Assembly (NCBI GenBank): GCA_035765895.1
Contig: DASTWL010000042.1
Span: forward strand, 1 to 64,000
DNA from: Verrucomicrobiia bacterium
GTDB taxonomy: Bacteria > Verrucomicrobiota > Verrucomicrobiia > Limisphaerales > DSYF01
Direction: 5' to 3'
DNA length: 64,000 nt
Shown here: in pieces, positions 1 through 64,000 of the stretch
Layout: each line of letters begins with the position of its first letter
Position numbering within the stretch: the stretch's first letter is position 1
Translations under genes and position numbers: made by a program
Notes under the pieces: generated by a model
The model's database searches: none
What the model was told of the DNA's origin: nothing
The model's input: only the letters and a program-made list of their open reading frames with translations

Positions 1-647
1 CCGCATCAAGGCGCGCTCGTGGACACCCCGAACGGCAAATGGTGGTTCATTCACTTTCAGGACGCGGCGTTTATGGCCGCCTCGTGCAGTTGCAGCCCGT
101 CCGCTGGCAGGACGGCCGGCCCGTCATCGGCCAGCCCGCGGAAAATGACGGCGTGGGCGAACCGGTGTCCGATCACGTGATGCCCGCGCTGGCAGCCGCA
201 TCCGCCGACGTGCCCCAGACAAGCGACGAGTTTGCCGCGCCGCAACTCGGGCTCCAGTGGCAATGGCAAGCCAATCATCGTGACGATTGGTTGTCGTTGC
301 GCCCCGCCCCGGCTGGCTGCGATTGTTTGCGCAGGCCAGTCCGGATTCCCGCCTGAACAGCATCCCGCACCTGCTGGCGCAGAAATTCCCCGCACGCACG
401 TTCGTGGTTGAAACCCAGGTGGAACTGACCGCTGCGCATGCCGGTGACGAGGCGGGCCTGGCCGTGGTCGGCCGGGAGGAGGCGGCCATCGCACTGGTGC
501 GTGACGGCGCCGGCGGCCAAATCATTTGCCGCTCAGCCCGGCGTATGGATTGGCGCCAAGGTCAGCCTTTATTGCTCGCAAACTGCAGCGGCAGGTGGGC
601 ACGCGGATTTTGATTACTTCCGTTTCAGCGCCGCCGGACCAGCGTAA
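1..647 (+). pseudogene. GH43-family glycosidase (beta-xylosidase-like), 3' part, frameshifted
   Basis: The 3' end of a glycoside hydrolase family 43 gene that runs in from the left edge; such enzymes cleave xylan or arabinan side chains. Frame 1 encodes GKWWFIHFQD (about 37-66). The reading then moves to frame 3 (YGRLVQLQPVRWQDGRPVIG, then PQTSDEF and LGLQWQWQAN). Near 290-300 it moves to frame 2 (PGWLRLFAQ, then LLAQKFPA). After about 520 it returns to frame 3 (GAKVSLYC, then HADFDYFRF) and stops at TAA 645-647. These pieces follow the order of the GH43 catalytic end plus the C-terminal beta-sandwich. At least three frame changes in 650 nt mean the gene is broken, or that this end of the sequence carries indel errors. 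Other genes in the window read cleanly, which favours real decay. Confidence 0.75.
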
Positions 648-671
648 GTAAAGCGGCTCAGGCGAGTAATT

Positions 672-1259
672 TCACTTGAAGCGGCTCGCCGCACCCGCCA
701 GGGCGGCGTCCAGTTCCTGCAACGGGCCGAGTGGTTTGATGCGTTGTTCGTCCGTTGAAACGTCCGGCTCGCCCGAAGCCAGCTTGTAAACCACCAGATG
801 GTCGGTGAGGAGAATCAGGCCGTTGAACCGCCAGCCGGTTACATGGGTTCGTCGTTTGAATCCGAAAATGTCCAGCAAGACGCTCCCGTAGCGTTTGGAT
901 TTGATGTCGCTCAGTTCGATCAAGTAGGCCCGGCCCTGGTCCCGCGCTTCGATGCAGGCCAGCACGGCCGGATCCAGATCGGCCTTGGTGATGCCCGGAT
1001 TGGGCATGAAATGTTGAATGACCTCGACGTAGGTCAGCACCTTGATGTTGGGCGTCGTTTGGGGATCGAACCCCAAGGCTTTCAAATCCGTGGTGGTCGT
1101 TTGGTAGGGAACAATCTGGTCGAAAGCGGCCTGAACATCCGCGTAATTCGTCCACTGAGATTTGAACGTCGTTCGGGTGGTTGGCAGCACCGAGGAGCAA
1201 CCCACCGCAAACACCAGCAGCCCGCACCCCACGACCACCTCTGCCCTGCGCCAGTTCAT
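672..1259 (-). CDS. Uncharacterised lipoprotein
   Basis: A 195-residue protein with a short basic N-terminus, a hydrophobic stretch and a lipobox-like FAVGC (Cys21), so probably exported and lipid-anchored. The mature part is globular with no repeats or catalytic motif I recognise. The VPYQTTTTDLKALGFDP stretch near residue 50 resembles the threshold-and-ratio pattern of small BamE/SmpA-type lipoproteins, but I would not assign that family. It is transcribed away from the tRNA-Val upstream and has no obvious operon partner. Confidence 0.7.
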   Translation of the reverse strand: MNWRRAEVVVGCGLLVFAVGCSSVLPTTRTTFKSQWTNYADVQAAFDQIVPYQTTTTDLKALGFDPQTTPNIKVLTYVEVIQHFMPNPGITKADLDPAVLACIEARDQGRAYLIELSDIKSKRYGSVLLDIFGFKRRTHVTGWRFNGLILLTDHLVVYKLASGEPDVSTDEQRIKPLGPLQELDAALAGAASRFK

Positions 1260-1524
1260 AATTGGCCTCTGGTTTGACGGAAGTCCGCACGAAGCCGCTT
1301 AGGCAACATCGGGCAGCCCTCCATCATTTCGCTACATTCTACCCTACGCCCGCGATGGCGGGATTCAAGGTTCCGGCGACGCAGCCTCCTTTGCATCCAT
1401 GGTTTGCGCTCAACCGCCGGCTTGGCGCGGCTTAATCCAGGGGGTTTTGAGGGACCACAAATCGACGAGGCCGGCAAAAAAACTTGAAGCTTGCGCCAAG
1501 GGTGAGCAATATCCGCGTCCGGCT
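1260..1524. other. Intergenic region, no feature seen
   Basis: 265 nt between the lipoprotein start and tRNA-Val. I see no convincing small ORF, terminator or strong repeat. It presumably holds the promoters of both flanking genes. Confidence 0.4.
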
Positions 1525-1599
1525 GCGCGCTTAGCTCAGTGGTAGAGCATTACCTTCACACGGTAGGGGTCGCAGGTTCGAAACCTGCAGCGCGCACCA
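1525..1599 (+). tRNA. tRNA-Val (anticodon CAC)
   Basis: Full cloverleaf. The acceptor GCGCGCT (1525-1531) pairs with AGCGCGC (1589-1595). D stem GCTC/GAGC. Anticodon loop TTCACAC gives anticodon CAC, reading GUG. T stem GCAGG/CCTGC encloses TTCGAAA. The discriminator A and CCA are encoded at 1596-1599. Confidence 0.97.
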
Positions 1600-1665
1600 T
1601 TCTTCTTCTCTGGTCCGATTCACCCGCCGCCAGAGCAACCGGTCTTTGCCGTCGGATGTCTGCCT

Positions 1666-2175
1666 TCACCATCCGCCATCCACCAGCAAATCCGTGATCT
1701 TCTGCGCCAGATCTTTGGCCAGCAAGGGCGTGGCCTGCCGTTCCGAGGAAACCAAATCGCTTCCCACCCGCAACAAGGTGCCGCCCTTGACGGTTTGATC
1801 GAGAACGGTGCGACCGCTGCCCCGCTCGATCACCTTGACGTGGGCGGAGAGCGAGATTTGATAATCCCGCACGGTGCGCACATCGTCCCGCTGCAAACTC
1901 AATTCCCGCCGCTGGTATTGTTCGATCACGCCGGTCAGAACCAGGTCGGCGTCACCCTCGGTTGCCAGGCGCAGGGTGCCATCCCGTTGGACTTGTTTGC
2001 GCAGTTGGGATGTTACTTCGTCCGCCAGCCCAGGTTCGGTGGAGTTGTTAAGAAACGGCGTGACCTGGACCGAGCGGGCGCTGGCCAGTTGTCCGTTGGT
2101 GGGGCCAAGGTGATACCCGGCGCAGCCGCATAGCATCAGCGCGGCCAGCAACACGAGATAGGTTCCGCCGCGCAT
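1666..2175 (-). CDS. lptE: LPS-assembly lipoprotein LptE
   Basis: A 169-residue lipoprotein of the LptE family, the plug partner of the LptD outer-membrane translocon that inserts lipopolysaccharide. The N-terminus has a hydrophobic stretch and lipobox LCGC, followed by the family-typical AGYHLG. Then come VTPFLNNSTEP, a DEVTSQLRKQVQRDG helix and the DADLVLTGVI strand. I chose the ATG at 2175 because it gives a normal lipoprotein signal; a longer frame to 2238 would overlap the upstream gene. It lies 4 nt after the BamD-like gene on the same strand, so the two are probably cotranscribed as an envelope-assembly pair. Confidence 0.88.
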   Translation of the reverse strand: MRGGTYLVLLAALMLCGCAGYHLGPTNGQLASARSVQVTPFLNNSTEPGLADEVTSQLRKQVQRDGTLRLATEGDADLVLTGVIEQYQRRELSLQRDDVRTVRDYQISLSAHVKVIERGSGRTVLDQTVKGGTLLRVGSDLVSSERQATPLLAKDLAQKITDLLVDGGW

Positions 2176-2179
2176 AGGC

Positions 2180-3166
2180 TTACTTGGTATCCGCCCCGAG
2201 GCGGGCTTTGAGCTGATCGATTCGCTTGCGCGAATCATTGGCGTATTTCGAGGTTGGATCGAGCAGCAGCACCTCGTTGTAGTAGATCAAGGCGCCGCGG
2301 ATTTTGCGCTTTTTCTCGTAGAAACGGGCGATTTCAAAACTGCCCCGCGCCTGCTCCGCGCGCAGTTCTTCCATCAAGTTTTGCGCCTCCTTGACGCGTT
2401 GATCCTGTGGATGGAGCGTGACGAAGTCGGTGAAGGTGGCGATGGCCGAGGCGGCCGCGCTCTGATCGTATTCCGCGGTTTTGGCTTCCTTGTAGTAGGC
2501 CATGCCGGCCTTGAAGGTGGCATCGGCGGCGATGGCGGGCCGGTCATTGTAACGGTCGGCAGCCCGTTCATAAGCGCGGACCGCTTCGGGATAATTTTTC
2601 TGTTTCTCCCGCGCGGCGCCAATCTTGAGCTGCGCCGCGGGAGCCACCGAACTGTAGGGTCCGGTTTGCACGATTTTGGTGAACATGCCCACGGTTTTTT
2701 CCATGGAAGGGTAGGCGGGGATGTAACCAAAAATCCGGAACCACTTTCCGGCGAGGTATTTGTTGGCAATGTTGAACTGGCGCTGCAGCACCTCCTGGAA
2801 CAGGCTGATGCGCGGGTAGCGCTCCACCACCTTCTGGTATTCCTTGAACGCCCGCTCGTCATTCCCCTTTTCCTCGTAGCAACGCGCCACGATGTATTGC
2901 GCCTCGGGAGCGTAGTCAGAGAGGGGCCAGATGCGGACGGTCCGTCGGGCGGCCTTGAGGGCCGTGGAGAAATCCTTCTTCTCCAGCGCAGTCCGGGCGA
3001 CTTCCAACTGATCCTTGGCCCGGGTGCGCTGCCATTTGCCCTCGCCGCCCAACGCCTCGTAAGACCACCCCTCGCCGGGTTGGTAGATCAAGGGTGCCGG
3101 CGAATGCACCACGGTGACCAGCCAGCAAAAGACCGCCAGCAGGAGGCGAATGGACCAACGTTTCAT
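2180..3166 (-). CDS. BamD-like tetratricopeptide outer-membrane assembly protein
   Basis: A 328-residue exported protein made of TPR-like helical pairs (for example YAPEAQYIVARCYEEKGND and NYPEAVRAYERAADRY), the pattern of BamD/YfiO and related assembly factors. The start at ATG 3166 gives a basic, hydrophobic signal sequence; an upstream in-frame ATG would add ten residues. Unlike classical BamD there is no clear lipobox Cys at the end of the signal, so it may be periplasmic rather than lipidated. It directly precedes lptE, consistent with a role in the outer membrane. Another TPR scaffold role is possible. Confidence 0.75.
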   Translation of the reverse strand: MKRWSIRLLLAVFCWLVTVVHSPAPLIYQPGEGWSYEALGGEGKWQRTRAKDQLEVARTALEKKDFSTALKAARRTVRIWPLSDYAPEAQYIVARCYEEKGNDERAFKEYQKVVERYPRISLFQEVLQRQFNIANKYLAGKWFRIFGYIPAYPSMEKTVGMFTKIVQTGPYSSVAPAAQLKIGAAREKQKNYPEAVRAYERAADRYNDRPAIAADATFKAGMAYYKEAKTAEYDQSAAASAIATFTDFVTLHPQDQRVKEAQNLMEELRAEQARGSFEIARFYEKKRKIRGALIYYNEVLLLDPTSKYANDSRKRIDQLKARLGADTK

Positions 3167-3239
3167 CGACGCACCGTAGCGACGGCATTTTTTCAAGTCA
3201 AGGCAAGCAGGGTTGCCGCCGCCACATGGCGCTGGCGCT

Positions 3240-3758
3240 TCACCCCTTGTAAACGATCATCACGCCGAAATCCGTCAACTGCTTCTGCGTGCCGATGTCA
3301 AGGTAGGTATAGCTGACCGGAATGAATTCGACGATGAACTCCTCGCCCACCTTTTGGATGAACTGCGTCACCGTTTCATCAAAATGATCGTGGCCGACCT
3401 CGACGCAGTCGATGCGCCGGATGGTTTTGACCTTGAGCGTGCGGTCGGTTTCCTTGGCCGCCACCTCCAGCGGTTTGAGCGGCTTGACGATGAGGCTTTC
3501 GCCGGGTTTGTCGCGCACCGGCACCTTCAAGTGCATTTCCACCTTGGCCGCCGCCGAGGAGGCGATGGGGTTGATGGGATGCACCTCGCCTTCGGTGGGC
3601 AGGGAATCCGTCGGCGAACCCGCCCGCGTGCCGGGCGCGCCGGGTTGCGGAATGGTAATCCTCTCGTTGCAGGACGGGCACTCGATTTCCGAACCGGCGC
3701 CTGAACTGTCCACCGCCAGTTCCTGATCACACTTGGGGCAATTGAAGATAAGGTCCAT
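3240..3758 (-). CDS. Zinc-ribbon protein of unknown function
   Basis: 172 residues. It starts with a four-cysteine zinc ribbon (CPKC at 7-10, CPSC at 27-30), followed by a Pro/Ser-rich linker to about residue 70 and a soluble alpha/beta domain ending FGVMIVYKG. The ribbon type is common at the N-terminus of planctomycete and verrucomicrobial proteins of unknown role. No enzyme motif is visible. Confidence 0.75.
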   Translation of the reverse strand: MDLIFNCPKCDQELAVDSSGAGSEIECPSCNERITIPQPGAPGTRAGSPTDSLPTEGEVHPINPIASSAAAKVEMHLKVPVRDKPGESLIVKPLKPLEVAAKETDRTLKVKTIRRIDCVEVGHDHFDETVTQFIQKVGEEFIVEFIPVSYTYLDIGTQKQLTDFGVMIVYKG

Positions 3759-3874
3759 AGGCTGAGCGTTCTGAATTGAAAACTAGGACTGTGTTTCCAC
3801 CGAGACCAGCAAAATCTCGGGCCAAATCTGCTTGCGACGCCCCACAGCGTCCTTTAGGTTCCGCGGTCCGCGGA

Positions 3875-3949
3875 GGGTTGGTAGCTCAGCGGTAGAGCAG
3901 CGGCCTTTTAAGCCGTTGGTCCAGGGTTCAAATCCCTGCCAACCCACCA
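3875..3949 (+). tRNA. tRNA-Lys (anticodon TTT)
   Basis: The acceptor GGGTTGG (3875-3881) pairs with CCAACCC (3939-3945). D arm GCTC/GAGC. Anticodon stem GCGGC/GCCGT with loop CTTTTAA gives anticodon TTT. T arm CAGGG/CCCTG. The CCA end is encoded. Confidence 0.97.
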
Positions 3950-3974
3950 CTCCCTCAGCGCTTTCCCGCCCGCT

Positions 3975-4838
3975 TCAATGCGCCGCTCCGTAGCCGCGCA
4001 CGAATCCGATGCATTGCGCGACCTCCGGCATCGAGCTTTCCCAGTGGTATTCGTATTCCACCGAGATGTTCCCCTGAAACCCTTGGGCCTTGAGTTCGTC
4101 CAGCACGCCTTTGATGTCGTTGACGCCGGTGCCGTAGGGCACATCGTGCGCATCCACCTTGCCGAACTCATTCAAGTCCTTCAGATGCGAACTGATGATC
4201 CGGCCCTTGAGAATGCGCAAGCAATCCACCGGCTTCAAACCGGACCGCGCCCAGTGTCCCGTGTCCGCCGCCGAGCCAATGCGCGGGTCCCGGTTTTGCA
4301 CGACGGAGAGAACATAATGCGGATCCCACATGCGATAGCCCGGGTCGTTGGCCCGGCGGGGATGGTCGTGGAAGCCGACGCGAATGTCGTATTCCTTCAC
4401 AAGCTTCTCAATCGTGTCGATGGCATCCACCGATTCCGTGGTGATGGCGTAAAGCCCCAGCTTTTTTGCAAAGTCGAACACCTTGCGGGCGCCCGCCTCA
4501 TCCTTCGGGATGGAGACGACACCATAGTTGACGGCCCGCACGCCGTATTTTTCCAGGGCCGCCTTCACCTGCGCGATGTCCTCGGGCGACGAGTTGTGGT
4601 CAAACTTCACCTTCCCGTCCGCGGAAAATTTTTGTCCCGGATAAAGCTCGATGACCTTGCCGCCGCACGCCGCGGTTTTCTCGATCCCCTCAAACACCGT
4701 GTAATGGTTCCACGTCCACGCCTGGCAACCGATCGCGAAGCCGCCCGTGCGGCAGGATTCCGGAATGGGCTCGGCCTTGGTAGAAAGACCGGTGATGATG
4801 AATGCGGCCGCCAAAGTCAGCAGGAATTTGTGATTCAT
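3975..4838 (-). CDS. Secreted sugar phosphate isomerase/epimerase-like TIM-barrel protein
   Basis: 287 residues with a signal peptide (about residues 1-21), then an AP-endonuclease-2/xylose-isomerase-like TIM barrel. Candidate metal ligands occur in the family order: Glu in TTESVD, His in VGFHDHP, Asp in AADTGHW, His in ISSHLKD and Glu in SVEYEY. Such proteins isomerise or epimerise sugars and are greatly expanded in Verrucomicrobiota and Planctomycetes. The signal peptide suggests a periplasmic substrate, perhaps polysaccharide breakdown products. The exact reaction cannot be read from sequence. Confidence 0.82.
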   Translation of the reverse strand: MNHKFLLTLAAAFIITGLSTKAEPIPESCRTGGFAIGCQAWTWNHYTVFEGIEKTAACGGKVIELYPGQKFSADGKVKFDHNSSPEDIAQVKAALEKYGVRAVNYGVVSIPKDEAGARKVFDFAKKLGLYAITTESVDAIDTIEKLVKEYDIRVGFHDHPRRANDPGYRMWDPHYVLSVVQNRDPRIGSAADTGHWARSGLKPVDCLRILKGRIISSHLKDLNEFGKVDAHDVPYGTGVNDIKGVLDELKAQGFQGNISVEYEYHWESSMPEVAQCIGFVRGYGAAH

Positions 4839-4983
4839 AGGCTTGAGAGATTGCGCGCCCCATCGCACCGGCAAATCGCGATGCTGTCAATCCAATTGCA
4901 CCGCTGGCGGCACGATCAGAGACGGCGGAATGCGAAGGGTCTGCTTTTGACGGCGTCATCCACTTGCGGCATGCTCGGCAATC

Positions 4984-5412
4984 ATGGGTCGGACCTACCT
5001 CTTTGCTTGCCCCAAGTGTGCCTATCAGGCGCGCGTGGCCGGCGGATCCGATGAAGGGATGAATCTGGTGATTCACACGTGCGCCTGCACCGACTGTCGC
5101 CGGCTGTTCGACGCCGTGCAACGGGCCCGCCTGCCACTGAGTGAGGCGCGCCAGTTTGGGGCGACGGCCGAAGCGCGCACCGGGCTGGCCGGGCTCCGCA
5201 AGAAACGACCCTGGCGACGGCCGCCCACGTTCGAGGGCCTGCTCGCGCGGCTTGGCGGCCTCAGCGATGAACCCCGGCGTTGGGTGGAATTCACGCCGGG
5301 CTGCGCCGTTTCCCGCCTGCACCGGGTGCGCCCGTGGAAAATCGGCGGCCGCTGTCCACGCTGCGGCGCCGTGATGGAGCGGAATGCCCTGCCCTTCCGG
5401 CTTTGGGACTGA
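4984..5412 (+). CDS. Cysteine-rich zinc-binding protein, unknown function
   Basis: 142 residues with CPKC near the start, a CACTDC cluster about 20 residues later and a final CPRC, so probably two zinc sites. A basic middle segment (RKKRPWRRPP) could contact nucleic acid. It is transcribed divergently from the isomerase-like gene. No family is recognised. Confidence 0.65.
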   Translation: MGRTYLFACPKCAYQARVAGGSDEGMNLVIHTCACTDCRRLFDAVQRARLPLSEARQFGATAEARTGLAGLRKKRPWRRPPTFEGLLARLGGLSDEPRRWVEFTPGCAVSRLHRVRPWKIGGRCPRCGAVMERNALPFRLWD

Positions 5413-5579
5413 GCCGGAGGTGATTTAGGCAGGCGGTGATCCCGGCGGAGGCCAAAAGTCCGGGAATTCGTTTTTGACACCACTGGCCGCGATTGGCACC
5501 TTGCGCGCCTGTTTAGGGATGGTTGCGAGCGGCCCGTAAGCACGATAAGCCGCCGTTGAATGTCACGTTTTAAAGCTTT

Positions 5580-6860
5580 ATGGCAGAACTAACCGGAAAT
5601 CTACTGGTCGCCCAGTCGGGCGGTCCCACGTGCGCGATCAACGCCAGCATCGCTGGCGTGATCACCGAGGCGGGCAAACATGAATTCATCGAGGAGATCT
5701 ACGGCGGCCTCAATGGGATTCTGGGCATTCTCAACGAGGAGCTCGTTGACCTCAACGACGAGAAGGCCAAAACCATCGAAGGCCTCCGCCACACTCCCGC
5801 CGCCGCGCTCGGCACCTGCCGTTACAAAATCAATTTCCAGAAGAAGCCCGAACAGGCCGCCCAGGACATGGACCGGCTGTTTGAAGTGTTTGCCGCGCAC
5901 AACATCCGCTATTTCTTCTACGCCGGCGGCAACGATTCCCAGGACACGTCCCACAAAATCCATCTCGAAGCGGTGAAGCGCGGCTACGACCTGCGCGTCA
6001 TCGGCGTGCCGAAGACGATTGATAACGACCTGCCGCACACGGACAACTGCCCCGGTTACGGTTCGGTCATCAAATACAACTCCGCCACGGTCATGGAAGT
6101 CGGGTTCGATGTCGCCAGCATGGCGACCGACGACGGCTCATGCTGCATCATTGAAGTCATGGGCCGCAGCGCGGGCTGGATCGCCGCCGGCACCGTGCTT
6201 GCCAAACGCGGCAACCCCGCCAACCCGCCGCACATCATTTTGCTTCCCGAGATCCCCTTTGAAGAGGAAAAGTTCCTCGCCAAGGTGAAGGAAACCGTGG
6301 ACGCCCATCGCTACTGCATCGTCGTGGTCGGCGAGGGCATCAAAGACGCGCATGGCAACGAAGTCGGCGCGGACAAGACCCGGCTCGATGCCTTCGGCCA
6401 TCCGGTGCTTGCCGGCGCGGCCGAGGAACTGAAGGAACGCATCCAGGGCAAGATGAACCTCAAGACCCGCACCGTGCTGCTGGGTTACGCGCAACGCGCC
6501 GCGGCGCATTTTGCCAGCCTCACCGACACCACGAATGCCTTCGCCGCCGGTGAAGCCGCCGTGCGCGCCGCGATCGACGGCAAGAGCGGCTACATGGTGA
6601 AAATCGTGCGCAACCTGCAGGGCGACGGCTCAATCCGCTGGACCACCGATTTGCAATCGCTCGAAGACATTGCCAACGTCGAGCACTTCCTGCCCAAGGA
6701 CTGGATCTCGGAAGACGGCATGATGGTGAACGAAAAGTTCATCGAGTATGCCAGTCCGTTGGTGGAAGGCGAAGTGAAGTTCCCCACCGAAGGCGGCCTG
6801 CCCAAATACGCCGTCCTCGAGAAGAACAAGGTGGAGAAGAAGCTCGCCGCGCGGATTTGA
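5580..6860 (+). CDS. pfp: 6-phosphofructokinase, predicted pyrophosphate-dependent
   Basis: 426 residues of the PfkA superfamily, phosphorylating fructose 6-phosphate in glycolysis. The donor loop is GGNDS (116-120), where ATP enzymes have GGDGS; the Asp in place of the second Gly (Asp119) marks PPi users. The catalytic loop is PKTIDND (144-150) with Lys145, which is also typical of PPi-type enzymes. The GRSAGW motif and substrate-binding segments are intact. By family rule it should use PPi and work reversibly. A strong terminator follows, so it is monocistronic. The membrane pyrophosphatase gene nearby suggests a PPi-based energy economy. Confidence 0.88.
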   Translation: MAELTGNLLVAQSGGPTCAINASIAGVITEAGKHEFIEEIYGGLNGILGILNEELVDLNDEKAKTIEGLRHTPAAALGTCRYKINFQKKPEQAAQDMDRLFEVFAAHNIRYFFYAGGNDSQDTSHKIHLEAVKRGYDLRVIGVPKTIDNDLPHTDNCPGYGSVIKYNSATVMEVGFDVASMATDDGSCCIIEVMGRSAGWIAAGTVLAKRGNPANPPHIILLPEIPFEEEKFLAKVKETVDAHRYCIVVVGEGIKDAHGNEVGADKTRLDAFGHPVLAGAAEELKERIQGKMNLKTRTVLLGYAQRAAAHFASLTDTTNAFAAGEAAVRAAIDGKSGYMVKIVRNLQGDGSIRWTTDLQSLEDIANVEHFLPKDWISEDGMMVNEKFIEYASPLVEGEVKFPTEGGLPKYAVLEKNKVEKKLAARI

Positions 6861-6877
6861 TTCAAATCGAAATTCCC

Positions 6878-6912
6878 AAACCGGAGCCGTCGGCCGACGG
6901 CTCCGGTTTTTT
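6878..6912 (+). terminator. Rho-independent terminator of the phosphofructokinase gene
   Basis: Perfect inverted repeat CCGGAGCCGTCGG/CCGACGGCTCCGG (6881-6906) followed by TTTTTT, 17 nt after the stop codon. Confidence 0.93.
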
Positions 6913-7007
6913 GTCGTCGTCTTCGGATAATGTCACCCGCCCGGACCGAATTCCAAACTCGACATCCCCCGCTCGCCACGGCTTAATCGGCGAGCTTTTT
7001 ACGCGCC

Positions 7008-8795
7008 ATGCCGCTTACGCCTGAACAACTCGCCCAAGCCAAGTCACTCGGTTTTTCCGACCGCCAAATCGCGCATCTGACCGGCACCACGGAAGACGCC
7101 ATCCGCGACCAGCGCAGGCAACTGGGCATCGTGCCCAGCTACCGCCTTGTGGACACGTGCGCTGCCGAGTTTGAGGCCTACACGCCCTATTACTATTCGA
7201 CCTACGACCGTGGCGACGACGAGGTCAAACAGACCGGCAAGCGGAAGGTGATGATTCTCGGCGGCGGCCCGAACCGCATCGGCCAGGGCATTGAATTCGA
7301 CTATTGCTGCGTCCACGCCGCGTTCGCCCTCAAGGAAGACGGCTTCGAAACCATCATGGTCAACTCGAATCCGGAAACGGTTTCGACCGATTACGACACG
7401 AGCGACCAGCTCTTCTTCGAGCCGCTCACGCTGGAGGACGTGCTGCACATTTACGAACGGGAGCAGTGCTGGGGCGCCATCGCCCAATTCGGCGGCCAGA
7501 CGCCGCTGAACCTGGCCCTCGGCCTGCAAAAGAACGGCGTGAAGATCATCGGCACCTCGCCGCAGAGCATCGAGATCGCCGAGGACCGCAAGCTGTTCGC
7601 CGCGATGCTGCACAAGCTCAACATTCCGCAGCCGCCCAACGGCCTCGCCACCAACGAAGCCGAGGCGCTCGTTGCGTCCAAGCAGCTGGGCTACCCCGTC
7701 CTGGTTCGCCCCAGCTTCGTGCTCGGCGGCCGCGCCATGCAGATTGTTTACAGCGATGCCGAGTTGCAGCACTACATGCGCTTCGCCGTGGAAGCTTCCC
7801 CCGAACGTCCCGTGCTCGTGGACAAGTTCCTCGAAGACGCCACCGAAGTGGATGTGGACTGCATCGCCGACGTCGGCCTGCCCAACGGCGGCACGATTGT
7901 CATCGGCGGCATGCTGGAGCACGTCGAGTTTGCGGGGGTCCATTCCGGCGACGCCGCCATGGTGCTGCCGCCGCACTCCCTCTCGCAGAAGGCGATTCAG
8001 ATCATTCGTGAATACACGCACGCGATGGCCCACGAACTCAAGGTCGTCGGCCTGATGAACGTGCAATACGCCGTGAAGGGTGAGGTGGTTTACGTGCTGG
8101 AGGTCAATCCGCGCGCCTCGCGCACCGTGCCGTTTGTCAGCAAGGCCATCGGGTTCCCGCTGGCAAAGCTCGCGGCGCGCGTGATGGCCGGCAAAACCTT
8201 GAAGGAACTCGGCTTCACCGAAGAAGCCTGGCCGAAGTATTGGGCGGTGAAGGAGTCGGTCTTTCCGTTCAACCGCTTCCACGGCCAGGACATTCTCCTG
8301 TCGCCCGAAATGCGCTCCACCGGCGAGGTCATGGGACTCGATGCGGACCTCGGCATCGCCTACGCGAAGTCGCAAATGGCCGCAAATTCCCCCCTGCCCA
8401 TGGGCGGCAAAGTCTTCATCAGCGTCAGCGACCTGCACAAACCGCACGTCGCCGGCGTGGCGAAGCAGTTCATCGACCTGGGCTTCGAATTGCTGGCCAC
8501 GAACGGCACCGCCACCGTGTTGGAAGGCGCCGGCCTCAAGGTCGAACGCATTCACAAGCTGCAGGAGGGCCGGCCCAACGCGATCGACTTCCTGAAGAAC
8601 AAGCAGATTCAGCTCGTCATCAACACACCCGCCGGCCAGACGCCACGCGCGGACGAGGTGAAGATTCGCACCACGGCGGTTTACACCAGCACACCGATCA
8701 TGACGACGCTTTCCGGCGCCCGCGCCGCCGCGCTCGGCATCGCCGCCCTGCGCAAAAGCGGCTACGGCGTGCAGACGGTGCAGGAATATCATTGA
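7008..8795 (+). CDS. carB: Carbamoyl-phosphate synthase large subunit, C-terminal half only (split CarB)
   Basis: 595 residues equal to roughly the second half of the normal CarB chain of about 1,070 residues. It starts in the helical oligomerisation region (LDT-CAAEF equivalent at 48-55). It continues with the second ATP-grasp unit (GGGPNRIGQGIEFDYC at 85-100, LVRPSFVLGGRAM near 230) that phosphorylates carbamate. It ends with the MGS-like allosteric domain (PIMTTLSGARAAALGI near the C-terminus). An in-frame TAA (about 6984) and the terminator of the previous gene lie upstream, so the N-terminal half is not adjacent and must be encoded elsewhere. The product is carbamoyl phosphate for pyrimidines and arginine. 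Split CarB is known in a few thermophiles and archaea. Confidence 0.9.
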   Translation: MPLTPEQLAQAKSLGFSDRQIAHLTGTTEDAIRDQRRQLGIVPSYRLVDTCAAEFEAYTPYYYSTYDRGDDEVKQTGKRKVMILGGGPNRIGQGIEFDYCCVHAAFALKEDGFETIMVNSNPETVSTDYDTSDQLFFEPLTLEDVLHIYEREQCWGAIAQFGGQTPLNLALGLQKNGVKIIGTSPQSIEIAEDRKLFAAMLHKLNIPQPPNGLATNEAEALVASKQLGYPVLVRPSFVLGGRAMQIVYSDAELQHYMRFAVEASPERPVLVDKFLEDATEVDVDCIADVGLPNGGTIVIGGMLEHVEFAGVHSGDAAMVLPPHSLSQKAIQIIREYTHAMAHELKVVGLMNVQYAVKGEVVYVLEVNPRASRTVPFVSKAIGFPLAKLAARVMAGKTLKELGFTEEAWPKYWAVKESVFPFNRFHGQDILLSPEMRSTGEVMGLDADLGIAYAKSQMAANSPLPMGGKVFISVSDLHKPHVAGVAKQFIDLGFELLATNGTATVLEGAGLKVERIHKLQEGRPNAIDFLKNKQIQLVINTPAGQTPRADEVKIRTTAVYTSTPIMTTLSGARAAALGIAALRKSGYGVQTVQEYH

Positions 8796-8872
8796 ACCGC
8801 CGGAACGGGAAATCGTCGTTGCCCGATATTTTTCCTTCTCACCGTCGGCGCCCGCGTTAGGCTGGCGGCCCG

Positions 8873-11098
8873 ATGGATTCCAGCCGTCAACTGCTCCCGC
8901 TGCTGAAGCAATATTTCGGCTTCAGTTCCTTCCGGCCCTTTCAAGCGGAGATCATTGGCGACGCACTGGCCGGCCGGGATGTTTTTGCGCTGCTGCCCAC
9001 CGGCGGCGGCAAGTCGCTCTGCTTCCAGCTTCCGGCGCTCGCGCGCACCGGTCTCACGGTCGTCATCTCGCCGTTGATCGCGTTGATGAAGGATCAGGTG
9101 GATGCGTTGCAGGCGGCGGGCGCGCCCGCGACGTTTCTCAACTCTTCGCTGACGCCCGCCGAGGGCCGCGACCGTTTCCGCCGCCTTCACAACGGCGAAT
9201 TCCGCCTGCTTTACGTCGCGCCCGAACGGCTGATGCTCAACGGCACGCTCGATGCCCTGCGTCAGTGGAACGTCCGCCTGTTCGCGATTGACGAGGCCCA
9301 CTGCATCAGCGAATGGGGTCACGACTTCCGCCCCGAATACCGGCAGATCGCCCAGCTCCGCCCCCTGTTCCCCGATGTGCCGATGATGGCCCTCACGGCC
9401 ACCGCCACCGAACGGGTGCGGTCGGACATCGTCAAGCAACTCAAGCTGCGCGAGCCGCGGTGCTACGTGGCGAGCTTCAACCGCCCGAACCTGACCTACC
9501 GCGTGGCGCCGAAAACCAAGGGCTACGACCAGTTGCTCGATTTCATCCGCGCCCGCCCGCGCGAAGCGGGAATCGTCTATTGCGCCTCGCGGGCCACCAC
9601 GGAAAAGCTGGCCGACCGGCTAAACCGCGACGGGGTCAAGGCGCGCGCCTACCATGCGGGCCTCATCGCCAAGGAGCGCAGCGAAAACCAGGAGCTGTTT
9701 CTGCGTGACGAAGTCCGCGTGATCTGCGCAACCATCGCGTTTGGCATGGGCATCAACAAGCCAAACGTCCGCTTCGTGGTGCATTACGACCTGCCCAAAA
9801 ACATCGAGGGTTATTACCAGGAAACCGGGCGCGCAGGCCGTGACGGCCTGCCCAGCGAGTGCCTGCTGCTGTTCAACGCCGGCGATGCCGTGAAGCAAAT
9901 GCGGTTCATCGACGAAAAGCCGAACCCGCAGGAACAGCAAATCGCCCGCGAGCAGTTGCAGCAGATGGTGCATTATGCCGAAACCGCCGAGTGCCGGCGC
10001 GCGGAGCTGCTCGCGTATTTTGGCGAAAAATGGAACGCGAATTCGCCTGCTCGGGCCGCCGGCCATCCGCTCCCCGTCGGACAGGGGGAAGGATGCGGCG
10101 GCTGCGACAACTGCCTTTCCCCGCGTGAAACGTTCGACGGCACCGTGTCCGCGCAAAAGTTTCTCTCGTGCGTCTACCGCATCCGGCAGCACAGCCATTT
10201 CGGCGTCGGACTGAACCACGTGGTCGAAGTGCTCACCGGCGCGGACACCGAAAAGATTCGCAAGTGGGGCCATCAGCAGCTTTCCACCTACAACATCGGC
10301 CACGAACACACCCGCCCGGAATGGCAGGCCATTGGCCGTGAACTCATCCGGATCGGCTACCTGACGCAAACCAATGAACGGTTCAGCACAGTCGAGCTCA
10401 CGCGCGAGGGCAACGCCGTGTTGAAGGAACGCCGGCCAGTAACACTCACGCGACCGATGAAGGCGCCGGTGAAGGCCGCGCACCAGGCCGGCGAAATCGC
10501 CTGCGATGAAATGCTCTTCGAGCGCCTGCGCGGCCTGCGCAAACATCTCGCCGACGAACGCGGCGTGCCGCCTTACATCATCTTCTCCGACGTCGCCCTG
10601 CGCCAGATGGCGCGGTTGTATCCGGCAAATGAATTCGAGTTTTCGCGCATCAGCGGCGTGGGGGCGCAAAAACTGAAGGAGTTCAGCGCCGTGTTTCTGG
10701 CCGAGATCGCCAAACATCTGACGGTCAATCCGCGGCAGATTTTTGCTGACGATGCCTTCACCACGCCGGCCCCGCCGCCGAAACCAGCGCTCACGGACAC
10801 CGTGCGCGAATCCCTGCGCCGCTTCCGCGCCGGCGAAACGGTCGCGGAGATTGCGAACGCACGGCAGATTGTGCCCGGCACGGTCCATGGTCATTTAGCG
10901 ACCGCCATCGAAGCCGGCGAGGCGATTTCCTTGAAGGCGCTGCTGAACGAAGACGACTGGGAGTGCATCACCGCAGCACTACGCGGACATGCTGGAGCCT
11001 CGATCACCCCCATCCACAACACATTGGATGGGCGTTATGATTTCGGCCTCCTCCGCATCGTGCGCGCCGCGGTGAATCAGGGACGGAATTTTGAGTAG
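8873..11098 (+). CDS. recQ: ATP-dependent DNA helicase RecQ
   Basis: 741 residues. Superfamily 2 helicase core with Walker A TGGGKS (43-48), Walker B DEAH (140-143), ALTATAT, and the motif VI region QETGRAGRDG. The RecQ zinc domain follows (CRRAELL, then CGGCDNC), with an insertion of about 25 residues between the first Cys and the CxxC pair. Then come a winged helix, an HRDC domain (MLFERLRGLRKHLADERG onward) and a C-terminal helix-turn-helix of about 70 residues. It unwinds DNA 3' to 5' in recombination and fork repair. The insertion in the zinc domain is the only oddity. Confidence 0.95.
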   Translation: MDSSRQLLPLLKQYFGFSSFRPFQAEIIGDALAGRDVFALLPTGGGKSLCFQLPALARTGLTVVISPLIALMKDQVDALQAAGAPATFLNSSLTPAEGRDRFRRLHNGEFRLLYVAPERLMLNGTLDALRQWNVRLFAIDEAHCISEWGHDFRPEYRQIAQLRPLFPDVPMMALTATATERVRSDIVKQLKLREPRCYVASFNRPNLTYRVAPKTKGYDQLLDFIRARPREAGIVYCASRATTEKLADRLNRDGVKARAYHAGLIAKERSENQELFLRDEVRVICATIAFGMGINKPNVRFVVHYDLPKNIEGYYQETGRAGRDGLPSECLLLFNAGDAVKQMRFIDEKPNPQEQQIAREQLQQMVHYAETAECRRAELLAYFGEKWNANSPARAAGHPLPVGQGEGCGGCDNCLSPRETFDGTVSAQKFLSCVYRIRQHSHFGVGLNHVVEVLTGADTEKIRKWGHQQLSTYNIGHEHTRPEWQAIGRELIRIGYLTQTNERFSTVELTREGNAVLKERRPVTLTRPMKAPVKAAHQAGEIACDEMLFERLRGLRKHLADERGVPPYIIFSDVALRQMARLYPANEFEFSRISGVGAQKLKEFSAVFLAEIAKHLTVNPRQIFADDAFTTPAPPPKPALTDTVRESLRRFRAGETVAEIANARQIVPGTVHGHLATAIEAGEAISLKALLNEDDWECITAALRGHAGASITPIHNTLDGRYDFGLLRIVRAAVNQGRNFE

Positions 11099-11203
11099 GA
11101 TGACGAACGTCCCGTCGATCCGGCGAGGCTCCTGGTTGCTTCCCCATCGCGCTGGCAGCTGTTGCCCCACCGACGGACGAAACGCTTCTCCACTCCAAAG
11201 CGA

Positions 11204-11233
11204 AAGCCCGCGAGCGTTGCCGCCCGCGGGCTT
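11204..11233 (-). terminator. Probable terminator between convergent recQ and hppA
   Basis: Perfect 9-bp stem AAGCCCGCG (11204-11212)/CGCGGGCTT (11225-11233). On the minus strand it is followed by a T-containing stretch (TTTCGCTTT), so it best serves the pyrophosphatase gene; there is no T tract on the plus side. Confidence 0.55.
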
Positions 11234-11257
11234 GAATTCAACTGACCGCACGCGCGC

Positions 11258-13735
11258 TTACTTGTCCTCCGGAATGCGCATGCCGTAGAAGGAGCGATAG
11301 ACGAAGATCAGCGCGACCAGGAAGAAGAACACGCCGATTGCCGTCTTGGCGCTTTGGCTGGTCATCGTCACCGCAATCTGCACGGCGAGCAGGCCAAACA
11401 GCGTGGTGAATTTGATCACCGGATTCAACGCCACCGAAGAGGTGTCCTTGAACGGGTCGCCCACCGTGTCACCGACGACGGTCGCCGCGTGCAGATCCGT
11501 GCCCTTTTGGCGAAGGTCAACTTCGACGATTTTTTTGGCGTTGTCCCACGCGCCGCCGGCGTTGGCCATGAAGATGGCCTGGAACAAGCCGAAGAACGCG
11601 ATGGCGACGAGATAGCCGATGAAGAAATACGCGTTGAAAAAGGCGAGGGCCAGGGCCAGGCAGAAAATGACGATGAAGATGTTCCACATGCCTTTCTGTG
11701 CATACACGGTGCAGATGCGGACGACCTCCTTGCTGTCTTTTTCCGAGGCCGTGGTGGCGTCGAGCTTCATGTGCTCCTTGATGTAAACCACGGCGCGATA
11801 CGCCCCGGTCACCACGGCCTGCGTCGAAGCGCCGGTGAACCAGTAGATGACAGCGCCCCCCATGATGAGGCCAAGGATGATCTCGGGTTGAACGATGCTC
11901 AGGGCGTTGATCACGGGTTTGAACGGTCCGATGACTCCCGCAGCGAGCTGGGTCTCATACAGCCCTTGCAGCAACATGATGATGCCGAACACCATCGTGG
12001 TCGCACCGACCACCGCGGTGCCAATGAGCACAGGCTTGGCGGTGGCCTTGAAGGTGTTGCCGGCGCCGTCGCCCTTTTCGAGCTGATACTTGGCGTTCTC
12101 GAAGTCCGCCTCGAAGCCGAACTGGCTCTTGATGTCCTGCTTGATGTTCGGGCGCGACTCAATCTGGCTCAGCTCATAAACAGACTGGGCGTTGTCGGTG
12201 ACCGGACCGTAGCTGTCCACCGCAATGGTGACGGGCCCCATGCCGAGGAAGCCGAATGCCACCAGGCCGAAGGCAAAGATCGGCGCGGCGAATTTGAAGG
12301 CGTCCGGCATCAACGCCACAATCGGCGAACCACTGTAAGTCGCCAGGATCGACGCAATGAACATCAGCAACAGAATGCACAGGCCCATCCAGAACGCCGA
12401 GAAATTGCCGGCCACAAAGCCCGACAGAATGTTGAGTGACGCGCCGCCGTGTTTGGAGCAGTTCGTCACTTCACGGACATGGCGAGACGTGGTGCTGACG
12501 AAGATTTTGGTGAACTCCGGAATCAGTGCGCCCGCCACCGTGCCGCAGGAGATGATGGCCGAGAGCACCCACCACAGGTTCGCGTCGAGACCGGATTGTT
12601 TGGCCAGCAGCAGATAGCTCGCGGCAAACGTGATGCCGATGGAAATCGCCGACGTAATCCAGACGAGATGGGTCAGCGGCGCCTCGAAATCAAAATCCTT
12701 TTGGTGGCCATATTTGGCCTTGCTGAACACCTCGTTCACAAAATAGGAAACCAGCGAAGTCACAATCATCAGGGCACGCATCACAAACAGCCAGATGATG
12801 AGCGTGGCGCACACCGGTGCGTTGGCTACGAGCGCCAGTGCGAGAAATGCGATCAAAGCCACGCCAGTCACACCGTAGGTTTCGAAGCCGTCCGCCGTCG
12901 GCCCGACGGAATCGCCCGCGTTGTCGCCGGTGCAGTCTGCGATGACGCCGGGATTCTTCGGATCGTCCTCGGGCAGCTTGAAGACAATCTTCATGAGGTC
13001 CGAGCCAATGTCGGCAATCTTCGTAAAGATGCCGCCGCAGATGCGGAGCGCGCTGGCGCCAAGCGATTCGCCAATCGCGAAACCGATGAAGCAGGGGCCG
13101 GCAAGATCCTTGAGAAACACCAAAATGCAGATCATGAAGAACAGCTCCACGCAGACCAGGAGCAGGCCAACGCTCATCCCGGACCGCAGCGGAATGCCCA
13201 GCGTGGCAAATGGATTGCCTTTGAGCGCCGAAAACGCGGCCCGGGAGTTGGCCACGGTATTGATGCGGATGCCGAACCACGCGACGCCGTAGGAGCCGAG
13301 GATGCCAAGAATCGAGGCCAGCAGAATGACAATGACATCGCCGAGGCCTTTGTGCTCCAGCACATTGAAGTAAAAGAAAATACAAGCCGCGATCAGCACC
13401 CACAGAATCGCGAGGAATTTGCCCTGCTGAAAGAGGTAGGTCTTGCACGTCTCCCAAATGGTGTTGGAGACGTTGGCCATGGATTCATGCACGGGCAGGG
13501 CCTTGGTCTGCTTGTATTGCACCAACCCGAAGATCGCGCCAATGGCGCACATCAGGATGCCGAAATACATGAGCTGCACGCCCGTGATGCCGCCCAGACC
13601 ATTGAAGCTGACCTGGGTCAGGTCGGGAATTTTAATGTCCGCCTCGCTGGCCAGGGCGCCCGAGGCGAAGCCGAAGGTTAACAGCGCCAACGCGCCGAAC
13701 TTGGGAATACGTTTGAGGATGGATTGCGTAATCAT
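11258..13735 (-). CDS. hppA: Membrane-bound ion-pumping pyrophosphatase, divergent type
   Basis: 825 residues and about 16 membrane segments; it hydrolyses PPi to pump H+ (or Na+) across the membrane. PPi-binding signatures are present: PEDDPKNPGVIAD (255-267), GDNAGDSVGPTADGFETYG (270-288) and a C-terminal GDTVGDPFKDTSS. The usual DX7KXE motif after Asp242 is not conserved: the stretch before PEDDP is one residue shorter and lacks the Glu. At the site that decides K+ dependence it reads GNTFKAT (559-565) with Lys563, which in known enzymes means K+-independent. This combination fits the divergent Na+-regulated H+-pumping subfamily; that assignment is inference. Confidence 0.92.
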   Translation of the reverse strand: MITQSILKRIPKFGALALLTFGFASGALASEADIKIPDLTQVSFNGLGGITGVQLMYFGILMCAIGAIFGLVQYKQTKALPVHESMANVSNTIWETCKTYLFQQGKFLAILWVLIAACIFFYFNVLEHKGLGDVIVILLASILGILGSYGVAWFGIRINTVANSRAAFSALKGNPFATLGIPLRSGMSVGLLLVCVELFFMICILVFLKDLAGPCFIGFAIGESLGASALRICGGIFTKIADIGSDLMKIVFKLPEDDPKNPGVIADCTGDNAGDSVGPTADGFETYGVTGVALIAFLALALVANAPVCATLIIWLFVMRALMIVTSLVSYFVNEVFSKAKYGHQKDFDFEAPLTHLVWITSAISIGITFAASYLLLAKQSGLDANLWWVLSAIISCGTVAGALIPEFTKIFVSTTSRHVREVTNCSKHGGASLNILSGFVAGNFSAFWMGLCILLLMFIASILATYSGSPIVALMPDAFKFAAPIFAFGLVAFGFLGMGPVTIAVDSYGPVTDNAQSVYELSQIESRPNIKQDIKSQFGFEADFENAKYQLEKGDGAGNTFKATAKPVLIGTAVVGATTMVFGIIMLLQGLYETQLAAGVIGPFKPVINALSIVQPEIILGLIMGGAVIYWFTGASTQAVVTGAYRAVVYIKEHMKLDATTASEKDSKEVVRICTVYAQKGMWNIFIVIFCLALALAFFNAYFFIGYLVAIAFFGLFQAIFMANAGGAWDNAKKIVEVDLRQKGTDLHAATVVGDTVGDPFKDTSSVALNPVIKFTTLFGLLAVQIAVTMTSQSAKTAIGVFFFLVALIFVYRSFYGMRIPEDK

Positions 13736-14080
13736 AAAGTTCCGTTCGGGGGCTGATGTCCGGGACTATGGCAAATCGCCCCCCTGCACCGCGAACATTT
13801 TCTCGAAGCCCCCGGCTGGCGCTTCGCGTTTATTGTTGATTGCAAATCCTTTTTTGCAGGCCACCTCCCGCTGCTGCGGAAGGGGCACCGGTGCCCTGTG
13901 CGGAGCGCCGACATCTCGTCGGCTTTAAATACCGTGTGCCCAAAAAGTCACCAGAATGGATCAGCCCGCCGGGACTTTCATGTCCATCGCTGGCCGGAAG
14001 CCGGCGTTCTGGTGCGGGGGCAAGTATCGCCCTCCGCCTTTGCCCTTGCCGCCTTCCGGTGCGTTCCGCATCTTGCGGTC
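13736..14080. other. Divergent hppA/ruvB intergenic region
   Basis: 345 nt between divergently transcribed hppA and ruvB. It contains a perfect palindrome GGGCACCGGTGCCC (13882-13895) and, immediately after, a degenerate copy of the nested hairpin repeat at 13902-13923. Both promoters should lie here; I cannot place them with confidence. Confidence 0.5.
13902..13923 (+). repeat. Degenerate half copy of the nested hairpin repeat
   Basis: GGAGC (13902-13906) followed by the hairpin GCCGAC-ATCTC-GTCGGC (13907-13923). The lead-in GGAGC and a GC-rich hairpin match the start of the 65-nt element at 15140, but the second hairpin and the closing GCTCC are missing. Confidence 0.55.
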
Positions 14081-15100
14081 ATGTCGCAACGGATGATTTC
14101 GGACGTGCTCGCGAAGCCCGATACGGCGCTGGAAATGACGCTGCGGCCTTCGGTGTTCTCCGATTTCACGGGCCAACCAAAGGTCAAAGAGCGATTGGAA
14201 ATCACCGTTGCCGCCGCCCGGCAGCGCGGTGAAGCCCTCGACCACGTCCTCCTCTCCGGTCCGCCCGGTTTGGGCAAGACCACGCTCGCGAACATCCTGG
14301 CCAAGGCGATGGGCACAAACCTCAAGGCGACCAGTGGACCCACGATTGAAAAGGCCGCCGATCTCGCGGGCTTGCTTACCAACCTCGAGGAAGGCGATGT
14401 GCTGTTCATCGACGAAATCCACCGGCTGCAAAAGACGATTGAGGAATACCTCTATCCCGCCATGGAGGACTTCAAGCTGGACATCATCATCGACCAGGGA
14501 CCGAATGCGCGCAGTGTGCGGCTGAACCTGCCACGCTTTACCCTGATTGGGGCGACGACGCGCAGCGGCCTGCTCACCGCCCCTCTGCTCACGCGCTTTC
14601 CCGTGCGCGAACGACTGGACTACTACGAGGCCGCCCAGCTCACGCGCATCGTCGAACGCGCAGCCCGATTGTTGAACATCGAAATTGAACCCGCCGGCGC
14701 CCATGAAATCGCACGGCGCAGCCGCGGCACGCCCCGCATCAGCAACAACCTGCTCCGTCGCGTGCGCGATTACGCCCAAGTCAGGCACGATGGCCGTGTG
14801 ACCGCTGAAATCGCGGATCGCGCGCTGGCGATTCTGGAGATTGATGAAAACGGGCTCGACGAGATGGACAAGCGCATTTTGGAAGCCATCATCGTCAAAT
14901 TCAGTGGCGGTCCGGTGGGCGTGAATTCACTGGCCGTGGCGGTCGGCGAGGAACCCGACACGCTGGAAGAAGTCTATGAGCCTTACCTCATCATGGAAGG
15001 CTACCTCAAACGCACTTCCCAAGGGCGCGTGGCGACCGAACTCAGCTACCAGAAGTTGGGCATCAAACCAGCAGCGGGCCGGCAGGAGGGTCTGTTGTGA
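14081..15100 (+). CDS. ruvB: Holliday junction branch migration helicase RuvB
   Basis: 339 residues, the normal size for RuvB. AAA+ motor with Walker [10 protein letters not shown] (60-68), Walker B DEIH (111-114), sensor 1 GATTRSG, the arginine-finger region [13 protein letters not shown] and the C-terminal winged helix ([16 protein letters not shown] onward). Acts with RuvA/RuvC on recombination junctions. The ATG at 14081 was chosen because the preceding 60 codons have no similarity to RuvB and overlap the intergenic repeat. ruvA and ruvC are not adjacent. Confidence 0.95.
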
Positions 15101-15139
15101 CGACTGGCGGGCTGGCTTGCTGACCGGCCGGGTAAAATG

Positions 15140-15204
15140 GGAGCGCCGGTCTGTGACCGGCTTCGACGCACCACCCGGCAAAGCCGACAACATGTCGGCG
15201 CTCC
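15140..15204 (+). repeat. 65-nt nested (cloverleaf-like) hairpin repeat, REP type
   Basis: Outer arms GGAGC (15140-15144) and GCTCC (15200-15204) enclose two perfect 7-bp hairpins with 3-nt loops: GCCGGTC-TGT-GACCGGC (15145-15161) and GCCGACA-ACA-TGTCGGC (15183-15199). A 21-nt linker separates them. It lies 39 nt after the ruvB stop. Related half copy at 13902. The symmetry indicates a mobile REP-like or RNA-structured element, not chance. Confidence 0.75.
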
Positions 15205-15326
15205 GATCGTTAGGATTGGGTGCCCCTTGATTCCCTCAACCCATTCCATGTCGCCTGCGGCCTTTGGCAAGCAGAAAGACTGGGCAACTTGAATATCGCC
15301 CGCACCAGCAGACAGGAATATTTGCC

Positions 15327-16142
15327 CTACTGAGCCGCCGGCACTGTGGGAGGATTGATGACGGGCGCAACGGGCGTTCCCATGTCTTGCGGGAGCGTTA
15401 AGTCGGTAGGTGGCAGCGGGGGCATATCTCCACTGATCACAGCGTCCCGAGTTTGATCACGGTTTAATTCCATCAATACCTTTTGCTCGTCAGCGGTCAG
15501 TTGCGGTGTGCCAGTCAATGGCGCTTGGCCAGGCAATGCCGATGGTCCCGCACCCACTACACCGCCGGATGACGAGAGCGCGCCTGTGCTCCGCAAAGGA
15601 CGTCCGATGGAGGTTACGGATCCCGGAGCCACATTAGCCGCCGGAGCGGGCAGCGGCAACGGCAGCACGGGTTTTGCCCCTGGCACGGGCGCGCCCGGTG
15701 CCGCCGCCGCAGGGGCGGCTGCCGCCTTGGGCGCGTTCTTCTCAATATCCAAGGTCTGGAGGGTGCCGTTGTTGCTAATCTTAACGGTGCCGGCGGCGAC
15801 ATTGATTTCCAACACCTGCACACCCTCTTCTGCAGGCGCACCTTCGGCCAAAATGACGCTGACCTCCTTGGCGGGCTCCGGCGGACGGGCGGGACGAGGA
15901 ATGCGCAACAACGCTGTTTTCCCCCCCATCAACGTGGTGATGCCGGCCAGCAGGACATTGGGCACCTGCGGCGGTGGGGCCGTGGGTGCCTGCGAGGGAT
16001 CCGGCGGGGCCTTCAGGTTAAAAAGATTCCGGTTGGTGATGGTGTCGACATACGGGTTATCTGCCGTCAAGGCCGAGGCTGTCGAAACCGCAGCCAGCAG
16101 GGCGCCGGCGATACCAACCAGCCGGAAAACAGTTCGTTTCAT
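15327..16142 (-). CDS. Secreted Pro/Ala-rich protein with a GspC/PilP-like segment
   Basis: 271 residues with a signal peptide (residues 1-24). After NRNLFNL it has a domain of about 80 residues (LLAGITTL, then ALLRIPRP, then VSVILAEG and VQVLEINVAAGTVKISNNG). Its pattern resembles the periplasmic homology region of GspC or PilP, which links inner-membrane and outer-membrane parts of type II secretion or type IV pili. The C-terminal half is a low-complexity Pro/Ala/Gly linker followed by a short charged segment. There is no membrane anchor beyond the signal. A role in secretion is inference. Confidence 0.6.
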   Translation of the reverse strand: MKRTVFRLVGIAGALLAAVSTASALTADNPYVDTITNRNLFNLKAPPDPSQAPTAPPPQVPNVLLAGITTLMGGKTALLRIPRPARPPEPAKEVSVILAEGAPAEEGVQVLEINVAAGTVKISNNGTLQTLDIEKNAPKAAAAPAAAAPGAPVPGAKPVLPLPLPAPAANVAPGSVTSIGRPLRSTGALSSSGGVVGAGPSALPGQAPLTGTPQLTADEQKVLMELNRDQTRDAVISGDMPPLPPTDLTLPQDMGTPVAPVINPPTVPAAQ

Positions 16143-16245
16143 AACATTGATAGTCCGATGAGCAGTTTAAACACCAACCAGCCGCCGATGTTTCGCGCCG
16201 CGAGAATTTCAACCTGATCCCAGAAACCAGCAAGAATTTTAACAA

Positions 16246-16272
16246 CAAAAAAGGCCGCCCGAAGGCGGCCTT
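16246..16272 (-). terminator. Rho-independent terminator of the PEP-CTERM gene
   Basis: On the minus strand AAGGCCGCC-TTCG-GGCGGCCTT (16251-16272) is followed by a T run (A run 16246-16252 on plus), just after the stop at 16294. Confidence 0.9.
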
Positions 16273-16293
16273 GGAATTTTGACCGACGCCCAA

Positions 16294-16875
16294 TTACTTG
16301 CGACGGCGGAAGATCAACAGCCCCGCGAGGCCGAGACCGGCCAGAGCAAAAGTGGACGGCTCCGGAACAACGGTGGGGGAAACAGTAAAGGGTTGAAGTG
16401 TGCCCAGATTGTTCAGTGGGGTTGTGCCACCGTTTTGCACCAAGTCAACCTGAACCAAACTTGAGGCACCACGAGTTGTTGCGCTCGCGTAATCGGCCCC
16501 TCCCGTCCAAGCAACGACCATGATGGTGTATGTCCCAGCGGCACCAAAAACTGGTGAACCACCGTCAAATATTCCAGCACCATCAACAAGCGGCCCATGG
16601 CTTGGACCAGTTCCGGTCGTCCCGAAAAATGCGACAGGACTTCCATAGTATGTCGCACCGGACATGAAGGTTCCCAAGTCAGTTACGGTTCCCGCCATGT
16701 AGTAAAAGGAGGCGAAGTAATCGGCCCCAACATATTCGCCGGTTCCTTGAACCGTAACAGGCGATCCCAAACCAGCATTTTGGGAATAGTTATTAAAATT
16801 AAATGTTCCTTGACCATAGGTGGTCAACGCTGTCAACGCGGCTGCACAGGCTGTCGCAATTAGTGTTTTTTTCAT
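16294..16875 (-). CDS. PEP-CTERM sorting domain protein
   Basis: 193 residues: signal peptide, a Gly/Thr/Tyr-rich low-complexity beta domain, and a C-terminal sorting signal made of VPEP, a hydrophobic helix and RRRK. In PEP-CTERM systems this tail is processed by an exosortase and the protein is delivered to the surface or extracellular matrix. The exosortase is not in this window. The start at ATG 16875 gives a clean signal (MKKTLIATACAA); 13 further residues are possible upstream. It lies in the lower-GC stretch. Confidence 0.85.
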   Translation of the reverse strand: MKKTLIATACAAALTALTTYGQGTFNFNNYSQNAGLGSPVTVQGTGEYVGADYFASFYYMAGTVTDLGTFMSGATYYGSPVAFFGTTGTGPSHGPLVDGAGIFDGGSPVFGAAGTYTIMVVAWTGGADYASATTRGASSLVQVDLVQNGGTTPLNNLGTLQPFTVSPTVVPEPSTFALAGLGLAGLLIFRRRK

Positions 16876-16923
16876 TTTTTCTATGGGTTTGTTTTTGAAT
16901 CCAAATTGTTTCACCTAAACAAA

Positions 16924-17583
16924 TCAAGGGTTAAAACTCCTCACCCAGCTATATGGCGTAGCCGCATTGATGAAGAACCCCTGCCCGACATTCAGCGAGG
17001 GCACAGAAGGCGTCCATCCGGAACCAAAACCCACTTTGCCATAAGTTGTATACCCACCCACCCCATCTTCCTTCCAAACCAAAATCTGACTGCCCGTTGG
17101 GGGGATCAAATTGAGGTTCGTCACAGATCCAGCGTCAGCGATTGGATTTCCAATCATGCTAAAGCCCGCAGGAAGATTGTTTGTGAAGGACCCAATCATA
17201 ACCTCACCGACAAATGTGTTAGTGTAAGGCGACCCACCAGTGGCAGACTTAATAAACACGGCTTCACCAGGGTTAAAAGTATTTGTAGAAGCCGTTGTCG
17301 GGGTCCATCCGTTACCAAACCCAACACGCCCAGCAGCCGGAGAAAATCCAGAGCCTGTCCACTTTGTTACAGACCAACCAACCGGCAACCCTTGAAGCAA
17401 GCCAGCATACGTATTATTTGTGGTGTTTAAAGGATTTGAAACCAGCGAATACTGCCCATTTCCTTGAAGAGGACGATTGACGTAACCGACAATGTTTAAC
17501 GAGTAAACGTTGGACTGCGCAGATGAAACCCAGACCCCTCCAAGAAGGGCTGCTGCTGCGAGACATAGTGATTTTGTTCTCAT
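16924..17583 (-). CDS. Secreted protein with two internal repeats, 'YSLNIVGYVN' type
   Basis: 219 residues with a signal peptide ending near SSAQS. The mature N-terminus NVYSLNIVGYVN is a signature of an expanded family of secreted verrucomicrobial proteins of unknown function. Two repeats of about 85 residues follow: YSLVSNPL, then VGFGNGWTP and EAVFIKSA; and FSMIGNPI, then VGFGSGWTP and QGFFINAA. They are probably beta-sandwich modules. It lies upstream of the PEP-CTERM gene on the same strand with a 48-nt gap and shares its low GC. Confidence 0.75.
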   Translation of the reverse strand: MRTKSLCLAAAALLGGVWVSSAQSNVYSLNIVGYVNRPLQGNGQYSLVSNPLNTTNNTYAGLLQGLPVGWSVTKWTGSGFSPAAGRVGFGNGWTPTTASTNTFNPGEAVFIKSATGGSPYTNTFVGEVMIGSFTNNLPAGFSMIGNPIADAGSVTNLNLIPPTGSQILVWKEDGVGGYTTYGKVGFGSGWTPSVPSLNVGQGFFINAATPYSWVRSFNP

Positions 17584-17890
17584 GTTGTGTGTTTTTACTA
17601 CCGTGTGTTGCGTCAATCTCGCAAGGAGAGCAAGACAGGTCAACGTTTTTTTAGAAGAATTTGCAACCGCCGCGATAGCCTCAACCAGTGTGCAAACTTG
17701 ATCAACTCGCTCCGGTAAACCATTAAGAGCCTGCCAGCCAAAAAAGCAATTGAAAATTCACAAAATGCTTATGGATAGTAATTAGCATTAAAAATGAGAT
17801 TAGACTAAGCCTCTAAAGCAAACCCGTCGAAAAAGCCGGTTCGTGTTTGCCAACCTCCGAGTCGTTTGGCAACAATGCCACCTTTCTGTT
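17584..17890. other. AT-rich divergent promoter region
   Basis: 307 nt between two divergent secreted-protein genes. It is clearly more AT-rich than the rest of the window, with A/T runs around 17740-17810. I find no small ORF with good support and no strong inverted repeat. Confidence 0.4.
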
Positions 17891-19531
17891 ATGCGCCTGT
17901 TTTTCCCGCTATTGACGGCCATCGCTGTCGCCACTTTGTCAGGATGCTCAAGTCGCGAAGATTCATTTTCAGGCGCCTCTGAAGGATCACTAACCAACCA
18001 AACTACACTCCAATCACGCCTAACGACTTCGTCGCCTTTTGACCCTGATTTGCTGCTGCGAATCCAATTTGGAGGCACCACAAGAATCATAACCGATTCA
18101 AACACAAACTATTTTAAAAAATTATCACAATTGCCAGAAACGGAAATGCTCGGACGTCATGTTGCGGAGCTGATGGCCCGCCTGCCTGGGCGTCTCATTG
18201 TAGAAGACTCTCCTCATGCAACCGAGTCGGCTGCTCGGGCTGCCAAAGTGCTGGAGCCAGTTTTTGCGGAGTTGATGAAAAGAGGGTTTGTGCTTGAACT
18301 GCGCGGCACCAGCAACGGGGTAAATCGGATGATGCTCGCCGTCAAGGGGCCGTCCGCGACCGAACAAAGCTGGAGCCGTAGCTACGTCCAAGCGGCCAAC
18401 TGTTGGTTCGCAAACGAGACAAATTTGGCTTCATCTTTGGAATGGCAACTGCAAGAGAACGGCAGGTCGATGAGAGTTTGGCAGACGAATGCCTGGCTAA
18501 TGCTCGAAATCGCAGAAATGGCTCCAGTGCCTAGCATTCAAAAAGGCGATCTGCCGCGTCTGCCAAGCGAAGCAGTGCAAAGCAAAACAAATCCAGTGCT
18601 GTCCGTTGAAATGGCGCCATTCCTCTTGCCTCACTCAATCAGACGCGCCGAGTATGGCAACTTTGCCCGGTTCCATTTCCAAGTCGCAGCTACAGATCAG
18701 GGCTTTAAAGTTCAGGGAGCCATTCATTATGACCACGACCTTCCAGCGGCAGGTTCGACTTTAGTCGTTCCCACCAAGATCATTGGCAACCCGACGGTTA
18801 GTTTTACAGCAGTAAGATCCCCCGACCGTTGGGTTGCGCCCGGGAGCGGAATTAGAGATTTCTTACCTGTTCCGATCCCCCGGGAGATTTACTTTTGGGG
18901 AACGGCAGAAGCCCCTTTTTGCTTCTTTGCCGCAGGCCGCCTGGACCAGAAAGAGCTACAGATGCAATACGTCAGACGGCTGGCCCCCAAGCTTCAGGAA
19001 TTGGCCAACCAAGCAGACGCGGGAAACGTGACGACCGCGCCTGACGGTCAGGAACTGTTTTGGCAGGGCATGCCGTTTGTGACCCCAAACGTGAAAGCGA
19101 TTGTCCAAGATAACATTCATTACGCCGTTGCCGGTCTGGCGCCTCAAGCTGAATCAACGAATTCGTTTCCGAAGCCACTGCTGCAAAGAATCGAACAGCA
19201 CCCAAATCTGGTTCTGTATGATTGGGAATTCACCAGCCCACGGCTAACAGGATGGTTGTATATTAGTCAATTGGCGCTCATGTTATCGCACAGCCAACAA
19301 CTTTCGGAGTCGAGCCCGTCATTGAAGTGGATCCTCGCAGTCCAACATGCCCTTCCCGAAGGTGGGAATACGGTCACCGAAATTACTCAGACCGGGCCGC
19401 GCGAGCTCTCCTTCGAAAGGCGCGCTTCCTTGGGATTCACAAGCGCTGAGATCATCTGGCTCGCCAACTGGCTGGAGTCGTCAAATTTTCCGGCGGCAAA
19501 TTTTGTGATGCCCACAAAGACAGGGTTGTGA
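17891..19531 (+). CDS. Large lipoprotein of unknown function
   Basis: 546 residues with a lipoprotein signal ending in LSGC (Cys at about 19), so anchored to a membrane and facing the periplasm. The rest is a soluble alpha/beta protein without recognisable catalytic motif or repeats. ATG 17891 was chosen because it starts the signal peptide; a longer frame exists. It is in the lower-GC stretch and reads toward the subtilase-like gene (convergent, 73 nt apart). Function unknown. Confidence 0.7.
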   Translation: MRLFFPLLTAIAVATLSGCSSREDSFSGASEGSLTNQTTLQSRLTTSSPFDPDLLLRIQFGGTTRIITDSNTNYFKKLSQLPETEMLGRHVAELMARLPGRLIVEDSPHATESAARAAKVLEPVFAELMKRGFVLELRGTSNGVNRMMLAVKGPSATEQSWSRSYVQAANCWFANETNLASSLEWQLQENGRSMRVWQTNAWLMLEIAEMAPVPSIQKGDLPRLPSEAVQSKTNPVLSVEMAPFLLPHSIRRAEYGNFARFHFQVAATDQGFKVQGAIHYDHDLPAAGSTLVVPTKIIGNPTVSFTAVRSPDRWVAPGSGIRDFLPVPIPREIYFWGTAEAPFCFFAAGRLDQKELQMQYVRRLAPKLQELANQADAGNVTTAPDGQELFWQGMPFVTPNVKAIVQDNIHYAVAGLAPQAESTNSFPKPLLQRIEQHPNLVLYDWEFTSPRLTGWLYISQLALMLSHSQQLSESSPSLKWILAVQHALPEGGNTVTEITQTGPRELSFERRASLGFTSAEIIWLANWLESSNFPAANFVMPTKTGL

Positions 19532-19604
19532 CCCACAAGATGGAAGCAAGAGCTTGGCGAGGGATGCTCATACAAGGGCCTTTTGGGCCTTGGAATAGTT
19601 TGCG

Positions 19605-21611
19605 TCAACGGGCTGATTTGTGCAGCCCTTCAAGCATGAGCACGGTGTATGGTTCGTCACGCGAACGCCTGCCAGTTTTGTCCTGTGAAAAGAACTTGAA
19701 TTTGGCAGTCCCGGAGACATCGCTGTGCCAGACGTAATTCGTCCCTTTTCCCGTGTAGATGTCCGATCCACCGGGACCTTGAATCACCGTGGCAGCAAAG
19801 CCGGTTTGCAAAAAATTGAGCCACGAGAACGCAACCGTTCTTCCATCCACGGATGCCTTCGCTTGGATTTTTAATGGTGGCGCCCTGTCAAGCCTTGCAA
19901 TTTTGGCAGGCTCCACGGGTGCCCTTCCATAACCACCATTTGAACGCCAACCGTCGGCATAATAGCTGGCGCTCTGGCGCAGATGCTGCCTTGCGTCCCA
20001 CAAGTTGTAGCTAGGATGCGTGTCCAAAATGCGGGCAAGCTTCGCCGCCACCACAGCAGCAGCAGCGTTTTCGTTGTAATCATAGTTCATTCCATTTTTT
20101 TGCGGGGGAGCGGCATCAAAGAATTCAAGCCCCGGGCCATAGGTCATTTCATTGGAGTTCACTCCATACCCGACGGTAATTGCGGCGCCCAAGTATGCGG
20201 GGACCTCACGATTTGCCAAAGGCTGATCGGCCGTCAGCGGCTCGGCACAATGTGACATCACAACCGCAATCCCGGCAGCCACGGCCTTCTCCCATAACGC
20301 AGATTGCGAAGCATCAACAGAAGGGCCATTAAGCGGGACGAGGATGAGGCGATACCGATTGGAAATCGCATAATCCGCCATGGCGGAAAAATTGGGGAGT
20401 GCCGCGGCGTAAACCCCTCCATGTTCATAAAGGTCAACCCATTTCGCAGCGGGAGAATTGGTGCGACATGTTATGGCGCAAATCCAATTGGTTGCCTGCC
20501 GCTGAAATACATTCTGCATAGCCAAACTGGTAAACTCATGGCCGCCAGATTCTGCAAGCACCAGACAAGCAGGGATGCCGTTCTCTTGTAACCCCATCAC
20601 CACGCGGGTCTGGAACGGCTCCAGCCGCGACTTGTCGCCCGCCTGGTTCTCGGACCAGTAGGTGAACGTTTGCGGCCCGTCCGCGTCGGTGGTCCAGACG
20701 AAGTTGGTGCCCGTGCCGCGGTAGACGATCTCACCGTTGCCGCGGGCAATGACGGTGGCGGCAAAGTCGCTCATGAGGAAGTTGCGCCAGGTGAAACGCA
20801 CCTGCCGGGCGTTCCGGGAAATCGCTGCGCGGAACTCCAGCGGCGGTCCCGGCAGGAGTTTGTCCACGTGCACGGCGGGATCGGGCCGGCCAAAGCCATT
20901 GCGCTCGGTCCATCCCTTTGCCCAGCAGCTTCCGGTCTGACGCAGGTATTCCCGCGCATCCCAGATGTTGAACTCCGGGTGGGCATCGAGAATTTTGGCG
21001 AACTTTGCCGCGACCACCTGATTGGCCCAGCTTTGTTCGACGTTGTCCTGGAGATACCACGGCATGTAATCGAAAAACTCGAGCGTGGGGCCGTAGGTGT
21101 TTTCCGACTGGTTCACGCCGCCGGCGACCGCAACACAGGCCTGCAGTCCTGGCGGGTAATCGAGCCGCAGATGCGGCGTGTTGTTGCCGTGCGGGGCGAA
21201 CGCCATCATGCCATTGTCCACCGCCGCCCCCCAGACTGGCGAGTTGGCTCCACCCGCGAAGTTCTGTATCACGATGCGATAGCCGAGATGATGTTCGCCG
21301 ATGTAGTTGAACAAGGTCGGCAACGACGTTTTTTGTGGGTCCATGCCCAGCTTTTTCATCAAGTCCCACGACAAGTCACACGTCCAGCCCTTGGCGGGAT
21401 CGTTCTCCGGATTGCCCACGAATTTCAGGAAATTGATCTTGGCCGCCTGGGGATGCGTGGGGCTGCCGTCCTTTTCGCGCAAGGGATCGCCCTGACCGAT
21501 GACCAGCGCCTTGCGGAGGTTGTTCGTGTCGGCAGACCGCACCGGGAGCGCGAGGCACAAGCCGGACAGGAAAAAAGCCAAACGAAGCGACCACAGGCTA
21601 TTGCGCGTCAT
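19605..21611 (-). CDS. Secreted protein with two tandem degenerate subtilase-like modules
   Basis: 668 residues with a signal peptide (ATG 21611; an upstream GTG would add six residues). Two homologous modules are visible. Module 1 has ENTYGPTLEFFD, EQSWANQVVAAKFAKILD and NIWDAREYLRQTG; module 2 has EMTYGPGLEFFD, NENAAAAVVAAKLARILD and NLWDARQHLRQSA. Each ends in a beta module with FAATVI and TNFVW/TNYVW. The helix and following GFGR/GYGR resemble the region around the nucleophile of S8 subtilases. Module 1 keeps a Ser (QSWANQ) at the nucleophile place and module 2 has Ala. I see no intact Asp-His-Ser triad, so it is probably not a protease. GC content drops sharply at about 20,585, exactly at the module boundary. 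Confidence 0.6.
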   Translation of the reverse strand: MTRNSLWSLRLAFFLSGLCLALPVRSADTNNLRKALVIGQGDPLREKDGSPTHPQAAKINFLKFVGNPENDPAKGWTCDLSWDLMKKLGMDPQKTSLPTLFNYIGEHHLGYRIVIQNFAGGANSPVWGAAVDNGMMAFAPHGNNTPHLRLDYPPGLQACVAVAGGVNQSENTYGPTLEFFDYMPWYLQDNVEQSWANQVVAAKFAKILDAHPEFNIWDAREYLRQTGSCWAKGWTERNGFGRPDPAVHVDKLLPGPPLEFRAAISRNARQVRFTWRNFLMSDFAATVIARGNGEIVYRGTGTNFVWTTDADGPQTFTYWSENQAGDKSRLEPFQTRVVMGLQENGIPACLVLAESGGHEFTSLAMQNVFQRQATNWICAITCRTNSPAAKWVDLYEHGGVYAAALPNFSAMADYAISNRYRLILVPLNGPSVDASQSALWEKAVAAGIAVVMSHCAEPLTADQPLANREVPAYLGAAITVGYGVNSNEMTYGPGLEFFDAAPPQKNGMNYDYNENAAAAVVAAKLARILDTHPSYNLWDARQHLRQSASYYADGWRSNGGYGRAPVEPAKIARLDRAPPLKIQAKASVDGRTVAFSWLNFLQTGFAATVIQGPGGSDIYTGKGTNYVWHSDVSGTAKFKFFSQDKTGRRSRDEPYTVLMLEGLHKSAR

Positions 21612-21690
21612 GCCGGACGTATGTTTCACAGCTTACCTTTAGCTCAACGCGGACGGTGAAGCGAGCCTGCTCGCGGAAGAAGCCGGCGCC

Positions 21691-22749
21691 TCAGCCAGAC
21701 TGCGAGACCAGAATCTTCAACGATTCCGGCGTGGGCCGCGCTGCAAGTTCCACCGCCGCGGCGGTTTGGGCGAGCGGGAAACGGTGGGTGATCAACGGGC
21801 GCACGTCCAGGCGACGGCCGAACACCAGCCGGGCGACCTGCTTTTGCAGGGTGAAATCCGCCGAGTAACTGCCGACCAAATCCACTTCGTCAACGCAGAT
21901 ACGGGCAAGGTCCACGGGCAGTTCGGCTCCGCGCTTGGTGTGGGCGAACAGGAGAATTTTCCCGCCGCCGCGCAGCTGTTCAAACGCCTGCTGCACCAGG
22001 GCATCCACGGGCACCGCGATCACGACGGCATCGAATGGGAGCGGCGGCCTGGCACGCAGGGAGCGGCGGGCCAGGCCGTCCCGGCCGGCGAGCGCGTCCG
22101 GCGGCAGGGCCCATTGCGCGCCGAACTGCCGGGCCAGTTGCAAACGGTTCTCCAGCAAATCCGTCGCCACCACCCGCACGCCCCGCAACGCCAGCAATCG
22201 CGTGAACATCAATCCAATCGGTCCCTGCCCAGCCACGTGCACCACATCGCCCGGCAGCAGGTTCAAGCGTTCGACGGCCTTGAGCACGGTGTTCACCGGC
22301 TCCAGCATGGCGCCCTCCTCGAAGGTGTTGCGAGCAGGAATCTTCACCACCCCCGGCAGCACGAAAGGCAGCACACGGACGTATTCCGCATAACCGCCAC
22401 CCGCCGGCTCGAATCCCGCCGTGATGCCGGTGCGCTTGTAGGTGGCGCATTGGGCGAACGCCCGGTGCCGGCAGGCGTGGCAGTCGAGACAGGGCACATG
22501 ATGGTGCAGGGCCACCCGCTCGCCGACGCGAAAACCGCGCACAAGCGCACCCACCTTGACGATGGTCCCGGCGGTTTCGTGGCCAAAGACGCGCGGTGGC
22601 GGCACGGTGCCGTAATGGATTTTTTTGATGTCCGTCGGGCACACTCCGCAGGTCGCCACACGCACCAGCAGGTCGTGCGCGCCGCTGCGCGGCACCGGCA
22701 GTTGCTCGAGTCGCAGTTCGTGCGGCCCGCGATAAACCACCGCCGCCAT
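21691..22749 (-). CDS. Zinc-dependent MDR alcohol/polyol dehydrogenase
   Basis: 352 residues of the medium-chain dehydrogenase family: NAD(P)-linked oxidation of an alcohol or sugar alcohol. The catalytic zinc region has ATCGVCPTD and GHETAG. The structural zinc loop has four Cys in CLDCHACRHRAFAQC. The Rossmann motif is GQGPIGLM. ATG 22749 starts the typical first strand (MAAVVYRGP); a GTG six codons upstream is possible. It resembles the sorbitol/threonine dehydrogenase branch; the substrate is not predictable. It stands alone. Confidence 0.88.
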   Translation of the reverse strand: MAAVVYRGPHELRLEQLPVPRSGAHDLLVRVATCGVCPTDIKKIHYGTVPPPRVFGHETAGTIVKVGALVRGFRVGERVALHHHVPCLDCHACRHRAFAQCATYKRTGITAGFEPAGGGYAEYVRVLPFVLPGVVKIPARNTFEEGAMLEPVNTVLKAVERLNLLPGDVVHVAGQGPIGLMFTRLLALRGVRVVATDLLENRLQLARQFGAQWALPPDALAGRDGLARRSLRARPPLPFDAVVIAVPVDALVQQAFEQLRGGGKILLFAHTKRGAELPVDLARICVDEVDLVGSYSADFTLQKQVARLVFGRRLDVRPLITHRFPLAQTAAAVELAARPTPESLKILVSQSG

Positions 22750-22895
22750 GGTCTTCGGAATGGTCACGGCGCATTTCTAATCGACTGTGCCGCGCGAAGA
22801 AAGGTCGGAAAACAACCCTCCGCCGGGCGACCCGCACCAAGCCGGCACCGGGCGCGAATTTCCCGCACGGAATTCATTGCCAGCCCGCCCGTGTG

Positions 22896-22910
22896 TGCCT
22901 AGTTTAGGCA
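22896..22910. promoter_or_regulatory. Perfect inverted repeat upstream of the PAS kinase gene
   Basis: TGCCTA-GTT-TAGGCA, a perfect 6-bp dyad with a 3-nt centre in an AT-richer patch, 93 nt before the kinase start. Its size and symmetry suit a dimeric regulator such as a NarL/FixJ-type protein, for instance the partner regulator at 26639. Confidence 0.45.
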
Positions 22911-23003
22911 TAAGGATTTATCGGCATTGTCAGCCGACTTGGCCCGGTTTTCTAATCGCATGAATCAACGGCACATTTTCTCCCGTCACGAGCAAGGCCG
23001 TTC

Positions 23004-26000
23004 ATGTCACCTAAAAGCAGCATAGTTCGCCAGCCAGGTGAAGCGGAGGCGGCCGGCGTCGCCGGAAGTAAAACTGCGGCAGGACCGCACGCCGGGGCTG
23101 AAGCGCACGGGCATCATTTGCTTCAACTGCAGGCGGTCCTGGATCATCTGACGGAAGGGCTGGTCATCACCGATCCCGCGGGCAACATGCTGCACTGGAA
23201 TCCCGTGGCGGTGCAGATGCACGGCTTCGCCACCGCGGCCGACTGGCAGCGCCCGCTGTCCGAATTTGGCGACATTTTTGAGCTCGCCACGCCCGCCGGC
23301 AAAATCCTGCCCGTGAATGAATGGCCGCTGGCGCGCATCCTGCGCGGCGAGATTGTTCGCGAATGCGAAATCCACGCGCGCCGCAAGGACATGGACTGGC
23401 GGCGCGTGCTCAGCTACGCCGGCGCCCTCGCCCATGATGCGGCGGGCAAGCCGATGGTGGCGGTCGTCACCATCACGGACATCACCGCGCGCAAACGCGC
23501 CGAACACAAGTTGCAGGCGAGCGAACGCTGGTTCCGCGCGCTGACGGAGAAGGCCGCCGAGGACATCATCCTGCTGGATGCGAACGGCCGGATCACCTAC
23601 GAAAGCCCGCATGAAACGCCGCTGCTCGGGTTCGTCTCCGGTGAGATGACCGGCCACAGCTGCTTCGAGCTGGTGCATCCGGACGACCTCCCGTTCGCCC
23701 GCCAGACTTTCGCGCGCATTCTGGACCACGCGGGGGCGACGGCCCAGGGCGAGTTGCGGATGGGCCACCGCGACGGCCGCTGGAGCTGGATTCATTTTTC
23801 GGCCACGAACCTGTTGCCCGACGAGGCGGTGGGCGCCGTGGTGTTGAATCTCTACGACATCAGCGAGCGCAAGGAGGCCGAACAAAAACTGCGCGCCAGC
23901 GAGGAGCGGCTGCAACAGGGCATCAACGTGGCCCGGCTCGGCCTCTTCGAACACGATCATCGGACCGACCTGATTTATTACTCGCCGCTGATGCGGGAGA
24001 TCAACGGCTGGAAGGACACCGCGCCCGTCACGCTGCAACGCATCCTCGCCGCGGTGCATCCCGACGACCGCGCCACCTTCCTGAGCGCCGTCAAACGCGC
24101 CCACGATCCCGCGGGCAACGGCCAGTTCATCACCGAACACCGCATCGTTCAGCCCAACGGCATCATCCGCTGGGTCAGCGCGCGCGCGCAGACCACGTTC
24201 GAGGGCGAAGGCGCCGCGCGCCGGCCCGCGCGCACGATTGGCGCGCTGGTGGACATCACCGAACGCAAGCAGGCCGAGGCCCGGTTGCGCTACCAGTTGC
24301 GGCTGACGCGCGACATCGCCAACAACACCGCCGCCGCGATTTTCGTCACTGACGGCAAGGGCTGCATCACGTTTTTGAACACCGAGGCGGAGCGCGTCTT
24401 CGGTTACTCGCGCACGGAATTGCTGGGCCGCATCCTGCACGATGCGTTGCATCATCATCACCCCGACGGCTGCCCCTTCCCGATGAACGAGTGTCCGCTG
24501 GCGAAAATCTTCAGCTCGGGCGAAACGGTCCGGAACCACGAGGACGTGTTCTTTCGCAAGGACGGCTCGCCGATTCATGTTTCCTGCTCGAACAGCCGCC
24601 TCGAACTGGACGACGCATGGCCGGGCACGGTGATCGTGCTGCACGACATCACCGCGCGCAAGCAGGCGGAAACCGCGTTGCGCGAAAGCGAGCAAACGCT
24701 CCGGCTGGTCATGGACACCGTGCCGCACGGGATTTTTGCCAAGGATGAAACCGGTCATTTCGTGCTCGCCAACCAGGCCATGGCGCGCTTTGCCGGTCTG
24801 ACCCCCGAACAGATGGTCGGACACACGGATGCCGAACTGTTCGGGGTTCCAGAGCAAATCGCCAACTTCCGCCAGACCGACGCGGAGGTCATTCGCAGCG
24901 GCCAGTCCAAGATGATCCAGGAGGAGCTGTTGACCGATGCCCAGGCCCGGACCCGCGTGCTGCAAACCACCAAGGTGCCGTTCACCGTGCCGGCCACGGG
25001 CGCCGCCGCCGTGCTCGGCGTGGCGGTGGACATCACCGAGCGCAAACAGGCCGAGGCGCGCTTCCGCGATCTGCTCGAATCCGCGCCCGACGCCATGGTC
25101 ATTCACGATCAGCGCGGCCAGATCGTCCTCGTCAACGCGCAGGCCGAACGGCTCTTTGGTTATGACCGCAGCGAGATGGTGGGCCAGCCGATCGAGCTGC
25201 TGATTCCGCCCCGCTATCATCATTCCCACATCCAGGACCGGCTCGCCTATGCGCAACAACCCCGCACGCGGCAGATGGGCCCGGGCCTGGAACTCTTCGG
25301 CCGGCGCAAGGACGGCGGCGAATTCCCGGCCGAAGTCAGCCTCAGCCCGCTGGAAAGCGACGACGGCGTGCTCATCTCCAGCGCCGTGCGCGACATCACC
25401 ACCCGCAAGGCCACGGAACAGGCGCTGTTGCAGGCGCGCGACAAACTCGAGCACCGCGTGGCCGAGCGCACGGCCGAACTGGCCCGGACCAACGAGCAGT
25501 TGAAAACCGAAATCGCCGAGCGCGTTGAGGCCGAGCAGGCGCTGCGCCGCCAGGCTGAACTGCTCGACATGGCGTCGGACGCCATCATCATCCGCGACGA
25601 GGACGGCATCATCCGCTACTGGAACCGCGGAGCGGAACGGGTTTACGGCTACACGCCCGCGCAGGCCATCGGCCAGCCCATCCAGCCGCTGCTGCGGTCG
25701 GTTTACCCGAACGGCTGGGAAGCCCTGGAGACGGCCCTCGCCAAAACCGGCGTCTGGATCGGTGAAATCGCACAAACCTCGCGCACCGGCCGCCCGCTCA
25801 TCGTCGAGAGCCACCAGCAACGGGTCCTCCAGCCCGACGGCCGCACGGTCGTGCTCGTGACCAATCACGACATCACCGAGCGCGTGCAGATGAACGACGA
25901 AATCGTGGCCGCCGGCGAGCGGGAGCGCGAACGCATCGGCCAGAATCTGCACGATGGCCTGTGCCAGATTCTGACCGCGGCCCGGTTGAAAACGGATTCG

Positions 26001-26642
26001 CTGATGACGCGGATCAGCGGCGAGGACGCGGCCACGGGGCGCAGCCTGAAGTCCATTGCCACGCTGATTGTGCAGGCCGTCGATGAAGCCCGCGACCTCG
26101 CCCGCGGCTTGGAGCCGGTGGAGCACCTGCCCGAGGGCCTGATGTCCGCGCTGCACCAGCTGGCCACCACGACCAGCCGGCTGTTCAACGTGGCCTGCAC
26201 CTGCGAATTCCCGCAGTCCGTGCTCGTGCTGGACCACAAGGTGGCCACCGCATTGTTCCGCATTGCCCAGGAGGCCACCAACAACGCGATCAAGCACAGC
26301 CGCGCTGGAACCATTCAAATCCGGCTCATCCGGGAGGGAAAAGCCGGCGTGCTGACCGTAATCAGCGACGGCAAACCATTTCCGAAACACCCGCGCACCT
26401 CCGGCATGGGCCTGAAGACGATGCGCTTCCGGGCGGAACGCATCGGCGCCACGTTGGAGGTGAAGCGCGGTCCGCGCAAAGGCACCATCGTCCGCTGCGT
26501 GCTGCCCACCCTGCCGGAGAACCCGGGCGAATCCGCCGTCACCGAGTCGCGCCCGAGCCAGTTGAACATTCTCAACATCCTGTCGAACCCGCCCGCCGCC
26601 AGCCAACGCTCCCCTGAGCCACCGAAAGGAGGAACCTCATGA
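23004..26642 (+). CDS. Multi-PAS sensor histidine kinase, NarX/DesK-type
   Basis: 1,212 residues without membrane segments, so a cytoplasmic sensor. About seven PAS domains run from residue 40 to 970, several with a PAC motif of the form ITxRKxAE. A short coiled coil (EHRVAERTAELARTNEQL) lies near 815. The HisKA_3 phosphorylation site is in ERIGQNLHDGLCQ with His983. The HATPase domain has EATNNAIKH (Asn1093) and GMGLKTM. It phosphorylates the LuxR-type regulator that starts inside its last codons (ATGA overlap), so the two are translationally coupled. The signal sensed by the PAS set cannot be read. Confidence 0.93.
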   Translation: MSPKSSIVRQPGEAEAAGVAGSKTAAGPHAGAEAHGHHLLQLQAVLDHLTEGLVITDPAGNMLHWNPVAVQMHGFATAADWQRPLSEFGDIFELATPAGKILPVNEWPLARILRGEIVRECEIHARRKDMDWRRVLSYAGALAHDAAGKPMVAVVTITDITARKRAEHKLQASERWFRALTEKAAEDIILLDANGRITYESPHETPLLGFVSGEMTGHSCFELVHPDDLPFARQTFARILDHAGATAQGELRMGHRDGRWSWIHFSATNLLPDEAVGAVVLNLYDISERKEAEQKLRASEERLQQGINVARLGLFEHDHRTDLIYYSPLMREINGWKDTAPVTLQRILAAVHPDDRATFLSAVKRAHDPAGNGQFITEHRIVQPNGIIRWVSARAQTTFEGEGAARRPARTIGALVDITERKQAEARLRYQLRLTRDIANNTAAAIFVTDGKGCITFLNTEAERVFGYSRTELLGRILHDALHHHHPDGCPFPMNECPLAKIFSSGETVRNHEDVFFRKDGSPIHVSCSNSRLELDDAWPGTVIVLHDITARKQAETALRESEQTLRLVMDTVPHGIFAKDETGHFVLANQAMARFAGLTPEQMVGHTDAELFGVPEQIANFRQTDAEVIRSGQSKMIQEELLTDAQARTRVLQTTKVPFTVPATGAAAVLGVAVDITERKQAEARFRDLLESAPDAMVIHDQRGQIVLVNAQAERLFGYDRSEMVGQPIELLIPPRYHHSHIQDRLAYAQQPRTRQMGPGLELFGRRKDGGEFPAEVSLSPLESDDGVLISSAVRDITTRKATEQALLQARDKLEHRVAERTAELARTNEQLKTEIAERVEAEQALRRQAELLDMASDAIIIRDEDGIIRYWNRGAERVYGYTPAQAIGQPIQPLLRSVYPNGWEALETALAKTGVWIGEIAQTSRTGRPLIVESHQQRVLQPDGRTVVLVTNHDITERVQMNDEIVAAGERERERIGQNLHDGLCQILTAARLKTDSLMTRISGEDAATGRSLKSIATLIVQAVDEARDLARGLEPVEHLPEGLMSALHQLATTTSRLFNVACTCEFPQSVLVLDHKVATALFRIAQEATNNAIKHSRAGTIQIRLIREGKAGVLTVISDGKPFPKHPRTSGMGLKTMRFRAERIGATLEVKRGPRKGTIVRCVLPTLPENPGESAVTESRPSQLNILNILSNPPAASQRSPEPPKGGTS

Positions 26643-27316
26643 GCGCCCGCAGCAACAGCACCGGATCCCGCAGGCACCGCATTCTGCTGGTGGATGACCA
26701 CGCCATCGTGCGCGAAGGCATCGCCGAAATCATCAGCACGCACCACGACCTCGAAGTGTGCGGCGAGGCCGAATCCGCCGGCCAGGCCATGGACGCCGTC
26801 GCACGGCTGCGGCCGGATTTGGTGGTGGTGGACCTTTCCCTGCAAGGCGGCAGCGGGCTGGACCTCATCAAGAACCTCAAAGCCTTGCACCCGCTGCTGC
26901 CAATGATTGTGCTGTCCATGCACGACGAATCCCTCTACGCCGAACGTGCGCTGCGCGCGGGCGCGTTGGGCTACGTGATGAAACGGGAGGCATCCACGAC
27001 CGTGCTGGAAGCCATTCACACCGCCTTGAACGGCCAGGTTTTCCTCAGCCCAAAAATGCGCGAACGCATGCTGCAAAATGTGGTGGGCAACCGCCCGGCA
27101 CCGACGGCCGTGCCCGCGATGGCCCAGCTCACGGACCGCGAGCTGGAGGTGCTGGAACTCCTCGGCGAAGGCCGCACGACCCGCCAGATCGCCCAACAAC
27201 TGCACCTGAGCATCAGCACCGTGGAAACCCACCGGGCCCACATCAAGGAGAAGTTGAACCTGGCCAACGGCAGCGAACTGATCCGGACGGCCGTGGAATG
27301 GGCCAACCGGCGCTGA
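26639..27316 (+). CDS. NarL/FixJ-family response regulator
   Basis: 225 residues. The receiver domain has the acidic pair Asp19-Asp20, phosphoacceptor Asp65 (VVVDLS), Ser93 and Lys115. A LuxR-type helix-turn-helix follows at about 163-222 (LTDRELEVLELLGEGRTTRQ onward). A strong Shine-Dalgarno (AAAGGAGG) precedes the ATG, and the ATG overlaps the kinase stop by 4 nt. Partner of the upstream kinase; it probably binds dyad sites such as 22896-22910. Confidence 0.95.
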   Translation: MSARSNSTGSRRHRILLVDDHAIVREGIAEIISTHHDLEVCGEAESAGQAMDAVARLRPDLVVVDLSLQGGSGLDLIKNLKALHPLLPMIVLSMHDESLYAERALRAGALGYVMKREASTTVLEAIHTALNGQVFLSPKMRERMLQNVVGNRPAPTAVPAMAQLTDRELEVLELLGEGRTTRQIAQQLHLSISTVETHRAHIKEKLNLANGSELIRTAVEWANRR

Positions 27317-27457
27317 GGCCCCGGGCCGTCACCGGCCGGCTGAACTCAACGCCGCATTTTGCTGTTCAACGGAATGAACCACGGCCGGCGACCCGTTGGC
27401 GGCGTCCCCCGCAACCGCATCACGGAATCCACGATGGCACCTTCGTTCAGCACACGA

Positions 27458-27486
27458 TTCACAGATTGGGTCCGGCGCCTTATACG
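27458..27486 (+). promoter_or_regulatory. Candidate promoter placed for a leaderless transcript
   Basis: TTCACA (27458-27463), 17-nt spacer, TATACG (27481-27486). The -10 box ends 8 nt before the ATG at 27495, so the transcript would start at or next to the start codon. There is no Shine-Dalgarno. Confidence 0.45.
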
Positions 27487-27494
27487 TTGGTCGT

Positions 27495-28064
27495 ATGGAT
27501 GCAATTCAAGTCATGGAGCTGACGGATGCCTTCCCCACCGGTCTCGCCGCAGTGAAGCCGGAGTTGAAGGTGTTGCTCGTGTATCAAGATTTCGAGATGG
27601 GGGTGCAGGGCAAGCAGGTCTTTGACCTCATTGCCCGGGAGGCGGGGAACGAATGCGCGGCGCGATTGACCGTCTGGCGGTTCGACTTCTTCCATTCACC
27701 CCAGTTGACGGTTGCAGCCAGTCAACAGGCGGAGGAAGCGGACGTCATCATCTTCGCGCCGCGCGACCCCAACTGGCTTCCCCCACAAATCAAGGCGTGG
27801 CTGGAACGCTGGCCACAGCGCCGGAAGCATCACACCGGGGCGCTTATTGGCGTCTTCCACCCGGCCGTCGGAGCACAGGCGCGCTCGTCGGATGTCGCCC
27901 TCTTGCTGCTCCGCGCCGCCAGCCGGGCCGAGATGGATTTCTTCTTCCGCGCTGAAACCCCGACGCCAACCGGCTTGGAATTGCCGCGCCCGGCCCATTC
28001 GGAACCGTTCACCATCACCCGGACCGCGCGGCCGCAGTATCGCAACTGGGGCGTCAACGAATGA
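27495..28064 (+). CDS. Uncharacterised flavodoxin-fold-like protein
   Basis: 189 residues. The core begins with a hydrophobic strand (LKVLLVYQDFE) and later has a second strand followed by PRDP (ADVIIFAPRDP), a pattern like a flavodoxin or FMN-reductase fold, but no diagnostic FMN motif is clear. The start at ATG 27495 agrees with the candidate promoter; an upstream in-frame start is weaker. The next gene starts inside its stop (ATGA), so the pair is coupled. Its position after the two-component genes suggests a target or accessory role. Function unknown. Confidence 0.6.
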   Translation: MDAIQVMELTDAFPTGLAAVKPELKVLLVYQDFEMGVQGKQVFDLIAREAGNECAARLTVWRFDFFHSPQLTVAASQQAEEADVIIFAPRDPNWLPPQIKAWLERWPQRRKHHTGALIGVFHPAVGAQARSSDVALLLLRAASRAEMDFFFRAETPTPTGLELPRPAHSEPFTITRTARPQYRNWGVNE

Positions 28065-28300
28065 TTTCAACTATGGCAACGACAAATAGCAATACGACCA
28101 CGCAAATCGCCGACAACGAAACCATCGCGCGCGCCGCTTATCTGGAATGGATCAAGGCGGGCAAACCGACGGGCCGGGATTTGGAGTTCTGGCTCAAGGC
28201 CGAGGAGAAGGTCCGTCACAGCACCACGGCCCGGCCGCTCCCGCCCCGGAAAGACGGCGGAACCACCAGCCGAACCGCCCTGTCGCGCTCGAAGAAATGA
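28061..28300 (+). CDS. DUF2934-type small protein
   Basis: 79 residues. The segment IARAAYLEWIKAGKPTGRDL, followed by EFWLKAEE, matches the short helical DUF2934 motif (A-Y-x-x-W...G-x-P-x-G-R-D-x-x-x-W-x-x-A-E). The C-terminus is basic. DUF2934 proteins are small, often stress-associated and of unknown function. Coupled by a 4-nt overlap to the upstream gene. Confidence 0.75.
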   Translation: MISTMATTNSNTTTQIADNETIARAAYLEWIKAGKPTGRDLEFWLKAEEKVRHSTTARPLPPRKDGGTTSRTALSRSKK

Positions 28301-28391
28301 GCCGCCCCGCCACTGCGTCGGATGCCGTCAGCGGAGTTCACTACGGCAGGGCCGCCGCGAACCGGGGCGTAAAACCAGACAGGAGCGCCAA

Positions 28392-28640
28392 GTGAACGGC
28401 GAACAGGCCGGCGGAGGGCCGGTGGAATGGCGTCAGCCAGGCAACGGTCGCGGCGCACCCAATTTGCCGTCCTGTCGCGCCAAACCGGCGGGCTTTGGCG
28501 ATTACGTGGACTGCTTGGCGGCCCGGCCGGAGCGATGCCTGTTCGCCCTCGCGTTCGGGGAAGGTTACCTCTGCCAGCATCCTGCGCGACGCGACATCGT
28601 GGCGCGCACCCGTGATCGTTCACCGCCGGAAAGATTGTGA
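28392..28640 (+). CDS. Small cysteine-containing protein
   Basis: 82 residues starting at GTG 28392 with a good Shine-Dalgarno (AGGAG, 6-7 nt spacing). The second half has spaced cysteines in the context DYVDCLAARPERCLFALAFG, then EGYLCQHPAR, reminiscent of small redox or metal-binding proteins. No family is recognised. It lies on the same strand after the DUF2934 gene with a 91-nt gap. Confidence 0.45.
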   Translation: MNGEQAGGGPVEWRQPGNGRGAPNLPSCRAKPAGFGDYVDCLAARPERCLFALAFGEGYLCQHPARRDIVARTRDRSPPERL

Positions 28641-28657
28641 CAGCCGTCCGATCTGGT

Positions 28658-29299
28658 TCACGCGCCGCGCACCCAGACATCCGCGTGCAGCAATCCCCAT
28701 TCGGCCAGTTTCCGCCGCGTCAGGAAAAATCCGGCAGCGCTCAAGAATTCATCCGGCGGGATCAACTGCCGCGCCGGCAGCGCCGTGGCCCAGCGGAAAA
28801 AGGCATACGCCGATGCCAGAATCAGCCGCGCCCGCCCGCGTTGCCAGCCGCGCGCCGGCACGTTGAAATCGGCAATCAGCCAGTGCGCACCGGGCGCCGC
28901 CCGCCGCGCGAGCGCGGCCACCACCGGTCCGAGCTGGGCCGCGGGGAAGCAGTCGAGAAAGAAATTTGTCACGATCAGATCGAACAATCCGTCGCCGCCG
29001 GACCATTCGGGCAGATGCGCCTGCACGAATTCAATCGCCTCCGGCCGGCCGCCCGCCGCGCGCCAGCGGGTTTCGGCCACGCGCAACATGCCGCCGCTGG
29101 CATCCACGCACGTGATGGTGGCCTGCGGAAAACGGCGGGCGCAAACCTCCAGGAAGCGGCCATGCCCCTCGCCCACCAGCAAAATGCGCCGGGGTTCGGG
29201 AATCTCCGCCAGCCACGCCACGCGGCAGCGTTGCAGTTTGCCGCCCGCGAGGAGCCATTCCATGGCGCGATAAAATGGGGCCAGCCGGTCGAAGCTCAT
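28658..29299 (-). CDS. Class I SAM-dependent methyltransferase
   Basis: 213 residues. The Rossmann-like core has ILLVGEGHGRFLE (motif I variant), ITCVDASGGML (motif II, acidic end of strand 2) and LFDLIVTNFFLDCF (motif IV). The substrate is unknown; it resembles the UbiE/Methyltransf_25 group. The ATG at 29299 overlaps the stop of the upstream membrane protein (ATGA), so it is the last gene of the ClC operon. Confidence 0.82.
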   Translation of the reverse strand: MSFDRLAPFYRAMEWLLAGGKLQRCRVAWLAEIPEPRRILLVGEGHGRFLEVCARRFPQATITCVDASGGMLRVAETRWRAAGGRPEAIEFVQAHLPEWSGGDGLFDLIVTNFFLDCFPAAQLGPVVAALARRAAPGAHWLIADFNVPARGWQRGRARLILASAYAFFRWATALPARQLIPPDEFLSAAGFFLTRRKLAEWGLLHADVWVRGA

Positions 29300-29670
29300 T
29301 TGGCCGCCACCACCGGGCGCAGACGCCACCAGCCCGCGGCAAACACGGCGCCCACCGTGTAAGCCACCACGTCGAGCGGGTCGCCCACCGTTCGCATGAT
29401 ATGCGGCCCGATGCCCTCGAACAGGATGGACCAGACCACGAGGTGAAAAACAATTTCACTGAGGCGCGGAGGCTCGTCGTGATCGCGCAGATGGAGCCAG
29501 CGCTGCAGTTGCAGCAACACGGGCAAGGCGCACGGAATCAGCAGCAGATCGTCGAACTGTCCGGACAGAAAGGCCGAATGCGCGCGGGGCGCAACGACCC
29601 AGCGGTTGAGGGCGTAGAGGGCGCACCCCGCCAGGCAAAGCGGATCCCGCCAGTAACCAAACCGTTTCAC
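29296..29670 (-). CDS. Small integral membrane protein, unknown function
   Basis: 124 residues with about three hydrophobic helices (LCLAGCALYAL, LLLIPCALPVLLQL, IVFHLVVWSILFEGI and a last AYTVGAVFAAGWW). Start assigned to GTG 29670, which overlaps the stop of a 24-codon ORF (GTGA). Longer forms would run into the ClC gene. Possible VanZ-like topology, not certain. Confidence 0.6.
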   Translation of the reverse strand: MKRFGYWRDPLCLAGCALYALNRWVVAPRAHSAFLSGQFDDLLLIPCALPVLLQLQRWLHLRDHDEPPRLSEIVFHLVVWSILFEGIGPHIMRTVGDPLDVVAYTVGAVFAAGWWRLRPVVAAK

Positions 29671-29741
29671 AGCAGGCCGAGAATCACAATGCCCGTGGCA
29701 GCCGCCAGGGCCAGTTTCAAGAAGCCAATGATCATCGTCAT
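29667..29741 (-). CDS. 24-residue single-helix membrane peptide
   Basis: ATG 29741 to TGA 29667-29669 encodes 24 residues. After MT the chain is almost wholly hydrophobic (IIGFLKLALAAATGIVILGL), with one Lys, and is predicted to form one membrane helix. It lies 35 nt after the ClC stop, and its stop overlaps the GTG of the next gene. It may be a small subunit or simply a coupling leader ORF. No clear Shine-Dalgarno. Confidence 0.4.
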   Translation of the reverse strand: MTMIIGFLKLALAAATGIVILGLL

Positions 29742-29776
29742 AAAGAATTAAATGACAGGCCAAACGCCGGAAATAC

Positions 29777-31507
29777 TCAAAAATCGGCCGGATTCTCCGC
29801 CGCCGCCTGCTGCGCCCGCAGCAGATCGTGAATGGTAAGCAGGCCAAAACCGCCTTCCGGGCCGACCCCGCGGACCACCAGCGCGCCGGTCGGCGATTCC
29901 AGCAGGTCATTCTGAATGTCGCTCAGGTGCGCATCCGGCTCGACCACCACCACCGGCTGCAACCGGGGTTCGCGTTTGCCATTGAAGGCCAGTTCCGCCT
30001 CTTCCCGTTCCAGCATGCCCAGCGGCGCGCCGTCGCGAATCACCGGATAACGGGCATACGGATGCTTCGCCAGCACGGCCCGGACTTCCTTCTCCTCGAG
30101 CGTCGGCAACACCACCGGCCGCGGATTGGCGAGCGCGCGCACCGGCTGTTCCTGCCACGCGCGGAGATTGTCCAGCGGCCGGAGGCGTTCGACGTCGTGG
30201 CCGTCCTGCTCCAGCAGTTCGTCGTAGAAACTTTGCTTCAGAAAGGAGCGCGTGATGGCCTGGCTGATGAGCGCGGTCAGCATCAACGGCGGCACGATGG
30301 CGAACTGGTGCGTCATCTCAAACACGATCAAAATGCTCGTCACCGGCGCACGCACCACGGCACCCAGCGTGGCGCTCATGCCGACCACCGCGAGCATGAC
30401 CACGTCGTTCGGCGTCAACGGCAGCACGTAATTGGCGCCGCCCGCCACGAGCACGCCCGCCATGGCGCCAAAAAACAGCGTGGGCGAAAAGATGCCGCCG
30501 CAACCGCCCGTGCCGTAGCACGCCACGGTGGCGAATAATTTTGCGGTCAACAGCATGGCGGCCGTGCCCCAAAACATCTTGCCCGCCAGCGCATCGCTCA
30601 AATCACCGTAACCCAGGGCAAACACGCCGACGCGGCCCGTGTGCCAGAACACGGCCAGCCCGAGCGCCCAGCAAATCAACGCCCCCACCGCCGGGCGCAT
30701 CCACATGGGAACCTGCTGCCACTGGCGGCAGCTCAACCGCAGGCCCATGGACCATTTTTGAAAGAAGACACCCGCCAGGCTGGCCACCGCCGCCACCAGC
30801 GGGATCAACACATACGCCTGCCAGTTGGCCTCGCCCAGCGGCGCCAGCGCAAACGCCGGCTGTGGCCCGAGGATGCCGTGCGCAACCAGCGCCCCGAGCA
30901 CGCCCGCAAACAGCACCGAACCCAGCAGCCGGCTGTTCAAATCGCCAATCAGCTCCTCCAGCACAAACGTCACCGCCGCCAATGGCGTGTTGAAGGCCGC
31001 TGCCAAACCCGCCGCCGCGCCCGTGGCCGCGCCCAACCGGCGCCGCTGCTTCGGTTCGCCGAGCAGGCCGGTCAAATTGGAGCCCACGCCCCCCGCCATC
31101 TGCACGCTTGGACCTTCACGCCCCATGCTGCTGCCGCCGCCGATTTGCAGCGCGCCCGCAAGGAACTTCACCCAGACCACCCGCAGTTTGACGTAGCCAA
31201 AATCCTTCCACAGTGCGGCCTTCAATTGCGGAATGCCGCTGCCCGCGGCCTCCCGGCAGAACGAACTCATCAACCAGCCCGCGGCCAGCGACGTGACGAC
31301 GATCAACACAAAGCTGCCGACCGCAAAAGGCGCGACCCCCTGCTTGGACAACGGCACCAAGCCGCCCTGGTAAATGCCGTTCATGGCCATCTGGAAGAGC
31401 ACCGCCAGGAATCCGGCGCCAAGGCCGGCGACCGCAGTGAGCACTGGGGTCCGGGCCCGCCGGGGAAGGCGGGCAACAAGCGAGGGCAGGAACTGGACTG
31501 CTTTCAT
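29777..31507 (-). CDS. ClC-family chloride channel/antiporter with C-terminal CBS domains
   Basis: 576 residues. ClC signatures are present: GSGIPQLKA, GREGPSVQ with the external gating Glu, and GGIFSPTLFFGA. VLEELI holds a Glu at the place of the internal proton Glu, which favours H+/Cl- exchange over channel function. A cytoplasmic region of about 130 residues follows with two CBS motifs (KHPYARYPVIRDGAPLGML, then GALVVRG). First gene of an operon with the 24-residue peptide, the small membrane protein and the methyltransferase. ATG 31507 used. Confidence 0.93.
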   Translation of the reverse strand: MKAVQFLPSLVARLPRRARTPVLTAVAGLGAGFLAVLFQMAMNGIYQGGLVPLSKQGVAPFAVGSFVLIVVTSLAAGWLMSSFCREAAGSGIPQLKAALWKDFGYVKLRVVWVKFLAGALQIGGGSSMGREGPSVQMAGGVGSNLTGLLGEPKQRRRLGAATGAAAGLAAAFNTPLAAVTFVLEELIGDLNSRLLGSVLFAGVLGALVAHGILGPQPAFALAPLGEANWQAYVLIPLVAAVASLAGVFFQKWSMGLRLSCRQWQQVPMWMRPAVGALICWALGLAVFWHTGRVGVFALGYGDLSDALAGKMFWGTAAMLLTAKLFATVACYGTGGCGGIFSPTLFFGAMAGVLVAGGANYVLPLTPNDVVMLAVVGMSATLGAVVRAPVTSILIVFEMTHQFAIVPPLMLTALISQAITRSFLKQSFYDELLEQDGHDVERLRPLDNLRAWQEQPVRALANPRPVVLPTLEEKEVRAVLAKHPYARYPVIRDGAPLGMLEREEAELAFNGKREPRLQPVVVVEPDAHLSDIQNDLLESPTGALVVRGVGPEGGFGLLTIHDLLRAQQAAAENPADF

Positions 31508-31730
31508 CAAACGTCAACCCCTCGCCCCACCGTGAGCAGGTTCATTGTCGTAAAAACAGAAGGTGGTCGGAACATCCGCAGCACAGTCAACGCAAACCAT
31601 GTGTGATGGTGCGTCGAAAGACAGCGCGATTCAAGATTGGAGTTCCCGCCGCGGCTCGCTTCGGGGGACAAATCGACCAAAGCAGAATCTTTTTTTTGGC
31701 TATCCAACCACGTCACGATAAACTGCGAAC

Positions 31731-32969
31731 GTGCCGCTGCTGACCAGTTTGCTTTGTCTGATCGTTTCCGCCCGGCTGCTTGGGGGTTTGTTTGCGAAAT
31801 ACAAACAGCCCTCCATCGTCGGTGAAATGATTGCCGGCGTATTACTGGGCCCCGCCGTATTCAACGTCGTTCATGCGACCCCTCCGCTTCAGGGCATTTC
31901 GGATCTCGCTGTGTTCCTGGTCGTCTTGTCGGCTGGTTTGGAAATGAACTTCAAGGATGTCATCAAGGCGATGTCCGGCAAGGGGCTCGTCGTCGCGTTG
32001 CTGGGATTCGTGATTCCGCTTTCGGCGGGCCTCGGCATCGGCGTGTTGTTCAAGCTGGATGTAACCCGAACGGTTTTTCTGGGCCTTTGCATTTCCATCA
32101 CCGCCCTGCCCGTGGCGGTGCGCATTTTGGACAGTTTCAAGATGCTCAATTCGGAAATTGCACGTTATGCCGTTGTCACGGCGATCATCAACGACGTGGC
32201 CGCCCTGCTGGTGCTTGGAGTGATCCTCGGCCTGCCCCGGGCTGGCAGTGCCTTGGACGTGGCAAAAGGGGTGCTGTTCACAGGAGGCAAGCTGGTGATA
32301 TTCGCGACGCTCGTTTGGGCATTTGGCAGCCTCCTGGCGTGGGTGGAGCGCAAGGGCATCGCGGTTCACCGGGTGCCCGAACGGCTCGTCGCCATCTTCG
32401 GGGCCGAAGCGTTGTTTGGCATCGTTGTGCTGCTGGTGCTTGTGTTCGCCTCCGTCAGCGAGATGCTCGGGTTTCACTTCGTGATTGGCGCGTTCTTCGG
32501 CGCGCTGCTGATCAACAAGGATCTATTCCTGGCATCACGCTACTCGGAGCTGGAAAAGACTTTGAATTCGGTGACGGGAGGATTTCTTGCGCCGGTGTTC
32601 TTCGCCTATCTCGGCCTGGAGTTCAACATCACGAAGATGAACTCGCCCGAGTTTGTCATCGCGGTTTTTGCCGTTTCCGTCGGAGCCAAAATTCTGGCTG
32701 GCTGGCTGGGCGGGCGCTTGATCCGGCTTTCCAACGTGGATTCCCTCGGCATCGGCATCATTTTGAACGGCCGCGGCGTGATGGAACTGGTCATCGCCAG
32801 CATTGCCTTCCAGCACGGCCTCATTGGCGAGGGACTGTTTTCAACCCTGATCCTGATGGGCGTGGTGACCACCATTCTGACGCCGGTGCTGTTCCGCAAG
32901 TTCGTCCTGCCGCACGTTGCCCCGGTGAACGGGACCGCACAGGCGCAAGCCGCCACGCCCTTGGGCTGA
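31731..32969 (+). CDS. Cation:proton antiporter, CPA2/KefB-type
   Basis: 412 residues and about 12 membrane helices, without a C-terminal RCK/TrkA-N domain. Monovalent cation/H+ exchange is expected. Family motifs include QPSIVGEMIAGVLLGP in helix 2, and IINDVAALLVLG with the Asp of the exchange site. Start is GTG 31731 with a GATAAA -10-like box 8 nt upstream. Divergent from the ClC gene over a 220-nt shared region. Confidence 0.88.
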   Translation: MPLLTSLLCLIVSARLLGGLFAKYKQPSIVGEMIAGVLLGPAVFNVVHATPPLQGISDLAVFLVVLSAGLEMNFKDVIKAMSGKGLVVALLGFVIPLSAGLGIGVLFKLDVTRTVFLGLCISITALPVAVRILDSFKMLNSEIARYAVVTAIINDVAALLVLGVILGLPRAGSALDVAKGVLFTGGKLVIFATLVWAFGSLLAWVERKGIAVHRVPERLVAIFGAEALFGIVVLLVLVFASVSEMLGFHFVIGAFFGALLINKDLFLASRYSELEKTLNSVTGGFLAPVFFAYLGLEFNITKMNSPEFVIAVFAVSVGAKILAGWLGGRLIRLSNVDSLGIGIILNGRGVMELVIASIAFQHGLIGEGLFSTLILMGVVTTILTPVLFRKFVLPHVAPVNGTAQAQAATPLG

Positions 32970-32993
32970 ACCAAGTTAAGTGTCACGGGCGCC

Positions 32994-33596
32994 TCACTTT
33001 GGGCGAATCAGCTCGAAACGGTCGCGCGTGCGGCAATACCAGTGGGGGCTGGCCATGCGCCCGATGGGGAAAAACCGGTCCAGATTCACGCGCAACGTCT
33101 GCGGGTCAATCAACCCCTCCCGCGCGTGGAGGCGCTTGATCAGGCCAATGACGAGCCGGTTGCCGCCAATTTCCACCGTGCTGTGCTCAACGCACTCCAA
33201 ACTGACGGGCGCTTCGATGAGGCGGGGCGGTTTGACCACCGATGAAGGCGCCGCGGTCAGGCCGGCGGCCGGCAGTTCACTTTCGCCGTAGGGCAGCGAT
33301 GCCGCGCAGCGGTTCATGGCTTCGGCGATGGTTTCATCGACCAGGTTCACCACGAACTCATGCGTCGCGCGAATGTTGCGGGCGGTGTCCTTGGGCGTGC
33401 CGTCATCGCGGTCACCGGGCGCGAACGCGCACAACGCCGGGTCGGCGCCGAACACGTTGAAAAAGCTGAACGGCGCGGCATTCACCACGCCAGCCGGGCT
33501 GACGGTGGTCACGAGCGCGATGGGCCGCGGCGTCACCAGCCCGGCCAGCAACGCGTAGGCGCGATGCGCGTGTTGTCCAATCAGGTCGAGTTCCAT
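32994..33596 (-). CDS. Flavin reductase-like FMN-binding protein
   Basis: 200 residues of the split-barrel flavin reductase family: PRPIALVTTVSPAGVVNAAPFSFFNVFG is the characteristic FMN site, followed by TARNIRATHEFVVNLV. It reduces flavin with NAD(P)H or serves a monooxygenase. The physiological partner is not visible. 33 nt downstream of yebC on the same strand. Confidence 0.88.
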   Translation of the reverse strand: MELDLIGQHAHRAYALLAGLVTPRPIALVTTVSPAGVVNAAPFSFFNVFGADPALCAFAPGDRDDGTPKDTARNIRATHEFVVNLVDETIAEAMNRCAASLPYGESELPAAGLTAAPSSVVKPPRLIEAPVSLECVEHSTVEIGGNRLVIGLIKRLHAREGLIDPQTLRVNLDRFFPIGRMASPHWYCRTRDRFELIRPK

Positions 33597-33629
33597 AATC
33601 GCCGCCGGGCTGCCCCGCGAAAGCCGCCG

Positions 33630-34361
33630 TTACTTCAACGCCGCCCAGACGCGGTGCACATCGTCGTGATCCTCGAATTGCTGGAGGAATTCCCCCACCT
33701 CGGCGCGCTGATCGTCGGTCAGTTCGGCGAACTGCTTCGGCACGAAGCCGATTTCGCTGGTCACCACGGTCCAGCCGTTGGCCTTGAGCCATTCCGCCAC
33801 GGCATGCACGGCGGTGCGTTCGCAGATGAACCGGGCGCCACAGGCGCTCTCCGGCAAATCGTCATTCTGCTCGTGGGTCAGTGGCTCCACCTCGTTGGCG
33901 CCGGCCTCGATGGCCGCGGCCTCGCGGTCCGCACCGGCGTCGGAGTGATGGGCCTCCACCAGCCCGACGTGGTCGAACAGGAACTTGTTCGCGCCTGCGT
34001 TGCCGAGCGTGCCGCTCTTGAACATCTTCCGCATCTCGGGCGCCGTGCGGTTCACGTTGTCGGTGTAGCACTCGATGATGACCGGCACGCCGTGCGGGGT
34101 TTTACCCTCGAACACCACGTGTTCCATGGTGAGCTTGTCATCGCCGGTGCCCGCGCCCTTTTTGATGGCGCGCTCGATGACATCCTTGGCCACGCTTTCC
34201 TTTTTCGCCTTTTCGACGGCAGTAAAGAGGCGGGCGTTCATGCCCGGGTCGGCGCCGCCCATCTTGGCGGCCACCATGATTTCCCGAACGAGTTTGCTGG
34301 TCGTGCGGCCCTTTTTGAGGCCGGCAACCAGGCGTTTGGCATGCAACCATTGACGTCCCAT
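33630..34361 (-). CDS. yebC: YebC/PmpR-family protein
   Basis: 243 residues, the normal size. Typical segments: SKLVREIMVAAKMGGADPGMNARL, KDVIERAIKKGAG, and a Glu/Asp-rich final domain (TDDQRAEVGEFLQQFEDHDDVH). YebC proteins act as DNA-binding regulators or as translation factors at proline stretches. The N-terminus starts MGRQWLHAKR in place of the common MAGHSKWANIKHRK. Confidence 0.93.
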   Translation of the reverse strand: MGRQWLHAKRLVAGLKKGRTTSKLVREIMVAAKMGGADPGMNARLFTAVEKAKKESVAKDVIERAIKKGAGTGDDKLTMEHVVFEGKTPHGVPVIIECYTDNVNRTAPEMRKMFKSGTLGNAGANKFLFDHVGLVEAHHSDAGADREAAAIEAGANEVEPLTHEQNDDLPESACGARFICERTAVHAVAEWLKANGWTVVTSEIGFVPKQFAELTDDQRAEVGEFLQQFEDHDDVHRVWAALK

Positions 34362-34415
34362 GCGGCGAAGCTACCAAAGGAGAACGCCGCCAAACAAGCC
34401 GCGAGACGGGCGGGC

Positions 34416-35798
34416 TCAGGGTTTCACGGCCAGCGGCGGTTCGCCGGTTCCCAGGTCCCGCAGGAGTTCCTGATACGTGGGATCCTGCCGCAACAACAGG
34501 TGTCCGGCCTCCCGCAGCTTGTCCACGTCCGTCCCCGGCAGAAAGAAGCTCGTGGGCAGGTTGAGGAAAAACCGCTGCTGCTTCTGGTCGCGGAAGTTGG
34601 TGAAGCTGAGAAAGACCGGATAAATCTTCACGTCCGGCGGCAGTTCGAGCCGCTCCTTCAAGTTGCGCAGGCTGTCGCGCAGATAGTCGAGCGTGTCCAG
34701 TGAGCGTTCATCGAGGGTATGGCTCGCCGCCGCCGCGGCCGTGGCCAGCGAACCCGGCGGGGTTTCGCGCCGGTCCCAGTCCCGGTCCGGCGAGGCGTAG
34801 GCATTGACGATGATGAGCACGATCTTCCGCGCCCGCAACTGGGCCAGTTCCCGGTGCCGGCCCGGACTGAGCGGAATGGATTGCACGTAATCGAGAAACG
34901 GCTGCAGGCCGAGATTATCGCTCACACCGCCGTCCACCAGGTGGATGAACGGTCGGTTCGTGGCGTCGAGGTAACTCGTGAGCACCTGCGCCCGGCGCGT
35001 CATCCGGCCGGCCTCCTGTTGCCGGGCCGCCGTGATCCAGTCGGGCAACGCACAGTCGCACGCGCCGGCAAAGTTCTTCAACGTCACCGGCGTCAGCGCC
35101 CCCGGCACCGCCGATGACGCCGCCACCGCGCTGGCCAGCGGATACTGCGCCACGTCGGAGCAGATCAAATCGAAGCAATGCTGCGTGAAGTCAAACCGCG
35201 TGCCGGTGGTGATGTCCGTGCCGTTGATGACGAGAAACGGGCTGCCGTTCGTCTGCAACGTGGCAAACGTGGCGCCGTGAAACAGCAGCCGGTCGTAATA
35301 ATCCGCCGCGAGTTCCGACCGGCCGTAGGTGGGCGACCACAGCGCGGGCCAGTGCAGCGGGTTGAGCGTTTGCAGGACCAGCGACCGCTGCACGTTGTGC
35401 TTGAGAAACGCCGGCTCGAGCACCGAGAACACCCGGTCGCCGTAAAGCCCGTAGGCCGCCGCCGTGACGCTGCCGCCGGAGACGGACGAAATCACGTCCA
35501 CCTCATCGAGCAGCGAGCGCGGTTGCGGTCCGGGCAGGCGCGTATCGTGCAACTCCTCCAACACGCCATAGGCGAACGCCGCCGCGCGCGTGCCGCCGCC
35601 CGAAAAGGCCAGCGCCACCAGCATTTCGTCCGATTGATTGGTGCGGCCGGCCGGATGAAAGTAATAGCCCGCGGAGCGATCGACGGCGGTGAGCGGGAAA
35701 TTGAGACGCCGATGCGCGCACCCGCACGCCAGCCCGGCCAGCAGCAAACTGCCAAGCACGGCACCAAGCCCGCGGCCAACGTGGTTGCCCCCATGCAT
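34416..35798 (-). CDS. Patatin-like phospholipase lipoprotein
   Basis: 460 residues with a lipoprotein signal and lipobox ACGC. Patatin core: oxyanion loop FSGGGTRAAA, nucleophile elbow SSVSGGSV (Ser replaces the first Gly of GxSxG), and catalytic Asp in LVDGGVSDN. Predicted lipid acyl hydrolase on the periplasmic or outer-membrane side. ATG 35798 gives a normal signal; a TTG 12 codons upstream is less likely. Confidence 0.88.
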   Translation of the reverse strand: MHGGNHVGRGLGAVLGSLLLAGLACGCAHRRLNFPLTAVDRSAGYYFHPAGRTNQSDEMLVALAFSGGGTRAAAFAYGVLEELHDTRLPGPQPRSLLDEVDVISSVSGGSVTAAAYGLYGDRVFSVLEPAFLKHNVQRSLVLQTLNPLHWPALWSPTYGRSELAADYYDRLLFHGATFATLQTNGSPFLVINGTDITTGTRFDFTQHCFDLICSDVAQYPLASAVAASSAVPGALTPVTLKNFAGACDCALPDWITAARQQEAGRMTRRAQVLTSYLDATNRPFIHLVDGGVSDNLGLQPFLDYVQSIPLSPGRHRELAQLRARKIVLIIVNAYASPDRDWDRRETPPGSLATAAAAASHTLDERSLDTLDYLRDSLRNLKERLELPPDVKIYPVFLSFTNFRDQKQQRFFLNLPTSFFLPGTDVDKLREAGHLLLRQDPTYQELLRDLGTGEPPLAVKP

Positions 35799-35856
35799 GC
35801 CGGCGAGTAAGCCCCGCCCGCCCGGCAAACGCAATCCCTGAAACGGCCCGCCTCCG

Positions 35857-36375
35857 TCAGCGCCGGAAGGGCATCAAGCCAAAGTGAAGCACCAGCCAGA
35901 CCGGCACGGCAAACAGCGCAATCGCTATCAGCCGGTCCCAGGTCCAGGGCAGATGTCCCGCCAGCACCGATTGAATCGGAAAAATCATGATGGCGAAATA
36001 GTTCGCAAAGCGCGAATGCCCGAGGAACGTCCCGTAACGCGGGAAACGCCGCCGCAGGCCGCACACCAGCGCCATCAACCCCAGCCCGAGCACCAGCACG
36101 GTCACCAGCAGATTCACCGGCAGCATGGCCCCCAGTTCCACCCGCGGCACGGCCGCGCCCCGCAGCTTGAGGTGCGGATACAGCCATTGAAAGCCCGCCC
36201 AAAGGAAACTGAAGCCGGTTTGCAGCGCGGTTTGGAAATTCGCCCGGTCGGACGTCAGCTCGTTCAACAACAGCCCGAAGTAAAGCGGCACGATGCCCCA
36301 GATCAGCGCGCTGTGTTCAAAGGGCGTCCGCACCAGCTCCAGGAAAATGTTACCGTAATGGACCAGAATTTGCAC
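35857..36375 (-). CDS. Integral membrane protein, unknown function
   Basis: 172 residues from GTG 36375 with four or five hydrophobic helices (ALIWGIVPLYFGLLL, LLVTVLVLGLGLMALVCGL, YFAIMIFPIQSVLAG, LIAIALFAVPVWLVLHFG). No conserved motif recognised. It sits between the hybrid kinase and the patatin gene on the same strand, about 57 nt from each. Confidence 0.65.
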   Translation of the reverse strand: MQILVHYGNIFLELVRTPFEHSALIWGIVPLYFGLLLNELTSDRANFQTALQTGFSFLWAGFQWLYPHLKLRGAAVPRVELGAMLPVNLLVTVLVLGLGLMALVCGLRRRFPRYGTFLGHSRFANYFAIMIFPIQSVLAGHLPWTWDRLIAIALFAVPVWLVLHFGLMPFRR

Positions 36376-36432
36376 CGGGGCCGGATGCTAGAAGGCTGCC
36401 CGGCCGCCGTCCAGCCGGCGGCGGGCGCCGGG

Positions 36433-39400
36433 TTACTCGTCGGCTTCCACCGAGGCCAGGGTTCGTTGAATGACGGACACCAGTTTTTCGTGTGTGAAGG
36501 GCTTGAGCAACGCGGCCGCCATGCCGAGCTTGCGAAACTCGCGTTCGAGGTTGTCATCCAGCCGGCCGCTCATCACCACCAGCTTGACCTCGGGGATCAT
36601 GTGGCGCAGCGCGCGGGCAAACGTCAGCCCGTCCATGTGTGGCATGTGCGCGTCCGTGATGACCAGCGAGAGTGCCGCCTGGTTCTCGGCCGCGCGGACG
36701 AGCGCCTCGGCGCCGTCGGCGGCGGTGATGACCTTGAACCGCAGCCGTTCCAGGATGGCGCAGGTGACGCGCCGCACCGAGGCATCGTCCTCCACCACCA
36801 GCACGGTCTCGCCGTGGCCATGGAATTCGACGTCGGCCCTGGTCATTTTCTCCGTGTCGCTCCCGGGACTTTGCGCGGGCAGGAACACGGAAAACGAGGA
36901 GCCCTGACCGACCTTGGTGTTCACCTGGATGAAGCCGCCGTGGCTGCGGACGATGCCAATCACCGTCGAAAGCCCGAGGCCCGTGCCCTTGTCCGGACTC
37001 TTGGTGGTGAAGAACGGCTCGAACATGTGCTCCAGAACTTCCGGCGGAATGCCTTCGCCCGTGTCGGTCACGCGCCAGACGACGTATCTGCCTGGTTTCG
37101 CGCCTTCGCCCGTGACCGAATAGGCTTCGTCCACGGCGACGTTCGCAACCTCCAGGATCAGCGTGCCGCCCTCGGGCATGGCGTCGCGGGCATTGACGCA
37201 CAGGTTGAGCAACACCTGGTGGAGCTGGGTGGGGTCGCCCAGCACCGTATCGACCTGCCGGCCGACGTTGGTCTGGAGCAGGATGTTTTTCGGGAACGTG
37301 CTCTTGATGATTTTTTCCATCTCCTTGAGCAGGTGCCGCGGCTGGAGCAGCAGGCGCCGGCCCTCGACGCCTTTGCCGAAGGTCAGCAACTGACGCACCA
37401 TGTCCGCCCCGCGCTTGGCGCTGGCTTCCATGGTGTCCAGCATCACCGTGGCATCCGGCCGGGCGTTTTCGCGCAGCAGGGAAAGGCCCATCATGACCGG
37501 CGCGAGCGCGTTGTTGAGGTCGTGGGCAATGCCGCTGGCGAGCGCGCCGATGCTCTCCATGCGCTGGGCGCGCAGCATCTGGCGTTCGGCATTCTTGCGT
37601 TCGGAAATATCGAGCCCCGTGCCCAACAGGGCCGGCTGCCCGTCCACCGTCACGACCCGCGAGGAAAGCTGGAACAGCAGGCGGCGGCCGCTGCGGGTCT
37701 GCAAGGTCAGTTCCGCCTGGGAATGACCCTGCGCGAAGGTTTCGCGAATCTTTTCCTCCGCCTTCCTGCGATCCTCGGGCGCCACGAATTCGAGCGGCGA
37801 CATGGTCGCGATCTGCTCCGCGGGATATTCCAGCAGGGTTTCGATGACGCGATTCCAGCGGAGGAAACGGCCCTCGGGCGTGAAGCAGAAGAACACGCCG
37901 GGCACGCTGTTGATGAGCTCGTCGGAAAACTGCTTGGCCGCCTGAAGCCGCTGCTCCGCCTGGAGCCGGTCGGAAATGTCCCGCACGAACGAGACGATGA
38001 ACTCCTGATGATCGAATTGGAGCCAGTCGCGTTCGATTTCGGTGGGAATGATCTGGCCGTCCTTGCGGCGCAGGCGGCAGTTGATGACGAGGCGCTGGTT
38101 TTCGCGGACGGCGGCGCAGTGGGCCGGCCACGCCTCGCGGGGGACATCCAGATTGAATTCCGAAATGCTCAGGCTCCGCAGCTCCATCTCGGTATAGCCG
38201 AGCATGTCTGCGTAAGCCTGGTTCGTCCGGATGACACGGCCATCGGGCGTGGTCCAGACAATGCCGACCAGCGCGTGGTTGACGGAAAAATCGCTCAACC
38301 GCAGCAGCCGGTTGGCTTCTTCGAGCTGCGCGGTGCGGAGGCGGACGCGTTCCTCCAGCGTTTCATTGATCTGGGTGCGGGCGATCTCGAGCTGTTTGGG
38401 GCCGCTGACGTCTTCGATGGCGAGCAGGATCAAACGCGAGGAATTGCCGGGCCGGAAGACCTTGCGCCCGCTGATTTGCAGGCTGCGGCGGCCAATGACC
38501 GGCGAGGAGATTTCCACCTCCAAATGATCGAACGGCGCGTTTTCGGGAATCACGCGTTCCAGCCTTGCCCGCAGTTCGGGCAGGTTCCACAGGCCACCGC
38601 CCCACTCGGGCAGCAGGTGTCCTTCCGTCTCAGCCGGCGTCGTGCGAAACATTTCGTAGAAGGCGCGGTTGGCCGAGCGGATGCGAAGGTCGGCCGCCAG
38701 AATCACCAGCGGCTCCTGCACGGTTTGCACGATGTTTTCCGCGTAGTCACGTGCCTCCTGCAAGGCCTGTTCCGCCTGTTTGCGGGCCGTGATGTCGAGG
38801 TTGATCGTCGTCACGGACCAGTGCCCGGGCGTCAGCGGCTGGAGCAACGCCGTCTGGAAAAACCAGTGCAGCCGCCCGTGCCGGTCCCACGCTCGCAACT
38901 CCTGCTGCCAGGTGGTCGCGCCGGTCACAAAGGCCTTTGCCGCCACAAGATTCATGGGGTGCCAGTCGTCCCGGTGCTTGGCGCGGGCCCAGCCGTTGGC
39001 GTAATGCTCGCCGGGCTGCAGCTCCAATGGCAGCACCTCCTGCGCGGACGCTTCGTCCTCGTAATGCGCGTCCCAGTGATACCGTTCCGCCCCCCACTCG
39101 GGCGGATGCTCATTCCAGCCTTCCGGCGCGGTCACCGTGGCGCGCATGATGATGGCGCGGGCGGCGCGCAGCAGGCTGCGCCGGGATTGCTCGGCCCGCT
39201 TGCGTGCAGTGATGTCGAGCACCGTGGACCGGCTGGCTACAAACCGCCCCTGCGCGTCGCGAATGGCCGTGGCGTTGATCAACGCGGAAAACGCCGTGCC
39301 GTCCTTGCGGACCATTTCCACTTCGATGTCCTTCACCCAGCCGCGCTCGCGCAGCCGGGGGAACTCGTCGGTGAACACGTGCCGGTCCGGCGGCACAATC

Positions 39401-40944
39401 AGGTCCGTCAGCCGCAGCTTCCCGACGACCTCGTCCCGCGTGAAGCCGAGCCACTGCAGTTCGGTGTCGTTCATGGCCACGATTACGCCTTCGGCATTGA
39501 GCGAGTGATAACCGCAGGGCGCGTGATGATACAGGTCGGCAATCTCCGCCGCCGACCGTTGCAGGGCGAGTTCCGCCTGGCGTTCTTCGCGGACGTCGCG
39601 AAAGACCAGCACCACCCCGACCACTTCGCCCCGCGCATCGCGAATCGGCGCGGCGCTGTCGGCAATCGGGCATTCCGTGCCGTCGCGCGCCACGAGCGTG
39701 GTGTGATTGGCCAGGCCGATGATGAATCCCGAGGCCAGCACTTTCTCCACCGGGATGGCCGCCGGCTGGCGCGTGGTTTCGTTGATGATGTGAAACACCT
39801 CCGCCACGGGCCGGCCCAGTGCCTCGGCCTCGCGCCAGCCGGTCAGCTGCTCGGCCACCGGGTTGAGGCGGGTGACACGGCCCTGAACATCCGTCGCCAG
39901 CACGGCATCGCCGATGGAACGCAGCGTCACGGTGAGATTCTCCTCGCTGCGGCGCAGCCGCTCCTCGGCGGCGCGCAGTTCCGTCACATCCCGCGCCACG
40001 GCATAAATTTTGCCGTTCACAATCGGGGTCGCGCGCCACGAGAACAGGCGGTAGGAACCATCCTTGCAGCGGTAACGGTTGTCGAAGCGCACGACGGCCT
40101 CGCCCGCGGCCTGGCGTTCGTATTCGCGCTGCGTTGCGGCGCAATCGTCCGGATGCACGAATTCGATGAACGGCCGGGACAGCAGTTCCTCCGCGGACCA
40201 GCCCAGAATCCGCGAGAAGGCCGGATTGACCCGCTGAAACCGGCCGTCCACGCCGGCCACGCACAACGGGTCCAGCGATTGTTCGAAGAACTGGTTCCGT
40301 TCGTTTTCCGCGGCCTGCCGTTGCCGCAGATGATGCCGGGCCAGCCACCAGCCGCCGAGCAAGACGAGGACGACCAAGGTGGACAGCACCGCCATGGTCA
40401 CCAGCAGACGTTGCGTGCCCGCCTGCGCCGCCGACTGCGAAACGGCCAGGTGCCCGACCTCCGCCTGATGCAGCGTGTCGATGAGGCCGCGCGCCGAGTC
40501 CATCATCACCTTGCCCTGGCCGGTGAGAATCATCTGGCTGGCGGTGGGCGCACCCTGCGCCCGGCGGGCTTCGACGACGGCCGCCCGGTAGCGGATCAGA
40601 TTGGTGACCGCGTCGTTCAACTGCGCCAGCCGCCGTGACTGTTCCGCATCCGCCGCCCAAAGACGCTGCAAGCCGGCAATCTGCGCGGGCAGGTTGGTCC
40701 GGGCGGTTTGAAAGGGCTGGAGGTAGGCCTCGTCGCCGCTGAGGACATAGCCGCGCTGGCCGGTTTCCAGATCGATCAGGGAATTCAGGGCTGCTTGCAG
40801 TCCGGCCTGCACGCGCAGCGCGTGGTTGGCGGCGGCGCGCGCCGCGTGGCTGGCGGTCAGGTTGAACCAGGCCGCCACCACCACCAGCGCCGCCAGACCG
40901 AAGGCCACAAAAAACAACACGGCGAGTCTGCGTTCAAGTTTCAT
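36433..40944 (-). CDS. CHASE3/multi-PAS hybrid histidine kinase with receiver
   Basis: 1,503 residues. TM helix 7-27, periplasmic CHASE3 helical domain about 30-175 (LIDLETGQRGYVLSG), TM helix 180-201, then about seven PAS/PAC domains to residue 1110. HisKA follows with His1141 (SGIAHDLNNALAP), then HATPase and a C-terminal receiver with Asp1431 (VITDAHMP). It senses an extracytoplasmic signal and passes phosphate to its own receiver; an output partner is not adjacent. ATG 40944 was chosen at the first membrane helix. It follows gspK by 119 nt, so it may be coexpressed with secretion genes. Confidence 0.93.
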   Translation of the reverse strand: MKLERRLAVLFFVAFGLAALVVVAAWFNLTASHAARAAANHALRVQAGLQAALNSLIDLETGQRGYVLSGDEAYLQPFQTARTNLPAQIAGLQRLWAADAEQSRRLAQLNDAVTNLIRYRAAVVEARRAQGAPTASQMILTGQGKVMMDSARGLIDTLHQAEVGHLAVSQSAAQAGTQRLLVTMAVLSTLVVLVLLGGWWLARHHLRQRQAAENERNQFFEQSLDPLCVAGVDGRFQRVNPAFSRILGWSAEELLSRPFIEFVHPDDCAATQREYERQAAGEAVVRFDNRYRCKDGSYRLFSWRATPIVNGKIYAVARDVTELRAAEERLRRSEENLTVTLRSIGDAVLATDVQGRVTRLNPVAEQLTGWREAEALGRPVAEVFHIINETTRQPAAIPVEKVLASGFIIGLANHTTLVARDGTECPIADSAAPIRDARGEVVGVVLVFRDVREERQAELALQRSAAEIADLYHHAPCGYHSLNAEGVIVAMNDTELQWLGFTRDEVVGKLRLTDLIVPPDRHVFTDEFPRLRERGWVKDIEVEMVRKDGTAFSALINATAIRDAQGRFVASRSTVLDITARKRAEQSRRSLLRAARAIIMRATVTAPEGWNEHPPEWGAERYHWDAHYEDEASAQEVLPLELQPGEHYANGWARAKHRDDWHPMNLVAAKAFVTGATTWQQELRAWDRHGRLHWFFQTALLQPLTPGHWSVTTINLDITARKQAEQALQEARDYAENIVQTVQEPLVILAADLRIRSANRAFYEMFRTTPAETEGHLLPEWGGGLWNLPELRARLERVIPENAPFDHLEVEISSPVIGRRSLQISGRKVFRPGNSSRLILLAIEDVSGPKQLEIARTQINETLEERVRLRTAQLEEANRLLRLSDFSVNHALVGIVWTTPDGRVIRTNQAYADMLGYTEMELRSLSISEFNLDVPREAWPAHCAAVRENQRLVINCRLRRKDGQIIPTEIERDWLQFDHQEFIVSFVRDISDRLQAEQRLQAAKQFSDELINSVPGVFFCFTPEGRFLRWNRVIETLLEYPAEQIATMSPLEFVAPEDRRKAEEKIRETFAQGHSQAELTLQTRSGRRLLFQLSSRVVTVDGQPALLGTGLDISERKNAERQMLRAQRMESIGALASGIAHDLNNALAPVMMGLSLLRENARPDATVMLDTMEASAKRGADMVRQLLTFGKGVEGRRLLLQPRHLLKEMEKIIKSTFPKNILLQTNVGRQVDTVLGDPTQLHQVLLNLCVNARDAMPEGGTLILEVANVAVDEAYSVTGEGAKPGRYVVWRVTDTGEGIPPEVLEHMFEPFFTTKSPDKGTGLGLSTVIGIVRSHGGFIQVNTKVGQGSSFSVFLPAQSPGSDTEKMTRADVEFHGHGETVLVVEDDASVRRVTCAILERLRFKVITAADGAEALVRAAENQAALSLVITDAHMPHMDGLTFARALRHMIPEVKLVVMSGRLDDNLEREFRKLGMAAALLKPFTHEKLVSVIQRTLASVEADE

Positions 40945-41063
40945 GGCATGCCTTGACTGTCCCGAGCAACGGCGGGCTTGTGTTGCCGCCCATGAAACCC
41001 GGCCGCGCGCCCGATGGCCAGCCTTTTGCCGGGCTCCCCGCCGCTGCCCGGCGGGGACGTGGC

Positions 41064-42152
41064 TCATTCGACTGCGTGGAAGGAAACCAGTTGCAGGTCG
41101 CGCGGGCTGTTGCGCACGATCACGCCGACGAAGCGGCGGGTGTAGTTGCCGACCGAGGCGCTGACGTGCACCTCGAACGTCCGGCTGCGCACATCACAAA
41201 AGCGCGAGATTTGCTGCACCGCCTGGGGATTGGGCACGGCATTGATCAATTCCCCCACGTTGCGAAACGGCACGTCATCATCCGTCCCGTCGGCGCCGTC
41301 CATGCCCGCGCGCTGACGGATGATGTCATTGGCAGCCTGTTCATCGACGCCGGGAATGAGCTGCAACACGGCGGCCGAGGCGGTGTTCACGTTGATGCGT
41401 CCGCTCGAAAGCGGAGCGAACAAATCCACGAAGCCCACCGGATAGACCGGCGTGTCCGCCTGAAACCCCAACCGTGAATTGGCGCCCTGGCGGGCATGCA
41501 TCGGCACGTAGTTGGTCGAGCTGGGCCCCCAATACAAATCGGGGGTGATCCCCTTCACCAGCAGCAACTCGGACAAGTCGTCGATGGGACCGTTCTTCGC
41601 GAAATACGGCGGCTCCCCGCCCTGGTAATAATCCGACTCCGCGCCCTGAATGCGTTCGCTGTCGTCCGGGTCGGTCCAATCCAAAATGGAGTTCACGATG
41701 GCCGGATACTCGCCGGCATCAACGCCCATTTCGATCAGCGCCTGCTGGAGCATGACATCATTCGCCGCGTTGATGTTGGCCTTCCGTTCAAGGTCGATGA
41801 TTTTGTCCACCGTCACCTGGCCGTTCCCGAGCGGGATGTTTTTCATCGAGAACGACGCGAGCGGCGAGTTGGAAATGGCCAGGCCGCCGGGACCGCCCGC
41901 CCATGTCTGGTTCAAGGAATCGTAGGGCTCGGCATTGATGCCCAGTTGGAGGCCCAGCACATATTTGGCGACTTCCATGCCGGAACGGCCCATCCATTCC
42001 ATCTCCTCGTCGTTGTTGGTGTTCATCGCGAGCCGGCCCTCCACCTTCATCGAGTAGGCGAAGATGCCAGCCAGAATGGACAACGAAATCACCGCGATCA
42101 TGACGATGATCAACGCAATGCCGCGCGGGCGCTGGGAAACGGCGACCTTCAT
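41064..42152 (-). CDS. gspK: Type II secretion minor pseudopilin GspK
   Basis: 362 residues. N-terminal GIALIIVMIAVISLSILAG pseudopilin helix with a short basic leader. A large GspK domain follows with NINAANDVMLQQALIEMGV, ILDWTDPDD and IDDLSELLLVKGI. It caps the pseudopilus tip with GspI and GspJ. The start overlaps the gspJ stop (ATGA). Confidence 0.92.
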   Translation of the reverse strand: MKVAVSQRPRGIALIIVMIAVISLSILAGIFAYSMKVEGRLAMNTNNDEEMEWMGRSGMEVAKYVLGLQLGINAEPYDSLNQTWAGGPGGLAISNSPLASFSMKNIPLGNGQVTVDKIIDLERKANINAANDVMLQQALIEMGVDAGEYPAIVNSILDWTDPDDSERIQGAESDYYQGGEPPYFAKNGPIDDLSELLLVKGITPDLYWGPSSTNYVPMHARQGANSRLGFQADTPVYPVGFVDLFAPLSSGRINVNTASAAVLQLIPGVDEQAANDIIRQRAGMDGADGTDDDVPFRNVGELINAVPNPQAVQQISRFCDVRSRTFEVHVSASVGNYTRRFVGVIVRNSPRDLQLVSFHAVE

Positions 42153-42892
42153 CGGGGCACTTGCAGGTTGGGGGCCCCGCCCGGCGGCACATTGTTGCCC
42201 GGCGGCGGACCGCCCGGCACCTGGCCCGGCGCACGCGCCTGCCAGCCGGGTTGCACGGCCACCGCTGCCGGCGCGACGATGCGCGTGTATTCCTGGCCGC
42301 GGTCAAAGGGCTGGTTCGGATTCTCCGTGGTAAGGGTCACGCGGATGAGCTTGGGCATCTGATTGGTCTGCGTCCATTCATCGGTCCAGTCGTCCTTCTG
42401 CACGTCCCAAAATTCCATTTCCATGCGCTTGATGTTACGCATCAGAATCAGCGGGTGCTCCTGCTCATCCTGGTCGAAATCCATCAGCAAGGGCGCCTGA
42501 CGCAGGGCCAGCACGCGGTCGCCGCCCGGGTCAGACTCAATCGTATAAGCCAGCCGGCGCACGGGATAATCCCCAAACCGCCCGCTGCGGGGAAAATCGC
42601 TGGGCAGCCGCGAAACGAACGAGAGCGAGGCATCCGAGCCGTTTTCCGCCACAAACCCGTAATAGCGGGCATTGGCGACATACATTTCCGTGTAGGTGAG
42701 CGATTCCTCCAGGCAGCGCAGCGCCACGCGCGTGCGCTGCACCTGCGCCGCCGCCTTGCGCCCCACTTCGGTCGCGCGCATGATGGCGGTCCACGTTGCG
42801 TAGATGGCCGCAATGACGCCGCTCAGGATGACAATCGCGAGCATGATCTCCACGAGCGTGAACGCCCGGCGCTGCGACCGGCGGAATCTCAT
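42149..42892 (-). CDS. gspJ: Type II secretion minor pseudopilin GspJ-like
   Basis: 247 residues from ATG 42892: prepilin signal RRAFTLVEIMLAIVILSGV, then a beta-rich domain (RVALRCLEESLTYTE; IKRMEMEFWD) and a Pro/Gly-rich tail. Order and overlaps with neighbours support GspJ. A longer open frame upstream is only a shadow of gspI. Confidence 0.85.
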   Translation of the reverse strand: MRFRRSQRRAFTLVEIMLAIVILSGVIAAIYATWTAIMRATEVGRKAAAQVQRTRVALRCLEESLTYTEMYVANARYYGFVAENGSDASLSFVSRLPSDFPRSGRFGDYPVRRLAYTIESDPGGDRVLALRQAPLLMDFDQDEQEHPLILMRNIKRMEMEFWDVQKDDWTDEWTQTNQMPKLIRVTLTTENPNQPFDRGQEYTRIVAPAAVAVQPGWQARAPGQVPGGPPPGNNVPPGGAPNLQVPR

Positions 42893-43317
42893 TGCTGCAC
42901 CCCCAGCCGTCGGGTCTGCGAATTGGGACTGTAAATCAGCAGGCTCATCCGGGAATCCGGCGCGCCGCGATTGCCGCGGCGAAAGACCTGAAAGTCCACC
43001 TCCCACAGGCCGTTCGTGCCCGCTTCGTAGGTGTCGCGCGTCCACGAGTAGTCGCGGTAAAGATTGCCGAAATCGCCCGACTCCGTGCCCTCCTCCAGCC
43101 GGTTGGTGAGCGACAGTTGCGCCGCAAGCATCCCGGCGTTGGGCCGGGTCACCTGCAGGGCCCGCGCAGTGCGCAGGCCGGAGGACACCACCGCCAGAAT
43201 CGAAAACGAAACCATGAAGAAAATGCCGACGGCAATCATCACCTCGAGCAGGCTGAAGCCGTGCCCGGACAGCCGCCCCGCCCGCGACAATCCCGGTGGT
43301 TGAACGTGCAGCGTCAT
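42889..43317 (-). CDS. gspI: Type II secretion minor pseudopilin GspI-like
   Basis: 142 residues: leader RLSGHG followed by FSLLEVMIAVGIFFMVSFSIL, the prepilin cleavage and helix signature. A short domain resembling GspI follows. It overlaps gspH upstream and gspJ downstream by 4 nt each. Confidence 0.82.
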   Translation of the reverse strand: MTLHVQPPGLSRAGRLSGHGFSLLEVMIAVGIFFMVSFSILAVVSSGLRTARALQVTRPNAGMLAAQLSLTNRLEEGTESGDFGNLYRDYSWTRDTYEAGTNGLWEVDFQVFRRGNRGAPDSRMSLLIYSPNSQTRRLGVQQ

Positions 43318-43820
43318 TGCACATCCCCCACGGTGGCCAGGCCGGTGATGGGATCGAGGGAAATTTTCCGCCAGTCGTTGCGGGACGAGTGCAGCACAAT
43401 CGTGCATTCGTCACTGGTCCCGTTGGCAAAGAAGCGCACCCGGGCCACGTCCTGTTGCCGGTATTCACTCAGGTTGACATCCAGCATTTCAATGCCGATG
43501 GAGTCGTCAATGCGCCCCGCCGTCGCCGAGCCGGGCTGGGCCGGACTGCCGGCGCCTTCCACCGAAAACGTGCCCTGCAACGGCTGGAACGTCACGTTCA
43601 CCGTCTTGCTTTGCAAAATGGCCTGGGCCCGCGCCGTGCTGAACACATCGATCAATCCACGAATGGCGGCCCGCATCGGCTCGCGCGAGAAAGAACGGTA
43701 GAAGCTGGGGATGCCGATGCCGACCACCAATGCAAGGATTGCCACCACCAGCATGATTTCAATCAGCGTAAAGGCCCGCCGGAGAACTACCCCACGCCCG
43801 CGCCCGGGAAACGTCTTCAT
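43314..43820 (-). CDS. gspH: Type II secretion pseudopilin GspH-like
   Basis: 168 residues from ATG 43820. Leader RGVVLRR, then AFTLIEIMLVVAILALVVG, and a GspH-type C-terminal half (FYRSFSREPMRAAIRGLIDVFSTARAQAI). GspG would be similar at the N-terminus, but the missing calcium-loop pattern and operon order favour GspH. Confidence 0.82.
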   Translation of the reverse strand: MKTFPGRGRGVVLRRAFTLIEIMLVVAILALVVGIGIPSFYRSFSREPMRAAIRGLIDVFSTARAQAILQSKTVNVTFQPLQGTFSVEGAGSPAQPGSATAGRIDDSIGIEMLDVNLSEYRQQDVARVRFFANGTSDECTIVLHSSRNDWRKISLDPITGLATVGDVQ

Positions 43821-45118
43821 GGCCCCGCGCCTCCGCCGGCGCCGCCACTGCCGATCGCGGAAATCAGGTTGAACATCGGCATGAGAATGCTGATCAGCAG
43901 GAAGCCGACGCCCAGCGACATGATGATGATCAACAGCGGCTCGATGAGATTGGTCATGGCGCGCAGGCCGATTTGCAGTTCGCCTTCGTAGGTGTCCGCC
44001 AAACTGGCCAGGGCGCCCGGCACATCGCCCGTTTCCTCGCCAATGCGCACCAGATCCACCATGAGCTGCGGAAAGATGCGGCTCTGGGCCAGCGGCTGGG
44101 CCAGCGTTTTGCCGTCGGTCACCTGCTGCCGCGTTTTGGCAATCGCCTCCTTCAGCAGGCGGTTGGGGATCACCTGCTCGGTGATTTTCAAGGCCGTCAA
44201 AACCGGCACGCCGTTTTGCAGCAAGGTGGACAGCGTGCGCGCGAACTGGCCGAACAAATTCAGGCAAACAACCTTGCCCACGATCGGCGCCCGCATCTTC
44301 CACTGGTCCATCTTCAACTTGCCCTCCTCGGTGGCCTTGAACCGGAAGAACAGCACGATGAGCGCCAGCACGGTCGGAATGAACACGGCCCAGAACAGGC
44401 CGCTGGTCACGAGCGTGCTGAATTTCATCAGCATGCGCGTGGGCAGCGGCAGCACCATGTTGAACCCGGTGAACATGCCCATGAACCGCGGCAGCATGAA
44501 GAAAACGAAGAACGCCACAATCGCCACGCCGACGCAGCAGACGATTGCCGGATAAATCAACGCCGAGGTGAACTTGGACTGCACCTCCGCGAACTGCTGG
44601 AAGTGCGACGCCATGCGCCGGAGCACCTGTTCGAGCGAGCCGCTCGATTCGCCCGCGCGGACCATGTTGATGTAGAGATCCGAAAAAATCACCGGCTGCT
44701 TGGCCATCGCGTCCGACAGCCCGCGGCCTTCCATGACCTCCTGGCGCAGCTCGCGGCTGACGTCGGCGGGAATGCCCTTTGTCTCCAGATGCGTCATGCT
44801 GTTCAGGGCGAGCGTCAACGGCATGCCGGACTTGAGCAGGTTGGCGAGCTGCGTGGTGAAGGTGGCCAGCTCCTGCAGCTTGGGCCTGCGCTGCCGGTTG
44901 AACGCCGCGCGCAACGTCGGCGGCAGCATCGCCTTGAAGGACCGCGCCTCGCCGCCGCGGCGTTCCACCACAGCCGCGCCCTTGGCGGCATCCACCTTCA
45001 CCGGGAACAACCCCAGACGCTCGATCTGGAGCAAAGCCGCCGGGCGGTCGGTCACTTCCAACACGCCTTCCACCAATTCACCGGTGCGCCTGCGCGCCTT
45101 GTAACTGAACTGCGGCAT
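43817..45118 (-). CDS. gspF: Type II secretion inner-membrane platform protein GspF
   Basis: 433 residues. Start MPQFSYKARRRTGELVEGVL is typical. Two GspF repeats follow, each with cytoplasmic helices and membrane segments: LATFTTQLANLLKSGMPL, then FARTLSTLLQNGVPVLTAL. A last hydrophobic helix (EPLLIIIMSLGVGFLLISI) completes it. First of the secretion genes; the next, gspH, overlaps by 4 nt. Confidence 0.93.
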   Translation of the reverse strand: MPQFSYKARRRTGELVEGVLEVTDRPAALLQIERLGLFPVKVDAAKGAAVVERRGGEARSFKAMLPPTLRAAFNRQRRPKLQELATFTTQLANLLKSGMPLTLALNSMTHLETKGIPADVSRELRQEVMEGRGLSDAMAKQPVIFSDLYINMVRAGESSGSLEQVLRRMASHFQQFAEVQSKFTSALIYPAIVCCVGVAIVAFFVFFMLPRFMGMFTGFNMVLPLPTRMLMKFSTLVTSGLFWAVFIPTVLALIVLFFRFKATEEGKLKMDQWKMRAPIVGKVVCLNLFGQFARTLSTLLQNGVPVLTALKITEQVIPNRLLKEAIAKTRQQVTDGKTLAQPLAQSRIFPQLMVDLVRIGEETGDVPGALASLADTYEGELQIGLRAMTNLIEPLLIIIMSLGVGFLLISILMPMFNLISAIGSGGAGGGAGP

Positions 45119-45162
45119 AAACTTAGTCTGTCAAAACCGTCTCCCGCCGAAAGTTGCGCCTC

Positions 45163-46014
45163 TCAAGCCGTGGCTGCCCGGATCGTGGGCAGCCGCTGTC
45201 CCAGCAACTGCTCGTTGGCGCTGCCCCGCCGATAGCCCTGCAAATCCAGCGTGACGTGGGCATAACCGGCCTGCTTCAGCGCCTGCGTCACCTGCGCCGC
45301 AACGCCATTCAGCAAAAAACGCTCCAATTCGCCCGCTCCCACCTCGATCCGCGCCAGGTGTCCCAGCTTCAATTCGTGGTGCCGCACGCGCACGTCGTAG
45401 AATTTCAAGTCGCGCAACACGTTCTCGGCAGCCTCGATCATGCGGAGCTTTTCGGGGGTAACCGGTTCACCGTAGGGAATGCGCGAACTCAAGCACGCCA
45501 TCTGGGGTTTGTCGGCCGTCGGCAGCCCGAGCTCAGCCGACAGCGCGCGAATGTCGGCCTTGGTCAGGCCTGCTTCCTTCAACGGCGCGCGCACTTGAAA
45601 TTCCGCCGCGGCCTGCGCGCCAGGACGGAAGTCCCCCACGTCGCTGGCGTTTTCGCCGTAGGCAATCACGGCAAAGCCCTCCGCCCGCGCCAGCGGTGCC
45701 AGCTCGGTGAACAACTCGTGCTTGCAGAAGTAACAACGGTTGTTGGGATTGGCGAGGTAGGCGGGATTGTCGAATTCGCGGGTCCGGACGACCCGCACAG
45801 GAAAGCCGTGCGCGCGCGCGATGTTCAACGCGTCCTCCAGTTCACGGCGCGGCAGACTCGGCGAATCGGCGATGGCCGCCAGCGCGCGTTCGCCCAGAAC
45901 GTCCCACGCCACCCGCGCCAGAAAAACGGAATCCACGCCGCCCGAATAGGCGACGAGGCACGAACCATAACCGCGCAGCAAAGTGCGCAACTGCTCTAAC
46001 TTTTCAACAGACAC
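45163..46014 (-). CDS. larE: LarE-type ATP-dependent sulfur transferase
   Basis: 283 residues of the PP-loop family. SGGVDS (24-29) binds ATP. LarE makes the thiocarboxylates of the nickel-pincer nucleotide cofactor. Cysteines: Cys94 and Cys97 (RCYFC) and Cys174 (ACLSSR). Cys174 matches the sacrificial Cys of the classical enzyme; the extra CxxC matches LarE forms that bind an Fe-S cluster with three Cys. No larB, larC or racemase is in the window. GTG start. It lies 15 nt after the ABC permease and 44 nt before gspF. Confidence 0.88.
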   Translation of the reverse strand: MSVEKLEQLRTLLRGYGSCLVAYSGGVDSVFLARVAWDVLGERALAAIADSPSLPRRELEDALNIARAHGFPVRVVRTREFDNPAYLANPNNRCYFCKHELFTELAPLARAEGFAVIAYGENASDVGDFRPGAQAAAEFQVRAPLKEAGLTKADIRALSAELGLPTADKPQMACLSSRIPYGEPVTPEKLRMIEAAENVLRDLKFYDVRVRHHELKLGHLARIEVGAGELERFLLNGVAAQVTQALKQAGYAHVTLDLQGYRRGSANEQLLGQRLPTIRAATA

Positions 46015-46029
46015 GCCCGCAAACTGCCA

Positions 46030-47889
46030 CTACGGCGCCTCGTTGTCGAGACGGCTCCGGACGCCGAAAGCATAGATTGACTCGTTGGCAAAATGGATCT
46101 GGGCCATGAATTGACCGGGACGGGGCCGGCCTTTCGCGTCCCGGCTCTGGCTGACGGTCAAATACGCGTGGCTTAACCAGTGCCGCGTTGCCGGCGAGAG
46201 GGGTGCCGCAGCATCCAAATCAGCGACAGTCAAGCGCCGGGCTTTTTCGGCCTTCTCCGCCAAAGGCATTCGCGCCAAGGCCGCATACGTTTCCTCCATC
46301 AAGAAAGAACGATACTGATACGACGTCGCGAAAAGGCTGCCCCAGACAAAAAAGCCACTGAGAAAAGTCGCCAACGCCAGCGGCAGCCAGCGACGTAGAA
46401 CAAACCGAATGCCCTCGCCGGGTTCAGCACGGAACAAACCGCGACTTTGCAGGAGGGCCACCACCAAGGCTGGTGTAGCCAACCAGAAAGGCATCAGATC
46501 CCGGGCCCATTGCCATGTTAGCTCTTGTAGTGTTCGGGGGTTTAGTTCCAGCGCCGCAATCCAGTGCGTTGCCAGGGCACCTAGAGTCGCATTGCACTTG
46601 CTCGCGGCCCAACCACCCAAACCGCCGACCGCCACCAACCCCGCCATCACTGGAATCACCCACAAGGCAGCCCGCACTGTTCCCTTAACCGTGCAGGCAC
46701 ACCAGAAGGACGGTAAGCTGACCATGCAGGTCAGAAAAATGGTGGCAAAAGTAACGGGCCAGTTTATGGGCTGGATACCCCACTTGAAATCGGGTCCCAA
46801 AGGCAAACCCGTCAATGATTGGCTCGCCAACAACAGAACCGCCGGCAAAACCACAGCGCAAAGGACGCCCCCCACCAACGCCACCAAAAGCTTGGTCAGC
46901 CATTGTTGGCGAGCGGATACCGGCAGAGTCAGGTGCCACGCATGGGTGCCCGAACTACGTTCCTCTCCCAACGAAAGGCAGCCGGCCAGCACGGCCGTCA
47001 GCGGAATGTAGAAAGCCAGCATCAACATGGGGAGGAGTTGCAGCTTAAGCCTCCACTCACTGGTTTTGGGTAACAGCGCCAGCGTTCCAACCACACACAC
47101 CCAGCAGACTACGAAAATGAAAGTGATCAGCCACAGCGGCCGGAGCAGCCGGAGTTCTTTTCGCAGCAGATTCAAGCTGGCCCCGGTTGCACGACAGCGC
47201 AGGAGTTCGGCCCAGGAGCGTGGCAACAGGCGCGGACCCGCCATCAACAAGTCCTCTCCGGCCGCCGCACCCGTTGCCTGAAAATGAATCAACTGGTGCC
47301 AGCCCAGCCACAGCATCAGCCCTGAGTAACCGAGACAAATCAGGATGCCCAGCAGTTCGGCAAAGTGCAAAGCGCGGGCGGATGGTTCCGGCCCGAACAC
47401 TCTAATTCCTGTGTTAATGATTAATGCCCCCAAGATGAACTGAACGGCCTGCCCCAAAGCCAGACCGCCCATGGTGGAACGCGCCAACAAGGTCCAAAAT
47501 GTGGCCGAGGCCACGGTCACAAGGAGCCAGGCGCCCACAATGCCAAGCGCATCGGCGTTGAGATCATTCCGGTCATACCAGCCAAACCAAAAAACCGGAA
47601 CGAGGATGGCCAAACCCACCAGCAGCACGACTTGTTTTTCAATCCAGAGACGCAGCCGACCAACAGGCTGTCCCAGGAGCAACGACAAGGTGCGCTGTTG
47701 AAATTCTCCTCCCAGCGAAAGCGCCGCGAGAAAAGGAACGCCCGCAAACCAGCCCAGGGTGCCGATGATGCCCAGCAAATCGCGCGGCCAGCCAAGCAGG
47801 TCGCGAAAGAGCGGCAGCACGCCGGCCGCCGCCACGACACACCACGGCCCGGCCAGCATCCGCACTTCCTTGAGCGTGCGTTGATTCAT
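46030..47889 (-). CDS. ABC-2-type transporter permease
   Basis: 619 residues with about 12 hydrophobic helices in two halves, beginning MNQRTLKEVRMLAGPW. It is the membrane partner of the ATPase encoded 8 nt upstream. A periplasmic C-terminal domain follows the last helices (RSFLMEETYAALARM onward). The substrate is unknown; GntR-controlled ABC pairs of this shape often handle antibiotics or membrane stress. Confidence 0.85.
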   Translation of the reverse strand: MNQRTLKEVRMLAGPWCVVAAAGVLPLFRDLLGWPRDLLGIIGTLGWFAGVPFLAALSLGGEFQQRTLSLLLGQPVGRLRLWIEKQVVLLVGLAILVPVFWFGWYDRNDLNADALGIVGAWLLVTVASATFWTLLARSTMGGLALGQAVQFILGALIINTGIRVFGPEPSARALHFAELLGILICLGYSGLMLWLGWHQLIHFQATGAAAGEDLLMAGPRLLPRSWAELLRCRATGASLNLLRKELRLLRPLWLITFIFVVCWVCVVGTLALLPKTSEWRLKLQLLPMLMLAFYIPLTAVLAGCLSLGEERSSGTHAWHLTLPVSARQQWLTKLLVALVGGVLCAVVLPAVLLLASQSLTGLPLGPDFKWGIQPINWPVTFATIFLTCMVSLPSFWCACTVKGTVRAALWVIPVMAGLVAVGGLGGWAASKCNATLGALATHWIAALELNPRTLQELTWQWARDLMPFWLATPALVVALLQSRGLFRAEPGEGIRFVLRRWLPLALATFLSGFFVWGSLFATSYQYRSFLMEETYAALARMPLAEKAEKARRLTVADLDAAAPLSPATRHWLSHAYLTVSQSRDAKGRPRPGQFMAQIHFANESIYAFGVRSRLDNEAP

Positions 47890-47897
47890 GGTGCCTC

Positions 47898-48791
47898 CTA
47901 TTTTTTGAGAGTTGCCACAAACACTTCCTCAAGCGTCAGGGCTTCCGTCGTCAACATCTCGGGCTGCTCCCGGCGCAACCGCTCCAGCAGTTCCGGCCCG
48001 CCACCATTGGCGATCAACTCCAACTCCCGCCCGTGGCAGCGCACCTGCAATGCGGCTTGCAAGTCCAGCTTCGGTGGCGTCCCGGCAAAACGCGCGCGGA
48101 TTTTTTGATAACGCGACCGGGCCTGGTCCGCCTCCAACGTCAGCACCGCCCGCCCGTGGTCCATGATGGTAAATTCGTCGATCAGCCCCTCGAACTCGGC
48201 GATGAGATGGGTGGAAACCAAAATGGTGCGGGTCCCCGGATTGCCCTCCTGATAGGCGCCGATCACGGTCTCGATGAACTCGCGCCGCACAATCGGATCG
48301 AGACCCGACGTTGGCTCGTCGAGCACAAGCAAATCGGTTTCCGGGCAGATGGCCGCGATCAGCGCCACCTGCGTGCGCTGGCCCTTGGACAAACCGCCCG
48401 TGCGCTGGGCCGGATCCAGCCGGAATCGCTCCAACAATTCCTCTTCGGTCTTCCGGTTCCAGTTGTCGCGGAAGGACGCAAGGTAATCCAGCGTCTCGCG
48501 TATGGTCATCCACGGATAAAATGCCACCTGATCCGGCACGTAGGCGAGCCGTCGCTTGACTTCAACTTCCTGCCGCGCCGGATCCCGGCCAAACACCCGC
48601 ACGCTGCCCCGCTGTGGCCGCAGGAGATTGAGCAGACATTTCATCGTGGTGGTCTTGCCGGCACCATTGCGGCCAAACAGGCCATAACACCGCCCGGGCC
48701 GCACCGTCAGGTTGAAATCATGCACCGCTTCGGCCCGGCCGTAGGCGTAGCCGAGATGGTCAATCTGAATCGCTGGTTGTGAAGCATTCAT
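47898..48791 (-). CDS. ABC transporter ATP-binding protein
   Basis: 297 residues. Walker A GRNGAGKTT, signature LSKGQ, Walker B LLVLDEPTSGLDP and switch His in VSTHL. A C-terminal extension of about 80 residues may regulate activity. Located between gntR (6 nt) and the permease (8 nt) in one operon. Confidence 0.93.
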   Translation of the reverse strand: MNASQPAIQIDHLGYAYGRAEAVHDFNLTVRPGRCYGLFGRNGAGKTTTMKCLLNLLRPQRGSVRVFGRDPARQEVEVKRRLAYVPDQVAFYPWMTIRETLDYLASFRDNWNRKTEEELLERFRLDPAQRTGGLSKGQRTQVALIAAICPETDLLVLDEPTSGLDPIVRREFIETVIGAYQEGNPGTRTILVSTHLIAEFEGLIDEFTIMDHGRAVLTLEADQARSRYQKIRARFAGTPPKLDLQAALQVRCHGRELELIANGGGPELLERLRREQPEMLTTEALTLEEVFVATLKK

Positions 48792-48797
48792 GGCAAC

Positions 48798-49211
48798 TTA
48801 ATGAGTTTCGGATTCCCCGTGCGCCCGGCGCTTTTCCTCAAGCCGATCAAACCGCTCGTTCACCAGTTCAAGAAATTCGGACCGCGGCACCTGCAGGTGA
48901 TGGGCCTGCACCACGGCCTGGTCGATTTCCTGCGTGAGCAGTTTGCGCCGCACGTCCTTCCGCAACGGCGAATGGTTTTCCCGCAGAAAACAGCCCTTGC
49001 CTGGCAGCGTCTCAATCACCCCCAGGCTCTCCAGTTCCGCATACGCCCGCGCAATGGTGTTGCGGTTCACACGCAGTTCCTCGGCCAGCGGCCGGATGGA
49101 CGGCAGCGCCTCGCCGGCCTGCAACGCGCCCGAAGCCGCCGCCGCCTTCACCTGGTCCACCACCTGCAGATAGACCGGCTTGCCCGACTTGAAATTGATT
49201 TGAAACACCAT
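48798..49211 (-). CDS. GntR-family (YtrA-type) transcriptional regulator
   Basis: 137 residues. Winged helix at 12-75 (PVYLQVVDQVKAAAASGALQ, then LPSIRPLAEELRVNRNTIAR). A short helical tail follows without a ligand domain, the YtrA layout that controls ABC operons. First gene of the operon; a perfect dyad just upstream of its start (49228-49247) is the likely operator, implying autorepression. Confidence 0.92.
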   Translation of the reverse strand: MVFQINFKSGKPVYLQVVDQVKAAAASGALQAGEALPSIRPLAEELRVNRNTIARAYAELESLGVIETLPGKGCFLRENHSPLRKDVRRKLLTQEIDQAVVQAHHLQVPRSEFLELVNERFDRLEEKRRAHGESETH

Positions 49212-49227
49212 GTGCGCTTCGGTTTTC

Positions 49228-49247
49228 TGTCCTAGGACACTAGGACA
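49228..49247. promoter_or_regulatory. Perfect palindromic operator for the GntR/ABC operon
   Basis: TGTCCTAG-GACA-CTAGGACA: 8-bp perfect inverted repeat with a 4-nt centre, 16 nt upstream of the gntR start. Size and position suit a dimeric GntR/YtrA repressor. Confidence 0.75.
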
Positions 49248-49441
49248 GTTGTGCCATGCTGTCAAGCAGTCTTTATCCAGCGGAGAAAACATTCCGGAGC
49301 GCCACGGCAAACAGGACGCGGGGAAGGTTCGGCCGCAGGCGTGTCGGCCCGGCGGCCCACAGCGTTGCCCGGTTGCGGCGGGCGCGAGCGCGCGGCCACA
49401 AGTTGCTTGACGCAAGAGGCGGTTCTGGTTGGATACCGCGC

Positions 49442-49840
49442 ATGCGAATGAAGATTTTAGTCGGTCTGTTTGCCGCCACCCTGCTCGTCACCGGTTGCGT
49501 CAGCACCGTGAGCGGACGCAAGACGGCCGCCGTGCCTTTTGTGAAGGACCGCATTGAAGGTCGTTACCAACGGCCCGTCGCCGAGGTGTTCAACGCGGCC
49601 AAGGACGTGGTGCGCGTGAACGGCACGCTCATCAATGAAGTCACCCAGCACAACGAGACGAATGCGCCGGTGTTCGCCGTCGAAGGTCGCGTGCAGGGCC
49701 GCAAGGTGTTCATTTCCGTGACCGAACTGGATCCCAAGGTCACCCAGGTCATCACCCAGGTCCGGACGAGCGCCGGCGGCACGGACATTGACCTGGCGGC
49801 GGAACTGGACAAGCAGATCGCGCTGAAGCTAGTGCGGTAA
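49442..49840 (+). CDS. Small lipoprotein, DUF3568-like
   Basis: 132 residues, lipobox LVTGC, then a compact domain (YQRPVAEVFNAAKDVVRVNG; KVFISVTELDPKVTQVITQ) resembling DUF3568 lipoproteins. Unknown role. Its last 12 nt overlap the end of the convergent gene (stop codons at 49838-49840 and 49829-49831). Confidence 0.75.
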   Translation: MRMKILVGLFAATLLVTGCVSTVSGRKTAAVPFVKDRIEGRYQRPVAEVFNAAKDVVRVNGTLINEVTQHNETNAPVFAVEGRVQGRKVFISVTELDPKVTQVITQVRTSAGGTDIDLAAELDKQIALKLVR

Positions 49841-51061
49841 GCCGCCTTTCAATCCCAGATCATCTTCGTAAGAGCCAAGCGGAATCGCCTGGCTCTTTTC
49901 ATTGGCCTTGAACTCCAGCCGCAGCAGTTCGAGGCGGTTTCGCGCCATGTTGGCGGCGCCGGATTCCGGATACAGGTCGATGATGCGCTGAAGTGTGGCT
50001 TGCGTAACTGCGAAGGTGCCGCCGTATTTGACCTGCCAGTCCGCCAGCAAATTGAGCCAGCGCACCACCTGCTTTGCCGGCTGGTGCGGATACTGGATCA
50101 ACTGCTCCATTTGGTCCTGCGCCAGATCGAGTCGTTTGAATTGTTCCGCGTAAAGATGGGCGAGTTGCTCGCGAACTTCCGTGTCGAGCGGGAATTGCTC
50201 CAGGTGCCGCACGTATTTTGCCGCCAGATCGGCGGTGCTTTCCTCCGGCGCGGGCTGAACCTGCCCCCACGTGCCGCCCAGTCCGGGGTCGCCCTCGATG
50301 TGCCGCACCTTGAAGGTCTGCCGGTCCTGCGCGCCCAACAGCGTGTGGACATCCCCCAAATGCGCCACGCGCTGGGCTGCCCGCAGCGCCCACTCGGAGT
50401 CCGGCAGCAGTTCACCAATTTTTTCCAGACAAGCCCGCGCCGCCTCACGGTCCTGTGCATATTTGAGCTGCCAGTCGGCCATGGAATTCAACGCGTAGGC
50501 AATTTGCGCCGGCGCCCGCCCCTTGTGGTGAATGAAGCGCCGGATGATGACGTCCGCCGCCGGCAAATCCCGCAAATCCTGCGCCTCGATTTCCGCCAGC
50601 AGCAACATGCCTTCGGCGTCCTCCGGAAACTTGAGCAGCTGCTCGCGCACGTCGGCCTTGGCGCCCATGAAATCGCCACGCTTTCGCTTGGCCTGGGCGC
50701 TGGAGTAAAACGGCCTTTTCTCCGGCTCCTCATTGCCGCCGTCGTAGAGCGAGGCGAACGGCTTGGCGAAAAACATCGCGATGTTGTAGCGCCACACGAT
50801 GGCGAGAAACAAACCCACCACGGCCGTTGCCGGAATGCCCACGAAGGCCCCGCCGTAGCCGCCTTGGGCCACGATCGGCATGACGACGCGCAGCAGCACG
50901 CCGATGGCAATGACGGTCAGAATCCACTTGAAAATGAGCCGCGGCGGATCCTCGGTCCGCTTCAACGTGCGCCAGAGAAACCAGCCGATGCCGGCAACCA
51001 GGGCGAACATCAGCAGGATGCTGATCAGGATGTCGGTATTGCTGCGGACCACGGCTTGCAT
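49829..51061 (-). CDS. Membrane-anchored TPR-like protein
   Basis: 410 residues. Three membrane helices in the first 110 residues (ILISILLMFALVAGIGWFLW, IFKWILTVIAIGVLLRVVM, VGIPATAVVGLFLAIVW), then helical TPR-like repeats to the end. Probably a scaffold with its repeat domain in the cytoplasm. ATG 51061 used; a longer frame exists. Function unknown. Confidence 0.7.
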   Translation of the reverse strand: MQAVVRSNTDILISILLMFALVAGIGWFLWRTLKRTEDPPRLIFKWILTVIAIGVLLRVVMPIVAQGGYGGAFVGIPATAVVGLFLAIVWRYNIAMFFAKPFASLYDGGNEEPEKRPFYSSAQAKRKRGDFMGAKADVREQLLKFPEDAEGMLLLAEIEAQDLRDLPAADVIIRRFIHHKGRAPAQIAYALNSMADWQLKYAQDREAARACLEKIGELLPDSEWALRAAQRVAHLGDVHTLLGAQDRQTFKVRHIEGDPGLGGTWGQVQPAPEESTADLAAKYVRHLEQFPLDTEVREQLAHLYAEQFKRLDLAQDQMEQLIQYPHQPAKQVVRWLNLLADWQVKYGGTFAVTQATLQRIIDLYPESGAANMARNRLELLRLEFKANEKSQAIPLGSYEDDLGLKGGLPH

Positions 51062-51145
51062 GGGTTCACTCCCTGTTCGACCGCACAGTCGGCCCCAACT
51101 CACGCGAACTCAAGCGAATTGTCCGGCGCGCCGCCGGCCGGACAC

Positions 51146-51177
51146 GAAAAAGCGCCAGCCCCAAACAGGACTGGCGC
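51146..51177 (-). terminator. Rho-independent terminator of the DUF1232-like gene
   Basis: On the minus strand GCGCCAG (51171-51177), loop, CTGGCGC (51152-51158), then a T run (A run 51147-51151 on plus). It follows the stop at 51194. Confidence 0.8.
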
Positions 51178-51193
51178 CGGGAAGAAAAACCGT

Positions 51194-51598
51194 TCAAGGC
51201 TTGCTCGTCACTTTCGACCATTTGAGCCCCTGCAGGGCCGCATACATTTCAAACGCCTTTTCATTCTGAATCAGCACGGCCCGCACCACGGCAGAATCAT
51301 CGGCCTTGCCCAGGTCCAGCACGCTGTCCGGAATGATGCCGAGCTTCTTGTGGGCGTAAATCAGCGCGTAGGTGGCCTGCGCGACCGCGTAATATGGCAG
51401 GTCCTTGTAGGTGCCGTCGGAAGTGTCCTCCACCGCATTGGCCAGGAACTCCAGCTGGTCCACGAGGTGCGGGAATTTGGGCGCGTTGATCTGCGAGAAC
51501 TCCAGCTTCCAATGCGGGAGCTGGCGCACGACTTTTTCGACCACGGCGGGCGTGACCGTGGTCGCGCCGCGCCTCACGAACTCTGCAATCTCAGGCAT
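51194..51598 (-). CDS. YkvA/DUF1232-like small protein
   Basis: 134 residues. YYAVAQATYALIYAHKKLGI, then IPDSVLDLGKADDSAVVRAVL, resembles the DUF1232 motif (YxxIPxDxIPDxxxxLGxxDD), although the hydrophobic stretch is weak. Function unknown. ATG 51598 chosen; seven more residues are possible. Confidence 0.6.
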   Translation of the reverse strand: MPEIAEFVRRGATTVTPAVVEKVVRQLPHWKLEFSQINAPKFPHLVDQLEFLANAVEDTSDGTYKDLPYYAVAQATYALIYAHKKLGIIPDSVLDLGKADDSAVVRAVLIQNEKAFEMYAALQGLKWSKVTSKP

Positions 51599-51800
51599 GG
51601 CCGCAGCGTAGCGAAACACCCGGTCGGCGAAAGCGAAAACTTGGCGGGCGCCGCCGCCCAGATCCGTCGCGCCTCCGCGCGGACCGTCGCAACACTTTCG
51701 ACGCCGGGTAGTTTGCGCGGCGCGTTAAATTTGGGTGACGATTCCCGTCCCGCGCGCGTTTCTGGGTTGCCACCGACCGGCGCGCGCCCAAACTGCCCGC

Positions 51801-53294
51801 ATGAGTGAAACGCCGCCCGCCTACCGCAAACTGCTCAAGCGCGCCCGCGCCATCGCCCTGCTGACCAGCACCAACGACGTGTTGTCCTGGGACGAGGAAA
51901 CCTGTCTGCCGCCCAAGGCGCTGGCGCACCGGGCCGAGCAAATGGCCTGGCTCGGCGGCCACGCGCACCGCCTCTTCACGGCCCGCAACGTGGGCGATTG
52001 GATCACCGCCTGCGAGCAGCACGGTTTCCCGGCGGACTCGGCTGAAGCCGCCAACGTGCGCGAATGGCGGCGGGCCTACGATCGGAAGACGAAAATTCCC
52101 GCCCGGCTCGTGGAAAAATTTCAACGCGTCCGTTCGCATGCGCGGGAAGCCTGGGGCGAGGCGCGCCAGCAATCGAAGTTCAAGCTCTTCAAGCCGCATC
52201 TCCAGAAGCTCCTCGATCTGCATTTGCAGTTCGCCGATTTGTGGGGCTACACCGGCTCGCCTTACAACGCGCACCTCGACGAATACGAACCCGGTGCCCG
52301 CGCGGAGGAGCTGCGGGAACTGTTTGCCGGCCTGCGCCCCGAAATCGTCGCCCTGCTCGGTCCGGCCGTGGAACGCTCGGCCGCCACGCCCCGTTCGATG
52401 TTGCACGGGCACTATCCCATCGCCGCGCAACAGGCCTTCAACCAGGAAGTGGCCGCCGCCATGGGCTTTGACTTCGCGGCCGGCCGGATTGACACCACCA
52501 CGCATCCCTTTTGCACCGGCCTCGGTCCGAACGACTGCCGGCTCACCACCCGTTATAGCGAAACCGATTTCACCCAGTCGCTCTACGGCATCATGCACGA
52601 AGCCGGGCACGGGCTTTACGATCAAGGTCTGCCGAAGGAACACTTCGGCACGCCGCTCGGCAGCGCGGCTTCGCTTGGCATTCATGAATCGCAGTCGCGG
52701 CTCTGGGAAAACCACGTCGGCCGCAGCGCCGCGTTCTGGCAGCACTGGCATCCGGCCGCGTGCCGGCACTTCCCAAGCTTGCAGCGGCTGTCGCCGGAGC
52801 AAATCACTGCGGCGGTGAATCACGTCGAACCCTCGTTCATCCGCGTGGAAGCGGACCAGGTCACCTACGATCTGCACATCATCCTGCGCTTCGAAATCGA
52901 GTTGCAGCTCATCGAACGCCGGCTCGCCGTCGCTGACGTGCCGGCCTACTGGAACGAACAGTTTGAGAAAATGTTCGGTCTGAAAGTCACCCGCGACGCA
53001 GATGGCTGCCTGCAGGACATTCATTGGAGCATCGGCACGCTCGGGTATTTCCCCACTTACACGCTCGGCAACTTGAACGCCGCCCAGCTCATGCGCCAGG
53101 CCCGCGGAGAGCACCCCACCCTCGATGCGGACCTCGCCCGCGGCGACTATCGCCCGCTGTTGGATTGGCTGCGGAACAAGGTTCACCGCCACGGCCAGCG
53201 GCATCGCCCGCAGGAGCTGATGACCCTGGCCACCGGCGAGCCGACCCACCGCGCCGCGCACCTGGCCAGCTTGCGCGAAAAGTTCGCCGCATGA
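51801..53294 (+). CDS. M32-family metallocarboxypeptidase (Taq type)
   Basis: 497 residues, the usual M32 length. Zinc motif HEAGH (266-270) with third ligand Glu296 (IHES); the N-terminal region VLSWDEETCLP matches the family. It removes C-terminal residues from peptides in the cytoplasm. Monocistronic. Confidence 0.95.
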   Translation: MSETPPAYRKLLKRARAIALLTSTNDVLSWDEETCLPPKALAHRAEQMAWLGGHAHRLFTARNVGDWITACEQHGFPADSAEAANVREWRRAYDRKTKIPARLVEKFQRVRSHAREAWGEARQQSKFKLFKPHLQKLLDLHLQFADLWGYTGSPYNAHLDEYEPGARAEELRELFAGLRPEIVALLGPAVERSAATPRSMLHGHYPIAAQQAFNQEVAAAMGFDFAAGRIDTTTHPFCTGLGPNDCRLTTRYSETDFTQSLYGIMHEAGHGLYDQGLPKEHFGTPLGSAASLGIHESQSRLWENHVGRSAAFWQHWHPAACRHFPSLQRLSPEQITAAVNHVEPSFIRVEADQVTYDLHIILRFEIELQLIERRLAVADVPAYWNEQFEKMFGLKVTRDADGCLQDIHWSIGTLGYFPTYTLGNLNAAQLMRQARGEHPTLDADLARGDYRPLLDWLRNKVHRHGQRHRPQELMTLATGEPTHRAAHLASLREKFAA

Positions 53295-53510
53295 CCTCTG
53301 CCTCCGGCGCCGGCGGCGGAAAAATTGCCGGTGGCGCACCTGCTGGCCGGGCAGTGCCCGGCGCTTCATCCGCAACGTTTGCGGGTTCCAAGCCCGAACG
53401 TTCCCGGGAACTCTCTCCCTGACCCGGTGACTCCTTCATGCCCCCGCTCGGTCCCGGTGAACTCTTCGGCGCCCGGACTGGCCGCAAAAGTGCTAATTTA
53501 TCGACCCGTT

Positions 53511-55400
53511 ATGGCCACGAAGAACATCCTAGTGGCGATCGCGGACGCGCAGGCGGTCGTTGAAATCGATCAAGCCCTCGGCGAGGAGTGGCTGACGACG
53601 CCGGTTGCCAGTGAGGCAGATGCGCTGGCGTTGCTGGACGCCGGTTCGTTTGACGCGCTCCTGGTCGATTTCAATCTGGGCGAGCCCGACGCCAGTGAAT
53701 TGCTCAATCAATCCCTCGTGAAGTGTCCCAAAATGACACGTTTCATGCTGGCGTATGAGGCAGACCTCGCGTTGATCGCAGCCAAGGTGGAGGGTGACCA
53801 CGAGATTTTGCCCCAGCCGCTGGAGATGGCCGCGCTGAAAAGCCGGATTGAAAACAGCCTGGCCAGCCCGAAGGCCGGCGCGGTCAAACCGCAAAACCCT
53901 TCGGCCGGTTCCACGGAAGATGAAATTTCTCACGTTTACGCGGAAGTGCTCCAGGCCCTGGAATCGTCCACGGTTTCGTGCCGGCAGATCGGCGCCATCA
54001 TTGGTCACGACGCGGCCCTGACGCAGGAAGTCTTGCGACTGACCCGGTCGGCCTACCTTGGCCTGCCCGGCAACATCACCAACCCGATCGAGGCCGTGGA
54101 AGTGCTGGGGTTGGAGACAGTAAAGGCGGTCGTCATGGCCCGCCGGTTTCTCGACGAACACCGCCACCTGAACTCCTGTTACCTGTCGCCCGACAAACTC
54201 TGGCAGCACAGCCTCAACGTGGCGCAGATTGCGCGCGACCTCGTGTTGTTCGAAACCAGGAACCGCGCGCTGGCGTCACAGGCACTCGCCGCCGGTTTGC
54301 TGCACGACCTCGGCAAAATCGTGCTGGCCACCAACTTTGATGACCTTTACGGCCGCGTTCATTCGCTGGCCCGCAAACAGCCGGTCGCGCTTTGGGATGT
54401 GGAAAAGGAAATGTTCGGCGCGAATCACGGCGAAATCGGCGCCTGCCTGCTGGGCATGTGGAACATGTCCGGCGACATCGTCGATGCCGCCGCGTTCCAT
54501 CACGAACCGCCGCTGGGCGAGCACAATCAACTGACCCCGCTGGCGGCCGTTCACATTGCGAATGTGCTGGAACACCAGCTCCGACCGGACAACGAGTTCC
54601 AGGTGCTGCCCGTGGTGAGCACGCCGTTCCTCAACCAGCTCCATCTGTTGCAACGATTGCCCGTCTGGCGCGCCACTTTCGCAAATCAGCGGTCACCCGA
54701 AAAACCGGCTCAACCCGCCGACGCACCGGCCTCCCAAACCGGCAATCAGCTTCCCGGTCCGGCCACTGCAACCTGGACCAGCACGGCAGCACCGGAAAAC
54801 GAACCACAACGAACAGCATCCTCAACGTCTCGCTCCCAAACGCGCGGCCGGGTTTACGCCGGAACGATCGCGGCGGCTCTCCTGCTGGCCGCGGCACTGT
54901 TCCGCCTCAAATGGAGTTCCGACGATTCAGTGTCGGTCAACGCCCGAACCCTCGAACATGCGGAGCCCGCCGTGGCCGGCTTCCCCGCTCCATCGCTCGA
55001 ACCAGCCCTCGCGCCGGCTCCCGAAGTCGCCGCCACGACCGATCTCGCACCAGCGGCGCCCACGCCAACATCAGACCTCGCTTCCAATGCGCTGCCTGAA
55101 GTCGTCGCACTCGAACCGGCGGCCGTGGCAGCACCGCCGGTGATTGCCGAAGCGGCCGTGACCAACGCTGCGCCCGACACCACCGCGTCCGCGAGCGTGG
55201 CACCCGTGAAGGCCGAAGGACCGACGTTCAAACTCAACGGCATTTTCTACGGGGGCAGCAATCCCTCGGCGATTGTGAACGGCAAGGCCGTGGCGGTCGG
55301 TGAATCCGTGAATGGCGCCACCGTCATCCGCATCGGCCAGAGCGAAGTGACCCTGGACCTCCATGGCGAACACCAAATCGTGCGCCTGCCGGTCCGCTGA
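53511..55400 (+). CDS. Receiver-HDOD protein fused to a TM helix and GspB/GspC-like domain
   Basis: 629 residues. Residues 1-115 are receiver-like (LLVDFN with Asp53), though the acidic pair is weak. HDOD domain about 140-340 (VEVLGLETVKAVVMARRF; LAAGLLHDLGKIVLATNFDD; AAAFHHEPP). A variable linker is followed by a membrane helix at about 449-467, an Ala/Pro-rich spacer of about 100 residues and a compact C-terminal domain at 572-629 (FKLNGIFYGGSNPSAIVNGK, then VGESVNGATVIRIGQSEVTL). That last domain has the pattern of the periplasmic GspB (T2SSB) or PilP/GspC region. So a cytoplasmic signalling part is joined to a periplasmic secretion-type part. Domain order is seen; the secretion link is inference. 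Confidence 0.75.
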   Translation: MATKNILVAIADAQAVVEIDQALGEEWLTTPVASEADALALLDAGSFDALLVDFNLGEPDASELLNQSLVKCPKMTRFMLAYEADLALIAAKVEGDHEILPQPLEMAALKSRIENSLASPKAGAVKPQNPSAGSTEDEISHVYAEVLQALESSTVSCRQIGAIIGHDAALTQEVLRLTRSAYLGLPGNITNPIEAVEVLGLETVKAVVMARRFLDEHRHLNSCYLSPDKLWQHSLNVAQIARDLVLFETRNRALASQALAAGLLHDLGKIVLATNFDDLYGRVHSLARKQPVALWDVEKEMFGANHGEIGACLLGMWNMSGDIVDAAAFHHEPPLGEHNQLTPLAAVHIANVLEHQLRPDNEFQVLPVVSTPFLNQLHLLQRLPVWRATFANQRSPEKPAQPADAPASQTGNQLPGPATATWTSTAAPENEPQRTASSTSRSQTRGRVYAGTIAAALLLAAALFRLKWSSDDSVSVNARTLEHAEPAVAGFPAPSLEPALAPAPEVAATTDLAPAAPTPTSDLASNALPEVVALEPAAVAAPPVIAEAAVTNAAPDTTASASVAPVKAEGPTFKLNGIFYGGSNPSAIVNGKAVAVGESVNGATVIRIGQSEVTLDLHGEHQIVRLPVR

Positions 55401-55506
55401 CGAACGCTCGCGCGCCCGCTTCCAACCCATCCATTTGCCGCGGCGCGTTGCCGCGGACCGCAATTCTGCTGGAGCGATGCCCGGGCGCGGCCTAAATTCG
55501 ACGACG

Positions 55507-56403
55507 ATGAGTTCGTCCGACGAAATCCCCAAGCTGCGCATGGCGCCGCCCGAACCGCCGGAATCGGCGGAGCAGCTCGAACGCCGGGTGGCGCGCGAGA
55601 AACTGGCCCTCGAACGCAAAACCGAGTTCGACCTCGAGCAATCGCTGGCGCCGTTCCGCGTGGGATCCGTGGACACGCTGAACGCCGTGCCGCTCACGCG
55701 CGGGCTGGAGAGCGAAATCCAATACGCCTGGCCGTCACAGCTCGCCGAACGGCTACGGCGCGACGAACTGGACGCCGCGCTCGTCAGTCTGGCCGAGGTG
55801 CTGTTGACGGATCGTTACGACATTCTGGACGGCATTGCGGTCGCCTCGCTGGGCGAGGTGAAGAGCGTGGTGCTGGCGCACCGAAAGCCGCTGGCCGAAT
55901 TGCGCGAAGTGCATCTCGACCCCGCGTCCATCACCAGCGCCAACCTGGTGAAGGTGCTGCTCGCCGAGCGCGGCCTCAAACCGGAGTTCAAGCCGCTGCC
56001 AGCCTACACAGCGGCGCCTGATCTCGACGCCGTGCTGCTGATTGGCGACCGCGCGCTGGATTTTGTCTTCGCGGGGCATCCGCATTCAATCTGGGACCTC
56101 GGCACCGCCTGGTATGAACTGACGCACCTGCCGTTTGTTTACGCCGTTTGGGCCCTGCGGCGCGGGGTTGAAAACCGGCCCCTGCGGCGAATCCTGCGCG
56201 AAGCGCGTGATTTCGGCCTCGACACACTTGAGACGATCGTGCGGGAACGCACGGAATACACGCTCGAGTTCCGCCAGGATTACCTCGGCTGGCACATCCA
56301 CTACCACCTCGGCACGGACGAAAAACGCGGCGTGCTCAAATTCATGGAACTGCTCGCCAAGCACGGCCTCGGGCCCGTGCATGCGCCGCGCTACGTCAGT
56401 TGA
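55507..56403 (+). CDS. mqnA: Chorismate dehydratase MqnA (futalosine menaquinone pathway)
   Basis: 298 residues. After a charged extension of about 55 residues, the periplasmic-binding-like fold starts RVGSVDTLNAVPLTRGLE, followed by LDAALVSLAEVL and LDLGTAW-type segments (IWDLGTAWYELTHLPFVYAVW), typical of MqnA. It turns chorismate into 3-enolpyruvylbenzoate, the first step of the futalosine route. The N-terminal extension is unusual. A TAAATT -10-like box ends 8 nt before the ATG. Confidence 0.9.
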   Translation: MSSSDEIPKLRMAPPEPPESAEQLERRVAREKLALERKTEFDLEQSLAPFRVGSVDTLNAVPLTRGLESEIQYAWPSQLAERLRRDELDAALVSLAEVLLTDRYDILDGIAVASLGEVKSVVLAHRKPLAELREVHLDPASITSANLVKVLLAERGLKPEFKPLPAYTAAPDLDAVLLIGDRALDFVFAGHPHSIWDLGTAWYELTHLPFVYAVWALRRGVENRPLRRILREARDFGLDTLETIVRERTEYTLEFRQDYLGWHIHYHLGTDEKRGVLKFMELLAKHGLGPVHAPRYVS

Positions 56404-56448
56404 CCGCACCACCGCCCCGCAGCACGGCTGGCGGCGGCTTGGATTCAT

Positions 56449-56490
56449 ATAGTCCGTTTTATTGACTATCCGATATTTGGACCATACGAT
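56449..56490 (+). promoter_or_regulatory. Promoter and candidate operator of the MarR gene
   Basis: TTGACT (56462-56467), 17-nt spacer, TACGAT (56485-56490); the ATG is 7 nt later, so the transcript may be leaderless. The dyad ATAGTC-N9-GACTAT (56449-56454/56464-56469) covers the -35 box and could bind the MarR product. Confidence 0.6.
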
Positions 56491-56497
56491 TCAGGCC

Positions 56498-56977
56498 ATG
56501 GCCAAAACCAACCCCTGGTATGAAGCGATCGCAATGCCGGCGCTCCTCCGGCATGCCCGGACCGTTTACGGCGGCGCCATGCGCCGGGCGCTGGACGAGG
56601 CCGGTTACGAGGACATCCCGAAGAACGGCCTTTACGTCATCGGCGGCCTGGCGCCCGGCGCCCACGGCGTGCCGCTGGGCCAGCTGGTGAAGGAGTTGCG
56701 GGTCAGCAAACAGGCGGCGGGCCAGTTGGTGGACACGCTCGTGTTGCGGGGCTACCTCGAACGCACCGTGGACCCGGATGACCGGCGCAAGCTGACCGTC
56801 ACGCTGACCGAACGCGGCCGCGGCGCCGCGGCCGTGCAGACGGCGGCCCGCAAACGGATTGATGCGGCCTGGCTCGCGCGGGCGGGGCGCAACAACGTCC
56901 TTTGCACGCGCCGGACCCTCGCGGCGCTCATTGATCTGGCCCACGAACAGGCGGACCGTCAGCCTGACGAACCTTGA
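56498..56977 (+). CDS. MarR-family transcriptional regulator
   Basis: 159 residues. Winged helix with LGQLVKELRVSKQAAGQLVD and the wing LERTVDPDDRRKLTVTLTERG, characteristic of MarR. ATG 56498 chosen from promoter position and family length. No obvious target gene is adjacent except possibly itself. Confidence 0.9.
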   Translation: MAKTNPWYEAIAMPALLRHARTVYGGAMRRALDEAGYEDIPKNGLYVIGGLAPGAHGVPLGQLVKELRVSKQAAGQLVDTLVLRGYLERTVDPDDRRKLTVTLTERGRGAAAVQTAARKRIDAAWLARAGRNNVLCTRRTLAALIDLAHEQADRQPDEP

Positions 56978-57061
56978 CCGGCACGGCTCCCCTGCCCTTC
57001 GTAACGCGCCACGCCACAATCCGGGCTTGTGCCCGCAGGCCCGTTGCGTCAAACCACCCGC

Positions 57062-57955
57062 ATGACGATTCGTTGCTTTATCGTCGCTGCAACTTTGACC
57101 GCCATGAGTTTTTTCTCCGGATGCTCCACCGTGCCATCGTCGTCGTCGCGTGCGTTCGACCGCTATGAACTGGGCTACGACACGCCCGTGGATCCGGCTT
57201 TGCAGGCCGGCCTGGAAGCCCTGGATGACCGCCTGCGCGCCCGGTTCGGCATGACAGCCGATCAGACCGCGGCCGGCGTGCTGGATTTGAACACGCTGCG
57301 GCTGGCGCTGCTTCGGCCCGATCATGAAGACTACGCCGCCAGCGTGCCGAAAATCGGCATTTTGCTGGCCTACTTTCAACTGCATCCCGCGGCGGCCACG
57401 AATCTCGATGCGCCGACGCGCCATGAACTGGGCGAGATGATCAAGCAATCCAGCAACGAAATGGCCGCCAAGTATTCCCGCCTGCTGGGGTTGAAGCGGA
57501 TTCAGGCTGTGCTGGACTCGTATCAATTCTACGACGCGCAGCACGGTGGCGGCATCTGGGTGGGCAAGCATTACGGTTCCGACGACGAACGCTATCCGGA
57601 TCCGGTCGGCGGCAATTCCCACGCGGCGACCGTGCGCCAGTTGTTGCGCTATTACCTGCTGCTGGAACAGGACCGGTTGGTGTCCCCGGCCGCGTCGCAA
57701 ACCATGCGCGAGATTTTTGCCTCACCCGACATCCCGCACCGGGACGACAAGTTCGTAAAAGGGCTGGCCGGCCGCGACGTGCAGGTGCGTCGCAAAGCCG
57801 GCTGGTGGGAAGATTGGTTTCACGACACTGCCGTGGTCACAGGCGACGGACGGCATTACCTCATCGTCGCCCTGACGCATCATCCGCGCGGCGACGACTA
57901 TCTGGTTGAATTCGCCAGGGGCGTTGATGATTTGCTGGCTGGCCCGGTCAAATAA
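57062..57955 (+). CDS. Beta-lactamase-like serine hydrolase lipoprotein
   Basis: 297 residues with lipobox FSGC (Cys21). Penicillin-recognising fold: SxxK as SVPK (94-97), an SxN-like Ser-Ser-Asn (130-132) and KxG as Lys245-Ala-Gly247. The order and spacing match class A enzymes (beta-lactamase2 family), but the KTG Thr is Ala, so cephalosporin or penicillin hydrolysis is uncertain. A cell-wall or other serine hydrolase role is possible. Confidence 0.82.
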   Translation: MTIRCFIVAATLTAMSFFSGCSTVPSSSSRAFDRYELGYDTPVDPALQAGLEALDDRLRARFGMTADQTAAGVLDLNTLRLALLRPDHEDYAASVPKIGILLAYFQLHPAAATNLDAPTRHELGEMIKQSSNEMAAKYSRLLGLKRIQAVLDSYQFYDAQHGGGIWVGKHYGSDDERYPDPVGGNSHAATVRQLLRYYLLLEQDRLVSPAASQTMREIFASPDIPHRDDKFVKGLAGRDVQVRRKAGWWEDWFHDTAVVTGDGRHYLIVALTHHPRGDDYLVEFARGVDDLLAGPVK

Positions 57956-58140
57956 CCTCGCAATGCTCCAAGACAACCTTTCCGCGAATCGGCTCGAACC
58001 GCTCGCGTCAAAGTAGCGCCGAGGGAACGCCGGTGGGTGAGCCATTGAAGCATCCCGATATCACGATGGGAGATTCAACCTCCCCCTAAAGTATAAGTGG
58101 ACGCCCACTTCGCGCGTGTGCTAATCCTCCGGCACATTCA

Positions 58141-58317
58141 ATGAACGACTGCCTGAATCCATCCACCAGCTGCGGACCGCGCCCCTGCGTCGCATTCACT
58201 GCGACACATAATGGCCGGGCGTCCAAACGCCCCGCCTACCGCCGCAATTGGATGCCGGCCCGGGTCCGCATTGGACGGATGTCCCGCGGGATGACAGGCA
58301 AGCAGGTCGCAACGTAA
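58141..58317 (+). CDS. Possible 58-residue basic protein
   Basis: ATG 58141 to TAA 58315-58317. The product has three Cys in the first third and a basic second half (NGRASKRPAYRRNWMPARVR). There is no Shine-Dalgarno and no recognised family. The ORF coincides with stems of the structured region, so it may be fortuitous. It ends 18 nt before the terminator stem, consistent with a short gene. Confidence 0.3.
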   Translation: MNDCLNPSTSCGPRPCVAFTATHNGRASKRPAYRRNWMPARVRIGRMSRGMTGKQVAT

Positions 58318-58335
58318 CGAAACACGTTTTCCCCG

Positions 58336-58367
58336 ACCCTGCTTTCCGACCGGAGGCAGGGTTTTTT
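58336..58367 (+). terminator. Rho-independent terminator upstream of the MFS gene
   Basis: ACCCTGC (58336-58342) pairs with GCAGGGT (58356-58362), followed by a T run to 58367. No annotated plus-strand gene ends nearby except the 58-codon ORF, so it ends a small transcript or attenuates the MFS gene. Confidence 0.8.
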
Positions 58368-58461
58368 ATTCCCCGGAATCAACCAGCGAAACCTGGCGCC
58401 GCCCAATGAGCGGCGGCCCAACGGAGCGGGCGAAGGTCAAAGCTCGCTCCCGCCCCCCCAA

Positions 58462-59715
58462 ATGGATACGCTCCAAACAGCTAAAACGGCTTTGGAAAGA
58501 ACAGACTCCAGCTTGGTGTCGAGCCTCCGCGCGTTGCCGCCCGCGGCGTGGATCCTTTTCCTCGGGATGTTCCTGAACAAGTTCGGCGCATTCGTCGTGC
58601 CGTTTCTGGCGCTGTATCTCACCCGCCTCGGGTTCACGCTGGCGGATGCGGGTCTCGCCATCGGTGCCTACGGCGTGGGCAACTTTGTGGCCTCCTTCCT
58701 CGGCGGTCATCTGGCCGACACCATCGGCCGGCGGAAAACCATTTTGCTTTCGATGTTTTGCGGCGCCGGCACGCTGCTGCTGCTCTCACAGGCGCGCGCA
58801 TTGCCCGAGATCATCGCCCTGGCCGGGCTGGCGGGATTGGCCGGCGAATTCTACCGGCCGGCGTGCAGCGCGCTGCTGACCGATCTGGTGCCGCCCCACC
58901 AACGGGTGACAGCCTTTGCCGCCTACCGGATGTCGTTCAACGCCGGCTGGGCCTTTGGTCCCGCCACCGCCGGCTTTCTGGCGACCAAAGGTTATTTCTG
59001 GCTCTTCGTTGGCGATGCGGCCACCTCGGCGCTGTTCGGGCTCGTCGCCTGGCTGGCCCTGCCCAAGGACACCCACCGGCCGCGGTCGGACAACGGCTGG
59101 CCGGAGGCCATCCGGGTCGTCCGCCGGGACCGGAACTTTCATCAGCTCATTCTGGCGTCGTTGTTCGTCGCCTTTGTGTTCATGCAGATGAGTTCCACCT
59201 TCAGCGTGCACGTGACCCAGCTGGGATTCTCGGCCGCGACCTACGGGGCGTTGATTTCGTTGAACGGCGCGCTCGTGGTCCTGTGCGAACTGCCGCTCAC
59301 CACGCTCACCCGGCGATTCCCGGCGCGCCGCGTGCTGGCCGTTGGCTATGCGCTGATCGGCGTGGGCTTCGCCCTGAACGCGTGGGCTCGCACGGTGCCG
59401 GAACTGACGGTGTGCATCATCATCTTCACGCTCGGCGAAATGGTGGCCATCCCGGTGTCGTCCGCCGTGGTCGCCAACCTGGCGCCCGCCCATTTGCGGG
59501 GCCGTTACATGGGCATGTATGGGCTCAGCTTCGCGCTGGCCTTGATCCTGGGGCCCGGGCTGGGACTGAAGCTGCTCGCGCTGAATCCAACGGCGTTGTG
59601 GCTCGGCTGCGGCGCGCTGGGGCTGCTCGGCGCGGCCATCATCTCGAAGGAAATCAAAATTGCCGGTGCCACGTTTGTGCCGGAACCGGTCGCGAAAGCC
59701 GCGGGCTCAGACTGA
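58462..59715 (+). CDS. MFS transporter
   Basis: 417 residues and 12 membrane helices. MFS motif A between helices 2 and 3 is GGHLADTIGRRKT, and FYRPACSALLTDLVPPHQRV is the motif of the drug-efflux/MdtH-like group. Secondary transport of unknown small molecules. A perfect 12-bp palindrome (59699-59723) covers the stop codon. Confidence 0.9.
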   Translation: MDTLQTAKTALERTDSSLVSSLRALPPAAWILFLGMFLNKFGAFVVPFLALYLTRLGFTLADAGLAIGAYGVGNFVASFLGGHLADTIGRRKTILLSMFCGAGTLLLLSQARALPEIIALAGLAGLAGEFYRPACSALLTDLVPPHQRVTAFAAYRMSFNAGWAFGPATAGFLATKGYFWLFVGDAATSALFGLVAWLALPKDTHRPRSDNGWPEAIRVVRRDRNFHQLILASLFVAFVFMQMSSTFSVHVTQLGFSAATYGALISLNGALVVLCELPLTTLTRRFPARRVLAVGYALIGVGFALNAWARTVPELTVCIIIFTLGEMVAIPVSSAVVANLAPAHLRGRYMGMYGLSFALALILGPGLGLKLLALNPTALWLGCGALGLLGAAIISKEIKIAGATFVPEPVAKAAGSD

Positions 59716-59723
59716 GCCCGCGG
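59699..59723. repeat. 25-nt palindrome over the MFS stop codon
   Basis: CCGCGGGCTCAG-A-CTGAGCCCGCGG, a perfect 12-bp inverted repeat with a 1-nt centre; the TGA stop (59713-59715) is inside the right arm. No T tract follows, so it is not a classical terminator; it could protect the 3' end of the mRNA. Confidence 0.7.
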
Positions 59724-59827
59724 CCGGAGCCCGCCCCATCGGGGCAGAGCAGTGCCCGGCGGCTCGCCGGTGTGTTCGGATGCGCAGGGATCGAAAGTCC
59801 CGTTGCGGAACCGACGGTCATTTCCGG

Positions 59828-59858
59828 AAAAAGAAAAAGGGCGGCCGAAGCCGCCCTT
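59828..59858 (-). terminator. Rho-independent terminator of the Ig-like secreted protein gene
   Basis: On the minus strand AAGGGCGGC-TTCG-GCCGCCCTT (59837-59858) followed by a T-rich run (A-rich 59828-59838 on plus), 24 nt after the stop at 59883. It is the same design as the terminator at 16246. Confidence 0.9.
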
Positions 59859-59882
59859 GGATGTTTTGAAAAAGTGACGCGA

Positions 59883-61781
59883 TCAGGGATAGACGAGACG
59901 GAAATAAGCCGCCGCACCGCTGATCGTGTTCGTGTAGGGACTGGAAGTAGCCACCACGTTGGTGATGCCGGTGACGTCCGTGCCGGAGGCGAGTTTGAAC
60001 AGGCCGGTCGCATCATCCCAACTGACAATGGCCTGATCCCCCGCAACCGCGATGTTGAGCGCGACCGGCGTGGGAGCCGGGGGTGCACTGACAATCGCAC
60101 CTGCATAAGTCGGAACGAGTTGATAACCACTGGTGAAGGGTGCTGATGAATCAAACTGGGAAATGTAACCCGTCACGTTGACCAGCCCACCGGGAATCGG
60201 CTGCCCAGCAATATCTGACAGCCGGGAATCGATGAACAAAACAAAGGTTTGATTCGCCTGGTTGGTAATGGTGACCGTTGCGCCGCTTGGAAAATTCGTC
60301 CCTGTGCCACCATTGTTGATGGTCACGTTTTGAACGGTGACGAGCGAAGCCTCAAAATTCGTTTCCATCAACGGGGCGTCGTTGAGGTCGGCAAAGTCGA
60401 ACAGTTTGGGAGCGATCTCCAAACCACTCGGCCCCAGGTTGGCCACACTATGAGTGGGATTCGCGGAGTTCAGATTAAGTTCCAAAACCCCATTAAACTG
60501 ACCAACCGGGCCGGTGATTTGCATTATGTCTCCATAGGCAGGGCGCGTGGTGGTGTCGCCCGCGATGAACACGTCAATAGCGGCCAAAGTGTTGGTGTCC
60601 TCAATGAAGAAAGACGCATTCGCGGCCGTGGTCATGTTTGCGCGACTGATGACCACACCGGTGACCGTGTAAAGATTGGTGGTATCGTTGGGAGTCCAGT
60701 TCACCAGATCCTGGTTGGTGCGAAGCGCGAGAATCGTCGTCGGGATTGGAACGCGCGTCTCGACATTGATTGCCGCCGGTGGATCGTTGGTAACTGAACC
60801 AGCAGAGTTGGCAATGACGACATAATAGTTGCCCGCGTCAGCAGTTGAAACCGGGGAGATCAGCAGGGTTGAAGTGCCGTTGCCCACCGGCGTGTTGAAA
60901 TCATCCTTATACCACTGGTAGGTGAACGGTGCCGTGCCGCTGTTTGCGACGGTCAGCGTCAAATTATCGCCGACGTAGGCCGTTTGACTCTGAGGTGGCG
61001 TGGTGATGAGCGGCGGATTGACAACAACCTCGACGTTGGTGAAGCCCAGATTGACGTTATCGATGCCAACTGAGGGGCGGCTGCCCGAGCCACTGCTTCC
61101 GGAAAGGGCCGCAATCCGGATCCAAATGGGACCGGGCTGATTGTCCAACAGCGTGCCAAAGTCAATCGTGGCGTGGGTGGCTCCGAACACTCCGCCATCG
61201 GTGGTGTTGGACGCCGTAAAAAAGTTGTTCGACACAACGGTGAAGGAGGTGGGCAGGCTGAACCCATCGGGGCTGACACCGAAATCAACCGTCCAGGACT
61301 GTTCGCGACCCTGCACGCTGAGAAGCAGCATGTCCATATCCAGCTTGAAATGTCCAAAGCCAAGCGTGTCCGCCAACTTAAGGGTAAACGCCGCTCCCGG
61401 ATCCCCAAACGAACCTGTGGAGCGCAATCCAAGCGCGCGATTGCTCGCGTTCGTCTGGATGCCAAAGGACTCGGTGCCCACGAAATTGGTTCCCCCCTCG
61501 TAGCTGTAAGTCGAAGCGAAGTTTTTGAAGGCACCCGCACTATCAGACCAGCCGTTGGTAGGCCCAGCCCGGAAAGCTGTGACAACCGTGCCAAGGGCAG
61601 TAGCACTGGCCCCCGTGTAAAGCACCCATTCGCCGGGCAGCCCGGAAACGCTCATGGCATCGAAATTTTGGGCATAGTTGGTGCCCGACAGGGTGAGCGG
61701 CTGGGCAACCGATTTCGCGGTCGCCAACGCGGCGATTACCGCCAGCACAGCATTGAGGATTAGTTTGCTTTTCACTTTCAT
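59883..61781 (-). CDS. Large secreted protein with an Ig-like domain
   Basis: 632 residues with a signal peptide (ATG 61781). Residues 30-260 form a beta-rich lectin-like region. An immunoglobulin-like module at about 270-365 has PPLITTPPQSQTAYVGDNLT, then FTYQWYKDD and DAGNYYVVIANSAG. After that comes an OB-like nucleic-acid or sugar-binding pattern (VTGVVISRANMTTAANASFF) and a C-terminal SWDDATGLFKL-type module. Probably a surface adhesin or polysaccharide-binding protein. No PEP-CTERM tail. Own terminator downstream. Confidence 0.78.
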   Translation of the reverse strand: MKVKSKLILNAVLAVIAALATAKSVAQPLTLSGTNYAQNFDAMSVSGLPGEWVLYTGASATALGTVVTAFRAGPTNGWSDSAGAFKNFASTYSYEGGTNFVGTESFGIQTNASNRALGLRSTGSFGDPGAAFTLKLADTLGFGHFKLDMDMLLLSVQGREQSWTVDFGVSPDGFSLPTSFTVVSNNFFTASNTTDGGVFGATHATIDFGTLLDNQPGPIWIRIAALSGSSGSGSRPSVGIDNVNLGFTNVEVVVNPPLITTPPQSQTAYVGDNLTLTVANSGTAPFTYQWYKDDFNTPVGNGTSTLLISPVSTADAGNYYVVIANSAGSVTNDPPAAINVETRVPIPTTILALRTNQDLVNWTPNDTTNLYTVTGVVISRANMTTAANASFFIEDTNTLAAIDVFIAGDTTTRPAYGDIMQITGPVGQFNGVLELNLNSANPTHSVANLGPSGLEIAPKLFDFADLNDAPLMETNFEASLVTVQNVTINNGGTGTNFPSGATVTITNQANQTFVLFIDSRLSDIAGQPIPGGLVNVTGYISQFDSSAPFTSGYQLVPTYAGAIVSAPPAPTPVALNIAVAGDQAIVSWDDATGLFKLASGTDVTGITNVVATSSPYTNTISGAAAYFRLVYP

Positions 61782-61831
61782 GTCTATGTTTCGGGTTGCT
61801 TTTTGAGGTGATCGTCGGGGGATCTGAGATT

Positions 61832-62704
61832 TTAAGGATTCACTTCCCGGTAGAGCGGATTCCAAATGATGTCGGGGTTGAGCGGCTCATTGCCATTGGC
61901 CTGCTGATTGTTGATGTAAGACTGCTTGTAGTAGGCCGAGTGTCCATCCATGAACACAAGTATGCCGCCAAGCTTGTTGTGACGTTTCGGGAATGCGCGC
62001 CAGCGAGCCGCCGGGTTCACCGAGTAATACGGGTTTGCCGGCCCCTCGGTGGAATCAAAATACTGATCCGTCATGAACACGGTGGACGAGGTTTTGGAGA
62101 TCGCCACGATTTTGAGCATTTGAGGATAGGGATAGGTTCCCGCACTGACCCCGGAAGGGTCCGATTTCTTCAGATCAATGTTCATTACGATGCTAAAAAA
62201 ACCGTTTGCACCGCCTCCACTCACGTTTTGGATGTCACTTGCGGGCATGCTGGCGGCAGGGCAGTGCCATATCTTTCCAACACCGCCTGGGAACGGCATG
62301 ACCTGCGCGTTGTTTTGCGGGTTGCTGCCAACATTCACCGCATAGACCCGCAGCGCCTTCTCGCCCACCAGTTCCGGCAACAGGTTGAACCAGGCGTTTG
62401 GATCGAAAGCGGTGCCTGTCTGAACACCATTGTATGTGTTTCCTGGGTATTGGCCGTTTTGCCCCATGCCGTCGCGCGGCATCCGGTCGCTGTTGTCACC
62501 CACATAAATTTGAAGCGCCAGCCCCCATTGGCGTTGATTGGAAAGACAATTTGCCGTCCTCGCTTTATCCTTCGCCTTGGACAAGGCGGGCAGGAGCATG
62601 GCGGCAAGGATCGCGATGATGGCGATGACGACCAGCAGCTCGATAAGGGTGAACGCCCGCGTCTGGACTCGGGCACGGTTGGCACACGGCTTCTCTTTTG
62701 GCAT
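61832..62704 (-). CDS. Pseudopilin-like protein (prepilin N-terminus, C-terminal DG-H motif)
   Basis: 290 residues from ATG 62704. Prepilin signature [20 protein letters not shown], then a GspG-like helix ([19 protein letters not shown]) and a C-terminal [15 protein letters not shown] motif typical of the family amplified in Verrucomicrobiota and Planctomycetes. Processed by a prepilin peptidase and possibly secreted through type II secretion. It lies 50 nt before the Ig-like protein on the same strand. Confidence 0.85.
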
Positions 62705-62939
62705 ACCTAACTGATTGACTCCTCTGCGCTTCACTCCCGGCGCGTCACTCCCGCGCTGCTGGCAGCAAAATCGAGCGAACCCTAGTCGCATCAAACGGGC
62801 TTGGCAAGTGGTTGGCGTTACGAATGGGTGAAAAGTTATCAGCACACTCTTCACAGCCCATGAAAGCAGACAATCAAAGGTGCAGCACCATCAGAATCCC
62901 TTCACCCTTCCGCCAAATCCGCTACTGCGCCGCGCGGAT

Positions 62940-63623
62940 TCAGTCGGGCAGCCAGCGCAGTTCGGTGTTGTTGGTGCGGGCCTTGTTGGCCGCCAAATCC
63001 CAGTAGGCAGACACGCCGAAGCGCTGGGCGTGGCCGTCCAAAAAAGTGAATTGCGCGCCGGCACTGTGAAGGTTGGTATGGACGTAGGTCCAGGAGCCGA
63101 CGGCGGGCAGGTTCTTGGAATCAAACAGCCAGACCGTCGGGGTGGGATGCGGAATCGAGGTCAGCCGCCGGGGCAGATTGGCCGCGCCGGTGCCATTGAC
63201 GTTTTCGTTGAGGCAATAATGGAACAGGTTGTTGCCATTGCTGCGGCGTTTGTTGCTCGGGCAAATCCAGACCGAACGGCCCGGATCGGCGTTCGCATCC
63301 TTGCGCCAGGGCTGGTCGTGGTAACGCGGGAGCCCGAGGGTTTGCGGGAGTTGAATATACCAGCCGGTGTTGGTGGCGGTATCGCTGGGATTGGGCGTGC
63401 CGTCTGGTGGCAGGAAATCGCTGTTGTCGCCCGCGTAGAGCTGCGTCGCGAGCCCCCATTGCTTGAGATTGTTGAGGCAGAAGACGGCGTTGGCCTTTTC
63501 CTTCGCCTTGCCCAGAGCGGGGAGCAGCAGCGCCGCCAGAATCGCAATGATGGCAATGACCACCAGCAGTTCGATCAGCGTAAACGCGGCGGGCCGGGAA
63601 GTTCTGGGAATCACTCGTCGCAC
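62940..63623 (-). CDS. Pseudopilin-like protein (prepilin N-terminus, C-terminal DG-H motif)
   Basis: 227 residues from GTG 63623. [20 protein letters not shown], then [19 protein letters not shown], and [16 protein letters not shown] near the C-terminus. Paralog of the preceding gene, which it follows in the same orientation 236 nt apart; the mature domains differ strongly. Confidence 0.85.
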
Positions 63624-63692
63624 GGCTCTGATTACGACTGCACCCTAACGAGCACGGCCAGCCGGCGCAAGGCTCTGCCCAGCTCCCGCCCC

Positions 63693-63902
63693 TCAACGGG
63701 CACTCTGGGCTACAAGCACTATGCCCACCAGCATCGCTGATGCGGCGAGCGCCACCACCAAGGTCCAGAAAGCGTTACGGAGCTTGCGCCGCGCCATGAA
63801 CGTCTGGTCCGAAGGAAACAGCCGCCGCGCAATTTGGGTTTCCCATTGCATACGACTCGTGAATCCGAGGCTGACCAAGGCCAAATCAAAACCCTCCCTC
63901 AT
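63693..63902 (-). CDS. Small membrane protein
   Basis: 69 residues with a basic stretch (MARRKLRN) followed by one helix (FWTLVVALAASAMLVGIVLVA). The start could be ATG 63902, 63851 or 63797; the last would leave mainly the helix. No family recognised. Confidence 0.45.
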   Translation of the reverse strand: MREGFDLALVSLGFTSRMQWETQIARRLFPSDQTFMARRKLRNAFWTLVVALAASAMLVGIVLVAQSAR

Positions 63903-64000
63903 TGGAGGGCCGGGAACCTTGGGTGACGGTGGCGAGCATGACGCCGATACGGAGAGGCGTCAACGGGAATATGTCGCCTATCGGTGACGTAGCACGAGAT

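Follow-up and report, generated by a model that had tools for sequence, protein, structure and literature searches.

The stretch of DNA analysed here (64,000 nucleotides, hereafter the window) carries an open reading frame which runs from an ATG at 53511 to a stop codon ending at 55400 (53511-55400, +, stop codon included) and encodes a protein of 629 aa. Its predicted layout, a receiver-like (REC) domain, an HDOD domain, a transmembrane (TM) helix, an Ala/Pro spacer and a compact last domain of the GspB or PilP/GspC type, raises the question whether a signalling protein has been joined to a part of a secretion machine, and what such a fusion would do. The domain order was borne out by Pfam, by comparison with relatives, by AlphaFold and by hydropathy, and full-length orthologues exist. 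The predicted borders match to within some residues, the last domain, a homology region (HR), being placed at residues 573-626.

Domain organization of the fusion protein

When the 629-aa protein was scanned with Pfam, HDOD alone exceeded its threshold. Because both end domains were below threshold in this sequence, receiver and HR were checked by other routes, including an AlphaFold model of the whole protein, made with related sequences, and a model of the HR, made from its single sequence.

The receiver-like domain (residues 4-118; 53520-53864, +) is degenerate. It scores 11.9 bits in the whole protein and 16.2 bits with the N-terminus scanned alone, against a cut-off of 30.2, and is clear in relatives, most of those aligned over the full length reaching 38-63 bits; the model shows a (beta-alpha)5 order over the same residues. 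Asp53 is the only residue of phosphorylatable receivers that is kept: Ile10-Ala11 replace the acidic pair, Ala81 is found at the Ser/Thr switch and Gln102 at the Lys position. Among the proteins of the fusion clade the acceptor Asp is present in 11/15 and the Lys in 12/15. The switch position is Ala in 15/15 of them and Ser/Thr in 32/44 related REC-HDOD proteins, counts which come from related sequences and are, hence, not independent. Since the switch residue is Ala throughout the clade, the receiver is probably something other than an ordinary phospho-switch, as judged from these residues.

The HDOD domain, with its C-terminal helices, covers residues 136-394 (53916-54692, +), modelled as an all-alpha domain. 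The PF08668 match (residues 139-333) reaches 144.6 bits, with a cut-off of 22.9, and HDOD relatives are found in PDB (3hc1, 3p3q, 3ljx, 3m1t). The window protein keeps H233, H265-D266, H306 and H330-H331; H233, H265-D266, H306 and H330 are kept in all 15 clade rows, and the HD features are common to non-fused REC-HDOD paralogues. Asn351 lies at a position where an Asp is, we assume, usual in HD domains. The window protein sequence (FHHEPPLGEHNQLTP) has no GYP motif after the HD motif, and an HD-GYP phosphodiesterase reading was rejected, the motif being missing. HDOD domains are described as similar to HD-GYP domains but devoid of phosphodiesterase activity, and their mechanistic role is not established; SadB, which bears an HDOD domain, binds c-di-GMP (PMC6543031). 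For the domain studied here we expect binding of a ligand or a partner, rather than cleavage of c-di-GMP.

A single TM segment was identified by hydropathy at residues 448-466 (VYAGTIAAALLLAAALFRL; 54852-54908, +), the hydrophobic stretch being spanned by a model helix at 439-469. Beyond it the model is disordered to about residue 576, with beta strands thereafter. The linker (about 105 residues; 54909-55226, +) is rich in Pro, Ala, Thr, Ser and Val, which make up a fraction of 0.70 of its composition, and has low pLDDT; we infer that it is periplasmic. The HR itself (55227-55388, +) is assigned by profile, fold and similarity to GspB sequences. A single TM segment and a Pro-rich linker ahead of the HR, seen here by hydropathy, composition and modelling, are also the arrangement of GspB.

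Relationship of the last domain to GspB

The T2SSB (GspB) profile matches the whole protein with 15.5 bits and the C-terminus alone with 19.4 bits. The profile check thus stays below the cut-off of 28.4 in the window protein, as it does for the true GspB of the same genome, and passes it in a relative (L007, 29.0 bits). CdsD_C and Y4YQ_C, from type III secretion rings, were also considered for this domain and gave weaker matches than T2SSB. Folded alone, the HR was modelled with a pLDDT of 76 and a pTM of 0.61. When the model was compared by Foldseek with 350,542 PDB chains, the first three ranks were taken by GspC (3oss), GspB (4wfw) and Legionella LspC (7oio), while the PulC HR and PilP ranked lower. 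The E-values are weak (0.05-1.1), as is expected for 75 residues, with probabilities of 0.93-1.00 for the top three, whose agreement does not look like chance. A search of all PDB sequences with an HR-family profile placed OutC (2lnv) first (E=0.0025) and also listed 3oss and 4wfw; phmmer with the HR alone gave no match in PDB.

No unrelated family was found to match better than these folds. Three routes, profile, fold and similarity to the true GspB of the order, support the identification of the C-terminal 55 or so residues as a homology region of the GspB/GspC type. Of the families named in the original prediction, GspB and GspC are upheld, PilP being less apt than GspB.

An HMM was built solely from the HRs of fusion proteins and searched against the open reading frames of the fetched loci. 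It finds the ordinary GspB proteins of the order at E-values of 1e-16 to 1e-21. These are short proteins, starting with MSLINDALKRA, with one TM segment, a Pro-rich stretch and a terminal HR; for several of them an open reading frame for a GspA-like ATPase lies before. Fusion HRs are 36% similar to GspB HRs and 34% similar among themselves; being as near to GspB HRs as to each other, they mark the TM-linker-HR half as a GspB-type tail. A tree of the HR alone did not resolve the branching over its 55 columns.

The genome of the window has its own gspA-gspB pair, on contig C67. A search of this genome with T2SSB at default threshold gave no match, and was not taken as absence because the controls were silent too. 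On the same contig (L218:1488-3669, -) the pair is followed by a gene which, by eye, encodes a membrane protein like CPBP-type proteases, and the order gspA-gspB-membrane protein gene recurs in three other genomes (G089, G051, G045).

An HR is also found at the C-terminus of a thioredoxin-like protein in a different genome (G107, contig 402; L050:1444-2517, -), so the HR is a mobile module in the order, and for the same reason may have partners other than GspD.

Distribution and origin of the fusion

The same architecture was sought in other genomes and found in 13/320 genomes of the order, with two copies interrupted or fragmentary, and in two genomes from another family of the class. Alignments matched over the full length in 12/320 genomes of the order; one of these copies, that of G003, has an internal stop codon. 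In addition, a masked contig of G036 contains a fragment with HDOD and HR. G655 apparently has two copies. A single-protein search of the genome contigs database gave no matches, and an alignment-based search of genome contigs yielded HDOD proteins from many phyla, in which the HR HMM recognized no convincing HR.

The best orthologues, with full-length identities of 56% and 50%, belong to another family, and the combination of TM segment, linker and HR persists in orthologues with 26-56% identity. Three genomes of the window's own family were sampled and the fusion was not found in any of them, an absence which is weak evidence because the genomes are mostly draft assemblies; in the nearest of them, G089, a 444-aa REC-HDOD protein without the tail is present. 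As to whether the fusion might be unique to this genome and absent in close relatives, it is thus missing from the three genomes of its own family and present in 12 others of the order and in the two of the class.

The fusions group together in a tree built on the REC-HDOD part, requiring 4 changes against 9.4 in shuffles, with 0/500 shuffles as low. Named relatives (Pedosphaera sp., Verrucomicrobiales) are interspersed in the tree with sequences of the order, which suggests that the genome of the window belongs to Verrucomicrobiota. Constraining the ten fusions and two HR-less neighbours to stay together improved the likelihood by 24 units over that of an unconstrained quick search (p-AU 0.898), a test which is no proof of a clade, the tree being a quick one with long branches. 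The two clade members without HR (L009 in G034, L016/L071 in G038) keep the TM segment, one stopping right after it and the other ending within the linker; the HR is accordingly dispensable in some species. One origin followed by two later losses of the HR is the simplest reading of these sequences, and the tree is compatible with it.

A fusion by chance, or one decaying without function, might also show a patchy distribution, two HR-less members and a copy interrupted by a stop codon, as in G003. We regard this as very improbable, since the HR is kept down to 26% identity, the HD histidines are invariant in 15/15 rows and the clade extends beyond the order.

Putative role and relation to known systems

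The gene lies next to those for an M32 peptidase and for menaquinone biosynthesis. Neither gspA nor gspS was found near it, no type II secretion system (T2SS) or pilus genes flank the fusion gene in any relative examined, and no neighbours are conserved, except for a block common to two class members of one family. Elsewhere in the window, a serine beta-lactamase-family protein (PF13354, 46.7 bits) is encoded at 57029-57955 (+), flanked by a MarR-family regulator and an MFS transporter. Two open reading frames (61835-62890 and 62943-63644, -) are similar to a protein of L067 with a prepilin-type N-terminus; pseudopilin-like proteins of this kind could be clients of secretin systems.

The genome of the window encodes two secretins bearing an N0 domain of the GspD type, for which PF21305 reaches or exceeds its cut-off (contigs C50 and C73), together with a pilMNO(P)Q set, in which a PilP-like gene (L161:8118-8597, contig C92) stands before a PilQ-like secretin gene. 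A further secretin, with TPR repeats, is found on contig C34 (L164:7974-13912, -) beside small inner-membrane proteins, which we take to recall the Amuc_1098-1102 pilus-like cluster of Akkermansia. N0 secretins are present in 15/15 carrier genomes and in the fusion-less genomes looked at, so that this co-occurrence does not discriminate.

In three carriers (G660, G484, G435) the fusion HR is the sole GspB-like HR found, which led us to drop the idea that the fusion always accompanies a separate GspB, and which would fit a working GspB. Most carriers, the genome of the window included, have a separate GspB-like protein too, and in these the fusion is not needed for the role of GspB.

The reading that we prefer, with a probability of roughly 55%, is that of a GspB-like membrane tether, which would hold the pseudo-receiver-HDOD module at a GspD-type secretin and adjust the latter on a cytoplasmic signal; both the partner and the direction of signalling are what we infer from the parts. 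The protein would be a single-pass inner-membrane protein, its predicted orientation placing the N-terminal half in the cytoplasm and the C-terminus in the periplasm. The TM-linker-HR half would do the job of GspB, the linker giving the HR access to the N0 ring of a GspD-type secretin, to which it would bind. Pseudo-receiver and HDOD would replace the short cytoplasmic tail of GspB, and an HDOD that binds a ligand or a partner would be held at the cytoplasmic base of a secretin apparatus, be it a type II secretion system or a related one. A cytoplasmic signal might, in this direction, adjust the assembly, anchoring or use of the secretin. In Dickeya, the OutB HR binds the OutD N0 domain, as seen by pulldown, NMR and cross-linking, and the HRs of GspB, GspC and PilP are all reported as binders of secretin N0 (PMC9239104). 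By analogy, it appears reasonable to connect cytoplasmic signalling with a secretin, because the Dickeya GspB HR binds N0 and the genome of the window has two N0 secretins. More tentatively, the protein could be a transmembrane signalling subunit dedicated to secretin machines, which, through its REC-HDOD half, would recruit the secretin, release it or report on its state.

Signalling could run in reverse, with occupancy of a secretin by the HR (free, assembling or secreting) altering HDOD binding and, in turn, expression or motility. The anatomy would be the same as for the tether; HDOD proteins of Pseudomonas and Xanthomonas regulate motility or attachment (PMC6543031), and a receiver without switch residues need not be the input, which could be periplasmic. 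The long flexible linker, however, favours tethering or clustering over transmitting a shape change, which some 105 disordered residues would convey poorly, and the protein has no output domain (DNA binding, kinase or cyclase), so that we hold this direction to be unlikely. The HR might also be a mere anchor, holding REC-HDOD at the envelope or cell pole through a non-secretin partner, for instance a periplasmic or peptidoglycan-linked one, with no link to secretion. The HR on the thioredoxin-like protein, the lack of T2SS neighbours in the relatives examined and the two clade members with a TM segment and no HR would agree with this; OutB, moreover, attaches to peptidoglycan as well, so that such proteins may have several roles (PMC9239104). 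Yet the HR is nearest to that of GspB, a family reported, like GspC and PilP, to bind secretin N0 (PMC9239104), and we consider a pure anchor improbable.

Among known systems, GspB/OutB/ExeB (T2SSB, PF16537) have a single TM segment and a long Pro-rich periplasmic linker too, and their C-terminal HR agrees in family and fold with that of the window protein. GspB of the order differs in its short MSLINDALKRA cytoplasmic tail and its place beside gspA, where the window protein has a 440-residue receiver-HDOD half. The closest precedent is Alteromonas GspB, which has a cytoplasmic DUF3391 added, a domain otherwise found as a companion of HD-GYP signalling proteins (PMC9239104; PMC12943098), and fusions of DUF3391 to T2SSB are recorded in InterPro (PMC12943098). 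DUF3391 is, however, no HD domain, whereas here an HD-superfamily domain and a receiver share one chain, in another phylum; judging by the differing domains, the window fusion is apparently independent of that event.

The same genomes are rich in REC-HDOD response regulators that lack a TM segment. These are homologous over residues 1-390 and have the same HD histidines, but the chain of most of them stops at about residue 400, without TM segment, linker or HR, and they differ in the switch residue (Ser/Thr in 32/44 against 0/15). Aspartate-less receiver proteins, in which Verrucomicrobia are rich, also have degenerate receivers often joined to HDOD (PMC4395418), whereas the window protein and 11/15 of its clade keep the phospho-acceptor Asp and lose other switch residues. 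The fold of the HR is shared with GspC and PilP. GspC usually continues with a PDZ domain or coiled coil and is encoded in the gsp operon, while the PilP gene lies in pilMNOPQ. The window chain, unlike GspC, ends with the HR and lacks gsp neighbours, and the PilP-like protein of its own genome is the product of a different gene (L161:8118-8597).

A GspB with a signalling-related cytoplasmic domain has, therefore, precedent, and the novelty lies in the signalling half, which is different and more complete here, and in its occurrence in another phylum. A literature search, the coverage of which left out many subscription journals, gave no account of a REC-HDOD-HR protein. To our knowledge, post-transcriptional signalling inputs into type II secretion are poorly known. 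An HDOD domain and an HR of the secretin-binding type in one chain give the fields of HDOD proteins and of type II secretion a testable handle. If the tether reading holds, the protein would be a direct, one-protein link from second-messenger or receiver-type signalling to type II secretion or pili, and its sequence suggests an as-yet-undescribed way to tie cell signalling to the secretion or pilus machinery.
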